From: an archaeon
GTDB lineage: Archaea; Nanobdellota; Nanobdellia; Woesearchaeales; GW2011-AR9
Length of the DNA: 43,944 bases
Assembly: GCA_018696395.1 (NCBI GenBank)
Contig: JABHQR010000019.1
Span: forward strand, 1 to 43,944
Direction of reading: 5' to 3'
Position 1 is the first letter of the stretch. Each line of letters starts with the position of its first letter. This document shows, in pieces, positions 1 through 43,944 of this stretch. The notes below the pieces were generated by a model. It was not told where the DNA came from and did not search any database. It saw only the letters and a list, made by a program, of their open reading frames with translations. The translations under genes and the position numbers were made by a program.

Positions 1-1
1 A

Positions 2-679
2 ATGAATAATAAAACAATCGTTGCTTTACTTGCAGTAGCTCTTGTAGTTTCCTTAACTGGAACCATTATGAGTGTTAGTGAGATCAGTAAAGTCGGCGGA
101 CAATGGATGGTAATAAGTGGTGCAGTAACATCAAGTGCAACCGATACAGGTAACACCACATTAGAGATTTTGGCTAACGTAGGTTTAGCTGTTAATGATG
201 CTGAAATTGATTTAGGATCTGGTTATGTAAATTCAACTCAAGCTGTAGCTATACTTGATGGTAGTAATACTAATGCTTCTCATTGGTTAAATAGTACTGA
301 TAGTTTATTAACTTCTGATGATTGGCATAGGGTAAATAATACTGGTTCGTCACCTGTTAATTTAACTGTTTCTATGAACACTCATGCAGATGCTGAAGAA
401 TGGTTATGTGGTGCAAGTGGCGCAACATGTCCAGGTGACAATGCTATGGTTCAAGTCAAACAAGTTGATTTTACTAGTGCTTGTATTGGTGCAACTGACC
501 AAACAACTTATGTAGAACTTGCAGATTATAACTCTAAAAGCACAGTTTTATTGTGTAGTAGCCTTAAGCCTACTGATGGGACAGATACTGTTGATGTATA
601 TTACCAGTTAACAGTTCCTCAGGAAGCACCAACTGGAAGTAAAACTGCAACATTTACTTACACTGCAGAAGCAATTTAG
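2..679 (+). CDS. Small secreted surface protein, function unknown
   Basis: A 225-residue protein with an N-terminal hydrophobic segment (about residues 5-24) right after a short NNK start, so it is probably exported or membrane-anchored. The rest is Ser/Thr/Asn-rich and beta-prone, with about six N-glycosylation sequons (for example NTT, NAS, NLT) and three Cys residues in its middle and C-terminal part. The C-terminal strand (VPQEAPTGSKTATFTYTAEA) resembles the last strand of Ig-like surface proteins such as the camelysin/TasA-type folds, but that link is inference. The start codon lies at the window edge, so its leader cannot be judged. A run of T residues directly after the stop suggests a strongly terminated single gene. 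Confidence 0.75.
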   Translation: MNNKTIVALLAVALVVSLTGTIMSVSEISKVGGQWMVISGAVTSSATDTGNTTLEILANVGLAVNDAEIDLGSGYVNSTQAVAILDGSNTNASHWLNSTDSLLTSDDWHRVNNTGSSPVNLTVSMNTHADAEEWLCGASGATCPGDNAMVQVKQVDFTSACIGATDQTTYVELADYNSKSTVLLCSSLKPTDGTDTVDVYYQLTVPQEAPTGSKTATFTYTAEAI

Positions 680-688
680 GGTTTAGTA

Positions 689-706
689 CTTTTTTTCTTT
701 TTTTTC
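689..706 (+). terminator. Poly-T terminator after the first gene
   Basis: A nearly pure T tract begins 10 bases after the stop codon at 679. Archaeal RNA polymerase terminates at such T-rich tracts without needing a hairpin. Confidence 0.5.
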
Positions 707-730
707 AATTTAATTTTAAACATGGTAATG

Positions 731-740
731 TTTTTATACT
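731..740 (+). promoter_or_regulatory. TATA-like box for the lipoprotein hydrolase
   Basis: TTTTTATACT lies about 21-30 bases upstream of the ATG at 761, the spacing expected for a leaderless or nearly leaderless archaeal transcript. Confidence 0.4.
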
Positions 741-760
741 ATTGAATTTTAATACGTTTT

Positions 761-1741
761 ATGTTGAAAAATATTTCTCTTAAATTTATTTGTCTTGTAA
801 GTCTTGTTATGTTGATTTTATTAATTGGTTGTTCAACTGAATCTGAAATCTTAATTGATGAAGAATATGACATTTTAACGTATGAATATTTATCGGTTGA
901 AAAAGAAAATTCTGATTTTTCTGATATAAACTATTCTTTCATAAACAAAGAAATTTATCAAAATGGAACAATTAATTATTATTATGTAACTAACCCTAAT
1001 TCTAATGCTGAAATGTATGTTTCTGTTTATGTTCCAAATGAAACTGATGGTAAAACAATAATCTTAATTCCGGGTGGAATTGGTTCAAGTGATGATTTTA
1101 TTGATCCTGGGATGGTAGATGATTTTATGGGTGAAGGATTTATTACAATTATTTTTGATGCTGATGGCAGGGGATTAAGTTCGGGTGAAGAAGATTATAA
1201 TGGTTATGTTCAGCAGGATGGGCTTTATGGAATATATCGATTTGTAGAAAATTATGATGGAGTAAATAAAGAAAATATTGGGTTGGCATCTTTTTCTTAT
1301 GGTGTATCAATGGCATCAGGGATGTTAGGTAGGTACCAAGATAGTGTTAATATAAAATATTATATTGAATGGGAAGGTCCAACCAATAGATTTTATGTGA
1401 CAGTTGGGTGTAAAGAAACTAGTCATATTAATGCAATTAAAGAAGGTGTTGATTGTAACGATGAGGAATATTGGTTAGAAAGGGAGGCTTTAAGATTTGT
1501 ACCTTATTTTAAGGTAGATTATTTTCAAATAATTCAAGGTCAAAAAGATCATGTTCAAAGTACTTATATGCACTCTGTTGATGCTAATAATTTGGCAGTT
1601 AAATATTTAGATTGGGTAAAAGTTAATGATGGTGACATTAACCAATTATATAATAATAAGAATGTTCCTGTTATAGAAAATTATCTTGTTTACTTAAATG
1701 AGTATGCTTTAAATTATGCAATAGAATTATCTGAGAAATAA
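761..1741 (+). CDS. Lipoprotein alpha/beta hydrolase
   Basis: A 326-residue predicted lipoprotein. The N-terminus has a hydrophobic stretch ending in LIGC, so Cys24 is the likely lipid-modified residue. From about residue 85 it matches an alpha/beta hydrolase fold: a strand followed by the oxyanion-type turn IPGGIG (103-108), the DADGRGLS turn (133-140), the nucleophile elbow SFSYG with Ser179, and a late GQKDHV segment with Asp263, the likely acid. His264 or His271 is the likely catalytic base. Substrate is unknown; an esterase or peptidase at the outer face of the membrane is possible. It appears to be a single gene with its own TATA-like box. Confidence 0.72.
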   Translation: MLKNISLKFICLVSLVMLILLIGCSTESEILIDEEYDILTYEYLSVEKENSDFSDINYSFINKEIYQNGTINYYYVTNPNSNAEMYVSVYVPNETDGKTIILIPGGIGSSDDFIDPGMVDDFMGEGFITIIFDADGRGLSSGEEDYNGYVQQDGLYGIYRFVENYDGVNKENIGLASFSYGVSMASGMLGRYQDSVNIKYYIEWEGPTNRFYVTVGCKETSHINAIKEGVDCNDEEYWLEREALRFVPYFKVDYFQIIQGQKDHVQSTYMHSVDANNLAVKYLDWVKVNDGDINQLYNNKNVPVIENYLVYLNEYALNYAIELSEK

Positions 1742-1864
1742 TATTAAATTTGGTTAGATTATTTCAAAAGATCAAATAAAAATATTTATTTAAAAATAAT
1801 TTTCTTGGAAATCTGTTAAATAAAGTTAAATAATCTTTTACTAATCTCTTTTTAAAGCTAAACT

Positions 1865-1874
1865 TTTATAAAAA
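1865..1874 (+). promoter_or_regulatory. TATA box of the AsnB-Dph6 fusion gene
   Basis: TTTATAAAAA ends about 21 bases before the ATG at 1895, which predicts a leaderless mRNA and supports MCGIV as the true N-terminus. That in turn leaves Cys2 free to become the N-terminal nucleophile. Confidence 0.5.
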
Positions 1875-1894
1875 TAACCTCTATTTTTACCTTT

Positions 1895-4180
1895 ATGTGT
1901 GGAATAGTTGGATTTTTTGGCTTTGATGATGCGTTTGAAAAAACAATTAAAGCCATAAGTATTATGAAAAATCGAGGTAGTGATAGCTTTGGTATTTCTA
2001 ACTTTGATCAAACTTGGTACAATTCTAATTTTGATTCATTTATTAGTTTATTAGAAAATAATTCTTCTAATCATTGTAAAATGAATTTTTTTGGTCATAA
2101 TTTACATGCAGTTGTAAATCATGTGCCTCAACCTTTAATAGGTAATGAAAATAATTTTTTAGTTACAAATTGTGAGATTTATAACTGGAAAGAACTTAAT
2201 GAGAAATATAACTTAAATGCAAAAAATGATGCTGAATTAATATTGTACTTAATTGAAAAGTTTGGAATTGAAAAGATTAAAGAGTTAGATGGTGTGTATG
2301 CTTTTGCTTATTATGGGTCTTTTAAAAATCAAATAGGTGAACTTGGTAATAAATATAAAAAATTGATTCTTGCAAGAGATTTAATTGGTGTAAAACCTCT
2401 TTGGTATTATTTTGATAGAACTAAATTTTCATTTGCTTCTGAAAGAAAATCATTAGTTAATTTGGGTTTAAACAAAAAAAATGTACAAGAACTTAATCCT
2501 CGGCAAATATTAGAATTAACTTGTAAGGATATCTACAGTAATAATGGTGATAAAGATAAAAGTGAAAATAAAAATAATAAATATAATAAAAATGATTTTG
2601 AAAAAATTTCTGACAAAGATTTCCCATTTGAATTAAACTTCAAAACTAGAAATTTCTTTGATATTGAACCTGAACATAATCTTGAAGAAAAAGAATTAAT
2701 GTTAAATGTTCAAAAATTGTTACATCAATCAATCAAAAAAAGAATTCCAGAAAGAAAAATTGGTCTTTTATTTTCTGGGGGAATTGATTCTACTTATATT
2801 GCAAATTATCTTAAAAATGAAAAAGTTGAATTTACTTGTTACACTGCGGCATTTGAAGTTGAAAGTGGAAAAGAACCTGAAGATTTAATTTATGCAAAAA
2901 AAGTAGCTCAACAGTTAGGTCTTAAATTAAAAATTAAGACCATCAAATTGGATGATATACCAGAATATCTAAAAAAGATAGTTCCTTTGATAGAAGACAA
3001 TAATGTTACTAAAACTTCAGTCGCTTTAACTTTCTATCTAGCTTGTGAATTGGCAAAAAATGATAATTGTAAAGTCATTTTTTCAGGTTTAGGAAGTGAA
3101 GAAATATTTGCTGGATATGAAAGACATAAATGTTCTCCAAATATTAACAAAGAGTGTATCTCTGGTTTAATTAAAATGTACGAACGAGACTTATATCGGG
3201 ATGATGTTATAAGTATGGATAATAAATTAGAATTAAGAATTCCTTTCCTTGATAAAGAGTTAGTTGAATTTTGTCTAAAAATTCCAACTAGATTTAAAGT
3301 CGGCGAAGGATTTGGAAAATTAATTTTGAGAAAAATATCTGAACAAGAAGGTATTGATCATGAATTTTCATTTAGGAAAAAGAAAGCTGCACAGTATGGT
3401 TCTAAACTTGATCATGCATTGGGAAGGTTGACAAGGAAAAATGGGTTTAAATTTAAATCTCAATATTTGACCAAATTTTATCCTGGACCTAATTTAAGAT
3501 TAGGTGTTTTATTTTCTTCAGGTAAGGATTCAACGTATGCGGCTTATATCATGAAAAAACAAAATTACGAACTTACTTGCTTAATAACTTTAAAATCAAA
3601 AAATCCTGATTCTTATATGTTTCATACTCCTGCAATTGATTTGGCTAAAGTTCAAGCTGATGCAATGGATGTTCCAATATTGATGCAAGAAACTGATGGG
3701 TTTAAAGAAGAAGAATTGTGTGATCTGGAAAAAGCGTTAATTATAGCCAAAGAAAAGTATTTCATTGAGGGGATAGTTACTGGTGCAGTTTTTTCAACAT
3801 ATCAAAGAAGTAGGATTGAAAAAATTTGTGATCGGTTAGGCTTAAAAATATTCTCTCCATTATGGCACAAACCTCAACAAAAATTAATGGAAGAATTAAT
3901 TTCTCATAATTTTGAAATAATTTTTACTTCAATTGCGGCTTATGGTTTAGACAAAAGTTGGTTAAATAAGGTAATTGATAAAGAAGATTTAATTCGTTTA
4001 AATAATCTTAAAGATAAAATTGGTTCTAACCAAGCTGGAGAAGGGGGGGAGTTTGAAAGTTTAGTTTTAGATTGTCCTTTATTTAAAAAGAAACTTCAAA
4101 TTATTGATTCTGATATTTTACAAGATTCTGAATATTCGGCTAGGTTAATTGTTAAAAAAGCTGAATTAGTTGATAAGTGA
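1895..4180 (+). CDS. Asparagine synthetase (glutamine-hydrolysing) fused to Dph6-type diphthine-ammonia ligase
   Basis: One 761-residue frame carries two enzymes. Residues 1-200 are a class II glutamine amidotransferase (MCGIVGFFG, Cys2 nucleophile). After a Lys/Asn-rich insert near 220-240 comes the AsnB synthetase domain, with PP-loop SGGIDS (294-299), SGLGSEEIFAGY and RIPFLDKELVEF. From about 535 a second ATP-pyrophosphatase domain starts with SSGKDS (541-546) and continues with the Dph6/DUF71 signatures GAVFSTYQRSRIE, PLWHK and GEGGEFESLVLDCPLF. Dph6 amidates diphthine on elongation factor 2 with ATP and ammonium, the last step of diphthamide synthesis. Both halves look intact and there is no internal stop or frameshift. 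The fusion suggests that glutamine-derived ammonia feeds diphthine amidation, Asn synthesis, or both; this is inference. Confidence 0.9.
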   Translation: MCGIVGFFGFDDAFEKTIKAISIMKNRGSDSFGISNFDQTWYNSNFDSFISLLENNSSNHCKMNFFGHNLHAVVNHVPQPLIGNENNFLVTNCEIYNWKELNEKYNLNAKNDAELILYLIEKFGIEKIKELDGVYAFAYYGSFKNQIGELGNKYKKLILARDLIGVKPLWYYFDRTKFSFASERKSLVNLGLNKKNVQELNPRQILELTCKDIYSNNGDKDKSENKNNKYNKNDFEKISDKDFPFELNFKTRNFFDIEPEHNLEEKELMLNVQKLLHQSIKKRIPERKIGLLFSGGIDSTYIANYLKNEKVEFTCYTAAFEVESGKEPEDLIYAKKVAQQLGLKLKIKTIKLDDIPEYLKKIVPLIEDNNVTKTSVALTFYLACELAKNDNCKVIFSGLGSEEIFAGYERHKCSPNINKECISGLIKMYERDLYRDDVISMDNKLELRIPFLDKELVEFCLKIPTRFKVGEGFGKLILRKISEQEGIDHEFSFRKKKAAQYGSKLDHALGRLTRKNGFKFKSQYLTKFYPGPNLRLGVLFSSGKDSTYAAYIMKKQNYELTCLITLKSKNPDSYMFHTPAIDLAKVQADAMDVPILMQETDGFKEEELCDLEKALIIAKEKYFIEGIVTGAVFSTYQRSRIEKICDRLGLKIFSPLWHKPQQKLMEELISHNFEIIFTSIAAYGLDKSWLNKVIDKEDLIRLNNLKDKIGSNQAGEGGEFESLVLDCPLFKKKLQIIDSDILQDSEYSARLIVKKAELVDK

Positions 4181-4248
4181 TCTGTATATATGTGATTTTG
4201 ATATAATCATTATGCTTGTGTTGTAATAAATTTGTGTGTCTTAGAATG

Positions 4249-5148
4249 TTATCTCTTTTTCTTTACATCTTTTTTCTTAGTGTATGTTTTCTTTGTAATT
4301 ACTTCCTTTTTTTGTTTAACTCTATTTTTTTTATTACTTGTGCTTTTCTTTCTTTTTGTAATATTATCTTTTTTTCCTGTTAAGTAAGCTTGAAATATAA
4401 ACATATGTTCCCATAGGGAGACTCCAATTTCTATTAAAGCTAGTATGGTTAGTCCAAGTAAAGATAATACGATATATATCCCTGCAAAACTTAATAATTC
4501 CTCTTTGATCATTTGTTTAACTAAAGAGAAACTTAAGGCAATTCCAATCGCAAAAATCCAAGTCATGATGTTATGTTGTAAATGTAATTTAATATAATGG
4601 AAACCCTCTCTGAAACTGTAATATGCTCCTTTTTCTTCAAAAGCCATAATTGGAAATATGAACAATAACCTCAAGCTAACATAAATCAGATAAAAAGTTA
4701 GCAAAGTTAAGAAAATAATTTTTAGTAACCAACCATAAGATAATTCAGTAATTAATAATGCAATAATAAAAAGTGGTAATAATAACAAAGTATAAACTAT
4801 TAAGTGGATTTTTAAAGAAGTAAAGTAAAATTTTTTACCAAACTTAAATCCAGATATTAAACTAGTTTTATTTTTTTTAACAATGTCTTTAATCATGCCA
4901 TATTTTGAACATGTAAAAAAATTGTCAATTAATGCCATTAAAATTAATATGGTGAATAATGAAAGAATTAAGATGATTGAAATTTCTTGAGTTTCATTGT
5001 AAATATTAATCCCAGATAAATATAATATTAAATATAGTAATAAGACCAAAATAGAATTTGAAATCATGATTAATAAGTTTGGTATGAATATAATCTTGTG
5101 TTTCTTGACTAATTCAAATGATTTCTGTAAATTAGATAATTCTTCCAT
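4249..5148 (-). CDS. Multi-pass membrane protein with lysine-rich tail
   Basis: A 299-residue protein of unknown function with about six hydrophobic segments (roughly residues 19-46, 55-75, 113-135, 138-165, 190-215 and 222-250). It ends in about 40 residues that are mostly Lys, Arg, Ser and Thr, predicted to lie in the cytoplasm. The opening segment (FELVKKHKIIFIPNLL) resembles poorly characterised archaeal membrane families in which a short helix precedes the first membrane segment. I cannot assign a family. It lies downstream of CTP synthase on the same strand with about 47 bases between, so co-transcription is possible. Confidence 0.7.
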   Translation of the reverse strand: MEELSNLQKSFELVKKHKIIFIPNLLIMISNSILVLLLYLILYLSGINIYNETQEISIILILSLFTILILMALIDNFFTCSKYGMIKDIVKKNKTSLISGFKFGKKFYFTSLKIHLIVYTLLLLPLFIIALLITELSYGWLLKIIFLTLLTFYLIYVSLRLLFIFPIMAFEEKGAYYSFREGFHYIKLHLQHNIMTWIFAIGIALSFSLVKQMIKEELLSFAGIYIVLSLLGLTILALIEIGVSLWEHMFIFQAYLTGKKDNITKRKKSTSNKKNRVKQKKEVITKKTYTKKKDVKKKR

Positions 5149-5195
5149 AATTAGCTTAAATAAATTAAACTACCTTAAATAAGTTTATTGTAACT

Positions 5196-6824
5196 TTAAA
5201 GTGTTGATTTTGATATCGCCGATTTAATTAATCCTAAAAATAATGGTGCTGGCTCAGTGAGTGTACTTTTCAATTCTGGGTGTGCTTGCGTTGCAATAAA
5301 ATAATGGTGATTTTTTAATTCAATAAATTCTATTAACCTACCATCTTTAGATGTCCCAGAAATAGTTAATCCATTTTCTTTTAAAGTTTGATGGTAATTT
5401 GGATTTACTTCAAACCTGTGTCTGTGTCGTTCATGTACTAACTCTTTTTGATATAATCTTTTTGCTAAACTTTCTTCTGATAACCATGCTGGATATGACC
5501 CTAATCTCATGGTGGCACCTTTATTTTCAATATCTTTTTGTTCAGGCATTATATCAATAACTGGATAGGGTGTTAAAGAGTTAATCTCAGTGGAATTAGC
5601 ATTTTCTAAATTACATAAGTTTCTTGCAAATTCAACAACCATTAAATGTAATCCTAAACAAATTCCTAAAATCGGTAAATTATTTTCTCTACAATATTTA
5701 ATTACCTCTATTTTTCCTTCAGTTCCCCTGCTTCCAAATCCTCCTGGGATAATTACTCCTGAAACGTTTTCTAGAACTTCTGCAATTGTTTTTTTATTAT
5801 TTTCAATATCTGTAGTTTCAATAAATTTTAAATTGATTTTATGTTTAGTGTGAGCACTGCAATGCATTAAAGCTTCATTTATACTTGCATAACTATCGTT
5901 TAATTCTGTATATTTTCCACATATGGCAATAATTATTTCATTAATTGGTTCATTTATGTTATTTAGTAATTCTTTCCAGCTTGTTAAATCAGGGGGACTA
6001 TATACTCTTAATTTTCTGTGAATTATTTCACAAATGCCTTCTTCTTCAAAAGCAAGAGGTATTTTGTAAACATTATCAACATCAATTCCACTAATTACTG
6101 CATTTTTTTCAATTCCACCAAAAACAGAAATTTTATTCTTTATTTTATCAGTTAATTTTTGTTCACATCTCCCAATAATTATATCTGGTTGAATTCCCCT
6201 CTCTCTTAACATGTTGATACTTTGTTGTGTTGGTTTTGACTTTTGTTCTTGAACTCCAGAGGGTATTGGTATGTGTGTCAAATGGACATAAAGAATATTG
6301 TCTGAACCCACTTCACTTTTTAATTGTCTGACTGCTTCAATATATAATTCATTTTCTATGTCTCCAACAGTTCCTCCAACTTCAATAAGCACTAAATCTG
6401 CTTTTTCTTTTTTAGCAACCTCAAAAAATTTAGATTTAATTAAATCTGTAACGTGAGGGATAAATTGGACTGTTTTTCCTAAGAATTCACCTTTTCTTTC
6501 TTTTTTTCTAATCTCCTCAAAAACTTTCCCCATAGTAAGATTTTGGTCTGATTTACAATCAACTTCTAGAAATCTTTCATAATGCCCAAAATCCATGTCA
6601 ACTTCCCCCCCATCATTTAACACGAAAACTTCTCCATGTTCCATTGGGTTCATTGTTCCAGGATCAACATTAAGATATCCATCTAATTTTATGGGAATTA
6701 TTTTTAATCTAGAATTTAATAATTTTCCAATACTTGCAGCAGCTATACCTTTACCAAGGCCAGAAATAACCCCTCCTGTGATAATTATAAATTTTGTTTT
6801 TTTATGATAATTGTTTTGGTGCAT
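5196..6824 (-). CDS. pyrG: CTP synthase
   Basis: A 542-residue full-length CTP synthase, which converts UTP to CTP with ATP and glutamine-derived ammonia. The N-terminal synthetase domain has the P-loop GGVISGLGKG and the segments KLDGYLNVDPGTM and DFGHYERF. The C-terminal class I glutamine amidotransferase has GGFGSRG and the nucleophile elbow GICLGLH with Cys389; the HPE of the triad is in AQAHPELKS near the end. A TATA-like sequence 18-32 bases upstream suggests a leaderless transcript starting close to this ATG. Confidence 0.97.
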   Translation of the reverse strand: MHQNNYHKKTKFIIITGGVISGLGKGIAAASIGKLLNSRLKIIPIKLDGYLNVDPGTMNPMEHGEVFVLNDGGEVDMDFGHYERFLEVDCKSDQNLTMGKVFEEIRKKERKGEFLGKTVQFIPHVTDLIKSKFFEVAKKEKADLVLIEVGGTVGDIENELYIEAVRQLKSEVGSDNILYVHLTHIPIPSGVQEQKSKPTQQSINMLRERGIQPDIIIGRCEQKLTDKIKNKISVFGGIEKNAVISGIDVDNVYKIPLAFEEEGICEIIHRKLRVYSPPDLTSWKELLNNINEPINEIIIAICGKYTELNDSYASINEALMHCSAHTKHKINLKFIETTDIENNKKTIAEVLENVSGVIIPGGFGSRGTEGKIEVIKYCRENNLPILGICLGLHLMVVEFARNLCNLENANSTEINSLTPYPVIDIMPEQKDIENKGATMRLGSYPAWLSEESLAKRLYQKELVHERHRHRFEVNPNYHQTLKENGLTISGTSKDGRLIEFIELKNHHYFIATQAHPELKSTLTEPAPLFLGLIKSAISKSTL

Positions 6825-6841
6825 GATGAACTAAGTTAATT

Positions 6842-6856
6842 GAAACTTATAAACTT
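6842..6856 (-). promoter_or_regulatory. TATA-like box for pyrG
   Basis: On the minus strand an AAGTTTATAAGTTTC element lies about 18-32 bases before the ATG at 6824, in the normal archaeal position for a near-leaderless transcript. Confidence 0.4.
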
Positions 6857-7010
6857 TTATCACAATTGATTGATGATAAAATTGTTATGATAATTGATTA
6901 TGGTTTCCTAAAAAGCGAAGATTTTTTATAGCTAAGAGCTCTTTCTTAGGTAGAAAAGTTAATATTTAGATTAAACTTAATCATTAATATTTAATATTAA
7001 TTTAAATGAG

Positions 7011-7021
7011 ATATAAAAATA
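7011..7021 (+). promoter_or_regulatory. TATA box of the lipoprotein gene
   Basis: GATATAAAAAT lies about 36-46 bases before the ATG at 7057. It sits inside a longer reading frame that would start at 7006, so it argues against that upstream start and predicts a leader of roughly 15-20 bases. Confidence 0.45.
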
Positions 7022-7043
7022 TAATAATAATTAATTATAAAGA

Positions 7044-7049
7044 GAGGTG
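7044..7049 (+). promoter_or_regulatory. Strong Shine-Dalgarno site that sets the lipoprotein start
   Basis: GAGGTG is followed seven bases later by the ATG at 7057. The same GAGGTG word precedes the genes at 9486 and 36156. Confidence 0.6.
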
Positions 7050-7056
7050 TGTTAAT

Positions 7057-7974
7057 ATGAACATAAAAAGATTATTTTTAGTTTTAGTTTTAGCTGGAAC
7101 TTTGTTATTTTCAGCTTGTAGTGGTGGGACTTCTAATGAAGTAAGTTCGACTGCAGCATTTATTGGTGGGACTAATGGTATCTCTGTTAGTTTTGAACCA
7201 TTTAGTGTTATTGAAGACGGTGTATATACCATCTATGATGATGAAGATTTTCCAATTGAAGTTGTAGTAACTAATTTAGGTGAGCATACTGTTGAAGCAG
7301 GAGATATCAGATTAGGGTTATTAGGTCCTTCACAGGATAGTTTTAGTAATATCCCTGATTGGGAAAAGTCTAATACTGGTTCAATAGAAGAGATTTCAGA
7401 TTATAATCCTTCTGGTGGGGAAGAAATAATCTCTTTTACTCCAAGTTCTTATGCAGTTTATAATGATGGTGTTATTGGGTATACTAATGTTAATTGGAAC
7501 TTGAATTATGATTATGATTATTCTACTTATTTAATAATAGATGATGTTTGTTTTAAAGGGGATGTAACTGACGAACGTGTTTGTGAAGTTCAAGAATACA
7601 AAGCTTATTCAGTTTCAGGTGCTCCGATAACTATAACTTCTGTTGAAGAAGATACTGGTGGGAAAGGTGTCATTGTTTTAACTATTGATATTAGTAATTC
7701 AGGTAGTGGTGAATCAACAATTATCGGTGAAGAGTTTGATGATAGGTTTAGTCAGGTATCTTTTGAAATCGAAGATCCAGAAGACTGGGAATGTACTTCT
7801 GGTAGTAGGGAAAACCAAGCTAGGTTAGTTGATGGTGCTGCACAAATTAGGTGTAAATTGAAAGAGCCTTTAAGTGAAGATGACATTTACAGTAAATCTG
7901 TAATGTTAACTGTTAGTTATACTTACCAAGATTTAATTACAGAAACATTAAGAATTAAAGAAAGTGCAGATTAA
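7057..7974 (+). CDS. Secreted lipoprotein, function unknown
   Basis: A 305-residue protein from the ATG at 7057, chosen over an in-frame ATG at 7006 because a GAGGTG ribosome site sits 7 bases before it and the TATA box lies inside the longer version. It starts with a lipoprotein signal ending LFSAC, with Cys21 as the predicted lipid-anchored residue. The mature part is acidic and beta-rich. It contains a segment (IEVVVTNLGEHTVEAGDIRL) like the CARDB/Ig-like domains of archaeal surface proteins, and a few Cys residues that could form disulfides. No catalytic motif is visible. The strong ribosome site and the T tract after the gene suggest an abundant surface protein. Confidence 0.75.
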   Translation: MNIKRLFLVLVLAGTLLFSACSGGTSNEVSSTAAFIGGTNGISVSFEPFSVIEDGVYTIYDDEDFPIEVVVTNLGEHTVEAGDIRLGLLGPSQDSFSNIPDWEKSNTGSIEEISDYNPSGGEEIISFTPSSYAVYNDGVIGYTNVNWNLNYDYDYSTYLIIDDVCFKGDVTDERVCEVQEYKAYSVSGAPITITSVEEDTGGKGVIVLTIDISNSGSGESTIIGEEFDDRFSQVSFEIEDPEDWECTSGSRENQARLVDGAAQIRCKLKEPLSEDDIYSKSVMLTVSYTYQDLITETLRIKESAD

Positions 7975-7979
7975 TTAAC

Positions 7980-7989
7980 TTTTTTTTTT
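7980..7989 (+). terminator. Poly-T terminator after the lipoprotein gene
   Basis: An unbroken T run starts six bases after the stop codon. It lies between convergent genes (lipoprotein on plus, RFC small subunit on minus). Confidence 0.5.
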
Positions 7990-8058
7990 AATTAAATTAA
8001 ATTATTATTTTAATTTTTCAAATATTTATATCTTCTATTCTCATTACTAGTATTATTC

Positions 8059-9030
8059 TTACTTATTTTCTGTTGTTTGTTTTCCCACTAACATAATGTG
8101 TGCTAAGAATGATTCTAATTGTAAATATTCATCACTACCTTCAACAATTCTAAACTCAATTTCACCACATTTATCAATTAATTTTACTTTTTGGTCATCA
8201 CTAATTTCTACATTCCAGATCTCTTTGTTCATTTGTTTTATTACATCAATACCTGAAAGACCATAATTAAGCATTAAACTAAGTAATTTTTTTCTTGCAG
8301 TAAGGAAATCTTGATTAATTGCTGATGTTAAAATTTCTTTGATTTCTTTTGGTTTAGCAGCAGAAGACATAGAATATACTAATTCTAAATCTATCTCTTT
8401 TTTAATCACTGAGCAGCTTTGTAGGGTATTTTCTAATTTTCTACAATCACCCTCACAAACCTCATAAAGTGCTTCTTTAGATTCATTATTGATTGTTAGG
8501 TTTTCTCTTTCAGATATTTTGTCAATCATTGAGAAAATATCCTCTTTACTTAATGGTCTAAATCTAAATACTGCGCACCTTGATTGGATTGGATCAATAA
8601 TCTTGGAAGAATAATTGCAACTTAAGATGAACCGGCAAGTTTTAGTATAATTTTCCATGGTTCTTCTTAATGCTTGTTGAGCTTCTCTAGTTAACGCATC
8701 ACTTTCGTCTAAATATATCAATTTGAATGGGACATTTCCTAATGCTTTTGTTCTTGCAAAATCCTTTACTTTAGTTCTAATTACATCTATCCCTCTTTCA
8801 TCACTAGCATTAAGTTCAAGAAGATTTTCTTTCCAATAATCTTTAAATAATTCTTTAGCAATTACTAAAGATAATGTTGTTTTTCCAACTCCTGCTGGCC
8901 CTGAAAACAAAAGATGAGGCATGTTATTCGAATTAACAAATGCTTTTACTTTACTAACAATATTTTGTTGTCCTTTAACATCTTCAAAAGTTTGTGGCCT
9001 ATATTTTTCTGTCCAAATAGTATTTATCAT
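8059..9030 (-). CDS. rfcS: Replication factor C small subunit
   Basis: A 323-residue archaeal RFC small subunit, part of the clamp loader that opens PCNA at primer ends. It shows the opening WTEKYRPQTFEDVKGQ, Walker A GPAGVGKTT (44-52), the RFC box LNASDERGIDVIRTKVKDFA, Walker B LIYLDESDAL (LDES 107-110), sensor 1 around Asn139 and the SRC arginine-finger motif at 150-152. The length is typical and the C-terminal collar region is present. No RFC large subunit lies nearby. Confidence 0.96.
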   Translation of the reverse strand: MINTIWTEKYRPQTFEDVKGQQNIVSKVKAFVNSNNMPHLLFSGPAGVGKTTLSLVIAKELFKDYWKENLLELNASDERGIDVIRTKVKDFARTKALGNVPFKLIYLDESDALTREAQQALRRTMENYTKTCRFILSCNYSSKIIDPIQSRCAVFRFRPLSKEDIFSMIDKISERENLTINNESKEALYEVCEGDCRKLENTLQSCSVIKKEIDLELVYSMSSAAKPKEIKEILTSAINQDFLTARKKLLSLMLNYGLSGIDVIKQMNKEIWNVEISDDQKVKLIDKCGEIEFRIVEGSDEYLQLESFLAHIMLVGKQTTENK

Positions 9031-9428
9031 TCTTAATTTTCAATTAAGTTCATCATTATTTAAATCTTTTTGAATTAGAATAGTTAGTTTTTGGAAGTTG
9101 TCTTATTTTAAGTTAATAATTATTTTTTCTTTTTTCTTTCTTTCCTTTTTTTCATATTTCAACATTTATAGTTTCAATAAATTAAAATGGTTATTTTTTA
9201 ATTCTGTCGTCTTTTAAATTTATTTTTTTAATGTTTTTATTAACTTTTTAGTTTGTTCATTTTTTTTCAAATTTCCAATTTTATTTTTTTCAAATTTTAT
9301 TTTTCTTGTTTTAAATGAAATTCATTTTCTATCTGGTCATTATTTTTGTCGTCTTTAAATTGTCGTTTTTTGCAACTACAACCTCTTTTTTCTAATGTCT
9401 CTTTTTTAAAAATTATATCAAAAAGGAA
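9031..9428. other. T-rich intergenic stretch with a repeated TGTCGTCTT word
   Basis: About 400 bases without a convincing gene, between divergent rfcS and the lysine-repeat gene. The plus strand is strongly T-rich and A-poor over long runs. The word TGTCGTCTTT followed by TAAATT or AAATT occurs near 9205 and 9347, with a shorter TGTCGTTTTTTG just after the second. I see no tRNA, hairpin-rich RNA or ORF here. The promoter of the downstream gene is at its right edge. Confidence 0.5.
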
Positions 9429-9440
9429 ATGTTTAAAAAG
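9429..9440 (+). promoter_or_regulatory. TATA-like box of the lysine-repeat gene
   Basis: ATGTTTAAAAAG lies about 46 bases before the ATG at 9486. It includes the ATG of the longer possible frame, so the 9429 start is unlikely to be used. Confidence 0.4.
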
Positions 9441-9474
9441 GAAAAAAACTTTTCTAGTCTAAACAATAACCAAA

Positions 9475-9480
9475 GAGGTG
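9475..9480 (+). promoter_or_regulatory. Shine-Dalgarno site that sets the lysine-repeat protein start
   Basis: GAGGTG with five bases to the ATG at 9486, the same arrangement as at 36145-36150. Confidence 0.6.
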
Positions 9481-9485
9481 TTACG

Positions 9486-9719
9486 ATGGCTAAAAAAGTT
9501 TTGAAAAAGAAAGTAGTTAAGAAAAAAGTAATTAAGAAAAAAGTTTTGAAAAAGAAAGTAGTTAAGAAGAAAGCAGTTAAGAAGAAAGTTGCAAAGAAAA
9601 AGAAAGTAGTTAAGAAGAAAGTTGCAAAGAAGAAGAAGATTGTTAAGAAGAAAGCTGTAAAAAAGAAAGTTGCAAAGAAGAAAACTACTAAAAAGAAAGC
9701 TGTAAAGAGAAAGAGATGA
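9486..9719 (+). CDS. Lysine-repeat (histone H1-tail-like) basic protein
   Basis: A 77-residue protein built almost entirely from repeats of the kind KKKVV, KKKVA and KKKAV. Residues are Lys with Val, Ala, Leu and Ile plus a few Thr and Arg, and there are no acidic or aromatic residues. The start at 9486 follows a GAGGTG ribosome site; a longer in-frame start at 9429 overlaps the probable TATA box. The composition matches the Lys/Ala/Val-rich tails of histone H1-like and some HU-like proteins, so it probably binds DNA or RNA non-specifically and compacts the nucleoid. That role is inference from composition. The gene is followed by a long T-rich tract. Confidence 0.8.
   Translation: MAKKVLKKKVVKKKVIKKKVLKKKVVKKKAVKKKVAKKKKVVKKKVAKKKKIVKKKAVKKKVAKKKTTKKKAVKRKR
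9486..9719 (+). repeat. Internal tandem coding repeat (lysine triplets)
   Basis: The coding sequence is a degenerate tandem repeat with a unit of about five codons (Lys-Lys-Lys-Val-Val/Ala, with AAG/AAA alternation). It likely grew by unit duplication and is prone to length change. Confidence 0.7.
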
Positions 9720-9755
9720 TTTTTATTTTTTATTTTTTATTTTTTTATTTTTTAT
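9720..9755 (+). terminator. T-rich terminator after the lysine-repeat gene
   Basis: About 36 bases of T runs broken by single A residues begin right after the stop codon. Confidence 0.5.
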
Positions 9756-9845
9756 TAATCAAAATATACTAATTCTGTGTATCATTTAATCATTTTTCAT
9801 AAATTTCTATTTTAAATCTTGTTTATTTTATTGCACGATTTGATT

Positions 9846-11906
9846 TTATGTGTAGAAATAATTTAAAATCCCATTAAAATATAAAACTATTTTATCGTAT
9901 GTAGATTCTCCTGTAACTAAAATAGTGATCTCTTCTTTTAATTCATGGCTATTTTCTAATTGGTCTTGCCATTTTATTGTTACTTGAAAAATATTCTCTG
10001 AACTTAATCCTTGGCTGGACAATTCAATGATTATCTCTTGATTTTCATTAAGTTCTTCAATTTCCCATGTTGTTTCCTTTCTAATTTGATCTAAATTAAT
10101 TGTTAAGTTTTGAGGGATATTATATGAGTCTGGGGAAATTTTAAGAGTTATCATGAAATTTTCTTTATATGATATGTTATTAGATAATTTATACGATAAA
10201 TTAATGTTTGATTCATCTAAAACTTCAAAATTTAAATAATCACTTTTTGTTAAATCATCATTATTCACTTCTACTAAAATATTTTTCCATCCTGGCTCTT
10301 GAAAGGAAAGATTTTGGTTGATAGAAATTGATTGGCTAATTGGCAGTTCTTCAATAATTTCACAAGAATCTGAAATACATACATTAATGTAATCTAATTT
10401 GGTGTTTCCTTTGTTTGAAATTTTACAAGAAACATTATTTATTTTGTTTATCATTACATGTTCTGAATAATTACACTCCAATTCCATTTTTCTAGAATAA
10501 CTATTATCTTCCTCTTCTGGTACGGTTAATTCTTTAATGTTATCGTAAGTGTAGCTGGGGGCATTTACAACTGAATACAGGTAAGAATGAACACTAACAT
10601 TTTTTTCAGTGTAAATTGTGTAAGGGTAAGTGTACTTATAATCAGGATCTAAATTTTCTGGAATTTTAATAATCCAAAACAATTCTTTAGTTTCTTTTGG
10701 TTGAAGTAATACTGTGTTTTTATTGTTTCCAACAATTTCAATCTCTTCAGGGATGGACAATGTTAGTGTTGATGCAGAATAGAACTCATTTTCGTTTTTT
10801 AATATTGCTTTAACTAAATTATAACTTCCAAAAGATGATTCCTCTTCAAGAACTTCTGTTTCTATGGAAAATTCTGCACTAATTTTGTTACCAACATTTT
10901 TAAAATATATATCCATGTCTAAAGAACTACTCTCTAAATCTATGAACTGGGCAGTCCATTCATATAATGATGATGGTTCGCTAGGGTCCAAACTATGTCT
11001 TAATTTAATATGGGTTGCATCAATATAACCATACTCTCCAAAAGTGGGGTCAAAACTTACCCATCCGTGGTCAGGGAAATAAACTTCTGCCCAACCATGT
11101 GCTTGCCAATTACTGTCAAATAGTTCTGATTCAGTATAAGTCATACCTGTAACAAATCTTGCTGGGATTCCTAATGACCTGCACATAGCAATAAATAAAG
11201 AAGTCATTTCGTCACATACTCCCTCTTTGTTTTCTAACACCCAACTTGAAGATTGGCTAGATTCTGCAGTAATTGAGTTTAAATTATATTCAACATTTTC
11301 TTCAACCCATGAAGCTAGGTTGAAAGCTACAACAAAAAGATCATCTTTCCCTTCAGCAAGTTCATTAGCTTGTGCGATTATAGTTGAGTCGGACCAATCT
11401 ATTATATTTGTTTCTTGAAGATATAATTCTAAATTTTCAAGTTCATAAACTTCAAGTTGATTCAAATTTAAAATTGGAAAATCTATTTTTTCAGAAATTT
11501 CATTTCTAGTATAAACTGTTTTTATGTCTGAAGAATAAGAAAATTGTTTAGTTTCTATTTTTTGATCATCCCAGATAAATTGGATGCTCGAACTGTTTAT
11601 AACTTCACCCTCTGTTTGTAAATCCACTAATTCTTGTCTGGGATTAGTTTCTGGATATAAATTAATTGTAGTTTTAATCTCCTTAACATAAGCATTATCA
11701 TCTGTTTCTATAAGCTCTATCTCCCCACTTAAATTTAATTGCATTTCAAGTTGATCATACAAATAATAATTTTCAGCATTGGTTGAATTAGATAAATTAG
11801 AAAAAATAATCAATGTTATTGCTAGTATGAATGTTATTTTGGCAAATAATGATCTGTTTGGATGACTTTTATTTTTCTTATTTTTGGGAAAATTCATAAA
11901 TTTCAT
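9846..11906 (-). CDS. Secreted or membrane-anchored transglutaminase-like protein
   Basis: A 686-residue protein with a basic N-terminus and one hydrophobic signal or anchor segment (about 21-36). The transglutaminase-like cysteine-protease core has the classic triad: Cys231 in GVCDEMTSLFIAMCRSLGIPAR, His270 in QAHGWAEVYFP and Asp286 in WVSFDPTFG. The region after the core is beta-rich, with probable Ig-like domains, and carries many Asn-X-Ser/Thr sites. In archaea and bacteria such domains usually act as proteases or amide-bond modifying enzymes at the cell surface; the substrate here is unknown. No clear C-terminal membrane anchor is seen. Confidence 0.85.
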   Translation of the reverse strand: MKFMNFPKNKKNKSHPNRSLFAKITFILAITLIIFSNLSNSTNAENYYLYDQLEMQLNLSGEIELIETDDNAYVKEIKTTINLYPETNPRQELVDLQTEGEVINSSSIQFIWDDQKIETKQFSYSSDIKTVYTRNEISEKIDFPILNLNQLEVYELENLELYLQETNIIDWSDSTIIAQANELAEGKDDLFVVAFNLASWVEENVEYNLNSITAESSQSSSWVLENKEGVCDEMTSLFIAMCRSLGIPARFVTGMTYTESELFDSNWQAHGWAEVYFPDHGWVSFDPTFGEYGYIDATHIKLRHSLDPSEPSSLYEWTAQFIDLESSSLDMDIYFKNVGNKISAEFSIETEVLEEESSFGSYNLVKAILKNENEFYSASTLTLSIPEEIEIVGNNKNTVLLQPKETKELFWIIKIPENLDPDYKYTYPYTIYTEKNVSVHSYLYSVVNAPSYTYDNIKELTVPEEEDNSYSRKMELECNYSEHVMINKINNVSCKISNKGNTKLDYINVCISDSCEIIEELPISQSISINQNLSFQEPGWKNILVEVNNDDLTKSDYLNFEVLDESNINLSYKLSNNISYKENFMITLKISPDSYNIPQNLTINLDQIRKETTWEIEELNENQEIIIELSSQGLSSENIFQVTIKWQDQLENSHELKEEITILVTGESTYDKIVLYFNGILNYFYT

Positions 11907-12040
11907 AATTAATAAATAATATCTTGGATTATTTTAAACCTTTGTAATTTTTAAACTTTTGTGTTGTTGTCCTTTCAAATTTATTTGGCTTATTATCTCA
12001 TTGTTATGTTATTGTCATAAACTAGTCTAAAATATTATAA

Positions 12041-12685
12041 ATGAGAATTGTTTTTAAGGAGGATATGGGATCAGATAAAGCAGTAGCATTATTGTCTGGA
12101 GGGATAGACTCTCCGGTTGCAATAAATTTGATGCAAAATAAAGTTGAAATTATTGCTATGCATTTTCACCAATTACCTTTGACAGATGAAACAGAAGTAG
12201 AAAAAGTTAAATTATTAGCTGATAAATTAGGTTTGAAACAACTTTATTTAGTTCCTTTTGCAGATGTTTTAAAACAATTAGTTGATAAATGTAACCACCG
12301 TGATTATTTTATATTATCAAAAATTTTAATGTTTAGAACAGCTAACTTTCTTGCAAATCAAATTGATGCAAAATTTTTAATTACTGGAGAAAATTTAGCT
12401 CAAGTAAGTAGTCAGACATTAAGCAATCTTTCTGTAATTACATTAAATGTAAATAAATTGATTTTAAGACCTTTACTTATCTTCGATAAGAATGATATTA
12501 TTAATGTTGCAAAAAAAATTGGGACTTATGAGATCTCAAAAGGTCCCGAAATATGTTGTTTGTTAGGCCCTAAATATCCTTCAACTAGGTCTGAACCTGA
12601 TAAAATTGAACTAGAATTAAGTAAAATTGGTGTTGAAGAAATCATTAAGCAAAGTTTAAATAAATCTGAGGTGGTTAATTTCTAA
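12041..12685 (+). CDS. Stand-alone ThiI-type PP-loop protein (tRNA 4-thiouridine synthesis)
   Basis: A 214-residue protein matching only the ATP-pyrophosphatase domain of ThiI: PP-loop LLSGGIDSPVA (SGGIDS 19-24), ITGENLAQVSSQTLSNL, ILRPLLIFDKNDII and IGTYEIS, then a vicinal Cys pair (Cys172-Cys173) in ICCLLGPKYP. ThiI adenylates U8 of tRNA and transfers sulfur. The usual N-terminal NFLD/THUMP tRNA-binding domains and the rhodanese domain are absent, so a separate tRNA-binding partner would be needed. An alternative ATG at 12065 would remove eight residues and fits the family's usual N-terminus better, but its AAGGAGG lies only two bases upstream, which is too close. One base separates the stop from cysS, so the two are surely co-transcribed. 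Confidence 0.85.
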   Translation: MRIVFKEDMGSDKAVALLSGGIDSPVAINLMQNKVEIIAMHFHQLPLTDETEVEKVKLLADKLGLKQLYLVPFADVLKQLVDKCNHRDYFILSKILMFRTANFLANQIDAKFLITGENLAQVSSQTLSNLSVITLNVNKLILRPLLIFDKNDIINVAKKIGTYEISKGPEICCLLGPKYPSTRSEPDKIELELSKIGVEEIIKQSLNKSEVVNF

Positions 12686-12686
12686 A

Positions 12687-14168
12687 ATGGCTAAGAATGA
12701 GATAACTAAACAAGTTAATAAAATTGTTAATGAAATTAACCCAGATATTTTTTTGTTTAATACGTTAACTAGGAAAAAAGAACTGTTTGTTCCTGTGAAA
12801 ATCAATTATAACAAATCTTCTGATCATATTGGCATTTATAGTTGTGGTCCGACAGTGTATAACTATGCTCATGTTGGTAATTTGAGAAGTTATATTTTTT
12901 CTGATATCTTAAAAAGGGTGCTTTATCTTAATAATTTTAAAGTTAAACATGTTATCAATATCACTGATGTTGGTCACTTAACCTCTGATGCAGATGAGGG
13001 AGAAGATAAAATGCTTAAGGGTGCTAAACGTGAGAAAAAAACAGTTTGGCAAGTTGCCGAATTTTATACTTCTGCATTTAAAGAAGATGTTAAAAAACTG
13101 AACATTATAACTCCAGATGTTTGGAGTAAGGCTACTGATAATATCAAAGAACAGATAGAATTAATTAAAACACTTGAACAAAAAGGATATACGTATTTTG
13201 TTGGTGGAAATGTTTATTTTGATACTTCCAAAGTTGATGATTATGGTAAAATTGCTTTGTTAGATCGTGAAGCTGAAACTAAATCTAGGGTTGAAAAAGA
13301 TCAAAATAAAAAGAGTCCCCATGATTTTGTGTTATGGTTTACAAAATCTAAATTTCAAGATCAAGAAATGAAGTGGGACTCTCCTTGGGGTGCAGGGTAT
13401 CCTGGTTGGCATATTGAGTGTTCAGCAATGAGCATGAAACATTTAGGTGAACAATTTGAAGTTCATACAGGTGGGATTGATCATATCTCTGTACATCATC
13501 CTAACGAAATTGCTCAATCTGAATGTGCTATCGGAAAAAAGCCATGGGTGAAGTACTGGTTGCATAATGAATTTTTAGTTTTAGCAGATGGGGATAAAAT
13601 GGCTAAGTCTGGTGAGAATTTTTTAACTCTTTCAGTAGTTGAGAATAAAGGTTATAGTCCTTTAGATTTTCGTTTTTTTAATTTAGGGACTCATTATCGT
13701 AAACAATTAATGTTTAGTTATGAAGCATTAGATTCTGCAAAAAATGCTAGGGTGAAATTAAATGCTAAGGTGTTGGAATTAAAAAATAAACTTGAAGTAG
13801 GCAGTGTTAAAGAAAAATTAGAATCAGAAGAATCAAAGAAGTATTTTAATAATTTTCTTGAAGATGTTAATGATGATTTGAATACTCCCAAGGCATTAGC
13901 AACCTTGTGGGAATTATTGAAAGATTCTAAAATTGAGGATTGTGAAAAATTAAGTTTAGTTATTCTGTTTGATGAAATTTTCGGATTAGGTTTGAGGGAT
14001 CTTGAAAAAGATGACATCCCTATGGAAATAATTCAGTTAGCTGAAAAAAGACTTCGAGCAAGAAAAGATAAAGATTGGGAAATTTCAGATAAATTAAGAG
14101 ATGAAATATTTTCAAAAGGTTTTGAAGTTTCTGATACTGTTGACAGTTTTAAGATTAAAAAGAAATAA
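12687..14168 (+). CDS. cysS: Cysteinyl-tRNA synthetase
   Basis: A 493-residue class I aminoacyl-tRNA synthetase that charges tRNA-Cys. The zinc and catalytic motifs are present: YSCGPTVYNYAHVGN with Cys53 and the HIGH-type AHVGN (61-65), GWHIECSAMS, HTGGIDHISVHHPNEIAQSE, and the KMSKS loop as KMAKS (304-308). The N-terminus carries an extension of about 20-25 residues before the family's usual start. The C-terminal helical tRNA-binding region and LRARKDKDWEISDKLRDE are intact. The gene follows the ThiI-type gene by one base. Confidence 0.97.
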   Translation: MAKNEITKQVNKIVNEINPDIFLFNTLTRKKELFVPVKINYNKSSDHIGIYSCGPTVYNYAHVGNLRSYIFSDILKRVLYLNNFKVKHVINITDVGHLTSDADEGEDKMLKGAKREKKTVWQVAEFYTSAFKEDVKKLNIITPDVWSKATDNIKEQIELIKTLEQKGYTYFVGGNVYFDTSKVDDYGKIALLDREAETKSRVEKDQNKKSPHDFVLWFTKSKFQDQEMKWDSPWGAGYPGWHIECSAMSMKHLGEQFEVHTGGIDHISVHHPNEIAQSECAIGKKPWVKYWLHNEFLVLADGDKMAKSGENFLTLSVVENKGYSPLDFRFFNLGTHYRKQLMFSYEALDSAKNARVKLNAKVLELKNKLEVGSVKEKLESEESKKYFNNFLEDVNDDLNTPKALATLWELLKDSKIEDCEKLSLVILFDEIFGLGLRDLEKDDIPMEIIQLAEKRLRARKDKDWEISDKLRDEIFSKGFEVSDTVDSFKIKKK

Positions 14169-14393
14169 TTTATTTTTGTTCTTTTTAAAAAAAATTATAT
14201 TTTTATGACTGAATCAATTATTTTTCTGTTTTAATGTTTTCAATGTGTTTTAAAGTGGTTGTATTTTTGGGTGATATCTTATTTCAATTTTTAATATTTT
14301 TAGTTAACTGCAATTTGGCTGTGTTTTTTTAATACATATCTCTTATGTTGTATGTTGTTTTTTAAATAATTAAATAATTAAATTAAAACAGAA

Positions 14394-14408
14394 CCTTTAT
14401 AAATAAAT
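14394..14408 (+). promoter_or_regulatory. TATA box at the head of the surface-protein string
   Basis: CCTTTATAAATAAAT lies 19-33 bases upstream of the ATG at 14427, which supports that start. The 258 bases before this gene are T-rich and hold no other gene I can see. Confidence 0.45.
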
Positions 14409-14426
14409 ATATTATACTTTATAGCT

Positions 14427-16613
14427 ATGTTTAGTAAGAGTGGTGATAGAAATAGACTTAAGAACAGTTTTAACTATCCGAGCAATATCTTTTCTAATCA
14501 TTTTTTTCATAACTTAAAATCTAAAAAAGGTCAAGTAACGGTTTTTATAATTTTAGGAATCATTATTTTATTAGCGGTAGCATTAGTTATTCTTCTTAGG
14601 ACCGAATTACTTAATGTTGAAAGTTTAGATGGTTTGTTTATTTCAGAGAAAGGTAAAGTTGCAAGTTATGTTTCTGATTGTGTCTTAAATGTTGGTGAAG
14701 AAGCCTTAACTTTGGCTGGTTTACAAGGTGGTTATGTTGAAGTGCCTGAACGTTATAGTGGAGATGTTAATTGGAATATTCCTATGTCTTCTTTTCTTTA
14801 TATCCCTTTATGGGCTTATGGTTCTGAGATTGATCAACCGAGCATTGAAGAAATTAAAATTCAAGTTGATGATTTCATTGAAGAAAATGTTAGGGAATGT
14901 TTAATCGGTCAAGTGGCTTTTAATGAAACTTATGATATGGTAGAAATTAGTTCTATTGAATCTGACACTGAATTTAATGATAAAGAAACTAAGTTTGATA
15001 TTCACTGGGAATTATTAGTTCAAGATAAATCTGGTGAATTGGTTGCAGAATTAATTAATCATGAAGCTGATTCTCCCGTGAGATTTAAAGTAATGTATGA
15101 AATGGCAGATGCAGTTTTAGATTCTGAAATGGCAAATTTGAAAATTGAAGATCTTACTCAAGATTTAATTGCTTTAGAACATGAAAATGTTCCGGTAATG
15201 GGTATGGAACTTAGTTGTAACAAAAAAACTTGGCAGGTTAATGAAGTTGAACAAACTTTAAAGGACATGTTAAGGATTAACCTTAGAAATCTTAAAATTG
15301 AAGGGACGGATTATGAAAAATTTTCTGATGATTATCCTTATTATCAAAACCATTATGTGTGGGATGTAGATTACACTGATGATGATTTATCTGCGGTGTT
15401 TAAGTATGAAGATACTTTTCCTTTTACTTTTGAAGTAGGTCCAAGGCAAGGTAACGTGATGAGGAGTGATGCTCTTGGTGGGAATGATTATCTGTCCTTT
15501 TTATGTATTCAAAGTTGGAAATTTACTTATGATGTGGTTTATCCAGTGGTATTAGAGTTAAGGGATGAAAAAAGTGGAGCTATATTTCAAATGGCATTTT
15601 CATCTAACTTAATACAAAATTTTCCTTACAAAGGGCAAGTTAAAGCTCGTGAATCAAGTTCAATTGTAGTTGCTTCTGAAGATGAATACTGTCATGAAAG
15701 TCCATCAAATGTGCCAATGAATGTCCAAACTTATTCATACATTGAAAATAATTTTACTGGTGTTTATGTAAAAGAACCTTTAGAAAACGTTAACGTGTCT
15801 TATACTTGTATTAAGTACAAATGTGAAATAGGTAGTTCAGAATATGATTATGAACAGATGGGTGATGTGGCGGGTTTAAGTGCAGAATTTCCTTACTGCC
15901 CAGCTGCAATTATGAGGGGAAATAAAGATTTATACACTGAAGATTGGGAATATGTTGTAAGTGAAGAAAATAAAATTGTAGAATTATATTTAAGGCCATT
16001 AACTAGATTTTATCTTAATGATGTGGATGTAGTTAAACATCAAATTGAACCAAGGGATTGTAGTGATGAAGAATTGGCTTCTGGGAAACAGTTATGTTTT
16101 GAAATAACTGATGCTGAAGTGTTGGATGATGATGAAACTGCAATGGTAACATTGAAATATTATCCACGTAATTTAGTTGAAGAGGTGATTGAAAGTTCTA
16201 CAAATATTACTGGGAATGGAACTTCTAGTGATGGTAGTTCTGAATCAGTAAGTGAAGAATCAAGTTCAATGCTAAGTTTTGAAGATTACTTTACCAGTGG
16301 GGATATTTTGCATGAATCTGATTTTATCATCTCATCTGATTTTGAATCTGAAGATTTAGAAGAATCTTACTTTGAATTATTGGCAGGGGCGGAATTTACT
16401 TATGACATTTTAGCATACTTGGTTGATGAAGATGAATTAATTGGTGGATATAGGGGGGAATGGGTAACACCTTACTTTGACCCAGGAACCAATAGTTATA
16501 ATCTTGTATTCCATGTTTTGGAAATAGATCCTAACGATGATGAATATTATTATGAGTTCCTATCAGAAATGGCATTGTACAGTGATGTATTGCCAACCCC
16601 TGAATTTGAATAA
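14427..16613 (+). CDS. Surface protein with class III (KKGQ) prepilin-like leader
   Basis: A 728-residue protein. A basic leader of 35 residues ends in KKG, followed by QVTVFIILGIIILLAVALVI, so cleavage between Gly35 and Gln36 by an archaeal prepilin peptidase is likely and the hydrophobic helix (about 37-58) would anchor it. Unlike classic pilins there is no Glu at +5. The large acidic outer part has scattered Cys residues and a Ser-rich stretch near residues 590-615. I recognise no enzyme domain. It heads a plus-strand run with the giant surface protein, a pilin-like protein, enolase and a peptidase, suggesting a cell-surface or pilus-associated assembly. Confidence 0.8.
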   Translation: MFSKSGDRNRLKNSFNYPSNIFSNHFFHNLKSKKGQVTVFIILGIIILLAVALVILLRTELLNVESLDGLFISEKGKVASYVSDCVLNVGEEALTLAGLQGGYVEVPERYSGDVNWNIPMSSFLYIPLWAYGSEIDQPSIEEIKIQVDDFIEENVRECLIGQVAFNETYDMVEISSIESDTEFNDKETKFDIHWELLVQDKSGELVAELINHEADSPVRFKVMYEMADAVLDSEMANLKIEDLTQDLIALEHENVPVMGMELSCNKKTWQVNEVEQTLKDMLRINLRNLKIEGTDYEKFSDDYPYYQNHYVWDVDYTDDDLSAVFKYEDTFPFTFEVGPRQGNVMRSDALGGNDYLSFLCIQSWKFTYDVVYPVVLELRDEKSGAIFQMAFSSNLIQNFPYKGQVKARESSSIVVASEDEYCHESPSNVPMNVQTYSYIENNFTGVYVKEPLENVNVSYTCIKYKCEIGSSEYDYEQMGDVAGLSAEFPYCPAAIMRGNKDLYTEDWEYVVSEENKIVELYLRPLTRFYLNDVDVVKHQIEPRDCSDEELASGKQLCFEITDAEVLDDDETAMVTLKYYPRNLVEEVIESSTNITGNGTSSDGSSESVSEESSSMLSFEDYFTSGDILHESDFIISSDFESEDLEESYFELLAGAEFTYDILAYLVDEDELIGGYRGEWVTPYFDPGTNSYNLVFHVLEIDPNDDEYYYEFLSEMALYSDVLPTPEFE

Positions 16614-16735
16614 AAATTATGAATCTAAATGATTAACTAATATTATTAACAAATAAATAGAAAAAAATCAATAGACAAATAAAAAAATCATGTGGAAGTT
16701 GATGTCGTAATTTACCAAATGAGTGAAAAATAATA

Positions 16736-19700
16736 ATGGCGGAACATAGTAACAATAGGAAGAAAGAACTTAACAAAAAAGTTTTAACTCAGTACTTTGC
16801 ATTATTTATAATTGCATTATTTGTTAATTTACCTGTTGTTTCAGCATTAGAAATTTCTGGGGTTTCTGCAGAAGATGTAACTTCTGATTCAGCAGTAATT
16901 TATTGGGAAACAAATGAAACTTCTGACAGTTCCATATATTACAGTACTAGCTCAGAAACTTTTGAAGATAGTTTAGTTGGCCAAGAAAGTGGTTCTACTG
17001 AAGTTACTGATCATACTGTTGGCATTAGTGGTTTAGATTTTGAAACTGAATATTTTTATTATGTTGAAAGTAATGGAGTTAAGGAAAACAATTCTGAATC
17101 TTATTATTCATTTACAACTATTGCAGAGGAAACTGTTGAAGAAGAGCCTGTAGAGGAGGCAAGTGAAGATACTGTTGATGTGGAAGATGAAGAAACAAGT
17201 TCTGATGATTCAAGTGATTCTTCTGAGGGTAGTTCTTCTAGTTCTGGTTTAGATTTAACTGTGGAAATTTCTGAACTAGTAAAAGGTAATGAAGTTGATA
17301 TTACTGGCGATTCTACTGAGGGTGCAGAAATTAGAGTTTATGTTAATGGTGGGTACCATTCTAAAATTACTTGTGATGAAACTGGTGATTTTGAATTTTT
17401 GAATGTACCATTAGAAGATGATCAAGATAATTCAATTGATATTGAAGCAACAAGTGTAGATGGTTCTTTAACAGAATCTTATAGTGCGGTTGTTTATGCA
17501 GATAATACTCATCCAGAAATTACAATTGCTTCTTACAATGAAGATTCAGATTATGTGGCTGAAGAATCAACAGTTACTTTTAGTATGAAAATTAGTGAAG
17601 AGTCTACTTTAGAAATTGAAGTTAATGGTAATGCTGATTATTCTGAAAGTGAGTTTGGGACAACTTTCGAAACCGATATTAATTTAGAAGAGGGTGATAA
17701 TGAAGTTAGTGTTATCGCAACTGATGAAGCTGGTTGGGAAAGTGAAGTTATAATCAATATTAAAGCCGATACTAAGGCGCCTGAAGTTGAAGCTGAATTA
17801 TCTAAAGGGACAGAATTTTATCAAAACAGAGCAACTTCTGATATTTATGGTACTACTGAAGAAGGTGCTACTGTTTATTTGTATGTTTACAGACCCTTAT
17901 CTTATGAATACTCCCCTGATTTTGATGATTCTTGGGAAATGACTACTGCTGGTTCCAATGGGACATTCATGTTTGAAGATGTTGATTTTGAAAATGAACC
18001 ATTAAGTTTTGAAGAATTTTCCCCTACTGAAGTACCTTCAGGATTAGAAGAAATTTCAATTTATCCCATGGAATCAATCTCTCAATCACAAGATTGGGAT
18101 TATGAGGTTTTTATTCTTGCTGAAGATGAAACTGGTAAAGTTGGTTATTGGCGAGATGGTGTAACTGTACACAGTTGTTACTCAGAAAATTTTGATTTCC
18201 AAATCACAGATCTTATTGAATTTCAACAACCATTAAGGTTGAATCCAACATTGATTGAAGATGGGAGAGAAATGATTAGTGCAGTTTTCAATTTGAGTTA
18301 CAAGGGAACTGGCGCTGCAAAATATAATCTGGTCACTGGTGAAGAAGAGCAAGCTTCATTTAAAATAAGTAGTGTGAAATTTGAAAAAGCGTGTACTCAA
18401 TCAATGATGGAAGATGAAAAGTTTTCTTTAGGATGTAAAGTTTTACCAAATAATCCTGATAAAATGATTTCTAGTTCTGATGGTACAGCTTATTATTTAA
18501 GTTGGGATCTTTATAGTACAGAAGGTTTAGATCAAGTTGACACAGATTTTTGGAACGAACTTAAAGGTAGTCAGGTTGTATTTCCATTAAAAGTTTATGT
18601 GAATTATCAAGAGTACGATTCTCAAGGGAAATTAGGTGATAGTAAAACTCAAACTAGTTGTTATGATTTGGGATATTATGTTGATATTCCTTTAGACAGT
18701 GAAAAATTAATTCCTGATTGGTTAGCTGATGAAGGTATGGAAGCATTAAATTATACTATAGATAAAATTGACAAGGTTTTACCACTTCTAGAAAAAGCAG
18801 TTTTAGCAACAGGCATTTCTTGTTTTTTAATGGTTGGGTCAAAAATGGTGATCAGAGTTGCAAGAATGCTTACTTCAAAATCTGAATATCTTATGGACAA
18901 AACTTTGGATGATGATGATGGGGAGAAATGTCCTTTGGACCAAAACAAATTATTTTTAGATTCTACGATTGAATCTTGGAATGAATTAAAAGATACGCAC
19001 CCTGACGTAATTGCTTCTCCTCAAATTTATGGGTTTCCAGAAGGTTATAATGATGAGGATTATTCTGCAAGTAAATTAAGTGACAGGTGTCCTAGTACTG
19101 CTTCACTTTGGGAAGCTGAATCAAAACTTGAATTAGCGTATCGTTGGACTTGTGACAGGTTCTTATGTCGAGCAGTGCCCGCTAAATGGACTTATGATGA
19201 AGATAAAGATGCAATTGATACTGTTAAAATAGAACAACAATCTTGTTCAAGTACGTTGGGTTGTACCCCCGTAAGAAAAATTAAAGATTGTAATCAATAT
19301 ATTGATGAAAATAGTTTGTATGGTGTTTCTTTAAGGGACGAGGCAATTACAACTGGTGGTTCTTGTTGGGAAATTGGTAGTACTGAAATTAGCAGTGGTA
19401 GTTTGGATACAAATATTGTTCAAGGTAGTAATCTGTTTGTTAAATCAAATGATCAAAATTTTTATGAAGAGTATGGTATAGTTACTTTAGAAAGGGTTAC
19501 TCAAGCTTTAGGCGATTTAGGAACAGTTGACACATATTTAGTTTATGAAGAAAAGAAAGGTTCAGATAATTTTTGTGCTGCGCCAGATAAAACTTGTGCT
19601 CAGTTATGTAATAGTGATAGAACTAATGGGTATGAACCTGTTATTGATGGTTATAAAATCAATTATCCTAGTGGTTGGGGAAGTGGAGTTACTGAAGATA

Positions 19701-22426
19701 GTTCGGATTCAAGTTCTGGTTTGAATATTGATGTTGAAAATAGTGAAGGACCTTGTTACAAAAAAGAAGGTAAGTATTATCTTTCTCCTTCTGGTGAAAA
19801 AATTAAAGGTGATAAATATTCTGCTGGATTTTCTAGTGATTGTTTTATTGATGATGATGCAACTTTTTACCAATGCGTATGTGAGGGAGAGGGTGATATT
19901 GAAAAAGGTGTTACTGTAAGAACTGCGGTTAAAGCAGTACAAGTTAATGATAAAATTTTAGCTGAAGATTATAATTATAGGCAAGATCAAATATATCAAG
20001 AATCATTTGGTTTTGCAGGAACTTATTATCCTGAATGGCGGTATTATACTGGAAGAGATTTGCCTGGCGCGTTCGGTGCAAATTATTTAATTGATTATAC
20101 CAGACCAGGTGAAGAAAATCATCATGAAGTTAATCCTAACACTCAGTTTATTGGTATGTTTCAAACATTATGTCTAACTCGAATTAGGGCAAATCTAGTT
20201 ATGTTAAGAAGTATTTTAGAAGGGTTAAGCACTTGTATTAATGAAGCAAAATATACTGGATTTGCAGATGCGGGGATGTGTAAAACTTTATTTTCACAAC
20301 ATGTTTGTGGGTTAGCTTACAAAGTGGTAGCTTCATTTAATTCTGAATGTAGTCCTTTAAATTTTAAGGATGTTGAAAAGGATAGTAAAGAAGCTGGTTT
20401 TGGTGATTATATTCAAGCAGGAACAGATTCTATTTATCAGGCCATGGACACTAGTTTTGACGATTTGAAATCTGATTATGATAATGCTGCTTTAGACAAT
20501 TATTTAGGTGGTGGTGTGCAAGGTTTTGCTCAATCAGTGTGTATGGCCATGTTCGGTTATGATTTCCCATTAGGAATGGACTTTATTCAAGATGTTGCAT
20601 ATTCAGTGCCAATGAAAACTGTTCCTTTAGTTTTCCCAGCTTATCGAGAATTAACAAATTATAATCCTCAGACTTTAACTGCGATTCATAATTATGAAGT
20701 TGGAGCAGTAATTTTTCCGGGATGTGATATTCAAAGTTATCAAACTTACTTAACTTGTGTGGGTCAAGAAGATTTAAACCATCCAGGGGTGGAATGTTCA
20801 GATCAAGGGTGTGATTGTGTGTCAGCAAGTACATTACATCGTGAAAGTGAAAAAGATTATTCTTTAGAAGGTGGATACGGTTCAAATATTGAAAAAGGTT
20901 CAATGATTGATTTACCAATAATTTCTCCACAGAAAGTAGATTCAGATTTCAGGTATGATCATGTTGTAGTACAATTAAATTTAGCACAGAACGAAAATGA
21001 GGAAAGTTGTTTTGATGAAGGGAATCGTGATGGTAAATTCTTTTTCCCAATCAAAGATGTATCGCCTTCGGCTACTGTAAGTTGTCAAGTGGAAAGTACT
21101 ACTGGAAAATATTCTTGTCCAGAACTTAGTGGTTTATTTTATAGTGATGGGTTAGCTTATTTACAAGACCCTTATATTACCTGTTATGATGAAGATAGTG
21201 GTAATTATGTTGATTGTGATACGCCTAACATGTTTTTAGAAGGGGACGAGATAAAAGTTAAAGTTCATATGTATACTGATGATCAAGGTTATTGTTTAAG
21301 GTTAAAAACTAATGGTGGCGGATTAGGTGTAGAATATCGTGACCAAAGGTATAAAGTTCCCGGTGGCGCTGCTGGAGCAACATCATTAGTTTACAATTTC
21401 GGAACTGTTAGTAGTACTATGTTTAGCGGTCAATCTGCTGGTTTATATTTAAGTACAACTGAAAGTGCCGGTGGTTGTCCTACTAATTTAGCTCCTTTAA
21501 GTAGTAGTGCTTCAATCTCGTCAGGAAGTAAAGTTATATTCAAATTTAATGTTGATACTAGCGGGAAATATACTCTTTATGAACCTTCAAGTCCTTCGGC
21601 AAGTGCTAGTATTGTAACCAGTGGATATGAATGGGGCGATGGTAAATTAAAAACTACTTCAGGTCAAGAATTTTTTGAAAGAACTGAAATTAATAGTGTT
21701 CAATTTGATATTGTGGGGTCAAGGTTCAATAATGTGTTGGGTTCTGCATATGCAACTATGTCTTCATCTAATAATCAATGTAAGTATCAAAGTTCAGCTT
21801 CAAGTACCGGGACTCTTTATGGACAAAATATGTATTATCAATCTAGTCCTTATTCTGCGACTAATAGTTATAATGATTATAGTAATTCTGCTCAAATAAC
21901 TTTAACTGCAGAATTGTTAAAGAGGGATACTTCTGATGATTGTTATGGGGCTAAAGAAACAGTTCAAGTTGGCAATTCATTAGGTAAATCAAGCCATACT
22001 GAAACCGTTGTAATTCAAAAAGAACACGAAGCTGAAAAGTATACCAGTGAAATTCATAGTCAGTTTATTGGTGGGAATTATCCGAAAGTAATTGAACTTG
22101 CAGGAACAAAAATTGATTGGAATCCTGGTTCATTAGATGAAGCTAATGGTATCTATTATTATATTGCTGCTAGTATTTTGGATGCGAGTGAAGAAACTGG
22201 TGCTACTGATGATTATATTTATGCTAATGTAGAACCTTTACTTAACCGGTTCTTCCTAAGGCAGACTAGTACTGGTGTAGCATTAGTTCCATATCCAAAT
22301 GATGTTGTTGATACTGCAGAATTTCAGAAGATAAGGGCATACCTTTGTAACATAGCTGATAAAGAAGGAATTAAAAGTATTTATGAAAGTTCAGAAGTGG
22401 GTTGTCCAACAGTGGAAACTAGTTGA
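16736..22426 (+). CDS. Giant secreted surface protein with fibronectin III-like and Ig-like domains
   Basis: A 1896-residue protein, the largest in the window. A signal or anchor segment (about 20-38) ends in VVSA. A fibronectin type III-like domain (about 39-128) has the SAVIYWETNE and TEYFYYV strands, then an acidic Glu/Ser linker (129-175). Two or three Ig-like domains follow to about residue 400, including SVIATDEAGWESEV and GTTEEGATVYLYVY. A hydrophobic segment near 684-705 may cross the membrane. The following thousand residues are unusually Cys-rich, with long helical stretches and few recognisable domains; the last 100 residues look helical and repeat-like. It is probably a disulfide-stabilised adhesin or envelope component; function is unknown. 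The next gene starts 25 bases downstream. Confidence 0.85.
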   Translation: MAEHSNNRKKELNKKVLTQYFALFIIALFVNLPVVSALEISGVSAEDVTSDSAVIYWETNETSDSSIYYSTSSETFEDSLVGQESGSTEVTDHTVGISGLDFETEYFYYVESNGVKENNSESYYSFTTIAEETVEEEPVEEASEDTVDVEDEETSSDDSSDSSEGSSSSSGLDLTVEISELVKGNEVDITGDSTEGAEIRVYVNGGYHSKITCDETGDFEFLNVPLEDDQDNSIDIEATSVDGSLTESYSAVVYADNTHPEITIASYNEDSDYVAEESTVTFSMKISEESTLEIEVNGNADYSESEFGTTFETDINLEEGDNEVSVIATDEAGWESEVIINIKADTKAPEVEAELSKGTEFYQNRATSDIYGTTEEGATVYLYVYRPLSYEYSPDFDDSWEMTTAGSNGTFMFEDVDFENEPLSFEEFSPTEVPSGLEEISIYPMESISQSQDWDYEVFILAEDETGKVGYWRDGVTVHSCYSENFDFQITDLIEFQQPLRLNPTLIEDGREMISAVFNLSYKGTGAAKYNLVTGEEEQASFKISSVKFEKACTQSMMEDEKFSLGCKVLPNNPDKMISSSDGTAYYLSWDLYSTEGLDQVDTDFWNELKGSQVVFPLKVYVNYQEYDSQGKLGDSKTQTSCYDLGYYVDIPLDSEKLIPDWLADEGMEALNYTIDKIDKVLPLLEKAVLATGISCFLMVGSKMVIRVARMLTSKSEYLMDKTLDDDDGEKCPLDQNKLFLDSTIESWNELKDTHPDVIASPQIYGFPEGYNDEDYSASKLSDRCPSTASLWEAESKLELAYRWTCDRFLCRAVPAKWTYDEDKDAIDTVKIEQQSCSSTLGCTPVRKIKDCNQYIDENSLYGVSLRDEAITTGGSCWEIGSTEISSGSLDTNIVQGSNLFVKSNDQNFYEEYGIVTLERVTQALGDLGTVDTYLVYEEKKGSDNFCAAPDKTCAQLCNSDRTNGYEPVIDGYKINYPSGWGSGVTEDSSDSSSGLNIDVENSEGPCYKKEGKYYLSPSGEKIKGDKYSAGFSSDCFIDDDATFYQCVCEGEGDIEKGVTVRTAVKAVQVNDKILAEDYNYRQDQIYQESFGFAGTYYPEWRYYTGRDLPGAFGANYLIDYTRPGEENHHEVNPNTQFIGMFQTLCLTRIRANLVMLRSILEGLSTCINEAKYTGFADAGMCKTLFSQHVCGLAYKVVASFNSECSPLNFKDVEKDSKEAGFGDYIQAGTDSIYQAMDTSFDDLKSDYDNAALDNYLGGGVQGFAQSVCMAMFGYDFPLGMDFIQDVAYSVPMKTVPLVFPAYRELTNYNPQTLTAIHNYEVGAVIFPGCDIQSYQTYLTCVGQEDLNHPGVECSDQGCDCVSASTLHRESEKDYSLEGGYGSNIEKGSMIDLPIISPQKVDSDFRYDHVVVQLNLAQNENEESCFDEGNRDGKFFFPIKDVSPSATVSCQVESTTGKYSCPELSGLFYSDGLAYLQDPYITCYDEDSGNYVDCDTPNMFLEGDEIKVKVHMYTDDQGYCLRLKTNGGGLGVEYRDQRYKVPGGAAGATSLVYNFGTVSSTMFSGQSAGLYLSTTESAGGCPTNLAPLSSSASISSGSKVIFKFNVDTSGKYTLYEPSSPSASASIVTSGYEWGDGKLKTTSGQEFFERTEINSVQFDIVGSRFNNVLGSAYATMSSSNNQCKYQSSASSTGTLYGQNMYYQSSPYSATNSYNDYSNSAQITLTAELLKRDTSDDCYGAKETVQVGNSLGKSSHTETVVIQKEHEAEKYTSEIHSQFIGGNYPKVIELAGTKIDWNPGSLDEANGIYYYIAASILDASEETGATDDYIYANVEPLLNRFFLRQTSTGVALVPYPNDVVDTAEFQKIRAYLCNIADKEGIKSIYESSEVGCPTVETS

Positions 22427-22451
22427 ATTTAATATTTAAATTTAAAACAAA

Positions 22452-23024
22452 ATGTTCAAAAACAAAAAAGGTGCAATTGCAATAGAAGCTTTGGTGGTGT
22501 TAGTTACTATTGTAATTACTAGTAGTGTCATATTTACTTTAGTAAGTTTAGGTGTGGTTGGCGTAGATGAATCTTCAGCTGTAGCACAAAGTGATTTACT
22601 TAATACTGAATTTTTAGGCATGGGTCGGTCAGGTCAAATTGTGGTTGACAATTTTAGGTTTTGTAGTAGTAATGGTGCATTAAGTGGTTGTTTAATTGAA
22701 AGTTATTATTTTTATCCAGGTGATGAAGTTCACTTTTTCTTTGAAGTAGAAAGTAGTACTTATGCTGATGAAATTATGATCGTTGAAAATTATGAGTTGA
22801 TAGGGCCTGATGGCGGTATTATACTTTCTGTAGAAGCAGAGAATGATTATTATTATGAAATGGAATCAAGTAAAAGTACAGAACTTGTTTATTTCAAAGA
22901 TTATTTTACTTTAGGTTCAAGAAGTAGTTCGGGAGAATATACTTTAAATTTGTACTTAAATAATCCTTTAATTGATAAAAGTACAACTTTAACAAAAACG
23001 TTTAATGTAATTAACAATTATTAA
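22452..23024 (+). CDS. Type IV pilin-like protein
   Basis: A 190-residue protein with a textbook type IV prepilin N-terminus: six residues up to Lys6, then Gly7 followed by AIAIEALVVLVTIVITSS. Cleavage after Gly7 puts Glu12 at mature position +5, the residue needed for pilin packing. The hydrophobic helix continues to about residue 33. The head domain is beta-rich with a nearby Cys pair (FCSSNGALSGC). No pilus ATPase or prepilin peptidase gene is in the window, so the assembly machinery must be elsewhere. It lies between the giant surface protein and enolase with short gaps of 25 and 18 bases. Confidence 0.8.
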   Translation: MFKNKKGAIAIEALVVLVTIVITSSVIFTLVSLGVVGVDESSAVAQSDLLNTEFLGMGRSGQIVVDNFRFCSSNGALSGCLIESYYFYPGDEVHFFFEVESSTYADEIMIVENYELIGPDGGIILSVEAENDYYYEMESSKSTELVYFKDYFTLGSRSSSGEYTLNLYLNNPLIDKSTTLTKTFNVINNY

Positions 23025-23042
23025 TAATAGAGAAATTGATAA

Positions 23043-24305
23043 ATGGTAAAAATTGAAAAAATAACTGCATTGGAAATTTTAGATAGTAGAGGTAATCCCA
23101 CTATTGAAGTTGATGTTCATACTGATAATGGTATTTTTTCTGCTGCTGTACCTAGTGGTGCATCTACTGGAAAAAACGAAGCAGTTGAGTTACGTGATGG
23201 TGGAAAAAGATATTTAGGTAAAGGTGTAACTAAAGCTATTAAAAATGTTGAGAAAAAAATTGGTCCTCGATTGGTTGACATAGATGTGTTTAGGCAAAGA
23301 GAAGTTGACGATATTATGCTTGAAATTGATAATACTTATAACAAATCCAAATTGGGTGCTAATGCTATATTAGGTGTAAGTTTAGCAGTGTCTCGTGCAG
23401 GAGCAGATTATTATGGTCTTGAATTGTATGAGTACATTAACGAAATGTTGTTAAGGGATGTTGACATGAAAATGCCACGTGCATTTTTTAATGTGATTAA
23501 TGGTGGCAAACATGCAGGCAACAAATTAGAAATTCAAGAATTTATGATCTCTCCAAAATCAAAATCTTTTAAAGAATCTTTACGTATAGCATCTGAAACT
23601 TATCATATTTTAAAAGATTTGATTAAGAAAAAGTATGGTCTGAATGCAGTTAATGTTGGTGATGAAGGCGGGTTTGCTCCACCAATTGCTAGAGCTGAAG
23701 ATGCTCTTGTTTTGATACGTAAAGCTATTGTTAAAGCTGGATATAAAGGTAAGATTGACATTGCATTGGATTGTGCAGCATCAGAATATTATGTTGCTCG
23801 TGGTAAAGGTTATTATTTGTTGAATGGTCGTAAGAGTGAAGAACAGTTAGTTAAATATTATTTAAAATTAATCAAAAGGTTTGGAATAATTTCTATTGAA
23901 GATCCTTTTCATGAAGAAGATTTCGAAACATTTTGTTTGTTGAGAAAAGAAATTTGGAAGGACGGATTAAGTTGTCAAGTTGTTGGTGATGATTTAACTG
24001 TAACTAATCCAGGGAGAGTTGAACAAGCTATCATTGAAAAAAGTTGTAATTGTTTATTATTAAAAGTTAACCAGGTGGGAAGTTTAACTGAAACTTTGGA
24101 AGCGGTAAGGTTAGCTTATGATCATAATTGGAAAGTAATGGTTTCGCATCGTAGTGGAGAAACTGAAGATCCTTACATCGCAGATTTAGCAGTAGGGTTA
24201 GGTTGTGGACAGATTAAAGCTGGTGCACCTTGTCGGAGTGAGAGAACTGCTAAGTATAATCAACTGCTTCGTATTGAGCAAAGTTTGCGAGGTGGCAGAA
24301 AATGA
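23043..24305 (+). CDS. eno: Enolase
   Basis: A 420-residue full-length enolase, which interconverts 2-phosphoglycerate and phosphoenolpyruvate. Family motifs include LDSRGNPTIEVDV, VPSGASTGKNEAVELRD, FNVINGGKHAGNKLEIQEFM, VGDEGGFAPP, the metal-ligand regions IALDCAASE, IEDPF and VGDDL, and the C-terminal signature SHRSGETEDPYIADLAVG. The last four bases overlap the next gene (ATGA), so translation of enolase and the M15-type peptidase is probably coupled. A glycolytic enzyme inside a run of secreted proteins is unusual; either chance clustering or a surface role is possible. Confidence 0.97.
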   Translation: MVKIEKITALEILDSRGNPTIEVDVHTDNGIFSAAVPSGASTGKNEAVELRDGGKRYLGKGVTKAIKNVEKKIGPRLVDIDVFRQREVDDIMLEIDNTYNKSKLGANAILGVSLAVSRAGADYYGLELYEYINEMLLRDVDMKMPRAFFNVINGGKHAGNKLEIQEFMISPKSKSFKESLRIASETYHILKDLIKKKYGLNAVNVGDEGGFAPPIARAEDALVLIRKAIVKAGYKGKIDIALDCAASEYYVARGKGYYLLNGRKSEEQLVKYYLKLIKRFGIISIEDPFHEEDFETFCLLRKEIWKDGLSCQVVGDDLTVTNPGRVEQAIIEKSCNCLLLKVNQVGSLTETLEAVRLAYDHNWKVMVSHRSGETEDPYIADLAVGLGCGQIKAGAPCRSERTAKYNQLLRIEQSLRGGRK

Positions 24306-26785
24306 ATCGTAGGTTTATGTTTCTGGTTTTGGTAGTGATGTTGGTAAGTTTGGTAAGTGTGATAGGGGATTTGGATGGGTGTCTTGAAGCTGAACTTTAT
24401 GATTTAAGTTCTTGTTCCACTGAAAGTTTGAAAACAGGCGATTATTGTTATGATTCTCAAGATAATGGGTTTATGTATGAAATTGTTAAAGATGATTATG
24501 GGTCCGGATCTTGGGGTCCTTATTATGACTATAAAAATGTAAGAGTTGATGAAAATTGTGATCTTGTCTCTTTTGAAGATTCTTTTAATGAAAATGGGGG
24601 TGATCCTGATGATAATAGTGGTGGTCAGAAGGGAGATAAATATGTTTTTTATGAAAGAGTTAAAGAAATGATTGGGATTGATTTTTCTTGTAATGGGAAT
24701 ATCGTTACAAATGAATTAGAGTCTTGTGAAAATGTCATATCTAGTGGATTATATGATTTCTGTTATGATAAAACTTTTTATGTTGGTATGACCTCAGCAA
24801 ATAGGTATCAATTATATTATTATACTGGTGGTAATGGTTGGTCGAATGCAAAATTAAATGATAATTGTCAACTCGAATTATTTGAAGATTCATTTTATGA
24901 AGGTGGTCATCCTAACGATGATGAAACTGATGGGTTAAAGGGGGATAATTTGTGGTACTATAATCTTGTTAAGGAAACATCACAATCTTATCTTGGAACT
25001 AGTATCATTTCTGAAGATAATTGTGATGTTTCTGATGAAGATCCTAGTTTATTATTCCAAAAGAATCCTTCTAATGGTGATTTTTATGATGGGTATTGGC
25101 ATAAAGAAGATTGTTATATCTGGTATAACATTGAAGGGGGGAAAGATATTAAAACAGAATCTTATGGGTATTGTGAAGACAGATCTTCTGGGGGATATTG
25201 TCAGTTTAAATATTATGATGGTGCATTCTATGAAACAAATGTTTATGAGTTAGATGAAGCCGAAGCATATGGTTATACCCCAGAAAGTGAATATATTGGT
25301 ACACAAATTTATGCTTGGCAGGAAGCAATAGATGCTGCTGAACGTGGAGCCACAGCAGACGCAAGTTCTGCAGCATATAACACTGCATCTTACACTCAAC
25401 AAGGTTGTAAAGATCAAAATAATTGTCAGGAAATAGATGAAGTATGGCGTGTTCTTTCTCCTGTTGTCAATGGTGGTGGTGAAACATACTGGATGCCAAA
25501 AGATGAAAATTCTGGTTCAATGGTGAGTTGGGAAACAATATATCACATGGCAGCTACAAGTAGTGGTACAAGTAATTATGCTTCTGAAGGTAGTGCTGCT
25601 AATTTTGATGGGTCTATTAACATAAATTCATTTGCTGATGCAATTAATGCATTGAACTCAATTGATGATCATGGGGCTTTATGTTGTGGTGATTGGGTTG
25701 CTAAAGTAATGAAATGGTTGGGCTATGGTTATGTTTATAATAGTAACACTGGTGGGAAAACAATGAAACAAATTGCAGAAACTCATGGTGTTCCAATAGC
25801 TTTTAATGTTAATAGAGATCAAGAAAAAATAGACCAGGGGCAAGCAGAAAGCCATATCTATTTTTTACTTGGTATTGGTTCAAGTGCTAATTATTGGTTA
25901 ACTGAATTATCTGACATACAGAAAGTAGGTTCTTTCACTAGCGTTGGTGAGAATCAAGCATTAGTGGTGGGTTATACTGGTGGGAGTGATGGGGCTGTTG
26001 TGCTTGAAGTATTAGATTTAGATTATTATTCTGCTTCTGAGATTAAAGGAGTTAAATTATGGGCTTATCCTTTGTGTGATGGGACATATGTTAGTAATAA
26101 TATCTGGTCTATTGCTGGATCAAATAATGGTGAAGCTGATTATGGTACTAATGCCTTTACTTATTATAATTGGGAACCAACTGGTCCTTCCCCATATTAT
26201 CCTTATGGTGAGGTTTGTTCAAGCTCTTCCAGTAGTTCTTCTTCATTAAGTTCAGCGTTAGTTTATAATCCAGTGTATGCTGGAACTTGTGCTGAATATA
26301 TGAGTGAATTGCCTGAAGGAGATTGTTCTAAAAATAGTTATGATGAGGGTGTTGATTATATTAATGCTGTTGCAAATTTTAAATCAAATGAATTGGAAAA
26401 GATTACTTTTGTTGGAAATGAAAATGTTTATGTGGATAAAGATAATGCTTATTCATGGGAGCAATTAAGTGATGCTATCTCTGCTTGTAATTATGATGTT
26501 CAAGTTTATGATAATTTTTGTTGTAGGAAGATTGCAGGAACTAGTTCATTCAGTAATCATGCTGAAGGCAATGCTATTGATATTAATGTTCCTAAGAACC
26601 CTTATACTTCTGAGAGAAGTTGTATTTCTAATGATTGTGATATGTCTTCTTGCGTATTACAAGCAATTAAAGATAACGGTTTTTATTGGGGGGGTGCTTG
26701 GGGTATTCCTTGTGATGCACACCATATTGAATACAGGGATGGTACTTCTAATGTTAATGATGTAAATTTTTGTAATGTTGCTTAA
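24302..26785 (+). CDS. Secreted M15-type metallopeptidase with duplicated N-terminal module
   Basis: An 827-residue exported protein (signal segment about 4-22, ending SVIGD). Two copies of a roughly 100-residue Cys-containing module follow; the anchors are SFEDSFNENGGDPDD near 90 and LFEDSFYEGGHPNDD near 193. A middle region contains ALCCGDWVAKVMKWLG near 460, faintly like a CHAP or NlpC/P60 cysteine site, but this is weak. After a Ser-rich linker (about 640) the last 175 residues match peptidase family M15: His753 and Asp760 in NHAEGNAIDI, then GFYWGGAWGIPCDAHHIEY with Asp805 and His808. The Asp-X-X-His form is typical of M15C L-alanyl-D-glutamate peptidases and endolysins. The gene overlaps enolase by four bases. 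Confidence 0.82.
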   Translation: MNRRFMFLVLVVMLVSLVSVIGDLDGCLEAELYDLSSCSTESLKTGDYCYDSQDNGFMYEIVKDDYGSGSWGPYYDYKNVRVDENCDLVSFEDSFNENGGDPDDNSGGQKGDKYVFYERVKEMIGIDFSCNGNIVTNELESCENVISSGLYDFCYDKTFYVGMTSANRYQLYYYTGGNGWSNAKLNDNCQLELFEDSFYEGGHPNDDETDGLKGDNLWYYNLVKETSQSYLGTSIISEDNCDVSDEDPSLLFQKNPSNGDFYDGYWHKEDCYIWYNIEGGKDIKTESYGYCEDRSSGGYCQFKYYDGAFYETNVYELDEAEAYGYTPESEYIGTQIYAWQEAIDAAERGATADASSAAYNTASYTQQGCKDQNNCQEIDEVWRVLSPVVNGGGETYWMPKDENSGSMVSWETIYHMAATSSGTSNYASEGSAANFDGSININSFADAINALNSIDDHGALCCGDWVAKVMKWLGYGYVYNSNTGGKTMKQIAETHGVPIAFNVNRDQEKIDQGQAESHIYFLLGIGSSANYWLTELSDIQKVGSFTSVGENQALVVGYTGGSDGAVVLEVLDLDYYSASEIKGVKLWAYPLCDGTYVSNNIWSIAGSNNGEADYGTNAFTYYNWEPTGPSPYYPYGEVCSSSSSSSSSLSSALVYNPVYAGTCAEYMSELPEGDCSKNSYDEGVDYINAVANFKSNELEKITFVGNENVYVDKDNAYSWEQLSDAISACNYDVQVYDNFCCRKIAGTSSFSNHAEGNAIDINVPKNPYTSERSCISNDCDMSSCVLQAIKDNGFYWGGAWGIPCDAHHIEYRDGTSNVNDVNFCNVA

Positions 26786-26882
26786 AAATTTATGTTCAAA
26801 TTAACAGATAATTAAATCTCAATAAATTATTTTCCTCTTTTTTTCCAAAAATTATTTAACTTAACACTAATTACCAAAACAT

Positions 26883-28772
26883 ATGTTAGAGAAAACTTTC
26901 TTGGACAAACTTGAAAGTAATTCTTATTCTAAAAAAGATTTGTCAAAAGTAAAGGAAGCGATAGAATATTCTAAACAATTATTATCCTCTAAAAAAAGGT
27001 TAGCAGGAGATTCTGTGTTTGATCATAATTTACGTATGGCAAACTTGTTAATTGATAATGGTGCAGATCCAGAAATTATCATTGCTGCAATTATTTACAA
27101 AATTCCTGATTTTGTTTCTGAAAAAGAAGTTCAAGAAAAGTTTGGTAAAGAAATTATTAACCTGATCAAATCCGCGAAAGATATTACACAACTGAAAACC
27201 AGGAACATGAAACTTAACGCAGAAAATTTGCGTAAAGTACTTCTGGCAACAGTTAACGATGTTAGAGTTATACTGATAAAACTGGTTGATAAATTAGATA
27301 ATCAAAAAGATATCCATTTTTTAGCTAAAGATGAACAGAAAAGAATTTCTCAAGAAATTTTAGATGTCTATGCGCCTTTAGCTTCTCGGTTAGGCGCAGA
27401 AAAAATTAAAGCAGATTTAGAAGATTTAGCTTTTAAAACTATCAATCCAAAAAAGTATCAAGAGATTGTAGGTTTTTTAGAAAGGTCAAGAGAAGATCGG
27501 GTGGATGATGTTAAACAAATTATTAAACAAATTAAATCGTTTAAAGATGTTAACATAATTAAAATCAAAGGTAGGCCTAAACATATTTACAGTATTTACA
27601 AAAAGATAACTAAACGGGGAGTAAAATTAAATGAACAATATGATCTTTTAGGTATCCGGGCGATAGTTTCTAATGAAAAAGAATGTTACCATCTGTTAGG
27701 TTGGTTACACGAAAAATTTGAACCGATAGATGGTAAATTAAAAGATTATATCGCTAATCCTAAACCTAATGGTTACCAATCTATTCATACCTCTTTAATT
27801 GTTGATGGTAAGAAAAAGTTAGAAGTTCAAATTAGAACTCCTGAAATGGACGAAAATGCTGAGGAAGGAGTAGCTGCGCATTGGGGTTATAAAGGTCAAA
27901 AAGCAGATAGGCAATTGGATACTAAACTTGCATGGGTAAAAAACATATTAGAATTACATAAAGATTCTAGTGCAAGAGAATTTATTGAAGATGTTAAGTT
28001 AGATGTGTTTGCTGACCAAATATATTGTTATACTCCCAAAGGTGACATTAAATATATGCCTTTAGGGTCTACTATACTAGATTTTGCTTACATGGTTCAT
28101 GAACAAATAGGGAACCATTGTGTTGGGGCAAGAGTTAATGGGAATTTTGCATCTTTAAGATCAGAACTGAATAAAGGTGATGTTGTTGAAATTTTAACTT
28201 CAAAAAAACAAATTCCAAGACGTAATTGGATTAAATTTGTTAAAACATCGCGAGCAAAAAGTAAAGTTAAGAAAGGTATTAGGTTATACCAAGGATTACC
28301 TGCAATCAGAACTTATACTTTAAGAAAAATAACTAAAGAAGAATATGACTCTTTAACTTATGCTCCAGAATATAAAAATGCCTCTTGTACTTTAGCTAAA
28401 TGTTGTAGGCCTGTTCCAAAAGAAAATTTAGCCGGAATAATAACTAAAAGAAGAATGATTTCTGTGCATAGGGAAGATTGTGACAGGATTGAAAATGAAG
28501 AATCTAGGTGGATAAAAGTTGACTGGAAAGAAACTTTCAATAAAAAAATTAAGTTTTATGTTGTCGCAAAATCTAGGTCTGGGTTATTGGCAGATTTGTT
28601 ACATACCATTGCAACTGTAAGATTTGAAGTTAAGGAGGCTAAAGCTAAACTTGTGGGTAATAATTCTACTGAATGTTCTTTTTTAATAATTCCAAAAGAA
28701 ATTGATGAACTAGAAAAATTAGTAGTTAGGTTAAAGAAAGTAGAAGGAGTTAAAAAAATCTTTTTTGAATAA
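26883..28772 (+). CDS. Long RelA/SpoT homologue: synthetase intact, hydrolase degenerate
   Basis: A 629-residue protein with the full long-RSH order. The N-terminal HD region keeps Arg39, His48, Asp136 and Asn140, but the HD pair itself is Tyr72-Lys73 and the following acidic residues are lost, so (p)ppGpp hydrolysis is unlikely. The synthetase domain is well kept: GRPKHIYSIYKK (230-241), YDLLGIRAIV with Asp254, KLKDYIANPKPNGYQSIHT with Tyr298, and EVQIRT with Glu314. A TGS domain (about 378-440), a Cys/His motif (CTLAKCCRP and VHREDC) and a C-terminal ACT domain (about 555-629) follow. It probably makes (p)ppGpp or a related alarmone under ribosome control. Long RSH proteins are rare in archaea, so lateral gain from bacteria is likely. 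Confidence 0.93.
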   Translation: MLEKTFLDKLESNSYSKKDLSKVKEAIEYSKQLLSSKKRLAGDSVFDHNLRMANLLIDNGADPEIIIAAIIYKIPDFVSEKEVQEKFGKEIINLIKSAKDITQLKTRNMKLNAENLRKVLLATVNDVRVILIKLVDKLDNQKDIHFLAKDEQKRISQEILDVYAPLASRLGAEKIKADLEDLAFKTINPKKYQEIVGFLERSREDRVDDVKQIIKQIKSFKDVNIIKIKGRPKHIYSIYKKITKRGVKLNEQYDLLGIRAIVSNEKECYHLLGWLHEKFEPIDGKLKDYIANPKPNGYQSIHTSLIVDGKKKLEVQIRTPEMDENAEEGVAAHWGYKGQKADRQLDTKLAWVKNILELHKDSSAREFIEDVKLDVFADQIYCYTPKGDIKYMPLGSTILDFAYMVHEQIGNHCVGARVNGNFASLRSELNKGDVVEILTSKKQIPRRNWIKFVKTSRAKSKVKKGIRLYQGLPAIRTYTLRKITKEEYDSLTYAPEYKNASCTLAKCCRPVPKENLAGIITKRRMISVHREDCDRIENEESRWIKVDWKETFNKKIKFYVVAKSRSGLLADLLHTIATVRFEVKEAKAKLVGNNSTECSFLIIPKEIDELEKLVVRLKKVEGVKKIFFE

Positions 28773-28810
28773 GATTTATTAATGTGGCTTTTAAAATAAA
28801 GTTTAATAAA

Positions 28811-29341
28811 ATGAAAATAGTTATTTGTACATTAAATAAAGCGAAAAATGATGCTGTTAAAAATGTTATCAGTAAAGTTTGGTCAGATGTAGAATTCATT
28901 TCAATTAAAACAGAATCAGGAATTTCTGAACAACCAATGTCAGATCAAGAAAGTATTCAGGGGGCAATAAATAGGGCTAAATTTGGATTAAAACAAATTG
29001 CTGCTGCTGATTATTCAATTGGGTTAGAAGGTAATGTTGATGAAAATAATTTTGGTATGTTCCTTAATGGTTGGGCATCTATCATAAATAAAAAAGGGAA
29101 AATTGGTTTAGGTTGTAGTGGAAAAGTTGAATTGCCAATTAAAATTTCTGAACAACTTAAAGTAGGAAAAGAGTTGGGTCCATTAATTCAAGAATTGATG
29201 AAAGATAATTCTATCAGAAATAGTTTAGGTACAAATGGTGTGTTAACAAAAGGGCTTTATACTAGAACTAAAGAGTTTGAAGATGCAGTAAGTTGTGCTT
29301 TGGCAAAGTTTGTTAATGAAAATATGTATAAATCAGAATAA
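28811..29341 (+). CDS. Inosine/xanthosine triphosphatase-like protein (YjjX/DUF84 family)
   Basis: A 176-residue protein from the ATG at 28811; an upstream in-frame GTG at 28784 would add nine residues but leads into a poorly conserved stretch. The family pattern is clear: VICTLNKAKNDAVKN, SGISEQPMSDQESIQGAINRAKFGL, ADYSIGLEGNVDE, ELGPLIQELM, GTNGVLTKGLYTR. Members hydrolyse non-canonical ITP and XTP to monophosphates to keep them out of nucleic acids. It starts 38 bases after the RSH gene on the same strand, so the two may share a transcript. Confidence 0.88.
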   Translation: MKIVICTLNKAKNDAVKNVISKVWSDVEFISIKTESGISEQPMSDQESIQGAINRAKFGLKQIAAADYSIGLEGNVDENNFGMFLNGWASIINKKGKIGLGCSGKVELPIKISEQLKVGKELGPLIQELMKDNSIRNSLGTNGVLTKGLYTRTKEFEDAVSCALAKFVNENMYKSE

Positions 29342-29344
29342 ATC

Positions 29345-29596
29345 TCAAATTAGTAACAGTTTTACATATGATCCCGCAATTACTCCTAATATATACATAA
29401 ATAAAATGTACAACATTCCAAACCAGGGTTTATGTATCGGTTCCGGTAGATTTCCTTTAATAAGGGTTAAACGAAGGATGATTGTTATGGTGACTCCGAA
29501 AGAAATTGGAAATAAAAATAACCACATTAAAATGTCTTGACTTGAACTAGTATAAATTTCTTGAAAAACATTAAACACTTTATTGATTGTACCCAT
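29345..29596 (-). CDS. Small two-helix membrane protein
   Basis: An 83-residue protein with two strong hydrophobic segments (about 22-45 and 58-81) joined by a basic, Pro-containing loop (KGNLPEPIHKPW). On the minus strand an AT-rich TATA-like sequence lies 20-35 bases upstream. It overlaps a plus-strand shadow frame, but the amphipathic layout favours the minus strand. Function unknown. Confidence 0.6.
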   Translation of the reverse strand: MGTINKVFNVFQEIYTSSSQDILMWLFLFPISFGVTITIILRLTLIKGNLPEPIHKPWFGMLYILFMYILGVIAGSYVKLLLI

Positions 29597-29650
29597 ATCA
29601 AAATAAACAATTAATTAAGATATTTAAATTTTTCTTTTTGATTAATTTAA

Positions 29651-30685
29651 TCATAACATAATCTTAACCATATCAATTATTCTGTTACTGTAACCCCATT
29701 CATTATCGTACCAAGAAAAAACTTTTATAGAATTTCCATTGATTACTTTGGTTAACTTACTATCAAATATTGAAGAATGTGGGTTGGTTAAAATGTCAGT
29801 AGAAACTAGTTCTTCTTCAGAATATTCAAACACATTTTTAAGATCTTTACTTCTTGCAGCTATCTCAAAAGCAGAATTAACTTTTTCTACATCAACTACT
29901 TGTTTCAATTGACAAGTAAAATCTACAATTGAACCATTTACTACTGGAACTCTTATTGCCATTCCATCAATTTTATCTTTAAGTTTTGGTAAAACTAATG
30001 TTGTAGCTATAGCTGCTCCTGTTGTAGTAGGAATCATGTTAACTGCTGCTGCTCTTCCTCTTCGATGTTTTGAACTTGCTAAATCAACAACTTTTTGTGT
30101 GGATGTGTAAGCATGGACAGTGGTAACTAATCCAGAAATAATGCCAAAATTGTCATCAAGAACTTTAGCAATTGGTGCTAAGCAATTAGTTGTACATGAA
30201 GCATTACTTATAATATTGTCTTTTTTCTGATTATATTCTTTATGGTTTACGCCATATACTAATGTTTTAATGTCGTTATTGTCTCCTTTATTTTTTGCAG
30301 GAGCAGAAAGAATTACTTTTTTTGCACCAGCTTTAAGATGCTTACTTGCCAATTCTTTTGTTAAGAAAAATCCTGTACTTTCAATTACCACATCAACTTT
30401 AAGTTTTTTCCAAGGAAGTTTAGCTGGATCTTTTTCTGAGAAAACAGGTATCTTTTTATTTTTCTTACTAGGACTATCTCCAATAATTAAACTATTTTTG
30501 TCACTTGAAACATTCCCATTAAACTTACCATGGGCAGAATCGTATTTTAATAAGTAAGCTAAATTATCTGTTGGGGTTAAATCGTTAATTGCTACAAAAT
30601 TAATTTTTTTATCTTTAAAACCTGCCCGGAAAATCATTCGACCAATCCGACCAAAACCATTAATTGCTACATTTATCATCTTCAT
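29651..30685 (-). CDS. gap: Glyceraldehyde-3-phosphate dehydrogenase, bacterial/eukaryal class I type
   Basis: A 344-residue phosphorylating GAPDH of the bacterial class: Rossmann motif NGFGRIGR, Asp35 in AINDL (NAD preference), catalytic Cys164 in SNASCTTNC, His191 in TTVHAYTSTQ, and WYDNEWGYSNRI near the end. Most archaea use a different class II GAPDH or ferredoxin-dependent enzymes, so this copy probably came from bacteria. The start could instead be the second ATG (codon 3), which is better spaced from an AGAGGT ribosome site. It catalyses interconversion of glyceraldehyde 3-phosphate and 1,3-bisphosphoglycerate. Confidence 0.96.
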   Translation of the reverse strand: MKMINVAINGFGRIGRMIFRAGFKDKKINFVAINDLTPTDNLAYLLKYDSAHGKFNGNVSSDKNSLIIGDSPSKKNKKIPVFSEKDPAKLPWKKLKVDVVIESTGFFLTKELASKHLKAGAKKVILSAPAKNKGDNNDIKTLVYGVNHKEYNQKKDNIISNASCTTNCLAPIAKVLDDNFGIISGLVTTVHAYTSTQKVVDLASSKHRRGRAAAVNMIPTTTGAAIATTLVLPKLKDKIDGMAIRVPVVNGSIVDFTCQLKQVVDVEKVNSAFEIAARSKDLKNVFEYSEEELVSTDILTNPHSSIFDSKLTKVINGNSIKVFSWYDNEWGYSNRIIDMVKIML

Positions 30686-30813
30686 TAACCTCTTTGAATT
30701 TTAAGTTCACAAAATTATAAGTAATTTAATATTTAAAATAAAAAGAAATGCAAATATATAAAACTTTACAATTTAAAAATAAATTAAATTATTATAAAAA
30801 AATAATTAAAAAA

Positions 30814-31725
30814 TTAATTATTCAAACTTTCATAAGTACTTTTTAACTTTCTAGCACTTTCTCTCAATTGTGATAATTCATCTTCACTTAATTCCCATTC
30901 TTCAACTTTCTCAATTCCACTTTTACCTAACCTTACTGGGACGCCAATTGAAACATCTTCTAAATTATATTCTCCTTTTAGCACAGTAGAACATATTAAT
31001 AATCTTTTCTGATCTCTTACAATTGATTCCACCATATCGGCGGTGTTTGATGCAGGTGCAAAAACTGTTGAACCTTTACGTTTGATAACTTCCATTGAAG
31101 AATTTTTAAGTTTTTCTTTAATTTCTTTTTGTTCTTCCAAATTAAATTCTTTCAATTCTCCATTAATTTTTACTTTACTAAATACCGGGATCTGGCCAGC
31201 ACCATGTTCGCCAATAACATACCCTTCAACTTCATTATCAGGGTTGCCTAAAATGGTTCTAAATCTTGAAGAATCCAATTGTCCGCCCGAACCAATAACT
31301 TTCTCTCTTGCCCAACCAGATTTGTGAATATGTAAATTGATTAAATCCATAGGGTTAGTTATGGTAATTATAATTGCTTCAGGGGCATATTTTTTAACTT
31401 CTGTTAAAATGAAGTTCATAATCTTTACATTGATTGTAGCTAATTCTAATCTGTCTTTAATGTCTGGTGTTCTAGGTTTACCTGCAGTAATAACAATGAC
31501 CTCTGAACCAACAATATCTTCATATCCACCAGAATACACTTTAGTTCTATTTTTGTAAGGTAAAGCTTGTGCCATGTCCATTGCTTGACCTTCAGCAAGA
31601 TCTTTAAGAATATCTACTAAAACCATCTCTTTACATACATCTCTAGAAATAATTTCGTAAGCGATAAACGAACCAAGGTTACCTGCACCTATAATTGTAA
31701 TTTTGTTAGCTTTTTGATTTTCCAT
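30814..31725 (-). CDS. mdh: Malate dehydrogenase (LDH/MDH superfamily)
   Basis: A 303-residue NAD-dependent 2-hydroxyacid dehydrogenase. It has the nucleotide-binding GAGNLG (13-18), Asp38 in LVDIL (NADH preference), TNPMDLINLHIHK, GGQLDSSRFRTILG with Arg154, and the catalytic His174 in IGEHGAGQIP. The substrate loop reads AGKPRTPDIKDRLEL; an Arg (Arg85) rather than Gln at the specificity position favours malate over lactate. It is upstream of gap on the same strand (128 bases apart), and the pair could recycle NADH made in glycolysis. Confidence 0.9.
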   Translation of the reverse strand: MENQKANKITIIGAGNLGSFIAYEIISRDVCKEMVLVDILKDLAEGQAMDMAQALPYKNRTKVYSGGYEDIVGSEVIVITAGKPRTPDIKDRLELATINVKIMNFILTEVKKYAPEAIIITITNPMDLINLHIHKSGWAREKVIGSGGQLDSSRFRTILGNPDNEVEGYVIGEHGAGQIPVFSKVKINGELKEFNLEEQKEIKEKLKNSSMEVIKRKGSTVFAPASNTADMVESIVRDQKRLLICSTVLKGEYNLEDVSIGVPVRLGKSGIEKVEEWELSEDELSQLRESARKLKSTYESLNN

Positions 31726-31764
31726 GTGTTGTTAATAGAATTAATGATTTAAATTATTTATGGA

Positions 31765-32874
31765 TTAAGAAATTATGATCGGTTCATAACCACCAGAAGT
31801 ATATGAAACTTCGTCAATGTAAATTATTGGGTTTTCATTAGATTCTATTGAAAATTCTCTATCTAATAAGTCTTCATTATATCTTTCATAAGTAATATTA
31901 GATAAAATTAATTCTTCATTTAAGTAAACTGAAATCTGTTCTTCTATCTTTATTTTTATTGTGTGCCAAACGCCTGAGTTTAAATCTAAGCTTTGGTAAC
32001 CTAAAACAGTATATGTCTCACTTTCATAATTAGTAATTTCAATATGTTCATTTCCAAATTCTAAGAAATCTCTTTTATCGCTTGAGTAATCATTGTTAAA
32101 ATTAATCATTACTCCTCCTTGTTCAATATTAACTTTAAATTCGATAAAACTTAAATTATAAATGTCATAATTAAACTTTAACCAATCATTACCATTGTTC
32201 TTTAAATAATAATTTTCATTATCATTAATCAAACTCCAATCTGTATTACTTCTAGCTCTCCAGTAATTTTCCCAATCTTCTTCGGTAAGACTAGATAATG
32301 TTTCTTCTTGGATCGTGTGACAGGTATTGTGGATGCATTTATTCGGTTCACAATCAGTATCAGTTGAACAAACAACTCTATACTCTTGAGTAATTGGGAC
32401 ACTTTCAGTTAGTATTACTTGTGAGACACTATTTAATGTTCCAAATTGATTATCATAAAAAGAATATCCTACAACGCCTAAACTTATTATTAACATAATA
32501 ATGATCATCCAAAACCAATATCTGTCTGTTATTTTATCTTTATCATGACTGGCCCATTTACCAAAAAACCCACCAATAAAAAATACTATTGAAGTCATTA
32601 TTACTAAAAATGCAGCAGATTCTAAATTAGAATTTAAGTCTGAAGTAATTATCATTGAAACAAATACTATCATAGCAATAATTGATCCGGTTTTGAAATT
32701 AAGTTCATCTGGAAATTCATGATGTAAAAGTATTATTGATAAGCTTATAATTACAAATAGGAATACAAATATTAAGAAGTCATTTGATGTGAACATACTT
32801 ACTAGGAAAAAGGAAATAAATGATAAAATAGCTGTGCCAACTAACCAACTAAGTACATCACCTCTTAATTTCAT
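31765..32874 (-). CDS. Membrane protein with Cys-rich linker and LamG/DUF1080-like C-terminal domain
   Basis: A 369-residue protein. The first 140 residues hold about five membrane segments (near 10-27, 33-50, 64-77, 85-104 and 121-139). A short Cys-rich linker (CSTDTDCEPNKC) resembles small disulfide knots found in DPANN surface proteins. Residues from about 205 form a beta-rich domain (NDWLKFNYDIYNLSFIEFKV, DLNSGVWHTIKIKIEEQISV, YLNEELI) typical of concanavalin-like LamG or DUF1080 folds, which often bind sugars. Predicted topology puts it outside the cell. Function unknown; a glycan-binding envelope protein is a guess. Confidence 0.72.
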   Translation of the reverse strand: MKLRGDVLSWLVGTAILSFISFFLVSMFTSNDFLIFVFLFVIISLSIILLHHEFPDELNFKTGSIIAMIVFVSMIITSDLNSNLESAAFLVIMTSIVFFIGGFFGKWASHDKDKITDRYWFWMIIIMLIISLGVVGYSFYDNQFGTLNSVSQVILTESVPITQEYRVVCSTDTDCEPNKCIHNTCHTIQEETLSSLTEEDWENYWRARSNTDWSLINDNENYYLKNNGNDWLKFNYDIYNLSFIEFKVNIEQGGVMINFNNDYSSDKRDFLEFGNEHIEITNYESETYTVLGYQSLDLNSGVWHTIKIKIEEQISVYLNEELILSNITYERYNEDLLDREFSIESNENPIIYIDEVSYTSGGYEPIIIS

Positions 32875-32934
32875 GGAGTAAATGATTATTTCAGTTTATT
32901 TAAAATTAACTTTTTAATTTTGGCAAGAGTTAAT

Positions 32935-33264
32935 TTAAGCAGAATTTCCATTCCACTTGTGCCATCCTTTACCTTTAGAATCATAACTTCCATCTTGTTT
33001 TTTTCTTTTTGGAAATAAACTGCCCCCTATCTTGTGTTGTCCAAAAGCAAGTTTTGCAGTACAATCTTTGCATCTAATCTCATAATAGTCATTACTATCA
33101 ACAGTTCGAACAATCATTTGGAGATTGTCGCTTTCACATAATCCACAAGCTTCTTGGTCAAAGACTTCTTGGAATTCAGCTAAATGCTTGAAAGCATCTT
33201 TAATAGAATCGTTTTCAATCTCAATAGATATCCTTTGGTTTTTTGTAGTGTATTTTATTTTCAT
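32935..33264 (-). CDS. Phage-type zinc-ribbon protein, function unknown
   Basis: A 109-residue protein with two Cys pairs (Cys40-X2-Cys43 and Cys65-X2-Cys68) that form a likely zinc ribbon, followed by LAFGQHKIGGSLFPKRK and the Gly/Trp-rich end GKGWHKWNG. The FGQHK..G.LFPKRK block is one I associate with small proteins of phages and integrated elements, often near single-strand annealing genes; this is recall, not a search. It is transcribed from a promoter with a tandem CCACTGG motif that is shared with the promoter region at 39168-39207. Confidence 0.75.
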   Translation of the reverse strand: MKIKYTTKNQRISIEIENDSIKDAFKHLAEFQEVFDQEACGLCESDNLQMIVRTVDSNDYYEIRCKDCTAKLAFGQHKIGGSLFPKRKKQDGSYDSKGKGWHKWNGNSA

Positions 33265-33285
33265 AAAAATCAGTTTAAGAAAATT

Positions 33286-33297
33286 GATTTAAATATC
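33286..33297 (-). promoter_or_regulatory. TATA box of the zinc-ribbon gene
   Basis: On the minus strand GATATTTAAATC is centred about 28 bases before the ATG at 33264, predicting a nearly leaderless transcript. Confidence 0.55.
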
Positions 33298-33310
33298 TTT
33301 TGTGAACCTG

Positions 33311-33327
33311 ACCAGTGTGACCAGTGG
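33311..33327 (-). promoter_or_regulatory. Tandem 9-bp motif, copy A (regulator site candidate)
   Basis: On the minus strand the sequence is CCACTGGTCACACTGGT, two CACTGG cores with a 9-base period, ending 14 bases before the TATA box. A second copy with the same period and the same distance to its TATA box is at 39191-39207. Confidence 0.6.
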
Positions 33328-33384
33328 CTTATTGTAATGATTTTTGTGAGTCTTTGATTTGCTGTTGAAAAGTGTTTTTTAATC

Positions 33385-33585
33385 TTAATTATCTAAATAC
33401 TGCTCTAAGAAACTGACATAATGACCCCTCACCTTACAGGTGTTTCCTTTATCTTCTGTTGGTACAGCTATGGTACAATTTGTAATCTCTCTTATTGCTT
33501 TTGCCCAACCAAAAATTGGAAAAAATGCATTTTCATTAGATCCAGAGTATTTTTCTTTAATTAATGGGGGGACTTCTGTTCCCAT
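33385..33585 (-). CDS. Small hypothetical protein (66 residues)
   Basis: A 66-residue frame with balanced composition (two Cys, several Pro and aromatic residues; for example PIFGWAKAIREITNC). No family is recognised and no ribosome site is seen. It lies 15 bases downstream of another tiny frame on the same strand and 120 bases upstream of the zinc-ribbon gene, so the three may belong to one small element. It could be a chance frame. Confidence 0.4.
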   Translation of the reverse strand: MGTEVPPLIKEKYSGSNENAFFPIFGWAKAIREITNCTIAVPTEDKGNTCKVRGHYVSFLEQYLDN

Positions 33586-33600
33586 TTTTACTATACTTTT

Positions 33601-33717
33601 TTAAGCTTGACAATCAATATATCTGTTAGGGTCTGAACAATATTTCTGTTTATGACAATGTTGTTTCCATAAATCTACATAAATTTCAAATTCTTCTTTA
33701 ATTATATATTCTACCAT
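33601..33717 (-). CDS. Very small Cys/His-containing ORF (38 residues)
   Basis: A 38-codon frame starting MVEYIIKEEFEIYVDLW and ending with a cluster of three Cys and two His (KQHCHKQKYCSDP and YIDCQA). The spacing could bind a metal. A TATA-like stretch about 25-30 bases upstream on the minus strand would give a leaderless transcript. It shares the divergent region with the NSUN methyltransferase gene. Too short to call firmly. Confidence 0.35.
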   Translation of the reverse strand: MVEYIIKEEFEIYVDLWKQHCHKQKYCSDPNRYIDCQA

Positions 33718-33786
33718 TACGTTTGTTAAGTTTATTTGCTTTATTATAATTTCTATGTTTGTTAATAATGTTCATTTATATCTTTA

Positions 33787-33801
33787 CATCCAAAAATTAT
33801 A
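33787..33801 (+). promoter_or_regulatory. TATA box of the NSUN methyltransferase gene
   Basis: AAAAATTATATAAGC ends about 29 bases before the ATG at 33830, as expected for a short leader. Confidence 0.45.
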
Positions 33802-33829
33802 TAAGCAGTCCAGAAAATAATAACTTATC

Positions 33830-34795
33830 ATGGTTGAACACAAACTTACAGCAATTCCAAACACTGAAAATGTTGAAATTAAGCAAGGTTTTATTGATAG
33901 ATACTCTAAACTTACTGATTGGGAAGAGTTCAAGAAATATTGTTTATGTTTTTTGAGACGTTCAATTAGGGTTAACACTCTGAAAGCAGATATTGAAGAA
34001 ACAAGAAAAAGTATTGAAAGTAAAGGTTGGAAATTAGAACCGATACCTTGGTGTAAAGGTGGTTTTTTTATATCACATCCTGATAGAAAAGATGTGGGTA
34101 ATTTATGGGAACATCATATCGGTAAAATTTATGTTCAGGAATCTGTTAGTATGTTACCTCCTTTAGCTCTTGATCCAAAACCAGGAGATATTGTTCTTGA
34201 TATGTGTGCTGCTCCAGGAAGTAAAACTACTCAAATGGCTGCAATGATGAAAAATCAAGGGTTATTAATAGCTAATGATTACAAAGGTATGCGGATTCAA
34301 TCTTTAGGAATTAATTTACAACGTAGTGCGGCAAGTAATACTATTGTAACTTTGATGTCTGGTACAAGATACAAAGATTTTCAGTTTGACAAAATTTTGG
34401 TAGATGCACCCTGTTCAGGAACGGGTACAATTAGAAAAAGTTTAAAAACTTTAAGAATCTGGAACCCATCAATGTTAAGGAAAATTTCTAATGAACAGTT
34501 TAGACTTGCAGAGAATGCATTCTTAAATTTAAAACCCGGTGGTGTAATGGTATATTCTACTTGTTCACTTGAACCAGAAGAAAATGAAGCAGTAGTTACT
34601 CGAATACTTAACAGGTTTGATAATGCTAAAGTTGAAAAAGTTAATTTCCCTGGGTTGAAAATTGGAACTTCTGTAATGGAATTCGAAGGTGTTAAATATC
34701 ATGAAGAAGTGAAAGATTCAGTAAGAATTTGGCCACAAGATAATGATACTGAAGGTTTCTTTGTTTGCAGGATAAAGAAACTATTGGATGAATAA
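33830..34795 (+). CDS. NSUN/RsmB-family RNA m5C methyltransferase
   Basis: A 321-residue SAM-dependent cytosine-C5 methyltransferase. SAM-binding motif LDMCAAPGSKTTQ (123-135) is followed by the two family Cys residues: Cys195 in DAPCSGTG and Cys245 in YSTCSLEPEENE, the second being the usual nucleophile. The N-terminal region (SIRVNTLK) is the RNA-binding part of the family. The size and lack of a PUA domain fit archaeal Trm4-like enzymes that act on tRNA, but an rRNA target cannot be excluded. Confidence 0.92.
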   Translation: MVEHKLTAIPNTENVEIKQGFIDRYSKLTDWEEFKKYCLCFLRRSIRVNTLKADIEETRKSIESKGWKLEPIPWCKGGFFISHPDRKDVGNLWEHHIGKIYVQESVSMLPPLALDPKPGDIVLDMCAAPGSKTTQMAAMMKNQGLLIANDYKGMRIQSLGINLQRSAASNTIVTLMSGTRYKDFQFDKILVDAPCSGTGTIRKSLKTLRIWNPSMLRKISNEQFRLAENAFLNLKPGGVMVYSTCSLEPEENEAVVTRILNRFDNAKVEKVNFPGLKIGTSVMEFEGVKYHEEVKDSVRIWPQDNDTEGFFVCRIKKLLDE

Positions 34796-34927
34796 AATAA
34801 ATTTTTCTTTAAATTTTCTTTTTTTGAATGGCTATTTTTCTCAATAGTTTATATTTCAGGCGAGAAATCTTTTTAAGCTAGTATTCTAAAATTAATATAG
34901 ATCAAAATTTGGTAAAGATGAACAAAA

Positions 34928-35977
34928 ATGCATTATTTAACTGATACTGAAATAGAAACTGTAAAAAAACATTCTTCCTGTTTTTACAAAGTGTTTAAGG
35001 AATGTCTTAAAACTAAAAAAGAAGAAGTGTTGATTATAACAGATCAAGGTCCAAATGAGGATAATAAAATTGCTTTAATGTTAGCTTATGGATATTATCT
35101 TGCTTCTAAAAAGAAAAAATTAGAAGTACAAATTCTTGTTCAAGATGTCAAGAAAGGGTTCATGCAAGCTGATGGTCATGTAATTAAGGCAGTTAAATTA
35201 TTACCTGAAAAAAGTATCATTATTGTTTCTGTATCTAATAAATTAGGTAGGTTGGGTGCCGATAAAAGTTTTCGTAAGTTTTGTTCAGATCGAGGACATA
35301 GGTTTGTATCTTCTTCAGGTTTGGGTATGGTAACCAATAGTCATTTTAATATTTTTGCTGAAGTAATTAATGTTAATTACAAAAGGTTAAGAAAAATTGG
35401 TGATAAGATCAAAAAACAATGGGATAAAGCTAATGAAATTAGGGTCAAAACTGATGCTGGAACTGATTTGGTGTTTAACGTTGAAGGGATGGAAGCGGTA
35501 GCTAATGTAGGATATTTTTTTGAACCAGGCAAAGGGGGTAATGTTCCTGCTGGGGAAGTTTATATCGCACCGAAAGGTATTGATAATGTTTCTGGAAAGG
35601 TGGTTATTGATGCTAGTATCCGGCATGAAACTGGAAGTAAATTATTGGATGAACCAGTTATGTTTGAAATTATTGATGGTAGGATTGAGAAAATTTTGGG
35701 TAAACATGCTCCTATTTTAGAAGATACTTTTAAAAAATTTGAAAATCGTTCAAAATATCCTGATAGAATCAGAAGAATTGGTGAACTGGGAATTGGAATA
35801 AATCCAGTAGCTGTATTAATGGGATTAGCAATTATGGATGAGAAAGTTTCTGGTACTGCACATATCGGTGTTGGTAGTAATGCTTGGTTTGGCGGGGCAA
35901 TAAAAACGATTTTTCATGGCGATATGGTTTTTAAAAATCCTCAATTCTTTATTGACGGGAAAGAAATGAAATATTGA
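34928..35977 (+). CDS. M29/AmpS-like leucyl aminopeptidase family protein
   Basis: A 349-residue protein matching the C-terminal metal-binding core of the AmpS/aminopeptidase T family: GNVPAGEVYIAP, RIGELGIGINPVAVLMG, MDEKVSGTAHIGVGSNAWFGG and IFHGD, which supply the Glu and His metal ligands. These enzymes remove N-terminal residues from peptides in the cytoplasm. The N-terminal half is less conserved. A TTTTTAAGC box near 34870 would give a leader of about 30 bases. An M29-like role is likely; the exact substrate is unknown. Confidence 0.8.
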   Translation: MHYLTDTEIETVKKHSSCFYKVFKECLKTKKEEVLIITDQGPNEDNKIALMLAYGYYLASKKKKLEVQILVQDVKKGFMQADGHVIKAVKLLPEKSIIIVSVSNKLGRLGADKSFRKFCSDRGHRFVSSSGLGMVTNSHFNIFAEVINVNYKRLRKIGDKIKKQWDKANEIRVKTDAGTDLVFNVEGMEAVANVGYFFEPGKGGNVPAGEVYIAPKGIDNVSGKVVIDASIRHETGSKLLDEPVMFEIIDGRIEKILGKHAPILEDTFKKFENRSKYPDRIRRIGELGIGINPVAVLMGLAIMDEKVSGTAHIGVGSNAWFGGAIKTIFHGDMVFKNPQFFIDGKEMKY

Positions 35978-36041
35978 TTTTTATTGTTGATTGTTTTTTT
36001 TTGTGATCTATGTAGATAGAAACTCTTATATAATTAACACA

Positions 36042-36065
36042 TATTATTATTATTATTATTATTAT
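36042..36065. repeat. (ATT)n microsatellite
   Basis: About seven to eight ATT units in the region upstream of the PGF-pre-PGF gene. It lies roughly 90 bases before the start codon, beyond the core promoter; a length change could alter expression. Confidence 0.8.
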
Positions 36066-36144
36066 ATCCTTTCATAATACGAATTTTTTATTATCTTTGG
36101 GTATAGTATTAATATTAAAAATTAATATTCAATTAATTTAAATC

Positions 36145-36150
36145 GAGGTG
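36145..36150 (+). promoter_or_regulatory. Shine-Dalgarno site of the PGF-pre-PGF gene
   Basis: GAGGTG with five bases to the ATG at 36156, identical in form to the site at 9475-9480. Confidence 0.6.
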
Positions 36151-36155
36151 TTAAA

Positions 36156-37940
36156 ATGTTAGGTGTAATTAAAAAATTGTTAGTAATTTCTTTAATGTTA
36201 GTCTTATTATCAGGAGTTTCTTTTGCATTAACTTCAGTTAGTGTTAGTTCTCCTACCGTAAATCAAAATGTAAGTGGTTCTATTTTACTCAATGCAACAA
36301 CTGATCAAACAGCAGTAAATGCAACTTTTCATTGGTATGATGATTCAAATGGTTCTTTGATATATTCTGCGACAATATACAATGTTACATCAAATACTGT
36401 GTTTGAAAATGCATCTTTTAATACTGCTCTTCTTGCTGATGGGATTTATAACATCACGGTAAATGCTACAAATTCTACAGACTCTGTTGTTAGTAATGTT
36501 AGTATCACTGGTGTGACAATTGATAATACCGTGCCAGGAATTAATGTAGTGATTCCAAGTGCATCAACATGGTATAATGAAAATTTTACTATCACATTAA
36601 ATGTAACAGATACAAATAATATCGCTTCAGTATATTATAGAGTGTTAAATTCTACTGGGACTAATGTTTCTGATTGGACAAGTTTAGTTTTAGGTTCTGG
36701 TTTGTACACTGGTACTTTTGATATTACCTCGCAAAGTGATGCAGCAAATTATACTTTTGAATTTAATGCAACAGATAATTTCGGAAATTCTAATTCTTCA
36801 ATAAATGTAACAGGGGTTAGTATTGAAGATACTGCTCCTGAAATAAATAGTTTAGCTGTTAGCAGTGTTTCTACCAGCGGCGGAACATTAACTGTAAATT
36901 CTACTGATGGGGTTGCTGGGATAAGTAATTGTACTTATGTGGATGCTGGTACTGGAAGTTTAGCTTTAGGTTCTGGTTTGTATACCGCAACATTAAGTGG
37001 TTTAAGTGCTTCAACTGCGTATACAGTTAATGTTACTTGTACTGATTTAGCAGGAAACACCCAAAGTAATACTACTGATTTTACAACCAGTGCGGCTTCA
37101 AGTAGTTCTTCAAGTAGTAGTTCAAGCAGTTCTTCTGGTGGAGGTGGATCTTCTTCAACACAAAGTACAACATACGTAACAAACACATGGTATGTAATTG
37201 AAGAAGGAACTTCAGAAACATTAACTATTGAAAGTGGTGAGATTGGTGTGACTGAAGTGGGATTTGGTGTAAATGAAGATGTTTGGGGCGGTTGGTTAAA
37301 AGTAAAATTAATTGATGAAGATGATTTATCTGGTTCAGTAAATGATATTGAGAAAGAGGTATACCAGTATGTCACTTTTAGTACTGGGACTACTTTAAAT
37401 GATGATGTACTTACTGATATAATTATCAGTTTTAAAGTAGATAAGTCTTGGTTAGAAAGTTTAGGGTTAACTAAACAAGAAGTTTCATTATATCGTTACG
37501 CTGATTTTAGCTGGTCAAGTCTTGATGCTGAATATGTGGAAGAGGATAATTCATATTATTACTATCAAGCAACTTCGCCAGGGTTTAGTTATTTTGCTAT
37601 TGCTGAAGGTGAAGTTTCTGTAACGGAGTCAACAAGTGAAGAAGTAACTGAAGAAGTTATTGAAGACGTTGTTGAAGAAAGTACAGTTACAGAAGATACA
37701 ACTGTGAGTGAGGCTGAAGGATTAGCTGAAGATGATCTAGTTGAAGAAGTGGCAGTTGGAGACACTGAAGAATCTTTTGAAGAAGTAATTGAAAAAGATA
37801 GTCCTTTAATGAATGTTTTACTAATCTTGTTATTTTTATTAATTGTTGGCTTTTTGGTTTGGTGGTTCAAATTTGATGGGAAAAATATCTCTCAAAAGCA
37901 AATTAATAAAATTAAGAAGTGTTGTAAGAAAAAGAAATGA
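36156..37940 (+). CDS. Surface protein with Ig-like repeats, PGF-pre-PGF domain and C-terminal anchor
   Basis: A 594-residue envelope protein. Signal peptide (about 5-24, ending VSFA), then Ig-like repeats rich in Asn-X-Ser/Thr sites up to about 310, a Ser/Gly linker, and a PGF-pre-PGF domain (about 335-485) recognised from IISFKVDKSWLESLGL, QEVSLYRYADFSWSSL and ATSPGFSYFAIAEG. An acidic Glu/Thr/Val stalk leads to one membrane helix (about 551-572) and a short Lys/Cys-rich cytoplasmic tail. Such proteins are common archaeal cell-surface or S-layer-like components. GAGGTG ribosome site and a 13-base T tract flank it, suggesting high expression. Confidence 0.88.
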   Translation: MLGVIKKLLVISLMLVLLSGVSFALTSVSVSSPTVNQNVSGSILLNATTDQTAVNATFHWYDDSNGSLIYSATIYNVTSNTVFENASFNTALLADGIYNITVNATNSTDSVVSNVSITGVTIDNTVPGINVVIPSASTWYNENFTITLNVTDTNNIASVYYRVLNSTGTNVSDWTSLVLGSGLYTGTFDITSQSDAANYTFEFNATDNFGNSNSSINVTGVSIEDTAPEINSLAVSSVSTSGGTLTVNSTDGVAGISNCTYVDAGTGSLALGSGLYTATLSGLSASTAYTVNVTCTDLAGNTQSNTTDFTTSAASSSSSSSSSSSSSGGGGSSSTQSTTYVTNTWYVIEEGTSETLTIESGEIGVTEVGFGVNEDVWGGWLKVKLIDEDDLSGSVNDIEKEVYQYVTFSTGTTLNDDVLTDIIISFKVDKSWLESLGLTKQEVSLYRYADFSWSSLDAEYVEEDNSYYYYQATSPGFSYFAIAEGEVSVTESTSEEVTEEVIEDVVEESTVTEDTTVSEAEGLAEDDLVEEVAVGDTEESFEEVIEKDSPLMNVLLILLFLLIVGFLVWWFKFDGKNISQKQINKIKKCCKKKK

Positions 37941-37953
37941 TTTTTTTTTTTTT
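37941..37953 (+). terminator. Poly-T terminator after the PGF-pre-PGF gene
   Basis: Thirteen T residues follow the stop codon directly; the next gene is convergent. Confidence 0.55.
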
Positions 37954-38017
37954 AAGTAATCCAAATTGACTTTTTTCTAAATTATTGTTATTATTAATAA
38001 TGGGTGTAGTAATTCTA

Positions 38018-38587
38018 TTACCTGTCTACTACTTTGTCATGTACTAAATCAATTATTTTAGATGGTTTGTTACGTTTTTCTCCTTCATAAATCAAGAAAT
38101 TTACTGAGTTTTTAATACTTTGATCTAAATTGTCCAAATTTGTCATAAAACTTTCTTTAGATTTATTTACTGATGTTGTAATGATTGGAATTCCAATTTC
38201 TTCAAATAATTTATTTAATCTATGTTTAGGTAATCTAATACCTAAACTGCCGTCTTTTGAATTTACTTCAGTTGATACAGAATCTTTATTTTTTATTTTC
38301 ATTACAATTGTATAAGGGCCAGGTAATAAACTTAAATATTCTTTTTCATCTTTTTCACTGAGTTCACAATTCTCTTTAATCCATTCAATTGATGGTGCCC
38401 AAATAGAAAAAGGCATTTCTGGTCTATTTTTTATTTCTCTAATCTTTTTAATAGAATTGTCGTTAGTGGCATCACAACCAATTCCATAAATTGTGTCAGT
38501 AGGGTAAATAAAAATTGCACCTTCTTTGATTTTACGTATGATCTCTCTCTTCCTCATTAAGAGCTCTCTTTCAGTTAAAATTTCCAT
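38018..38587 (-). CDS. Threonylcarbamoyl-AMP synthase (Sua5/YrdC/YwlC)
   Basis: A 189-residue YrdC-domain protein that makes threonylcarbamoyl-AMP from Thr, bicarbonate and ATP for the t6A37 modification of ANN-decoding tRNAs. Motifs: IFIYPTDTIYGIGCDA, KKIREIKNRPEMPFSIW, LLPGPYTIVMK, LGIRLPKH and the ITTSVNKSKE loop. It lacks the Sua5 C-terminal domain, as in single-domain YrdC. Met11 is a possible alternative start. Confidence 0.93.
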   Translation of the reverse strand: MEILTERELLMRKREIIRKIKEGAIFIYPTDTIYGIGCDATNDNSIKKIREIKNRPEMPFSIWAPSIEWIKENCELSEKDEKEYLSLLPGPYTIVMKIKNKDSVSTEVNSKDGSLGIRLPKHRLNKLFEEIGIPIITTSVNKSKESFMTNLDNLDQSIKNSVNFLIYEGEKRNKPSKIIDLVHDKVVDR

Positions 38588-38673
38588 GATTTGTTAAGCT
38601 TTCTTAACTTTATTTAAAAGAATTATGTATTTTATGTTTATTTTTGAATATTATTAACGTAAGAATAAAAAAT

Positions 38674-38694
38674 AAAAAGCCAAACTGGCTTTTT
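38674..38694 (-). terminator. Hairpin terminator of the tiny-ORF pair
   Basis: A perfect 9-bp inverted repeat, AAAAAGCCA and TGGCTTTTT with a 3-base loop. On the minus strand it is followed by a T-rich run to about 38660. It lies 73 bases downstream of the second tiny ORF. Confidence 0.6.
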
Positions 38695-38766
38695 AAAAGA
38701 GGTGGCTTTGGAGGCTAGCTTTGAAAAAGATAAAAATAATTTAATAAATTTTTAATTAATAGTCTT

Positions 38767-38916
38767 TTATGCTGAAAGTTGACCAAAATTAGGTTCACTG
38801 AAAAAGTCGTCTAAGTCTAATTGTCTAATTACAAGTCTCGGAATTTCAGTTTCAGTGTTAACATGTAATTTTTTATATTTTTGTAAAAGCATAATAATCC
38901 TTTCTTTGGTTTTCAT
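38767..38916 (-). CDS. Tiny ORF 2 of a coupled pair (49 residues)
   Basis: A 49-residue frame, basic and helical at the N-terminus (MKTKERIIMLLQKYKK) and acidic/aromatic at the C-terminus (DLDDFFSEPNFGQLSA). A good GGAGGT ribosome site lies eight bases upstream, inside the preceding ORF, and its ATG overlaps that ORF's TGA (ATGA). A hairpin plus T-run follows. The coupling, ribosome site and terminator make this likely a real gene. No family is recognised. Confidence 0.55.
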   Translation of the reverse strand: MKTKERIIMLLQKYKKLHVNTETEIPRLVIRQLDLDDFFSEPNFGQLSA

Positions 38917-39041
38917 CTAATCCAACCTCCGCTTAATTGGTAGTCAAAAATTTCTGATTGTTGAGACATTGTTCTTCTGGTAAGTTCAATGACTTGTCTT
39001 TCAAATAATCGTTTAATATTTTCTTTACTCATATCATTCAT
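38913..39041 (-). CDS. Tiny ORF 1 of a coupled pair (42 residues)
   Basis: A 42-residue frame (starts MNDMSKENIKRLFERQVIEL), mostly charged and probably helical, ending LSGGWIR. Its last codons encode the ribosome site of the next ORF. An AGGGGT element about nine bases upstream and a TATA box inside an inverted repeat at 39068-39094 give it a full expression signal set. No family is recognised; a small regulator or one half of a two-gene module is possible. Confidence 0.5.
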   Translation of the reverse strand: MNDMSKENIKRLFERQVIELTRRTMSQQSEIFDYQLSGGWIR

Positions 39042-39067
39042 TTTTATCGTACCCCTATATTTTTTTA

Positions 39068-39094
39068 GATGCCATGATTTATATCTTTGGCATC
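39068..39094 (-). promoter_or_regulatory. Operator-like inverted repeat around a TATA box
   Basis: Perfect 7-bp arms GATGCCA and TGGCATC enclose 13 bases that hold the minus-strand TATA box (AAGATATAAATCA). A dimeric repressor bound here would block TBP. It lies 27-53 bases upstream of tiny ORF 1. Confidence 0.6.
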
Positions 39095-39167
39095 ATTGAT
39101 TTTTTGGTATTGTTTGGTAAGGAACTTAACCTTTGGTTATTTCTAGAAAACTTATGGGTGCGAGTGG

Positions 39168-39177
39168 TTTATATATT
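39168..39177 (-). promoter_or_regulatory. Distal TATA box upstream of the tiny-ORF pair
   Basis: On the minus strand AATATATAAA lies 14 bases downstream of the tandem CCACTGG motif. A transcript from here would have a leader of about 100 bases before tiny ORF 1 or make a separate small RNA. Confidence 0.5.
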
Positions 39178-39190
39178 CTGTCCATACTTG

Positions 39191-39207
39191 TCCAGTGTGT
39201 CCAGTGG
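39191..39207 (-). promoter_or_regulatory. Tandem 9-bp motif, copy B (regulator site candidate)
   Basis: On the minus strand CCACTGGACACACTGGA, differing from copy A (33311-33327) at only two of 17 positions (T/A at the same place in each half), with the same 14-base distance to the TATA box. Confidence 0.6.
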
Positions 39208-39315
39208 TTTAAAAGTGACTTATTGAAACTTTAAAATTTATTACAAATAAAGCTTGTTTCACAGGTCAGAACTAAACAAAAATTAAGGGATGGTCATTTT
39301 AAAAAGAAAAAAAAT

Positions 39316-40017
39316 TTACTTCATAAACATTGGTTCTTCAGTTTTTGGGAAGATATAAGATAAATGTTTACCAAATTTACTGATTAAAAGGAATATTCCT
39401 ACAACAGCAGTTGCAGCTAAAAATAAACCTATGCTGAAATGTACTCCTCCAAGGAAAACTTTTTCTAAATGTTTTTCAAAAGATTTCATAACAAAAGTAT
39501 TATACAAGTAAGATTTTAATGAACCTAATGTACATAAACTAAGTTCAAGCCCCATTGCTTCTGGTTCTAAAATTACAGTCAGGAATAAGTAAATTATCCA
39601 TCTTGTTATTGTAAATGCGTATAATGAAAGTAATGCACTACTCCCTGTTGTAGCATAAAATAAAGGTGTCATAAAACCACAAATCATCATACTTGTTGCA
39701 TCTTTGAAGGTATAAAGGAACCATTCTCTTGGACCAAATATTCTGGAAAACATCATTATTGTGAATCCAAAAATACCCGCAAATATTCCACCTACATGAA
39801 TTGCAAGCATTACCACAAAAAAGTCAATTACGTCAAGATCTTTGGTAAACATTGAAATTAGGCAAGGTATTCTGCTCCAAAGACAAATTAACGCAAACAA
39901 TAAGATTACTGACCAGAATTGACTAATCGGGATTAGCATTACAACTAAAATGTACATTATGAAACTAACCACTTTAAGTGGTTTCCATAGTACAAATTCC
40001 TCAATTATTCCCGACAT
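39316..40017 (-). CDS. Multi-pass membrane protein, possibly Yip1-like
   Basis: A 233-residue, very hydrophobic protein with about five or six membrane helices and a short cytoplasmic N-terminus (MSGIIEEFVLWKPLKVV). The order of an N-terminal amphipathic stretch followed by paired helices recalls Yip1-domain proteins, but no decisive motif is seen. It ends with a short polar tail. It has no close neighbour on its strand within 250 bases. Function unknown. Confidence 0.68.
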   Translation of the reverse strand: MSGIIEEFVLWKPLKVVSFIMYILVVMLIPISQFWSVILLFALICLWSRIPCLISMFTKDLDVIDFFVVMLAIHVGGIFAGIFGFTIMMFSRIFGPREWFLYTFKDATSMMICGFMTPLFYATTGSSALLSLYAFTITRWIIYLFLTVILEPEAMGLELSLCTLGSLKSYLYNTFVMKSFEKHLEKVFLGGVHFSIGLFLAATAVVGIFLLISKFGKHLSYIFPKTEEPMFMK

Positions 40018-40288
40018 TTTTTATCCTCTTTTTTGATTATTTGGTTATGTTAATTACCAGTTAGTAGTAAATCGTCAACATATATCAAACTTCTTCCATG
40101 GGTTTTGAGAATTTGTGTAAAATTAACTCGCAAGTTACTATTATTAGCAAATAAATTTGTAGTTTTAGCGATATTTTTGGGGGTGGCCTATCTGAAAAGA
40201 TGAGGTATGGGGTTTTAGAAATAAATTAGGTGTTGATTCTGTTATAATTATAATTTAAAGAAGTATAATAAATAAAAATTAATTAGAT

Positions 40289-40669
40289 TTACTGTTTAAT
40301 TAAAACGCCATTGATGTTATTTTCTTGGCCGGGTCTACCTGTGATTTTAACTTTACCTAGTTCAGTTTCAACAATAGCTCCTTTAGTTAAAATGTTTCTT
40401 CTAACTAGGTGTGGGTTAGCTTTATTTTCAAGAACATTAGTTATTTTAACTTTTTTAGCTTTACCCTCTTGATTAGTAACATTAATATAATCTCCAGAAA
40501 GTAAAAAACTTTTAGTATTTCCACCACGAACTCTTACTACTTTAGCTTTAGGTTCGTCAAGTTTAGTGTTAGCAGAATATCCTGCTAATTCTCTTTTCTT
40601 TTTAGCTCTAGCTGAAACAAATCTTCCACCTGAAGCTTTTCTTTTTGATTTTAATTGTGATCTTGCCAT
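40289..40669 (-). CDS. rps8e: Ribosomal protein S8e
   Basis: A 126-residue archaeal/eukaryal small-subunit protein. The N-terminal RSQLKSKRKASGGRF and KKKRELAGYSA, the central VVRVRGGNTKSFLL, and the late NPHLVRRNILTKGAIVET block are the S8e family core. The length is normal for the archaeal form. It lies upstream of a multi-pass membrane protein gene and downstream of lonB on the same strand, with gaps over 100 bases on both sides. Confidence 0.96.
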   Translation of the reverse strand: MARSQLKSKRKASGGRFVSARAKKKRELAGYSANTKLDEPKAKVVRVRGGNTKSFLLSGDYINVTNQEGKAKKVKITNVLENKANPHLVRRNILTKGAIVETELGKVKITGRPGQENNINGVLIKQ

Positions 40670-40792
40670 TTTATTTAGGTTTATTTTAAGCTTTTATTTT
40701 AAACTTGGGAATATGTCTTCTTTTTAAAGCTTTCTGTGATTTATCCTTCTTTACTTAATATCAGTTAAAATAATGTGATAATTTTCTTATAT

Positions 40793-42715
40793 CTATTTTA
40801 TTTTTTTTGATTTTTTCTTTACTTTGGTATTAAATCTATTGTCTTGTTCTTCAGATTTTGCTAAAATTATCTTTTTAAGTTCAGACCTGCCTTTCCAAAT
40901 TAAAGCATGTTTTAGTACTTCAGTTAATGTTTCAACAGGAATTATTTTAACATCTTTTAGTTTGTTTTCATCAATAACTAGGTCTTTCAAGTTAGATTTG
41001 GGTATTATAATATTTTTAATTCCATTATCTATTGCAGCTTCTACTTTGTACGATACCCCTCCTACTGGGAGAACTTCTCCTCTAACTGTTAATGAACCAG
41101 TCATGGCAGTATTCTGTTTAACTGGGATATCTTTCAAAGCAGATATGATTGCTGTTGCTACTCCTATTGATGCAGAATCGCCTTCAACGCCTTCATAAGT
41201 TTGTAAAAATTGAACAAACACATCTCTAGTTTCTTTGATGTCTTCACCAAAATAATTCATAATGATTGCTGAAACATTTGTTATTGCTTCTTTAGCAATT
41301 TCCCCTAATTTTCCTGTTGCAATTACTTGGGATTTTCTTCCTCCTGAAGTTACTGCGGATTCAATAGGTAACAATATTCCTGAATAAGATGATTCTGTAC
41401 CAATAACTGCAAGCCCATTAACTCTTCCGATAATATTTCCTTCAGTTACAATTACTTCATATTCTCTTTTCTTTTCAATATATTTGTCGGCTAATTGTTG
41501 TTCTAAAGGTCTTGCTAATTTCTTAGCAGCAATGACATGTTTTTTCATTACTAATTCACTTTTATCTTCTTTAGCTAAATCTCCTGCTGCTCTAACTAAT
41601 CCACCTAATCCTCTTAACCTTACAGTAAGGTGATTCTTTCTACTTGCTCTTCTTCTACCTTCTCTAATAATTTCATTAGTTGCTTCAATTGAAAAATGTG
41701 GTATTTTTCCTTTTTCTTTTTTAACTTCTTGAGCAATGAACCGTGCAGTTTTCATTAAATTACTTTTACTATCTTCCATGGTGTCGTTCATATAAACTTC
41801 ATAACCATAGCCCCTGATTCTACTCCTTAATGCTGGGTGCATGTTCTTGATTGTTTCAAAATTTCCTGCTGCTACTAAAATGAAATCGCAAGGTACTGGT
41901 TCGGTTCTTACCATTGCACCTGAAGATCTTTCAGATTGTCCTGTGATTGGAAACTTTCTTTCTTGTAATGCTGATAAAAGTTCTTGTTGAGTTCTGACAC
42001 TAAGTGTGGCTATTTCATCAATAAATAAAACTCCTTTGTTAGCTTTATGAATCATACCTGCAATAACTCTTTGATTAGCTGGAGTGCCTAACCCTCCACT
42101 TTGTAGGGGGTCATGAAGTACGTCGCCTAATAATGCTCCAGCATGAGCGCCAGTAGCATCATAAAATACTGACTTTTTATTTGAATAATTATCTACAATA
42201 ACTTTAGGTGAAATTACTTTATTTCCACCTAAGACTTTTGGTCCGATATTCATAGCTAATGAAAATGCTACTAAAAACATCATTCCGCCAATAAAAAATG
42301 CTGCAAACATAATGTCTGAATTATAATAATATCTTGCCCACCATGGCGCCACCATTACTAATATTGCAATTATGAAAGATAAGAATCTCATATTTTTGAA
42401 AAGATCTTTAGAATCAAGTAATGCTTTTTTAACTTCTTCTCTGCCTGTGCCGGCTGCTATTGTTTTAATTAAAGGTTCATTTTCATCATTGGGGTTTGGA
42501 TAAGCAATAACGTCTTGTAATTCAGATTTAGGTAATAGTTCAGATAAAGCTACTCCTAACATTGACTTTCCTGTTCCTGGTTCTCCAATAAGTAAAACAT
42601 GCCTTCTTTGTAATGCTGCCTTTTTAATGATATTGACTGCTTCATCTTGGCCAATTACTTGGTCGACAACTTTTTCTGGTACTTTGATACTGCTGGTGGA
42701 TTTTATTTTAGCCAT
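40793..42715 (-). CDS. lonB: Archaeal membrane-anchored Lon protease (LonB)
   Basis: A 640-residue ATP-dependent protease. Walker A is GEPGTGKS (44-51) and Walker [12 protein letters not shown]. Two membrane helices sit inside the ATPase domain ([16 protein letters not shown] and [19 protein letters not shown]), the hallmark of archaeal LonB. The C-terminal protease domain has the Ser-Lys dyad Ser514 (EGDSASIG) and Lys557 (VSYKVEAA), 43 residues apart as in the family. It degrades damaged and unanchored proteins at the inner face of the membrane. The tail ([10 protein letters not shown]) is basic. Confidence 0.96.
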
Positions 42716-42875
42716 TTTTTATTATTTTAATTTTTTAAATAATATCTTAATTTACAGAGTAAGTATTAGTCTGTTTTTTAAATTTTCTGGAATACCTTGT
42801 AATAATAAAGAAATTTTAAATTTTTAATGTGTGTGGAAATAAGTTATAATTCTATCATCAAGGTTTAGTCCAAAC

Positions 42876-43760
42876 TTATTTTTTAGATCTCTTGGTACTT
42901 TTTTCCCCAGAATTAGGTTTGTTTTTCTTATCTTTATTTTTTTCAGATCCAGATTTTTTCTTCCGAACTTTTTTAGGTTCTTCATATTCTTCAATTTGTT
43001 GAATTTTTTCTTTTTTCTTTAAATTGTTAAGTTTAATATAGATCTCTTCAAATTGTTGGTCTTGTCTAGTTTTAATTTTCTTTTGATTTTCTAAATGTAA
43101 CATGGGGATAAATGTGTAAACTTTTTCAATTTTTCCAGCTCTGGGAGGTAACATTTTACTAAATGTTAGTTCTGGTTTCTTTTTTTCTTCCGATTGTTTT
43201 TTAGAATAATAAACTATCTTGTTGTACAATTCTCTAATAACATCCATAATATCTATATCTCTATCTGGCATGTTAAATTTAACTGGGTCATATTTTTGTA
43301 ACACTTTTTTCTTGGTACTCATAGCTCTTTGCAAAGCATCAACTAAATCATGGATAGAAACTTTTCTACTTCTTGGTTGAGGATTTCTTGGAATTAATTT
43401 GTATTTTTGTTTCTTTTTATGTAATAATTCAAAATCAATATCTTCATCCTCACTGAACCCTTCATCTTCGTCCATTTCATCTTCAGTTTCGCTAATAAGT
43501 AGATCTAATTGTGCAATGTCATGGTCAATTAAATGGGAAGATTTCATTTTTAGAAGAATCGCCGCTGCAAGTAACATTTTTCCAGATATTTTTAAATCAT
43601 GTTCTTTCATCTCTTTAATTACTACTATAAATCTTTGAGCAAGAAGGGAGAGATTAATGTTCCATGGGTTCATTTGTTCAGTCTTTACTAAATCGTAAAG
43701 TAAACTTTTCCAAGTAATATCATCGTTCTCTAATAAAAGGTCAAATATTTTCTCTTGCAT
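42876..43760 (-). CDS. scpA: Segregation and condensation protein A (ScpA) family
   Basis: A 294-residue kleisin-like protein that would bridge SMC heads in chromosome condensation. The N-terminal domain (FDLLLENDDITWKSLLYDLV, MNPWNINLSLLAQRF, KISGKMLLAAAILLKMKS) matches ScpA. An acidic middle (DEMDEDEGFSEDED) and a C-terminal winged-helix region (EKVYTFIPMLHLENQKKIK) follow. It then ends in about 50 lysine-rich residues not typical of ScpA. No SMC or ScpB gene is in the window. Confidence 0.88.
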   Translation of the reverse strand: MQEKIFDLLLENDDITWKSLLYDLVKTEQMNPWNINLSLLAQRFIVVIKEMKEHDLKISGKMLLAAAILLKMKSSHLIDHDIAQLDLLISETEDEMDEDEGFSEDEDIDFELLHKKKQKYKLIPRNPQPRSRKVSIHDLVDALQRAMSTKKKVLQKYDPVKFNMPDRDIDIMDVIRELYNKIVYYSKKQSEEKKKPELTFSKMLPPRAGKIEKVYTFIPMLHLENQKKIKTRQDQQFEEIYIKLNNLKKKEKIQQIEEYEEPKKVRKKKSGSEKNKDKKNKPNSGEKSTKRSKK

Positions 43761-43803
43761 GGGTAGAAGATGTTACTCTTTACTTTTTAATGTTTTGTTT
43801 TTG

Positions 43804-43944
43804 TGGCGCTGTCCCAAAAGGAATAGATTAGTATACTGGTAAGTTATAACTTTAGGTTATGACACAAAAAACCATAACAAACCAGTATAATACTAGATTA
43901 CATTCAGAGATTATTAAACTTTGCAATTCTTTAGAGCTTCCATT
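43804..43944 (+). mobile_element. Possible left end of an insertion sequence, cut by the window
   Basis: A GC-richer GGCGCTGTCCCAAAAGGAAT, typical of an IS terminal repeat, is followed about 35 bases later by an ORF that runs off the window. The other end cannot be seen, so this is only a suspicion. Confidence 0.35.
43859..43944 (+). CDS. Partial ORF, possibly a transposase N-terminus
   Basis: Begins MTQKTITNQYNTRLHSEIIK and continues LCNSLELP to the window end. The start resembles N-termini of some archaeal DDE transposases, but 28 codons are too few to decide. Confidence 0.35.
   Translation, partial: MTQKTITNQYNTRLHSEIIKLCNSLELP

Follow-up and report, generated by a model that had tools for sequence, protein, structure and literature searches.

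Fusion of a glutaminase and an asparagine synthetase-like domain to the predicted diphthine-ammonia ligase of a DPANN archaeon

A single open reading frame (ORF) of a DPANN archaeon joins a class-II glutamine amidotransferase domain (GAT), an asparagine synthetase-like PP-loop domain (MID) and a diphthine-ammonia ligase domain (Dph6); it lies in a contig of 43,944 nucleotides, which was analysed at its full length and is referred to below as the window. The reading that we prefer, with a probability of about 0.55, is that this protein combines Dph6 with a glutamine-fed PP-loop ligase, in which MID would be an AMP-forming ligase other than a canonical asparagine synthetase, acting in the step or the pathway of Dph6. 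The glutaminase is optional: it was lost repeatedly, with the linkage between MID and Dph6 kept.

Organization of the fusion protein

The first-pass annotation of the window had described one uninterrupted frame with fused domains at 1895-4180, and this frame was recovered exactly; Cys2, both PP-loops and the EGGEFESLVLD stretch likewise lie where that annotation had placed them. The features are as follows (window coordinates).

1895..4180, plus strand: three-domain fusion ORF (GAT, MID and Dph6), complete, 761 aa, ATG start, 0 internal stops
1895..2527, plus strand: GAT, aa 1-211 (end approximate), Cys2 at 1898-1900; GATase_7, 3e-18
2696..3472, plus strand: MID, about aa 268-526, AAQYGS motif near the end; Asn_synthase, 8e-46
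2774..2791, plus strand: PP-loop SGGIDS of MID, aa 294-299
3089..3091, plus strand: Leu399 of MID, at the position of Glu-364 of human asparagine synthetase (ASNS)
3230..3232, plus strand: Glu446 of MID, equivalent to human ASNS Glu-414 next to the glutamine pocket (role according to PMC6748925)
3494..4177, plus strand: Dph6, aa 534-761; TIGR03679, 256 bits
3515..3532, plus strand: PP-loop SSGKDS of Dph6, aa 541-546, aligned with SGGKDS of PF0828
4040..4057, plus strand: EGGEFE of Dph6, aa 716-721, equivalents of PF0828 Glu183, Glu186 and Glu188 (roles proposed in PMC3541065)

Pfam profiles identified all three domains (GATase_7, 3e-18; Asn_synthase, 8e-46; Diphthami_syn_2, 5e-62), and among the NCBIfam profiles, TIGR03679 (Dph6) scored 256.5 bits (cut-off 197.3) and TIGR01536 (asparagine synthetase) 276 bits, barely over its cut-off of 267.1. 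The full-length fusion is present as a single ORF in 31 other assemblies, and the 30 orthologues retained for alignment A1 share 44-61% identity with the window protein. An AlphaFold2 model of the window protein, built with 50 aligned relatives, had a mean pLDDT of 92 and a pTM of 0.89. The GAT and MID parts of the model matched Escherichia coli AsnB (1ct9) with a Z score of 36.7 over 444 residues at 2.4 A; VIA matches to AsnB and ASNS had Z scores of 34-37 (35.8 for human ASNS, 6gq3), with nothing nearer among the structure matches listed. The Dph6 part matched ATP-bound PF0828 (VIA Z 33.3, 220 residues, 1.4 A).

Elsewhere in the window (26883-28772, plus strand), this DPANN archaeon encodes a full-length RelA/SpoT-type protein with HD, synthetase, TGS and ACT domains; (p)ppGpp enzymes of this type are mainly bacterial.

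The Dph6 domain and the diphthamide pathway

The host genome (1.38 Mb, 99% complete) has relatives that are labelled Woesearchaeota or Nanoarchaeota in public records. In a profile search of this genome, the window fusion was the sole match to PF01902. Its Dph6 domain shares about 40% identity with PH1257 and PF0828, and alignment with these two proteins shows the S-x-GKDS PP-loop and the SY, YQ and EGGEFE residues in place; all nine PF0828 residues proposed to be functional (PMC3541065) are identical. The rest of the pathway is encoded in the same genome. There is one Dph5, and Dph2 is split into two separate genes on opposite strands, about 11.5 kb apart, on the same contig as the EF2 gene (31753-33912).

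G000:C9 about 38377-38625 (L047:878-1126), minus strand: N-terminal part of Dph2, 82 aa, with the CYGACD motif
G000:C9 50092-50769 (L022:1504-2181), plus strand: C-terminal part of Dph2, 225 aa, with the SACPRI motif

The EF2 loop reads LHEDAIHRGPAQ (HEDAIHRG), and the target histidine is therefore present. Judging from its family and intact site, the window protein is the predicted diphthine-ammonia ligase of this cell.

Spread of the fusion and repeated loss of the glutaminase

An even sample of the phylum, 147 genomes, was scored for MID and Dph6. At the threshold used, both were detected in 117 genomes, Dph6 without MID in 24, MID without Dph6 in two and neither in four. The co-occurrence is statistically weak (Fisher p 0.012, among related genomes), and we therefore do not lean on it. 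The triple fusion is found in 52 genomes of the sample; MID-Dph6 fusions in ORFs of up to 532 aa in 10; MID and Dph6 as separate but closely neighbouring genes in five; a separate MID without glutaminase in 43; a separate glutaminase-MID protein in six; and a separate MID of intermediate length in one. Named records add triple fusions from Diapherotrites, Altiarchaeota, Nanohaloarchaea, Methanosarcinaceae and Methanophagales. The domain order that the first-pass annotation suggested looking for in DPANN genomes is thus widespread there, as well as in Methanosarcinaceae.

Several lineages have a dead glutaminase or none at all. The fusion of Methanohalophilus sp. RSK (L139), which is the sole Dph6 of that genome, and the similar L225 and L227-L230 start with MQKLIS and have lost the glutaminase Cys and the other GAT motifs, with the MID and Dph6 motifs intact; the Cys is likewise missing from L231-L233 and L099. 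A group of operons (L241-L245, L248 and L249) has the gene for a Cys-less glutaminase-MID protein directly next to dph6. Two-domain MID-Dph6 fusions without any glutaminase were confirmed in eight genomes (L251, L252 and L254-L259), with two further ones in L128 and L121. Three loci were left out as glutaminase losses, namely L044 and L253, where a frameshift or split puts GAT in an ORF of its own upstream, and L049, with an extended N-terminus. A quick tree of 135 MIDs requires no fewer than 11 changes of the Cys state; well-supported branches alone force five changes for the Cys-less fused forms and four for the GAT-less fused forms. Because of the few frameshift and annotation cases and the quick tree, we speak of several independent losses and give no exact number.

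Probable coupling of the glutaminase to MID

In ASNS, Glu-414 of the C-terminal domain is no more than 5 A from the glutamine pocket (PMC6748925). We compared the equivalent position, Glu446 of the window protein, in 131 MIDs for which the state of the glutaminase is known (90 Cys-bearing, 11 Cys-less and 30 GAT-less). Glu occupies it in 87 of the 90 Cys-bearing forms, in 2/11 Cys-less and 7/30 GAT-less forms, hence in nine of the 41 with a lost or dead glutaminase, a contrast that is inflated by phylogenetic relatedness; the underlying losses sit on several branches. Since Glu446 is kept with an intact Cys and is mostly gone otherwise, a living glutaminase probably feeds MID, and this sequence pattern would be expected from selection for glutaminase-to-MID coupling.

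These observations bear on the proposal, made both in a 2012 paper (PMC3541065) and in the first-pass annotation, that the glutaminase feeds the PP-loop of Dph6, alone or besides MID, so that amidation of EF2 becomes glutamine-dependent. The window protein does retain Cys2 and most class-II GAT residues, the model of its three domains is compact and confident, and the three-domain fusion extends across DPANN and Methanosarcinaceae. However, several losses of the glutaminase left MID and Dph6 fused or adjacent, and therefore glutamine-derived ammonia cannot explain the fusion in general, nor does a glutamine-dependent terminal step hold as a general rule. The conserved coupling residue, moreover, lies between GAT and MID, not Dph6; homology to AsnB would send ammonia first to the middle PP-loop; and Arg is absent at the position of the glutamine-binding Arg-48 of ASNS. 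Stand-alone Dph6 uses free ammonium. We consider ammonia sharing doubtful as an explanation of the fusion; direct transfer of ammonia to Dph6 may occur.

The middle domain is not a canonical asparagine synthetase

The first-pass annotation had read the protein as a complete AsnB joined to a complete Dph6. The Dph6 part is complete indeed; the AsnB part is not, and we reject that reading of the middle domain. In HMMER alignments with 1ct9, 6gq3, 8sue and 9b6c, Leu399 occupies the position of the first glutamate of the SGEGSDE motif, Glu-364 in human ASNS, where the substitutions E364A and E364Q abolish activity with aspartate, ATP and ammonium (PMC6748925). At this position the MIDs have Leu, Ser, Thr, Ala, Met, Asn, Ile or Phe; none of the 131 has Glu. 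The SGGxDS PP-loop expected of the TIGR01536 family is present (SGGIDS), and in the ATP site Ser294, Gly296, Asp298, Ser299, Arg435, Lys496 and Gly502 are invariant in all 131 MIDs, including the 30 without a glutaminase in the ORF; Gly295 is replaced with Ala in three Cys-less operon forms (SAG for SGG). Across 30 fused and stand-alone forms, 36 alignment columns are invariant. At the residue level, MID is thus not a canonical asparagine synthetase and probably does not make asparagine; a change at one position does not prove that asparagine synthesis was lost. With its ATP-site residues invariant, MID very probably acts as an ATP enzyme, using an acceptor other than that of asparagine synthetase.

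Some diverged forms were seen in Methanosarcinaceae. The PP-loop of the Cys-less operon forms L241-L243, L245, L248 and L249 is mostly FSAGIDS rather than FSGGIDS. In L236-L240, dph6 is a gene of its own, and far from it lies a gene for a diverged GAT-MID protein (about 505-557 aa), with motifs of the LTGQGADE type and KKAIQYGT or KKAMQYGT; here too the synthetase Glu is missing. Methanosarcina acetivorans, used as a control genome, has Dph6, and its relatives encode Dph6 and a diverged GAT-MID protein in separate genes.

A true asparagine synthetase fused to Dph6, which would link two unrelated activities or couple EF2 modification to asparagine status, is accordingly unlikely. Essential Glu-364 is Leu here and Glu never occurs in the family, several fusion-bearing relatives have a second AsnB-like protein of 545-585 aa, and MID forms without GAT remain with Dph6. 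Such an enzyme would fit the TIGR01536 score just over the cut-off and the gene content of the host: no second asparagine synthetase was found in the genome, where the only other, weak Asn_synthase match (12041-12685) was rejected as a candidate asnB because it is a ThiI protein, and a search with GatB_N (the GatB/GatE domain) recovered only GatE of the Glu-tRNA(Gln) enzyme. Separate intact copies of asnB or dph6, which the first-pass annotation had proposed to look for, are thus missing from this genome. The stand-alone ThiI-type PP-loop gene (214 aa) is directly followed by a cysteinyl-tRNA synthetase-like gene (12041-14168, plus strand).

Residues of the glutaminase domain

The GAT domain has Cys directly after the initiator Met (MCGI), and Cys2, Arg27, Gly28, Asn92, Cys93 and Glu94 are invariant in 18 aligned forms. 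Asn-74, Glu-76 and Asp-96 of ASNS correspond to Asn92, Glu94 and Asp112. In the sequence alignment, the ASNS residue that binds the carboxylate of glutamine, Arg-48, is replaced with Leu70, which is invariant within a GHxLHxxV stretch, and Gly-75 of the oxyanion region is replaced with Cys93. The intact Cys2 and Dph6 motifs reported in the first-pass annotation are borne out, and the residue that would couple GAT to the synthetase-like domain is conserved in Cys-bearing forms.

The replacements at Arg-48 and Gly-75 would be expected if GAT took something other than free glutamine as its substrate, or had no substrate, and served as a structural or regulatory part. We regard this as unlikely: Cys2, Arg27-Gly28, Asn92, Glu94 and Asp112 have been conserved, and Glu446 varies together with Cys2, both as in a working glutaminase, and the role of the Arg could fall to another residue.

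Finally, an assembly or frame artefact, which the first-pass annotation had named as a possible refutation, can be set aside together with a chance fusion, given the 31 orthologous full-length ORFs in independent assemblies and nothing found in its favour.

Proposed role of the fusion

In the reading that we prefer, a glutamine-fed PP-loop ligase joined to Dph6, the C-terminal third of the protein would adenylate diphthine on EF2 and then amidate it, as its family and intact site suggest, and the N-terminal two thirds would form the ligase. GAT would free ammonia for MID, consistent with AsnB homology and with the co-conservation of Cys2 and Glu446, and MID would be an AMP-forming ATP enzyme other than canonical asparagine synthetase. 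We assign MID to the step or pathway of Dph6, since it is MID, rather than the glutaminase, that constantly stays linked to Dph6 in fusions and gene neighbourhoods; the linkage is observed, and the shared pathway is what it suggests. MID was absent, at the threshold used, from 24 of the 141 Dph6-bearing genomes and is therefore not essential for diphthamide everywhere; in about 50 genomes it is unlinked to Dph6.

More tentatively, MID could be a separate amidoligase or an ammonia-relay ATPase of diphthamide biosynthesis in many archaea, with or without a glutaminase of its own, perhaps akin to ASNSD1/YML096W, and thus an unrecognised component of the last step. The natural variants separate the domains, and it is the ligase domain, not the glutaminase, that stays with Dph6; Leu399 and Glu446 make the question of the role of MID testable. 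If MID works in EF2 modification, the three-enzyme archaeal pathway (Dph2, Dph5 and Dph6) misses a component.

Comparison with known systems

The GAT and MID parts share with AsnB (1ct9) and human ASNS (6gq3) the architecture of a GAT followed by a PP-loop domain, the fold, the PP-loop and the coupling Glu-414, but differ in having Leu for Glu-364, Leu for Arg-48, Cys for Gly-75 and the C-terminal AAQYGS. The archaeal Dph6 proteins PH1257 (PDB 2d13) and PF0828 (PDB 3rk1) resemble the Dph6 domain in sequence (about 40% identity), in the nine functional residues and in fold (Z 32-33); unlike the fused window domain, they are single-domain proteins that take ammonia from outside. Eukaryotic ASNSD1 (yeast YML096W) may resemble MID in lacking Glu in the corresponding motif and in a C-terminal motif like QFGS; it is not known to be fused to Dph6. 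A literature search for ASNSD1 together with diphthamide found no paper, and the function of ASNSD1 is only 'predicted by similarity' (PMC9140057).

The closest precedent is the fusion of GAT-II, Asn_Synthase_B_C and DUF71 that De Crecy-Lagard and colleagues (2012, PMC3541065) described in Methanohalophilus mahii, Methanosalsum zhilinae and 'Ca. Nanosalinarum', with the same three domains in the same order as in the window protein. Both the fusion, including a DPANN example, and the idea of ammonia sharing were thus published in 2012, in the form that the glutaminase supplies both PP-loop domains with ammonia. L. Aravind, in the review printed with that paper, raised the questions of which PP-loop takes the ammonia and what role the asparagine synthetase-like domain has; no later answer to the question on this domain was found in the literature searched. 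The glutaminase Cys and motifs, intact in the window protein, are gone in Methanohalophilus sp. RSK and similar forms, and therefore the 2012 ammonia proposal cannot hold there. What is added here is the non-canonical nature of MID, the co-conservation of Glu446 with Cys2 and the repeated loss of the glutaminase, which includes Methanohalophilus.

Follow-up and report, generated by a model that had tools for sequence, protein, structure and literature searches.

Among described long RelA/SpoT homologues (RSHs), E. coli RelA carries an inactive pseudo-HD domain that regulates synthesis (PMC8012599). In archaea, Atkinson et al. found no long RSH in 2011 (PMC3153485), and such proteins were then thought absent; assays of two archaeal model species, both without RSH genes, detected no (p)ppGpp (PMC8646023), and we found no report of its detection in any archaeon in the open-access literature. 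A 2021 survey records RelA/SpoT in 69.0% of Diapherotrites, 41.7% of Woesearchaeota, 21.3% of Pacearchaeota, and 19.0% of Nanoarchaeota and predicts a bacterial origin for the DPANN proteins (PMC8407392). An archaeal long RSH gene is thus of an already known kind; what is new is the proposed split synthetase/hydrolase arrangement described here. A search of the open-access literature retrieved no description of hydrolase loss or linker deletion in archaeal RSHs or of the candidate hydrolase family that we label H400.

The gene occupies positions 26883 (ATG) to 28772 (stop) of the plus strand of the 43,944-nucleotide stretch of DNA analyzed here (the window), with an open frame encoding 629 residues. 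It encodes the only PF04607 protein found by whole-genome search of the window's genome (24 contigs totaling 1.38 Mb, with 98.9% completeness). This small genome is archaeal, as the earlier note had proposed: the archaeal small-subunit model scores best on its 16S rRNA, and archaeal-type EF-2/EF-1A genes are present; an organism of the DPANN/Woesearchaeota type is likely. The bacterial domain order given in that note is likewise supported by Pfam (HD_4, RelA_SpoT, TGS, and ACT_4) and by conserved zinc ligands in the Cys/His region. All of the domains lie on the plus strand. A degenerate pseudo-hydrolase HD_4 domain (residues 26 to 172, 26958..27398; PF13328, E = 5e-35) is followed by the synthetase domain (residues 230 to 340, 27570..27902; PF04607, E = 2e-36) and the TGS domain (residues 380 to 439, 28020..28199; PF02824, E = 5e-18), whose His406 aligns with residue 420 of PDB entry 6yxa, the equivalent of B. 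subtilis Rel H420. A shortened linker (28200..28385) leads to the zinc-finger (RIS/ZFD) region (28386..28481), with C507, C508, H529, and C533 plus a family-specific C502, and then to the ACT domain (residues 557 to 626, 28551..28760; PF13291, 28.3 bits against a cutoff of 27). With these domains and the zinc finger in order and a TIGR00691 (NCBIfam) score of 532 bits against a cutoff of 499, the protein belongs to the long RSHs. By sequence, B. subtilis Rel (6yxa, E = 2e-112) is the closest protein with a solved structure. A structure search returned RelA, Rel, and SpoT as best matches; the model used was of modest confidence (mean pLDDT of 59), was built from five alignment rows only, and serves as support only.

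The loss of the hydrolase site was confirmed at the levels of both codons and alignment. The codons tac aaa (27096..27101, plus strand) place Tyr72-Lys73 where the HD pair is expected, and the segment YKIPDF aligns to the bacterial HDxxED, with the equivalents of H77, D78, E81, and D82 all lost. The alignment controls read as expected, with E. coli SpoT intact and E. coli RelA dead. A shifted but still present HD, which the earlier note had proposed checking for, was ruled out, as the aligned block contains no neighboring HD. Other residues of the hydrolase pocket persist, namely Arg39, His48, Asp136, and Asn140 (equivalents of R44, H53, D144, and N148). The synthetase residues listed earlier (Asp254, KLKD at 285 to 288, Tyr298, and Glu314) were all verified in the translation. 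With Y72-K73 in place of an intact HDxxED, the protein falls outside the bifunctional Rel enzymes, and its dead HD site and complete synthetase residues are those of a RelA-type, synthetase-only RSH. It is not a member of proteobacterial RelA, as it groups in a separate archaeal clade (99% SH-aLRT) and carries KLKD rather than ExDD.

We compared 40 long RSHs from 40 genomes of the window's family (family f1) with those of other families and bacteria. The HD pair (H77-D78) is kept in none of the 40, which rules out a loss confined to one genome. The D144 equivalent (Asp136) is retained in only two members, and the E81 and D82 equivalents are scattered among the set, while those of R44, H53, and N148 are each present in 40/40. 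New family-specific residues have appeared in the HD domain: an Asn after His48 (35/40), Lys137 (40/40), and Asp139 (35/40). Synthetase residues G230, R231, K233, D254, K287, D288, Y298, E314, Q316, and R318 are invariant (40/40 each), with variation in the first letter of KLKD. TGS His406 is present in all 40 proteins; the zinc-finger residues C507, C508, H529, and C533, as well as the extra cysteine C502 (28386-28388) ahead of the CC pair, occur in all 39 members reaching that region. Mean pairwise identity within the family is lowest in the HD domain (0.48, versus 0.65 for the synthetase domain), while in HD-intact relatives the two are equally conserved (0.54 and 0.55, respectively). The ACT domain has a mean identity of 0.64 in the family versus 0.26 in other archaeal RSHs. 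Judged from these alignments, the HD loss is an old, clade-wide state. Two genomes hold further copies. The dead copy of G034 (L003), a genome placed in family f1, is more divergent and lies outside the 40, and G012 has two long RSHs (L002 and L037), one of the family's dead-HD type and one intact; the grouping of the intact copy with other families suggests transfer.

Two genes near the RSH recur in relatives. An enolase gene (23043..24305, plus strand; TIGR01060) lies upstream, and a convergent type I GAPDH gene (29651..30685, minus strand; TIGR01534) lies downstream; enolase is a neighbor of the RSH at 18 loci of relatives, even though the flanks were short, and GAPDH is at 25. A gene for a DUF84 inosine/xanthosine triphosphatase-like protein (28784-29341) starts 11 bases past the RSH stop. 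As a candidate RSH-linked hydrolase, this NTPase was ruled out, since no DUF84 gene was found next to the RSH in relatives. Between enolase and RSH lies a secreted-looking ORF of 827 residues (24302-26785), the C-terminal end of which (NHAEGNAIDINVP) resembles a D-Ala-D-Ala peptidase motif. In many relatives, enolase and RSH are adjacent.

Long RSHs, which the earlier note called rare in archaea, are not rare in this phylum: 106 of the 371 genomes sampled encode one above the curated cutoff, in line with the survey figures quoted above from PMC8407392. Degenerate HD sites occur in families f1, f78, f83 (except G281), f94, f50, f37, f20, and f92, as well as in genomes G139 (f9) and G103 (f52). 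Within f9, f52, and f83, close relatives have an intact HD, and HDxxED is present in the intact relatives belonging to other families of this order. In a tree computed without the HD columns from the archaeal rows and 13 bacterial sequences, the archaeal RSHs form a single clade apart from the bacterial sequences (SH-aLRT of 99%), and family f1 falls with f94, f50, f37, and L003 in one dead-HD clade (98%). Six changes of HD state are counted within the archaeal rows, a count that holds for that tree and is not firm, given a quick search and a tree in which some forks are unsettled and a few branches long. The alignment and tree proposed in the earlier note for finding the donor resolved the archaeal copies as one clade and identified no donor lineage, as these copies do not nest in the 13 bacterial sequences sampled. 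When named genomes were scanned using one sequence as the query, only five loci, of the Ignavibacteria type, were retrieved. Two side observations concern RSH architecture elsewhere in the sample. In family f79 (L149, L154, L158, L160, L162, L167, L169, and L176), an intact HDxxED accompanies an acidic ExDD synthetase motif; ExDD is otherwise typical of proteobacterial RelA, so that here the two hallmarks of RelA do not go together. Several relatives (L058:1291-2391 and L059 to L063) encode a separate protein of 355 to 460 residues with a RelA_SpoT synthetase domain, which is absent from the window's genome.

The linker between the TGS domain and the zinc finger spans 73 residues between fixed points in the window's RSH, with the bacterial helical domain mostly absent. 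Complete archaeal copies have 64 to 81 residues here and bacteria have 131 to 156 (for E. coli RelA, see PMC4974054). The shared short linker, together with archaeal monophyly, suggests one bacterial acquisition followed by deletion within the linker.

The earlier note reasoned that a synthetase-only enzyme needs a separate enzyme to remove the alarmone and proposed a search for a small alarmone hydrolase elsewhere in the genome; a search of this genome yielded two candidates. The first emerged from a whole-genome HD_4 search as a second HD_4 protein, of 161 residues (L078:1486-1971, contig C9; PF13328, E = 2e-12), with EF-2/EF-1A genes nearby. Its motifs HP, LHDIVEDT, and KLCDTLHN are intact, and a single HD_4 domain, MESH1-like size, and a full catalytic set mark it as a candidate small alarmone hydrolase, probably active on (p)ppGpp to judge by those motifs. 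Such proteins are patchy within family f1, occurring in 6 of the 40 RSH-bearing genomes. Of the six dead-HD genomes in f94, five encode, in place of H400, a small HD_4 protein identified by domain match rather than by motifs.

The second candidate, H400, is an HD protein family of approximately 395 residues that was reached via weak HD_4 matches in relatives. The copy in the window's genome (G000:C2:26095-27264; L108:4087-5271, minus strand) matches the family profile at E = 2e-113 and, taken alone, has no match in Pfam or NCBIfam. The best named match of H400 is spoT_relA (E = 4e-14), and its profile scores 98.65% against the RSH hydrolase domain and E = 9e-10 against solved Rel structures. 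The equivalents of R44, H53, H77, D78, E81, and D144 are present in all 40 copies, that of N148 is present in 39/40, and the D82 position is Glu in 33/40; the invariant set R, H, H-D, E, K, D, H is complete in every copy. H400 thus possesses the residues of an RSH-type hydrolase, with matching motifs (R..G..HP, HDxxE, and KLADRxHN), and would be expected to hydrolyze (p)ppGpp. It also contains a large insertion, and its C-terminal half belongs to no recognized family. Some genomes (G026, G042, G047, and G039) have two copies. In genus g24, the H400 match crosses one in-frame TAG (G023:C23:211039-212214 and G040:C61:3931-5082), perhaps a displaced stop or an artifact of where the match ends.

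We compared the distribution of H400 with the state of the RSH HD site. It occurs in 31 of the 40 long-RSH-bearing genomes of family f1 and in 23 of the 25 RSH-bearing genomes that are at least 90% complete (a count including G034). Outside the family, full-length or strong matches are found only in two genomes of one f9 genus. A second case lies within f9, where the RSH hydrolase site of G139 is altered (LLHN..EY) and the genome also encodes an H400 relative carrying the full HD set; G056 of f9 has an intact RSH HD and no H400. Across the tree, H400 is present in 32/60 genomes with a dead RSH and in 0/44 with only intact RSHs (Fisher P = 2e-10, a value inflated by shared ancestry, as approximately two independent lineages contribute). 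Testing HD loss against H400 by independent pairs had no power, as too few independent events were available. Five family f1 genomes (G003, G018, G024, G025, and G047) have H400 with no long RSH detected; four of these are <90% complete, and G003 is 95% complete. In the dead-HD lineages f78 (mostly), f83, f50, f37, f20, f92, and G103, no HD_4 hydrolase was detected. Whether archaeal Rel repeatedly lost its hydrolase half, with the alarmone cycle split over a helical-domain-reduced, synthetase-only RSH and a new family of approximately 395-residue hydrolases replacing the dead HD, is in our estimation an even call.

Taken together, we regard as reasonably probable a reading in which the window's protein is a bacterially derived, helical-domain-reduced, synthetase-only RSH that senses the ribosome, with hydrolysis in trans by H400 and a small hydrolase. 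A long RSH would have entered these archaea from bacteria and lost most of its helical domain; the metal-binding hydrolase residues would have disappeared later, in the lineage leading to family f1, with the HD fold retained as a regulatory module, as in gamma-proteobacterial RelA independently. Uncharged tRNA on stalled ribosomes would most likely be sensed via the TGS domain, zinc finger, and ACT domain, the RSH would produce (p)ppGpp, and H400 and, in the window's genome, also the 161-residue protein would remove it. Domain order, residue states and their conservation, the pattern of HD loss, and the presence and distribution of the candidate hydrolases come directly from the sequences. We infer the bacterial origin, synthesis activity, and ribosome sensing of the RSH, hydrolysis by H400 and by the small hydrolase, and, with the earlier note, a working response under unusual control. 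Two doubts about the RSH itself carry little weight. That it is inactive or decaying after its acquisition, and plays no part in alarmone metabolism, is very improbable: the HD site is lost, and the open-access literature yielded no (p)ppGpp measurement for any such archaeon, but the frame is open, the synthetase residues are complete across 40 species, the C-terminal domains are highly conserved in the family, and the enolase-RSH-gap synteny is stable. Hydrolysis by the HD domain through other residues, its motif being only displaced, is the least credible of the alternatives; the four persisting pocket residues would suit it, whereas all 40 family members lack the HD pair, only 2/40 keep Asp136, and no HD lies nearby in the aligned block.

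A more substantial alternative accepts a synthetase-only RSH and gives H400 a different substrate (another nucleotide or NADPH), leaving removal to the small hydrolase, Nudix-type enzymes, or dilution. HD folds in general act on many nucleotides, and the large insert, the unrecognized C-terminal half, the five H400 genomes with no long RSH detected, and the dead-HD lineages in which both H400 and any detectable HD_4 protein are missing would all fit. We nonetheless consider it unlikely, given a catalytic set specific to RSH hydrolases, a best named match to spoT_relA, and the near-universal presence of H400 where the family f1 hydrolase is dead and its absence where the hydrolase is intact; the small hydrolase as sole remover is further disfavored by its presence in just six of the 40 genomes. 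Slightly less doubtful, and compatible with the preferred reading, is that the degenerate HD pocket is no mere scaffold but has been remodeled into a regulatory site that senses nucleotides. The invariance of the R44, H53, and N148 equivalents despite loss of the metal residues and the new family-specific residues point that way, but the HD is the least conserved domain of the family, and the dead lineages f83 and f94 lose R44/H53/N148-type residues too.

Under the preferred reading of a synthetase-only RSH with hydrolysis in trans, an archaeal family keeps a complete sole synthetase and tRNA-sensing residues, beneath an archaeal ribosome, with hydrolysis apparently in other genes. The question of an archaeal stringent response becomes testable with three defined proteins, and H400, a conserved protein whose copy in this genome matches no Pfam or NCBIfam model, gains a probable function. 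Repeated independent hydrolase losses would allow one to ask what must coevolve with a synthetase-only RSH, and, if the reading is true, the clade provides natural replicates of the RelA/SpoT split.

Compared with known systems, the archaeal protein resembles RelA of the beta- and gammaproteobacteria (E. coli RelA), likewise a long RSH with a dead HD, active synthetase residues, a TGS domain, a zinc finger, and an ACT domain and likewise dependent on a second protein for hydrolysis (in the archaeal case, candidates predicted from sequence). It differs in that its HD loss is independent, its synthetase motif is KLKD/RLKD rather than the acidic ExDD of RelA, its helical domain is mostly absent, and its partner would be a stand-alone HD protein instead of a second long RSH. 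With the bifunctional Rel enzymes (B. subtilis Rel and RelSeq), it shares domain order, an RxKD-type synthetase motif, and the TGS histidine, but HDxxED is lost and the linker is about half as long. The 161-residue protein on contig C9 carries the same motifs as the small alarmone hydrolases and MESH1, although it is encoded apart from the RSH and is patchy in family f1. Relative to the DPANN RelA/SpoT proteins of PMC8407392, hydrolase loss, linker deletion, and a separate HD protein are features that the part of that survey consulted does not describe.
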